Below are positions 1 to 7,392 of a stretch of 7,392 nt of DNA, piece by piece. Below the pieces are notes generated by a model. The model searched no databases. It worked only from the letters and a program-made list of their open reading frames with translations, and was not told where the DNA came from. A program made the position numbers and the translations under genes. This DNA comes from Candidatus Tectimicrobiota bacterium (lineage in GTDB: Bacteria; JACPSX01): the NCBI GenBank assembly GCA_016193065.1, contig JACPSX010000067.1, positions 1 through 7,392 on the forward strand, written 5' to 3'. Positions within the stretch are counted from its first letter, which is position 1, and the number at the start of each line of letters is the position of its first letter.

Positions 1-723
1 GCTGCCCCCTGAGCACTGGCACCATAGATATTGAGGCGCGGAAAGAAAAAGCGGAGCTGCGGCCCCGGTTCAACCTCTGCAACTGGCGAGTGGAAGAAGC
101 CTCGGTAGGCATAGACCGAGAGATCCCAGCCCGCCACGTTCCGGAAGAGTCTGAGCCCGGCCTCGGTGTGGTCGATCGACGTTGAAGGCTCATCCGTCCG
201 TCGGGACTCGATGGCAGCCATGGGATCCTGGAAGCGGATTCGGCTGCCGGCCTCGGGGACCGTGTCGGCCCTGAAGTGAGGAATCAGGACGAGCTGGAGC
301 GAGGCACCTTTCCAGTAGCCAGTAGCACTGACTGCGTCAGACCCCTTCTTCAGGTACTCGAGCGGGAGGCCCGAGATGAATGCGACCCAGTCCTTTGGAA
401 AGACGTCATTGATGAAGACCAGGTCGCCGACTCCCCAGGTAATGACCTGCCGCCCGAGGCGCAGGTCCACGGTCGGCAACCCGAGGTCCAGATAGCTCTC
501 CCTGATCTCACTGTCTACTTGGCTGCCCACCGCGTCGTAGATCAGCTCCCCTTTCGTCATGAGCGCCCAGCGCTCAGCTCTCGGGCCGGATCAGCCGATA
601 GGCGGAGGCAGCCTGAAAGAACCCGTGAAGCGGAAACTCTGCCGCGGCTGACATCCCCGGGCCGAGGAAGACCAACACCACAACGACGAGTTCGATGCGG
701 TACCTCACGAGGCCCCATCTCAC
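1..723 (-). CDS. DUF1302-like outer-membrane beta-barrel protein, partial and frameshifted
   Basis: This is the N-terminal part of a probable outer-membrane beta-barrel protein; the rest lies beyond the left edge. The first frame starts with GTG at 723, overlapping the previous gene's stop as GTGA. GTG at 708 is an in-frame alternative. It encodes a signal peptide with a hydrophobic core (ELVVVVLVFLG), a likely cleavage site near MSAAAE, then LHGFFQAASAYRLIRPES and a TGA at 576-574. The conserved protein continues one frame over from about 592: AERWALMTKGELIYDAVG, then ESYLDLGLP, LRLGRQVITWGVGDLVF, INDVFPKDW and LEYLKKGSDAV. The GRQ...WG.GD..F.ND.FPKDW signature is how I recognise the DUF1302-like group; this is from memory, not a search. 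One extra base between 592 and 577, for example in the CCC at 585-583, would explain the shift. It may be a sequencing error or a real lesion. Position after an RND exporter and a LolA-like gene suggests the outer-membrane end of that export system. Confidence 0.72.
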
Positions 724-1529
724 CGGACCAGTTCCGCCGGCGGTGCCCGGAGCGCGCGCTCGCTGAAGAGGTCGGGAGAAAGCTTCAGGTTATAGCGGAC
801 GTTCTTGAAGACGACCTCGGTCCAGTGCCCGGACTGGGCGTTCTTCATGAGCCGCTTCGTGATCGTCCAGAACCCCTGAACGTTTTCGGTTTCCTCAGCG
901 GTGAAAACGCGCGCCCGGTCGCCGCGCCGGTCGGAGTGCTCCACCTTCAGCGGCAGCCAGGTGGTCCTGTCAATCCAGGAAAGCTTCCGGCTGAAGTCCT
1001 CTCTGGCAGGGTCTTTCGGAATGCTCTCCACCACATAGGCGTCCCGCTCTCCGATCTTCTCCTCCCGGAGGAGTTTATGGGTGTCCTCCTCGGGCTCGCG
1101 GCCGGACACGTCCTCGTAGCTGAAGTCCGAGCCGACGAAGCTCGTGTGCTTGTCGCTGGCCGCGATCCGGCGGACCAGCTTGAGGGCTGGCACGTAAAGC
1201 CAGCGGTCATCGTCGCGCCCGAGGTAGGCCCAGACCAGGAGCGCCATGTCCCGCACATCCGGCGGCCGGTGGAAATAGAGGAAGTAGCGCTGCTCGCCAC
1301 CCAGTTGGAGGTTGCGCCGAGTCATCGTCAGCTCGCGGATCCGCTCGTGCCCCTCCCTGGAGATAAGCCGCATGAAGATCCTGGCCCGCATGTCCTCTCC
1401 CTGGTAGTACATGGCCAGGTAGGAGCGTCGCATGATCTCGTCAGCGGACGGCGCCTGGGCGCGAGCCGGTAATGCGCTCCAGGCGACCAGCATGATTCCG
1501 GCGATCCACAACCACACGGCCTTTTTCAT
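720..1529 (-). CDS. LolA-like outer membrane lipoprotein-sorting protein
   Basis: This encodes a 269-residue secreted periplasmic protein of the LolA-like fold (the lipoprotein-sorting family usually found beside RND/MMPL exporters), presumed to bind a lipid or lipoprotein in a beta-sheet cup. The chosen ATG at 1529 follows AAGGAGG at 1543-1537 with a 7-nt spacer and gives a clean signal peptide: MKK, a hydrophobic core at residues 4-20, and cleavage near ARA/QA (residues 22-26). An upstream in-frame start at 1562 would bury that signal. The family hallmark is at residues 86-143: FHRPPDVRDMALLVW, then DDDRWLYVPALKLVRRI, then SFVGSDFSYEDVSGR. Its ATG shares one base with the exporter's stop (TGATG), so translation is coupled. 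It is probably a periplasmic partner of that exporter rather than the housekeeping LolA, since no lolB or lolCDE lies nearby. The substrate is unknown. Confidence 0.9.
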   Translation of the reverse strand: MKKAVWLWIAGIMLVAWSALPARAQAPSADEIMRRSYLAMYYQGEDMRARIFMRLISREGHERIRELTMTRRNLQLGGEQRYFLYFHRPPDVRDMALLVWAYLGRDDDRWLYVPALKLVRRIAASDKHTSFVGSDFSYEDVSGREPEEDTHKLLREEKIGERDAYVVESIPKDPAREDFSRKLSWIDRTTWLPLKVEHSDRRGDRARVFTAEETENVQGFWTITKRLMKNAQSGHWTEVVFKNVRYNLKLSPDLFSERALRAPPAELVR

Positions 1530-3841
1530 CAACGTTCCTCCTTGAGCCTCTGGGTAAGCCACTGGGGAAATAGCGCGATCAGGGCTGGCAGGTAGACCAC
1601 GGTGGCCAGCGCCGAGAGCAGCATGATGGCGATCATGAAGGCGCCAACCGTGATGTACGGGGTGAGGCCGGCAAAGAGCATGACGGCAAAGCCCGAGGCG
1701 AAGAGAAAGGCGTTCCTCACGATCCCGCGGCCTGGGCGTGCAGCCGTCCAGACGAGAGAGCCTTTAAGATCGCGCGTCTCCCGGTAACGCTGTTGGAAGC
1801 GGCTCACGAAGTGGATGGCGAAGTCAATGGCGAGGCCCAGGGACAGGGTCGAGAGGACCGAGATGGGCATGTCGAAGTCCTTCCGGACAAAGCCCACGGC
1901 CCCGTAAATAAGGACCACGGTGAAGAGCAGCGGGAGGAAGCTCACCACCCCCCAGCGCGGCGAGCGGTAGTCCAGGATCAGGAGGAAGAAAACGAAGATG
2001 CAGGAGGCGATGAACCCCTCCAGCATCCCGACGAGGACCTGGTCGTTCCAGACCATGTTGAAATAGGCGATCCCCGCGGGCTTCACCTCGGCGCCGGGGA
2101 TCGGCGTGGCGGTAAGGTCACGCCGGACTTTCTCTAGGAGCGCACGGGTCTCCACTGCATTCCAGCTCCTCAGTTGGACCATGAGGTTCGCCTTCTGGTG
2201 GGGGTAGTCCACGAGGTTGTTAAGGTCCCGGGGGCGCGCTGCCATGCTGAAAAGGAGCAGCTCCTGGGCGACTGCCTCTTGCGAGTCCGGAATCATCGCG
2301 CGCGAGGGGCTGTTGTCGCTGAGAACCTGGTGGACGCGCTTCACCACGTCCGCCACCGAGACCGCCTTTCCCACAACCGGCTCTCTCTCGATCCTCCGCT
2401 GGAGCCCTTCAAGGGCCTTGAGAAACTCGGGGCGGGTTACGGCGTCCGACTTCTTCCCGTCGGCGACTAGGTAGAGCATGGCCGTCCCCCCGAGGTCCCG
2501 GCTCAGTTGCCGGTCCGCCACCCGGATTTCACTCCCGGGTTTGAACCAGGACACCATGTTGTTGTTGATCCGGATCTTCGAAATCCCCACGGCGGAGATC
2601 ACCAGCAGGACCACGCCCACCAAAGCCACCGGCGTCTTCCACGCCACGCAAGCCTGCCCGATCCTCCCGAGCCATGAGGAAGAGAGATCGTCCTCACGGC
2701 TCACCGGGATCGGTCGGCCCTCGCGGGCAAGTGCCAGAAGCGCGGGGACGAGGGTGAAGCTCATGAGGAGGATGACGAAGGTGCCGAAGGCCACCAGGAG
2801 GCCGAAGACTCGAACCGGGATGATCGGCCCGATCGCCAGGGAGGCGAAGCCCGCGATGGTGGTCAGATCCGAGAAGAGTACCGGGGTGGCTACGGCTGCC
2901 ATGGTCTGGCGGATCGCCTCGCGCCGGTCCCCCACCTCCCGCCGCCGGAAGACGAACTCGTTAAAGATATGCACGGTGTCGGTTGAGATGGCCATGAGAA
3001 AGACCGGGCTCATGGAGGCCATGATGTGGATCGGGATTCCGAGACCGATGAAGAGCCCCATGCCCCAGATGATGGCGATCATGGCCACCGCCATGTTGGC
3101 TCCGACCACCCACCAGCTCCGGAACATGAGGAAGAGGACCCCGCACATCACCATCCCGGCCAGCGGGGAGAAGAGCGCCATCTGGCGGAACATCTCGGCT
3201 CCGAAGGTATCCCGCGCCACGGGATCGCCCGCAATGTAGTAGCGCTCGGGACCGCGCTCTTTTCCTGTAAGCTGCCGGAGCCGGTCCGCGATGGCTTTCC
3301 CGTTGGCGCTCTTCTCGATGGGAATGTAGATGGCAGTCGCTCGCGCGTCAGTGGAGACCAGGCGCCCCGCCAGGAGCGGGTTGTCGAGAACCTGCCGCTT
3401 GAGCCCTTCGGCTTCGGCAGCATCATGCGGAATGCGGTCGAGGATCGGGCGTGCTTGAAGGACGCCGTTAGCTATCGAGACATCATTGACGGTGGGCAGG
3501 GCGACTACATCCCGCGCAATGACCCCGGGGAATCTCAGGATGGCATCGGTGAGCCGGGCAATCCGGGCGAGGATCTCGGGCGTGAAGACCCCCCGCTCGC
3601 TTTGGATTTCCACGACGATCACGTCCGGATGGAGGCCGAACCAGCCTTCCACCTGATCGTTGTACTGTCGAACGGGCGAGGTGATCGGGAGCATGTTCTT
3701 GGGGTCGGTGTCCGTCCTGATCCGGGGAAGTTGGCTCCCGAAGGCGAGGGTGAGAATGAAGACCAGGACCAGGACGGTGCGGGGATGGTCAGCACACCAT
3801 TGAACCAGGCCTTGGCGGAAGGATGTCCACCTCGCTCTCAT
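1529..3841 (-). CDS. RND-superfamily (MMPL-type) exporter
   Basis: This encodes a 770-residue inner-membrane protein with two tandem halves, the layout of predicted RND-superfamily exporters (COG1033/MMPL type). One membrane helix at residues about 21-37 is followed by a periplasmic domain (about 40-220). A five-helix block follows (about 221-372), with D288-T-V-H291 in its second or third helix. The second half repeats this: a helix at about 404-420, a periplasmic domain to about 600, and a helix block at about 603-757 with GLAIDFAIHF (D673, H677). The paired Asp/His positions are the likely proton-relay residues. The ATG at 3841 has GGGAGG 6 nt upstream; the open frame extends to 4006, but that extension overlaps selD and is not needed. 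It begins 13 nt after selD stops and ends in TGATG with the LolA-like gene. Family members include hopanoid and lipid exporters; the substrate here cannot be read from the sequence. Confidence 0.92.
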   Translation of the reverse strand: MRARWTSFRQGLVQWCADHPRTVLVLVFILTLAFGSQLPRIRTDTDPKNMLPITSPVRQYNDQVEGWFGLHPDVIVVEIQSERGVFTPEILARIARLTDAILRFPGVIARDVVALPTVNDVSIANGVLQARPILDRIPHDAAEAEGLKRQVLDNPLLAGRLVSTDARATAIYIPIEKSANGKAIADRLRQLTGKERGPERYYIAGDPVARDTFGAEMFRQMALFSPLAGMVMCGVLFLMFRSWWVVGANMAVAMIAIIWGMGLFIGLGIPIHIMASMSPVFLMAISTDTVHIFNEFVFRRREVGDRREAIRQTMAAVATPVLFSDLTTIAGFASLAIGPIIPVRVFGLLVAFGTFVILLMSFTLVPALLALAREGRPIPVSREDDLSSSWLGRIGQACVAWKTPVALVGVVLLVISAVGISKIRINNNMVSWFKPGSEIRVADRQLSRDLGGTAMLYLVADGKKSDAVTRPEFLKALEGLQRRIEREPVVGKAVSVADVVKRVHQVLSDNSPSRAMIPDSQEAVAQELLLFSMAARPRDLNNLVDYPHQKANLMVQLRSWNAVETRALLEKVRRDLTATPIPGAEVKPAGIAYFNMVWNDQVLVGMLEGFIASCIFVFFLLILDYRSPRWGVVSFLPLLFTVVLIYGAVGFVRKDFDMPISVLSTLSLGLAIDFAIHFVSRFQQRYRETRDLKGSLVWTAARPGRGIVRNAFLFASGFAVMLFAGLTPYITVGAFMIAIMLLSALATVVYLPALIALFPQWLTQRLKEER
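1537..1543 (-). promoter_or_regulatory. Shine-Dalgarno for the LolA-like gene
   Basis: AAGGAGG lies 7 nt before ATG 1529 and inside the last codons of the exporter gene. It decides the start at 1529 over the longer in-frame start at 1562. Confidence 0.85.
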
Positions 3842-3847
3842 GACTGT

Positions 3848-3853
3848 CCTCCC
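3848..3853 (-). promoter_or_regulatory. Shine-Dalgarno for the RND exporter
   Basis: GGGAGG sits 6 nt before ATG 3841 and directly after the selD stop codon (TAA, 3857-3855). It supports ATG 3841 rather than the upstream start at 4006, and suggests translation re-initiates after selD. Confidence 0.8.
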
Positions 3854-3854
3854 T

Positions 3855-4907
3855 TTAGGGTTCGACCCGGATTCTGCCTCTGGAGTCGGCAGTGATCTCA
3901 CCGATGAGAGCCCGGACCGAAACTCCAGCGGTTTCCAGTTCCTCCAGCAACTGTTGGGTCTTCTGTTTGGGGACAGAAATGAGGAGCCCACCGGATGTCT
4001 GGGCATCGGCCAGAATCAGGCGCTCCACTTCGGAAATCTCCGGGTTCCAATCAATAGCCCCTTCCAGGAATCGCAGGTTCGCGTAAGTCCCGCCGGGTAC
4101 GAACCCCTCTTGAGCCAGTTCCCGTGTGCCGGGAATCACGGGGATCTGAGAGCGGTAGATCCGGGCTCCAACTCCTGCCCCCTCGGTCATTTCATGGAGA
4201 TGACCGAGCAGGCCGAAGCCTGTGACGTCTGTGCAGGCATGGACTCCCACCTTTTGCATGGCTCGAGCGGCAGGCCCGTTCAGTGTACTCATGGCCTCCA
4301 CGGCCGCATCAACCGCAGCGGGATCGGGTTTTCCCTTCTTCAATGCAGTCACGATGATGCCGATTCCCAGGGGCTTGGTGAGGATCAGATCATCCCCGGG
4401 CCGGGCTCCTGAGTTAGTGACCACGCGGGCCGGGTCGATGAGTCCGTTGACAATCAGGCCGTACTTGGGTTCCTGATCATCAATGGTGTGCCCGCCGATG
4501 ATCTCGATCCCGGCCTCGGCTGCCTTGTGGGCCCCTCCTTTGAGGATCTCCCCCATTATGCTGAGGGGGAGGGTTCCAGAGGGGAAACCAATGATATTCA
4601 GGGCAAAGAGAGGCTCGGCTCCCATGGCGTAGATGTCGCTTAGGGAATTGGCAGCGGCAATTTGCCCGAAAACGTAGGGGTCATCCACAACGGGGGTGAA
4701 AAAGTCGACGGTTTGCACTAGCGCTTGATGGTCATTGATCCGGTACACGGCAGCATCGTCCGAAGTCTCCGGCCCTACCAGGACCCGAGAATCTCGTATG
4801 GGGGGTAGCTGGCGCAGAACCTGCGCCAGGTCCTGGGGACTGATCTTGCACCCTCACCCCGCCCCGTGGCTTAGGCTTGTAAGGCGGATCGATTGACTAG
4901 CTTCCAT
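3855..4907 (-). CDS. selD: Selenophosphate synthetase, selenocysteine-containing
   Basis: SelD makes selenophosphate from selenide and ATP, the selenium donor for selenocysteine and 2-selenouridine in tRNA; it is cytosolic. The full frame is 350 residues, the family's usual length. It runs from ATG 4907 (GGAGGG 7 nt upstream) to TAA 3857-3855 and reads through an in-frame TGA at 4856-4854 as residue 18. The N-terminus is IRLTSLSHGAGUGCKISP, aligning with E. coli SelD LTQYSHGAGCGCKISP as I recall it; the TGA takes the place of catalytic Cys17, and K21 is the catalytic lysine. Later motifs are DDAAVYRIND (50-59), TVDFFTPVVDDP, AAANSLSDIYAMG, GGHTIDDQEPKYGL, LTKPLGIGI, TDVTGFGLLGHLHEM and DAQTSGGLL near the C-terminus. 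A 297-codon version starting at GTG 4748 is an artefact: that GTG is Val54 of DDAAVY. The gene lies 46 nt after the TauE-like gene and 13 nt before the exporter. The host must have SelA, SelB and tRNA-Sec elsewhere. Confidence 0.95.
4809..4829 (-). promoter_or_regulatory. Putative bacterial SECIS hairpin in selD
   Basis: Within the selD message, arm CUGGCGCAG (4829-4821) pairs perfectly over 9 bp with arm CUGCGCCAG (4817-4809) around loop GUU (4820-4818). Bacterial SECIS elements are stem-loops inside the coding region just after the UGA, with a GU in a small apical loop that SelB binds. Here 33 nt separate the UGA (4856-4854) from the loop, toward the far end of the range I recall for bacterial elements. 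The hairpin encodes the ordinary SelD residues LAQVLRQL. Confidence 0.75.
4854..4856 (-). other. selD: Selenocysteine (UGA) codon of selD
   Basis: In-frame TGA at codon 18 between GGG (Gly) and GGG (Gly), followed by TGC (Cys20) and AAG (Lys21). Conserved SelD protein sequence continues on both sides in the same frame, so the codon is recoded as selenocysteine rather than read as stop. Confidence 0.92.
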
Positions 4908-4914
4908 TTTTTTG

Positions 4915-4920
4915 CCCTCC
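4915..4920 (-). promoter_or_regulatory. Shine-Dalgarno for full-length selD
   Basis: GGAGGG lies 7 nt before ATG 4907, separated by an A-rich spacer (C then six A). It marks the true start upstream of the in-frame TGA. No comparable site precedes GTG 4748, where an uninformed gene call would start. Confidence 0.8.
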
Positions 4921-4953
4921 CTTTTTGAATTGATGTTTTCACGCCGTGATTTC

Positions 4954-5736
4954 TTAACCCTGGAACACACCCCACCACATCCGGATGGCCGCAAAGGCGA
5001 TCAGGAGGGCGAGCAGGGTGCGGAGCACGGGTGCTTTGACCCGCTGGCTCCACATTCCTCCCAACCACCCTCCGCCCAGTGCGCCGGCGCTTAGAAAAAG
5101 AGCCATTTCCCAGTGGATTTGGCCTCCAAGGGCTTTACCGAGAGTTCCGGCAAGGGCCGAGAGGAAGACAATGGCCAGAGAACTCCCCAAGGCCATCCGC
5201 GTGGGAATTTTCAGGACAAAGATAAGGGTCGGGACGATGATAAAGGCTCCGCTTTGACCCACGAGCCCGCCGAGAAATCCAATCACAAGACCTGAGCCGG
5301 CGGCAAGGAGGCGGCAAAAGCGGAGCTCTTCCCCCGGAGCGGGAGACTGTTCCTTTTTGGGTAAAATCATCAGGACGGCGGCCACGACGGCCATGCCGGC
5401 AAAGATAGCCAGTAAAGCTCTAGCCTCCGTGTGGCGAGATGCCAGGGCGCCGAGAAATGAGGCAGCCACGCTGCTTGTCCCCATGGTGAGGACCAGGTTC
5501 GGGTGCACGCGGTCGAATTGGCGGTGGGCGACAACGCCGGAGAGAGAGGCGGCAAGGCTCTGGACCATGGTAAGCCCGGCCACCACCTTCATATCGAAGG
5601 CGCCAACATGCAGGAGGGGCGGAACGTACAGAAGGAGAGGGGCCATGATGATGCCCCCACCAATTCCCAGAAGCCCTGCCAGGAGACCTCCGGCGAGCCC
5701 CAGTCCTGCCAGGCTGCCTGCGAGTTCAGCGGTCAT
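4954..5736 (-). CDS. TauE/SafE-family sulfite-exporter-like permease
   Basis: This encodes a 260-residue polytopic inner-membrane protein of the TSUP (TauE/SafE) family, whose members move sulfite, sulfonates, sulfoacetate or related small anions. It shows the family's internal duplication: a glycine-rich motif at residues 11-35 (GLGLAGGLLAGLLGIGGGII) and a second at about 147-175 (GLVIGFLGGLVGQSGAFII). About eight hydrophobic helices alternate with short loops, and a charged linker (about 126-142) separates the halves. ATG 5736 has GGGAGGG (5752-5746) 9 nt upstream; the alternative GTG at 5742 would leave only 3 nt. It is the first gene of the minus-strand row, 46 nt before selD, so co-transcription is likely. 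The substrate is not readable from sequence. Its position next to selD makes a selenium oxyanion or related anion thinkable, but that is speculation. Confidence 0.9.
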   Translation of the reverse strand: MTAELAGSLAGLGLAGGLLAGLLGIGGGIIMAPLLLYVPPLLHVGAFDMKVVAGLTMVQSLAASLSGVVAHRQFDRVHPNLVLTMGTSSVAASFLGALASRHTEARALLAIFAGMAVVAAVLMILPKKEQSPAPGEELRFCRLLAAGSGLVIGFLGGLVGQSGAFIIVPTLIFVLKIPTRMALGSSLAIVFLSALAGTLGKALGGQIHWEMALFLSAGALGGGWLGGMWSQRVKAPVLRTLLALLIAFAAIRMWWGVFQG

Positions 5737-5868
5737 TGACACGGTCCCTCCCGAGATCAGAAATCCATTCCGGCCCTACGCTACGTTTCTCTTTGAAGCT
5801 TGTCCAATCGGAAGTTTGGATAGAGCTATTTCTTCGATTGATAACTGCGGCGGCCTGAAGGGAGTGTG

Positions 5869-6030
5869 ATGCGGCAGAGAACAGGGCAGAAATTCTGGAA
5901 ATGGCTGCGGATCGTGGTCAAGTCTTGCTCGAAGGTTGCCGAGGAAAGAGTAAGGATTTGCTTGATTTCTAATCAGGCCCCCTTTAACATGGGCCGGGAA
6001 GTGCTAGATCTCCCCTCTCTCCGGGAGTGA
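5869..6030 (+). CDS. Possible 53-residue small protein
   Basis: An open frame begins at ATG 5869 and ends at TGA 6028-6030, just 3 nt before the start of the DUF3352-like gene. AAGGGAG at 5858-5864 lies 4 nt upstream, a rather tight spacing. The product would begin MRQRTGQKFWKWLRIVVKS, a basic, tryptophan-bearing stretch that could form an amphipathic helix, and end in a more neutral tail. I recognise no family. It could be a leader peptide coupled to the next gene, or chance; the region is otherwise the divergent promoter region, where an open frame of this length is not rare at this GC content. Confidence 0.3.
   Translation: MRQRTGQKFWKWLRIVVKSCSKVAEERVRICLISNQAPFNMGREVLDLPSLRE
5892..5921 (-). 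promoter_or_regulatory. Possible sigma70 promoter for the permease-selD-exporter row
   Basis: TTGACC (5921-5916; 5 of 6 to TTGACA) and CAGAAT (5897-5892; 4 of 6 to TATAAT) are 18 nt apart, pointing at the permease gene. The start would lie about 150 nt upstream of the coding region. Such matches arise by chance, and this one lies inside the possible small ORF of the other strand. Confidence 0.22.
5962..5990 (+). promoter_or_regulatory. Possible promoter for the DUF3352-like gene
   Basis: TTGATT (5962-5967; 4 of 6) and TAACAT (5985-5990; 4 of 6) have a 17-nt spacer and would start transcription about 37 nt before ATG 6034. Support is weak. If real, the small ORF at 5869 would not be on this transcript. 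Confidence 0.28.
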
Positions 6031-6033
6031 GCA

Positions 6034-7392
6034 ATGATCAGTCTTCGAAAGATTCTGGCGTTTGTCGGAATTCTTGTCGTCGTCGCTGCCGCCGTTTTTG
6101 CGTATTTCGACTACAAGCAGGGGATCTGGTTCTTCAAACCCAAGGGGCTCCCCCTGTTGCAAACAGCGCGTGCCGCCGAGGATCTGATCCCCGCGAGCCC
6201 CGTCTTCTATCTTTCCGTGCGCGATGGGGCCGGCCTTTGGCAGAAAGTCAAAACCTCCAACTTCTATCAGAGGGTCAGTGGTGCGGCGAGTAAGACTCCC
6301 CGGAAAAGCTCGGGGAGCGCACCCTGGTCCCAGCCCGTGCAGCAACTGGAACAAAATCTCGGTCTCAAGCTCGACGAGCAGAATCTTCTGAAGCTGTTCG
6401 GCAAGAAGGTGGTCCTGGCTTTTTACGGTGTGGGCGAGAAAACCGGAGTCGACGGCCTGCTCATCACCGAGACGGACATGTCCCCGAAGGTTTGGGAGTT
6501 CTTTGTCCGCCTCAAAGGGAAGTACGGTAAGGACCCCATGGCTCCCCAGGCCGTTCCCTACAAGGGAGTGGAGATTTTTTCCTTCCGGAGGCCGGTCACC
6601 CGGGAGCCGGGTACCCGGCGCCAGGAGGCAGGGTTTTATGCCTTCGTCGGTAAGTATTTGTTCGCCTCCTCCCGAATGGAGCGCCTGAAAGGAGCCATTG
6701 ACCTGGCATTGGGAGCGCCCCCAGCCAAGTCCTTCGGCCCCAAGGTCAAGAAGGCCGCCGATGACCTTGATAAGAATCCGTTCCTGGTTTTCGTCGGTGA
6801 CAGCTCCAGGGCCTTGGAGTGGGTCCAGAGCGCCATCCCGCCAGCCCAGCGCCAGGTCTTCCAGGCTGGCGTTTTGCAGAGGTTTAAGGCGTTCGGGCAG
6901 GTGACCTTGACGGCTTCCGCGCAGAAGGGCCTCCTCGTCAAATCCCGCCTTGAGTTCGACCCGGGGCAACTGGCCCCCGAGCAGGCGAAGCGCTTTGTCC
7001 AGCCTCCTGCCACCTACCGGTCCCTTGCTTTCGTTCCCGAGGATGCCATTGCTTACGGGGCGGACAACAGTTTTGATCCCCGGACACCCGCAGGGCGGGT
7101 ACCCGGGGGCCGCAGCCGTACGGCTTCCGAGGCGGACACCCGCAAGGCGGACACCCGCAAGGCGGACACCCGCAAGGCGGGTACCCGGCAAGCTGCAACT
7201 TCCGAGAAGTTGCGATTCTCTCTGGAAAAGGAACTGGGAGTCAGCATCGAGCGCGATCTGATCCCTCTGGCGGGAAAGGAATGGGCTTATGCCTTGCTGC
7301 CGCCGGATGCCGGGAGTTCGTTCCCGGTCCCCCAGCTCCTGGTGATCCTGCAGATCAAAGATCGGGCCAAGGTGGATCGTTTTCTCCGGGGG
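6034..7392 (+). CDS. DUF3352-like membrane-anchored protein, 3' end cut by window
   Basis: This frame stays open from ATG 6034 to the right edge (453 codons). GGGAG at 6023-6027 lies 6 nt upstream of the start. The product begins with a short basic N-terminus and one membrane helix at residues about 5-24 (LAFVGILVVVAAAVFAYF) without a clear cleavage site, so it is probably anchored in the inner membrane and faces the periplasm. The rest resembles the DUF3352 family of unknown function: AAEDLIPASPVFYLSVRD after the helix, a GFYAFVGKYLFASS segment near residues 202-216, NPFLVFVGD at about 249-257, and LGVSIERDLIPLAGKEWAYALL at about 403-424. Residues about 350-390 form an odd Arg/Thr/Ala-rich insert made by 15-bp tandem repeats and palindromes. 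Another copy of the palindrome sits at residues about 192-195. The gene is divergent from the selD row, with no evident functional link. The family call is moderate; function is unknown. Confidence 0.8.
   Translation, partial: MISLRKILAFVGILVVVAAAVFAYFDYKQGIWFFKPKGLPLLQTARAAEDLIPASPVFYLSVRDGAGLWQKVKTSNFYQRVSGAASKTPRKSSGSAPWSQPVQQLEQNLGLKLDEQNLLKLFGKKVVLAFYGVGEKTGVDGLLITETDMSPKVWEFFVRLKGKYGKDPMAPQAVPYKGVEIFSFRRPVTREPGTRRQEAGFYAFVGKYLFASSRMERLKGAIDLALGAPPAKSFGPKVKKAADDLDKNPFLVFVGDSSRALEWVQSAIPPAQRQVFQAGVLQRFKAFGQVTLTASAQKGLLVKSRLEFDPGQLAPEQAKRFVQPPATYRSLAFVPEDAIAYGADNSFDPRTPAGRVPGGRSRTASEADTRKADTRKADTRKAGTRQAATSEKLRFSLEKELGVSIERDLIPLAGKEWAYALLPPDAGSSFPVPQLLVILQIKDRAKVDRFLRG
6607..6618. repeat. 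Palindrome CCGGGTACCCGG, isolated copy
   Basis: A perfect 12-bp palindrome inside the DUF3352-like gene, in a stretch encoding TREPGTRRQE. Its 10-bp core CGGGTACCCG recurs at 7096-7105 and 7178-7187 in the same gene. Confidence 0.6.
7081..7107. repeat. Palindromic repeat unit, first copy
   Basis: A unit running from CGGACACCCGCA to GGCGGGTACCCGG. It matches the unit at 7163-7188 at 25 of 26 bases. The sequence can fold: ACCCGC pairs with GCGGGT across a 3-nt gap. It lies in frame in the DUF3352-like gene. Confidence 0.6.
7131..7190 (+). repeat. 15-bp tandem repeat, three exact copies plus one degenerate
   Basis: GGCGGACACCCGCAA occurs exactly at 7131-7145, 7146-7160 and 7161-7175. A diverged fourth copy at 7176-7190 (GGCGGGTACCCGGCA) contains the palindrome core. 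Because 15 is a multiple of 3, the array stays in frame and encodes repeats of ADTRK, ending AGTRQ. Each junction can form a small hairpin, for example ACCCGC (7168-7173) with GCGGGT (7177-7182). Confidence 0.9.

Follow-up and report, generated by a model that had tools for sequence, protein, structure and literature searches.

A selD gene with a strongly supported selenocysteine codon, and a divergent second copy, in a Candidatus Tectimicrobiota genome

The window analysed here, a stretch of 7,392 nucleotides from a Candidatus Tectimicrobiota bacterium, is the whole of one contig (C120) in an assembly of 294 contigs that is 86.29% complete. On its minus strand lies a selD gene of the selenocysteine (Sec) type (positions 3855-4907; 350 codons from an ATG start to a TAA stop), recognised by translation, profile match and alignment to a structure chain. 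It is flanked upstream by a gene for a TauE/SafE-family permease (4954-5742, minus strand; Pfam PF01925, E 5e-47) and downstream by one for an MMPL/RND-family transporter (1529-3841, minus strand; profile matches). That the permease might transport a sulfur or selenium anion is a guess. Inspection by eye revealed no conserved neighbourhood of window-type selD among related loci, the placement of TauE next to selD was not repeated in them, and our literature search found no paper on TauE or phosphonate-type transporters beside selD. Elsewhere in the window, short tandem repeats with gcggacacccgcaag units lie inside the gene of a DUF3352 protein (7081-7200, plus strand).

Read on the minus strand, the selD frame (4907-3855) gives MEASQSIRLTSLSHGAG-U18-GCK21ISPQDLAQVL..., and its sole internal stop is a TGA at 4856-4854 (codon 18, predicted Sec). 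A first-pass annotation of this DNA had claimed that the SelD sequence continues unbroken through this TGA, that the TGA falls exactly at the catalytic Cys/Sec position, that an ATG with a Shine-Dalgarno sequence lies 5' of it, and that default gene calling would start at GTG 4748 and lose 53 residues. These points were all borne out. The solved SelD chain 3u0o aligns to residues 4-349, spanning the TGA with identity on both sides. The N-terminal HGAG-[C/U]-GCK motif of SelD is present as HGAG-U18-GCK21, and its Lys21 (4845-4847, minus strand, read from the frame) is presumably the expected catalytic lysine of the enzyme. Both the ATG and a Shine-Dalgarno-like run upstream of it, AGGGAGGGC (AGGGAGGG; 4912-4920, minus strand), were read directly in the sequence, and the table-11 listing of open reading frames offers only 4748-3855, with a GTG start and 297 aa. 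Translated through the TGA, the protein matches the equivalog TIGR00476 over its whole length at 416.8 bits (cut-off 125) and NF002098 at 402.6 bits (cut-off 299). Judged by its sequence, the gene certainly encodes SelD (selenide, water dikinase), and its product is predicted to synthesise selenophosphate.

Comparison with Cys- and Sec-type SelD, which the first-pass annotation had proposed, found TGC, TGT or TGA at the position of the TGA in the fetched homologue loci, with one exception. A SelD with one in-frame TGA was found in 27 of the 59 diverse genomes surveyed, the window's genome included.

Downstream of the TGA, codons 27-33 of selD (CUG GCG CAG GUU CUG CGC CAG) form a SECIS-like hairpin, CUGGCGCAG-GUU-CUGCGCCAG (4809-4829, minus strand; -15.5 kcal/mol), with a perfect 9-bp stem and a 3-nt loop. 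The G that opens the loop stands at +34 nt from the TGA, within the expected bacterial SECIS region, and bacterial SECIS elements are known to have a G in their apical loop (PMC1088965). Nine pairs arise in random synonymous versions of the hairpin with P = 0.0055. We compared hairpins whose loop begins with G, 17-38 nt past the codon, between 36 Sec-type homologues and 75 without the TGA (74 of them Cys-type and one other). Mean energy was -8.6 kcal/mol in the former versus -2.6 kcal/mol in the latter (p about 1e-12, a value that overstates independence because the sequences are related by descent), and hairpins at or below -9 kcal/mol occurred in 17 of the 36 versus 3 of the 75; that of the window selD is the most stable among the Sec-type homologues. 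The hairpins fall into two position classes, one whose loop lies at about +18 to +21 and one whose loop lies at about +34. A pairing score at these two positions still differed when close homologues alone were compared (p 0.0006 at 48% identity or above, 0.019 at 52% or above). The window selD belongs to the class at about +34 together with a subset of homologues, whereas in others the loop lies 18-21 nt past the TGA. On the other side, a fold of the whole 71-nt region is only modestly more stable than shuffled versions (z -1.04), and an Rfam scan of the window gave no match to a SECIS family and one sub-threshold chance match. The expectation of a SECIS element in the first-pass annotation is upheld by the stem, the loop position and the contrast between Sec- and Cys-type homologues.

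Of the complete Sec-decoding system that had likewise been expected in the host, selB is present (C175:269-2155; 370.6 bits, cut-off 242), but searches of the 86%-complete assembly detected neither selA, for which two models were used, nor tRNA-Sec. In the selA search, nothing recognisable turned up in the six reading frames preceding selB. For tRNA-Sec, an Rfam model, ARAGORN and an anticodon/T-loop pattern were used, with 150 of 508 candidates scored; the inspected Rfam matches were tRNA-Ser, tRNA-Leu, tRNA-Trp and the like, and the pattern matches were not real tRNAs. In all 26 of the other genomes with a TGA-containing selD, selA exceeds its curated cut-off, and selB is found in those genomes as well. 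Given this co-occurrence, together with selB and nine TGA-containing genes in the window's own genome, an assembly gap is the likely reason for the missing components, and selA and tRNA-Sec probably lie in stretches of the genome that are missing from the assembly. The selenouridine synthase SelU was not found in the assembly either, leaving Sec itself as the visible use of selenophosphate.

The genome appears to be rich in selenoproteins, with at least nine candidates. Apart from two selD genes, seven of 11 AhpC-TSA/thioredoxin-fold matches (L176, L177, L178, L179, L180, L181 and L182) are interrupted once, by an in-frame TGA in the active site (UxxC or equivalent; for example, WATW-U-PSC, MIHT-U-DSC and IWTG-U-PYC), each with a possible SECIS hairpin downstream. 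This list is a minimum, the search having been made on separate stretches of the genome. Other candidates were rejected: the best FdhA match has Cys (RLCHAPS) and lacks the in-frame TGA of a Sec-type formate dehydrogenase, and the one weak match to an FlpD-like selenoprotein is without TGA.

We consider it about 95% probable that the TGA at 4856-4854 is read as selenocysteine in an ordinary bacterial Sec-type SelD. A sequencing or assembly error, with TGC or TGT as the true codon of a Cys-type SelD, would fit the fragmented assembly and the greater frequency of the Cys type (76 of the 115 proteins in our tree set, many of them found by a scan with a Cys-only peptide pattern). However, a TGA takes the place of an active-site Cys codon in the second selD and the seven thioredoxin-fold genes too, the close relatives of the window SelD in the tree mostly have TGA, and the SECIS-like hairpin is strongest in the window selD itself. 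Because TGA-containing SelD recurs, and at the same position in the fetched loci, it is very unlikely that the codon arose by chance or through a point sequencing error.

Genuine termination at the TGA would make the gene either a pseudogene or one that starts at GTG 4748 and yields a SelD without the N-terminal glycine-rich Se-binding loop. The 297-aa frame is indeed open, and the failure to find selA and tRNA-Sec would be in keeping with such a reading; yet the match to SelD is unbroken over residues 4-53, which lie 5' of the GTG, the only stop is located at the Sec position and has an ATG with a Shine-Dalgarno sequence on its 5' side, and the genome holds selB and other TGA-containing genes, so that we regard termination as highly improbable. 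An internal in-frame TGA in selD could also reflect a genome-wide change of the code, with TGA as a sense codon for Trp or Gly. This is vanishingly unlikely: two genes of the window, the MMPL gene and a LolA-like one, terminate with TGA and use TGG for Trp, and the SelB and FdhA-like frames of the same genome have no internal TGA. Since TGA terminates two neighbours and is absent inside those frames, the genetic code is not reassigned; among the genes examined, TGA stands inside frames only at active-site positions.

Selenocysteine recoding of the selD TGA is strongly supported, and from the frame, its conservation on both sides of the TGA, the hairpin, the presence of SelB and the further TGA-containing genes we infer that Sec is actually inserted at residue 18. 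In the mechanism that we propose, the ribosome would pause at UGA codon 18 of selD, and SelB carrying Sec-tRNA-Sec would bind the hairpin in codons 27-33, resulting in insertion of selenocysteine and a 350-residue enzyme. Sec18 and Lys21 would then act in the conversion of selenide and ATP to selenophosphate, with which SelA would charge tRNA-Sec and so provide Sec for the window SelD, for its paralogue and for the seven or more selenoproteins with a thioredoxin fold. The self-dependent loop described in the first-pass annotation holds for Sec-SelD generally and was already known, the role of SelD in sustaining its own Sec supply having been discussed in 2006 (PMC1794560); it is not unique to this gene, however, since a second Sec-type selD is present.

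This second gene (L046:8409-9449) lies on contig C175, the same contig as selB. Like the window gene it has a TGA at the catalytic position and a hairpin of its own, in this case of 8 bp and in the position class at about +18 to +21 (loop at about +18). The two proteins share 50% identity, and the window SelD reaches at most 61% identity to any relative found. A tree built from 115 SelD proteins places the window copy among Sec-type SelDs from scattered phyla, alongside Cys-type proteins of about 745 aa; the C175 copy belongs to the other large branch of Sec-type SelDs (SH-aLRT 97 for that branch, many inner forks open). The long proteins in the window's branch (L018, L019 and L021) are probable members of the NADH dehydrogenase-SelD fusions (PMC4561486); they are Cys-type, in contrast to the window SelD, which is stand-alone and Sec-type. 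Two Sec-type SelDs occur in 4 of the 59 genomes (G000, which is the window's genome, G021, G031 and G044), and such duplication is uncommon, though not unique. Our literature search found no paper on two bacterial Sec-SelD paralogues.

The paralogues also differ in their neighbours: PhnD-, PhnC- and two PhnE-like genes precede the C175 selD, and the PhnD pieces beside it match TIGR04553, a putative selenate ABC transporter substrate-binding protein. The PhnD-like gene itself (L046:4970-5748) is split between two overlapping frames, so that it either contains a frameshift error or is broken. PhnD/C/E/E-like genes were also seen near Cys-type selD in several phyla (L104, L123, L125 and L132), and PhnCDE-like genes near Cys-type selD were found in Pseudomonas, Serpens, Chitinophaga and Thalassobium records. 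This suggests a conserved selenium-uptake link of PhnD/C/E/E-like genes with selD. It is possible, though we think it rather unlikely, that the two anciently diverged Sec-SelD paralogues are specialised, with the C175 copy serving Sec decoding from imported selenate or selenite, the window copy serving another selenium source or use, and each able to supply the other's Sec. A division of labour between the two copies is, at this stage, conjecture only.

Sec-type SelD has long been known, as the first-pass annotation had recognised for other prokaryotes. A 2006 paper (PMC1794560) listed FdhA and SelD as the selenoproteins with the widest distribution. Sec-type SelD accounts for 19% of SelD genes in 223 reference genomes (PMC4561486), and only one prokaryotic selenoprotein family is more widespread (PMC13188914). 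The window gene resembles bacterial Sec-type SelD/SPS2 (TIGR00476, NF002098) in being full-length, in having Sec in the N-terminal Se-binding loop and in having its SECIS hairpin within the coding sequence. Less ordinary are two divergent Sec-SelD paralogues in one genome. The present analysis adds a well-supported selenoprotein gene that standard callers truncate, from a deeply divergent lineage whose nearest relative among the compared genomes is no closer than the same domain. With two Sec-type SelDs in a selenoprotein-rich genome, this organism offers a setting in which one could test whether SelD paralogues divide labour between them.
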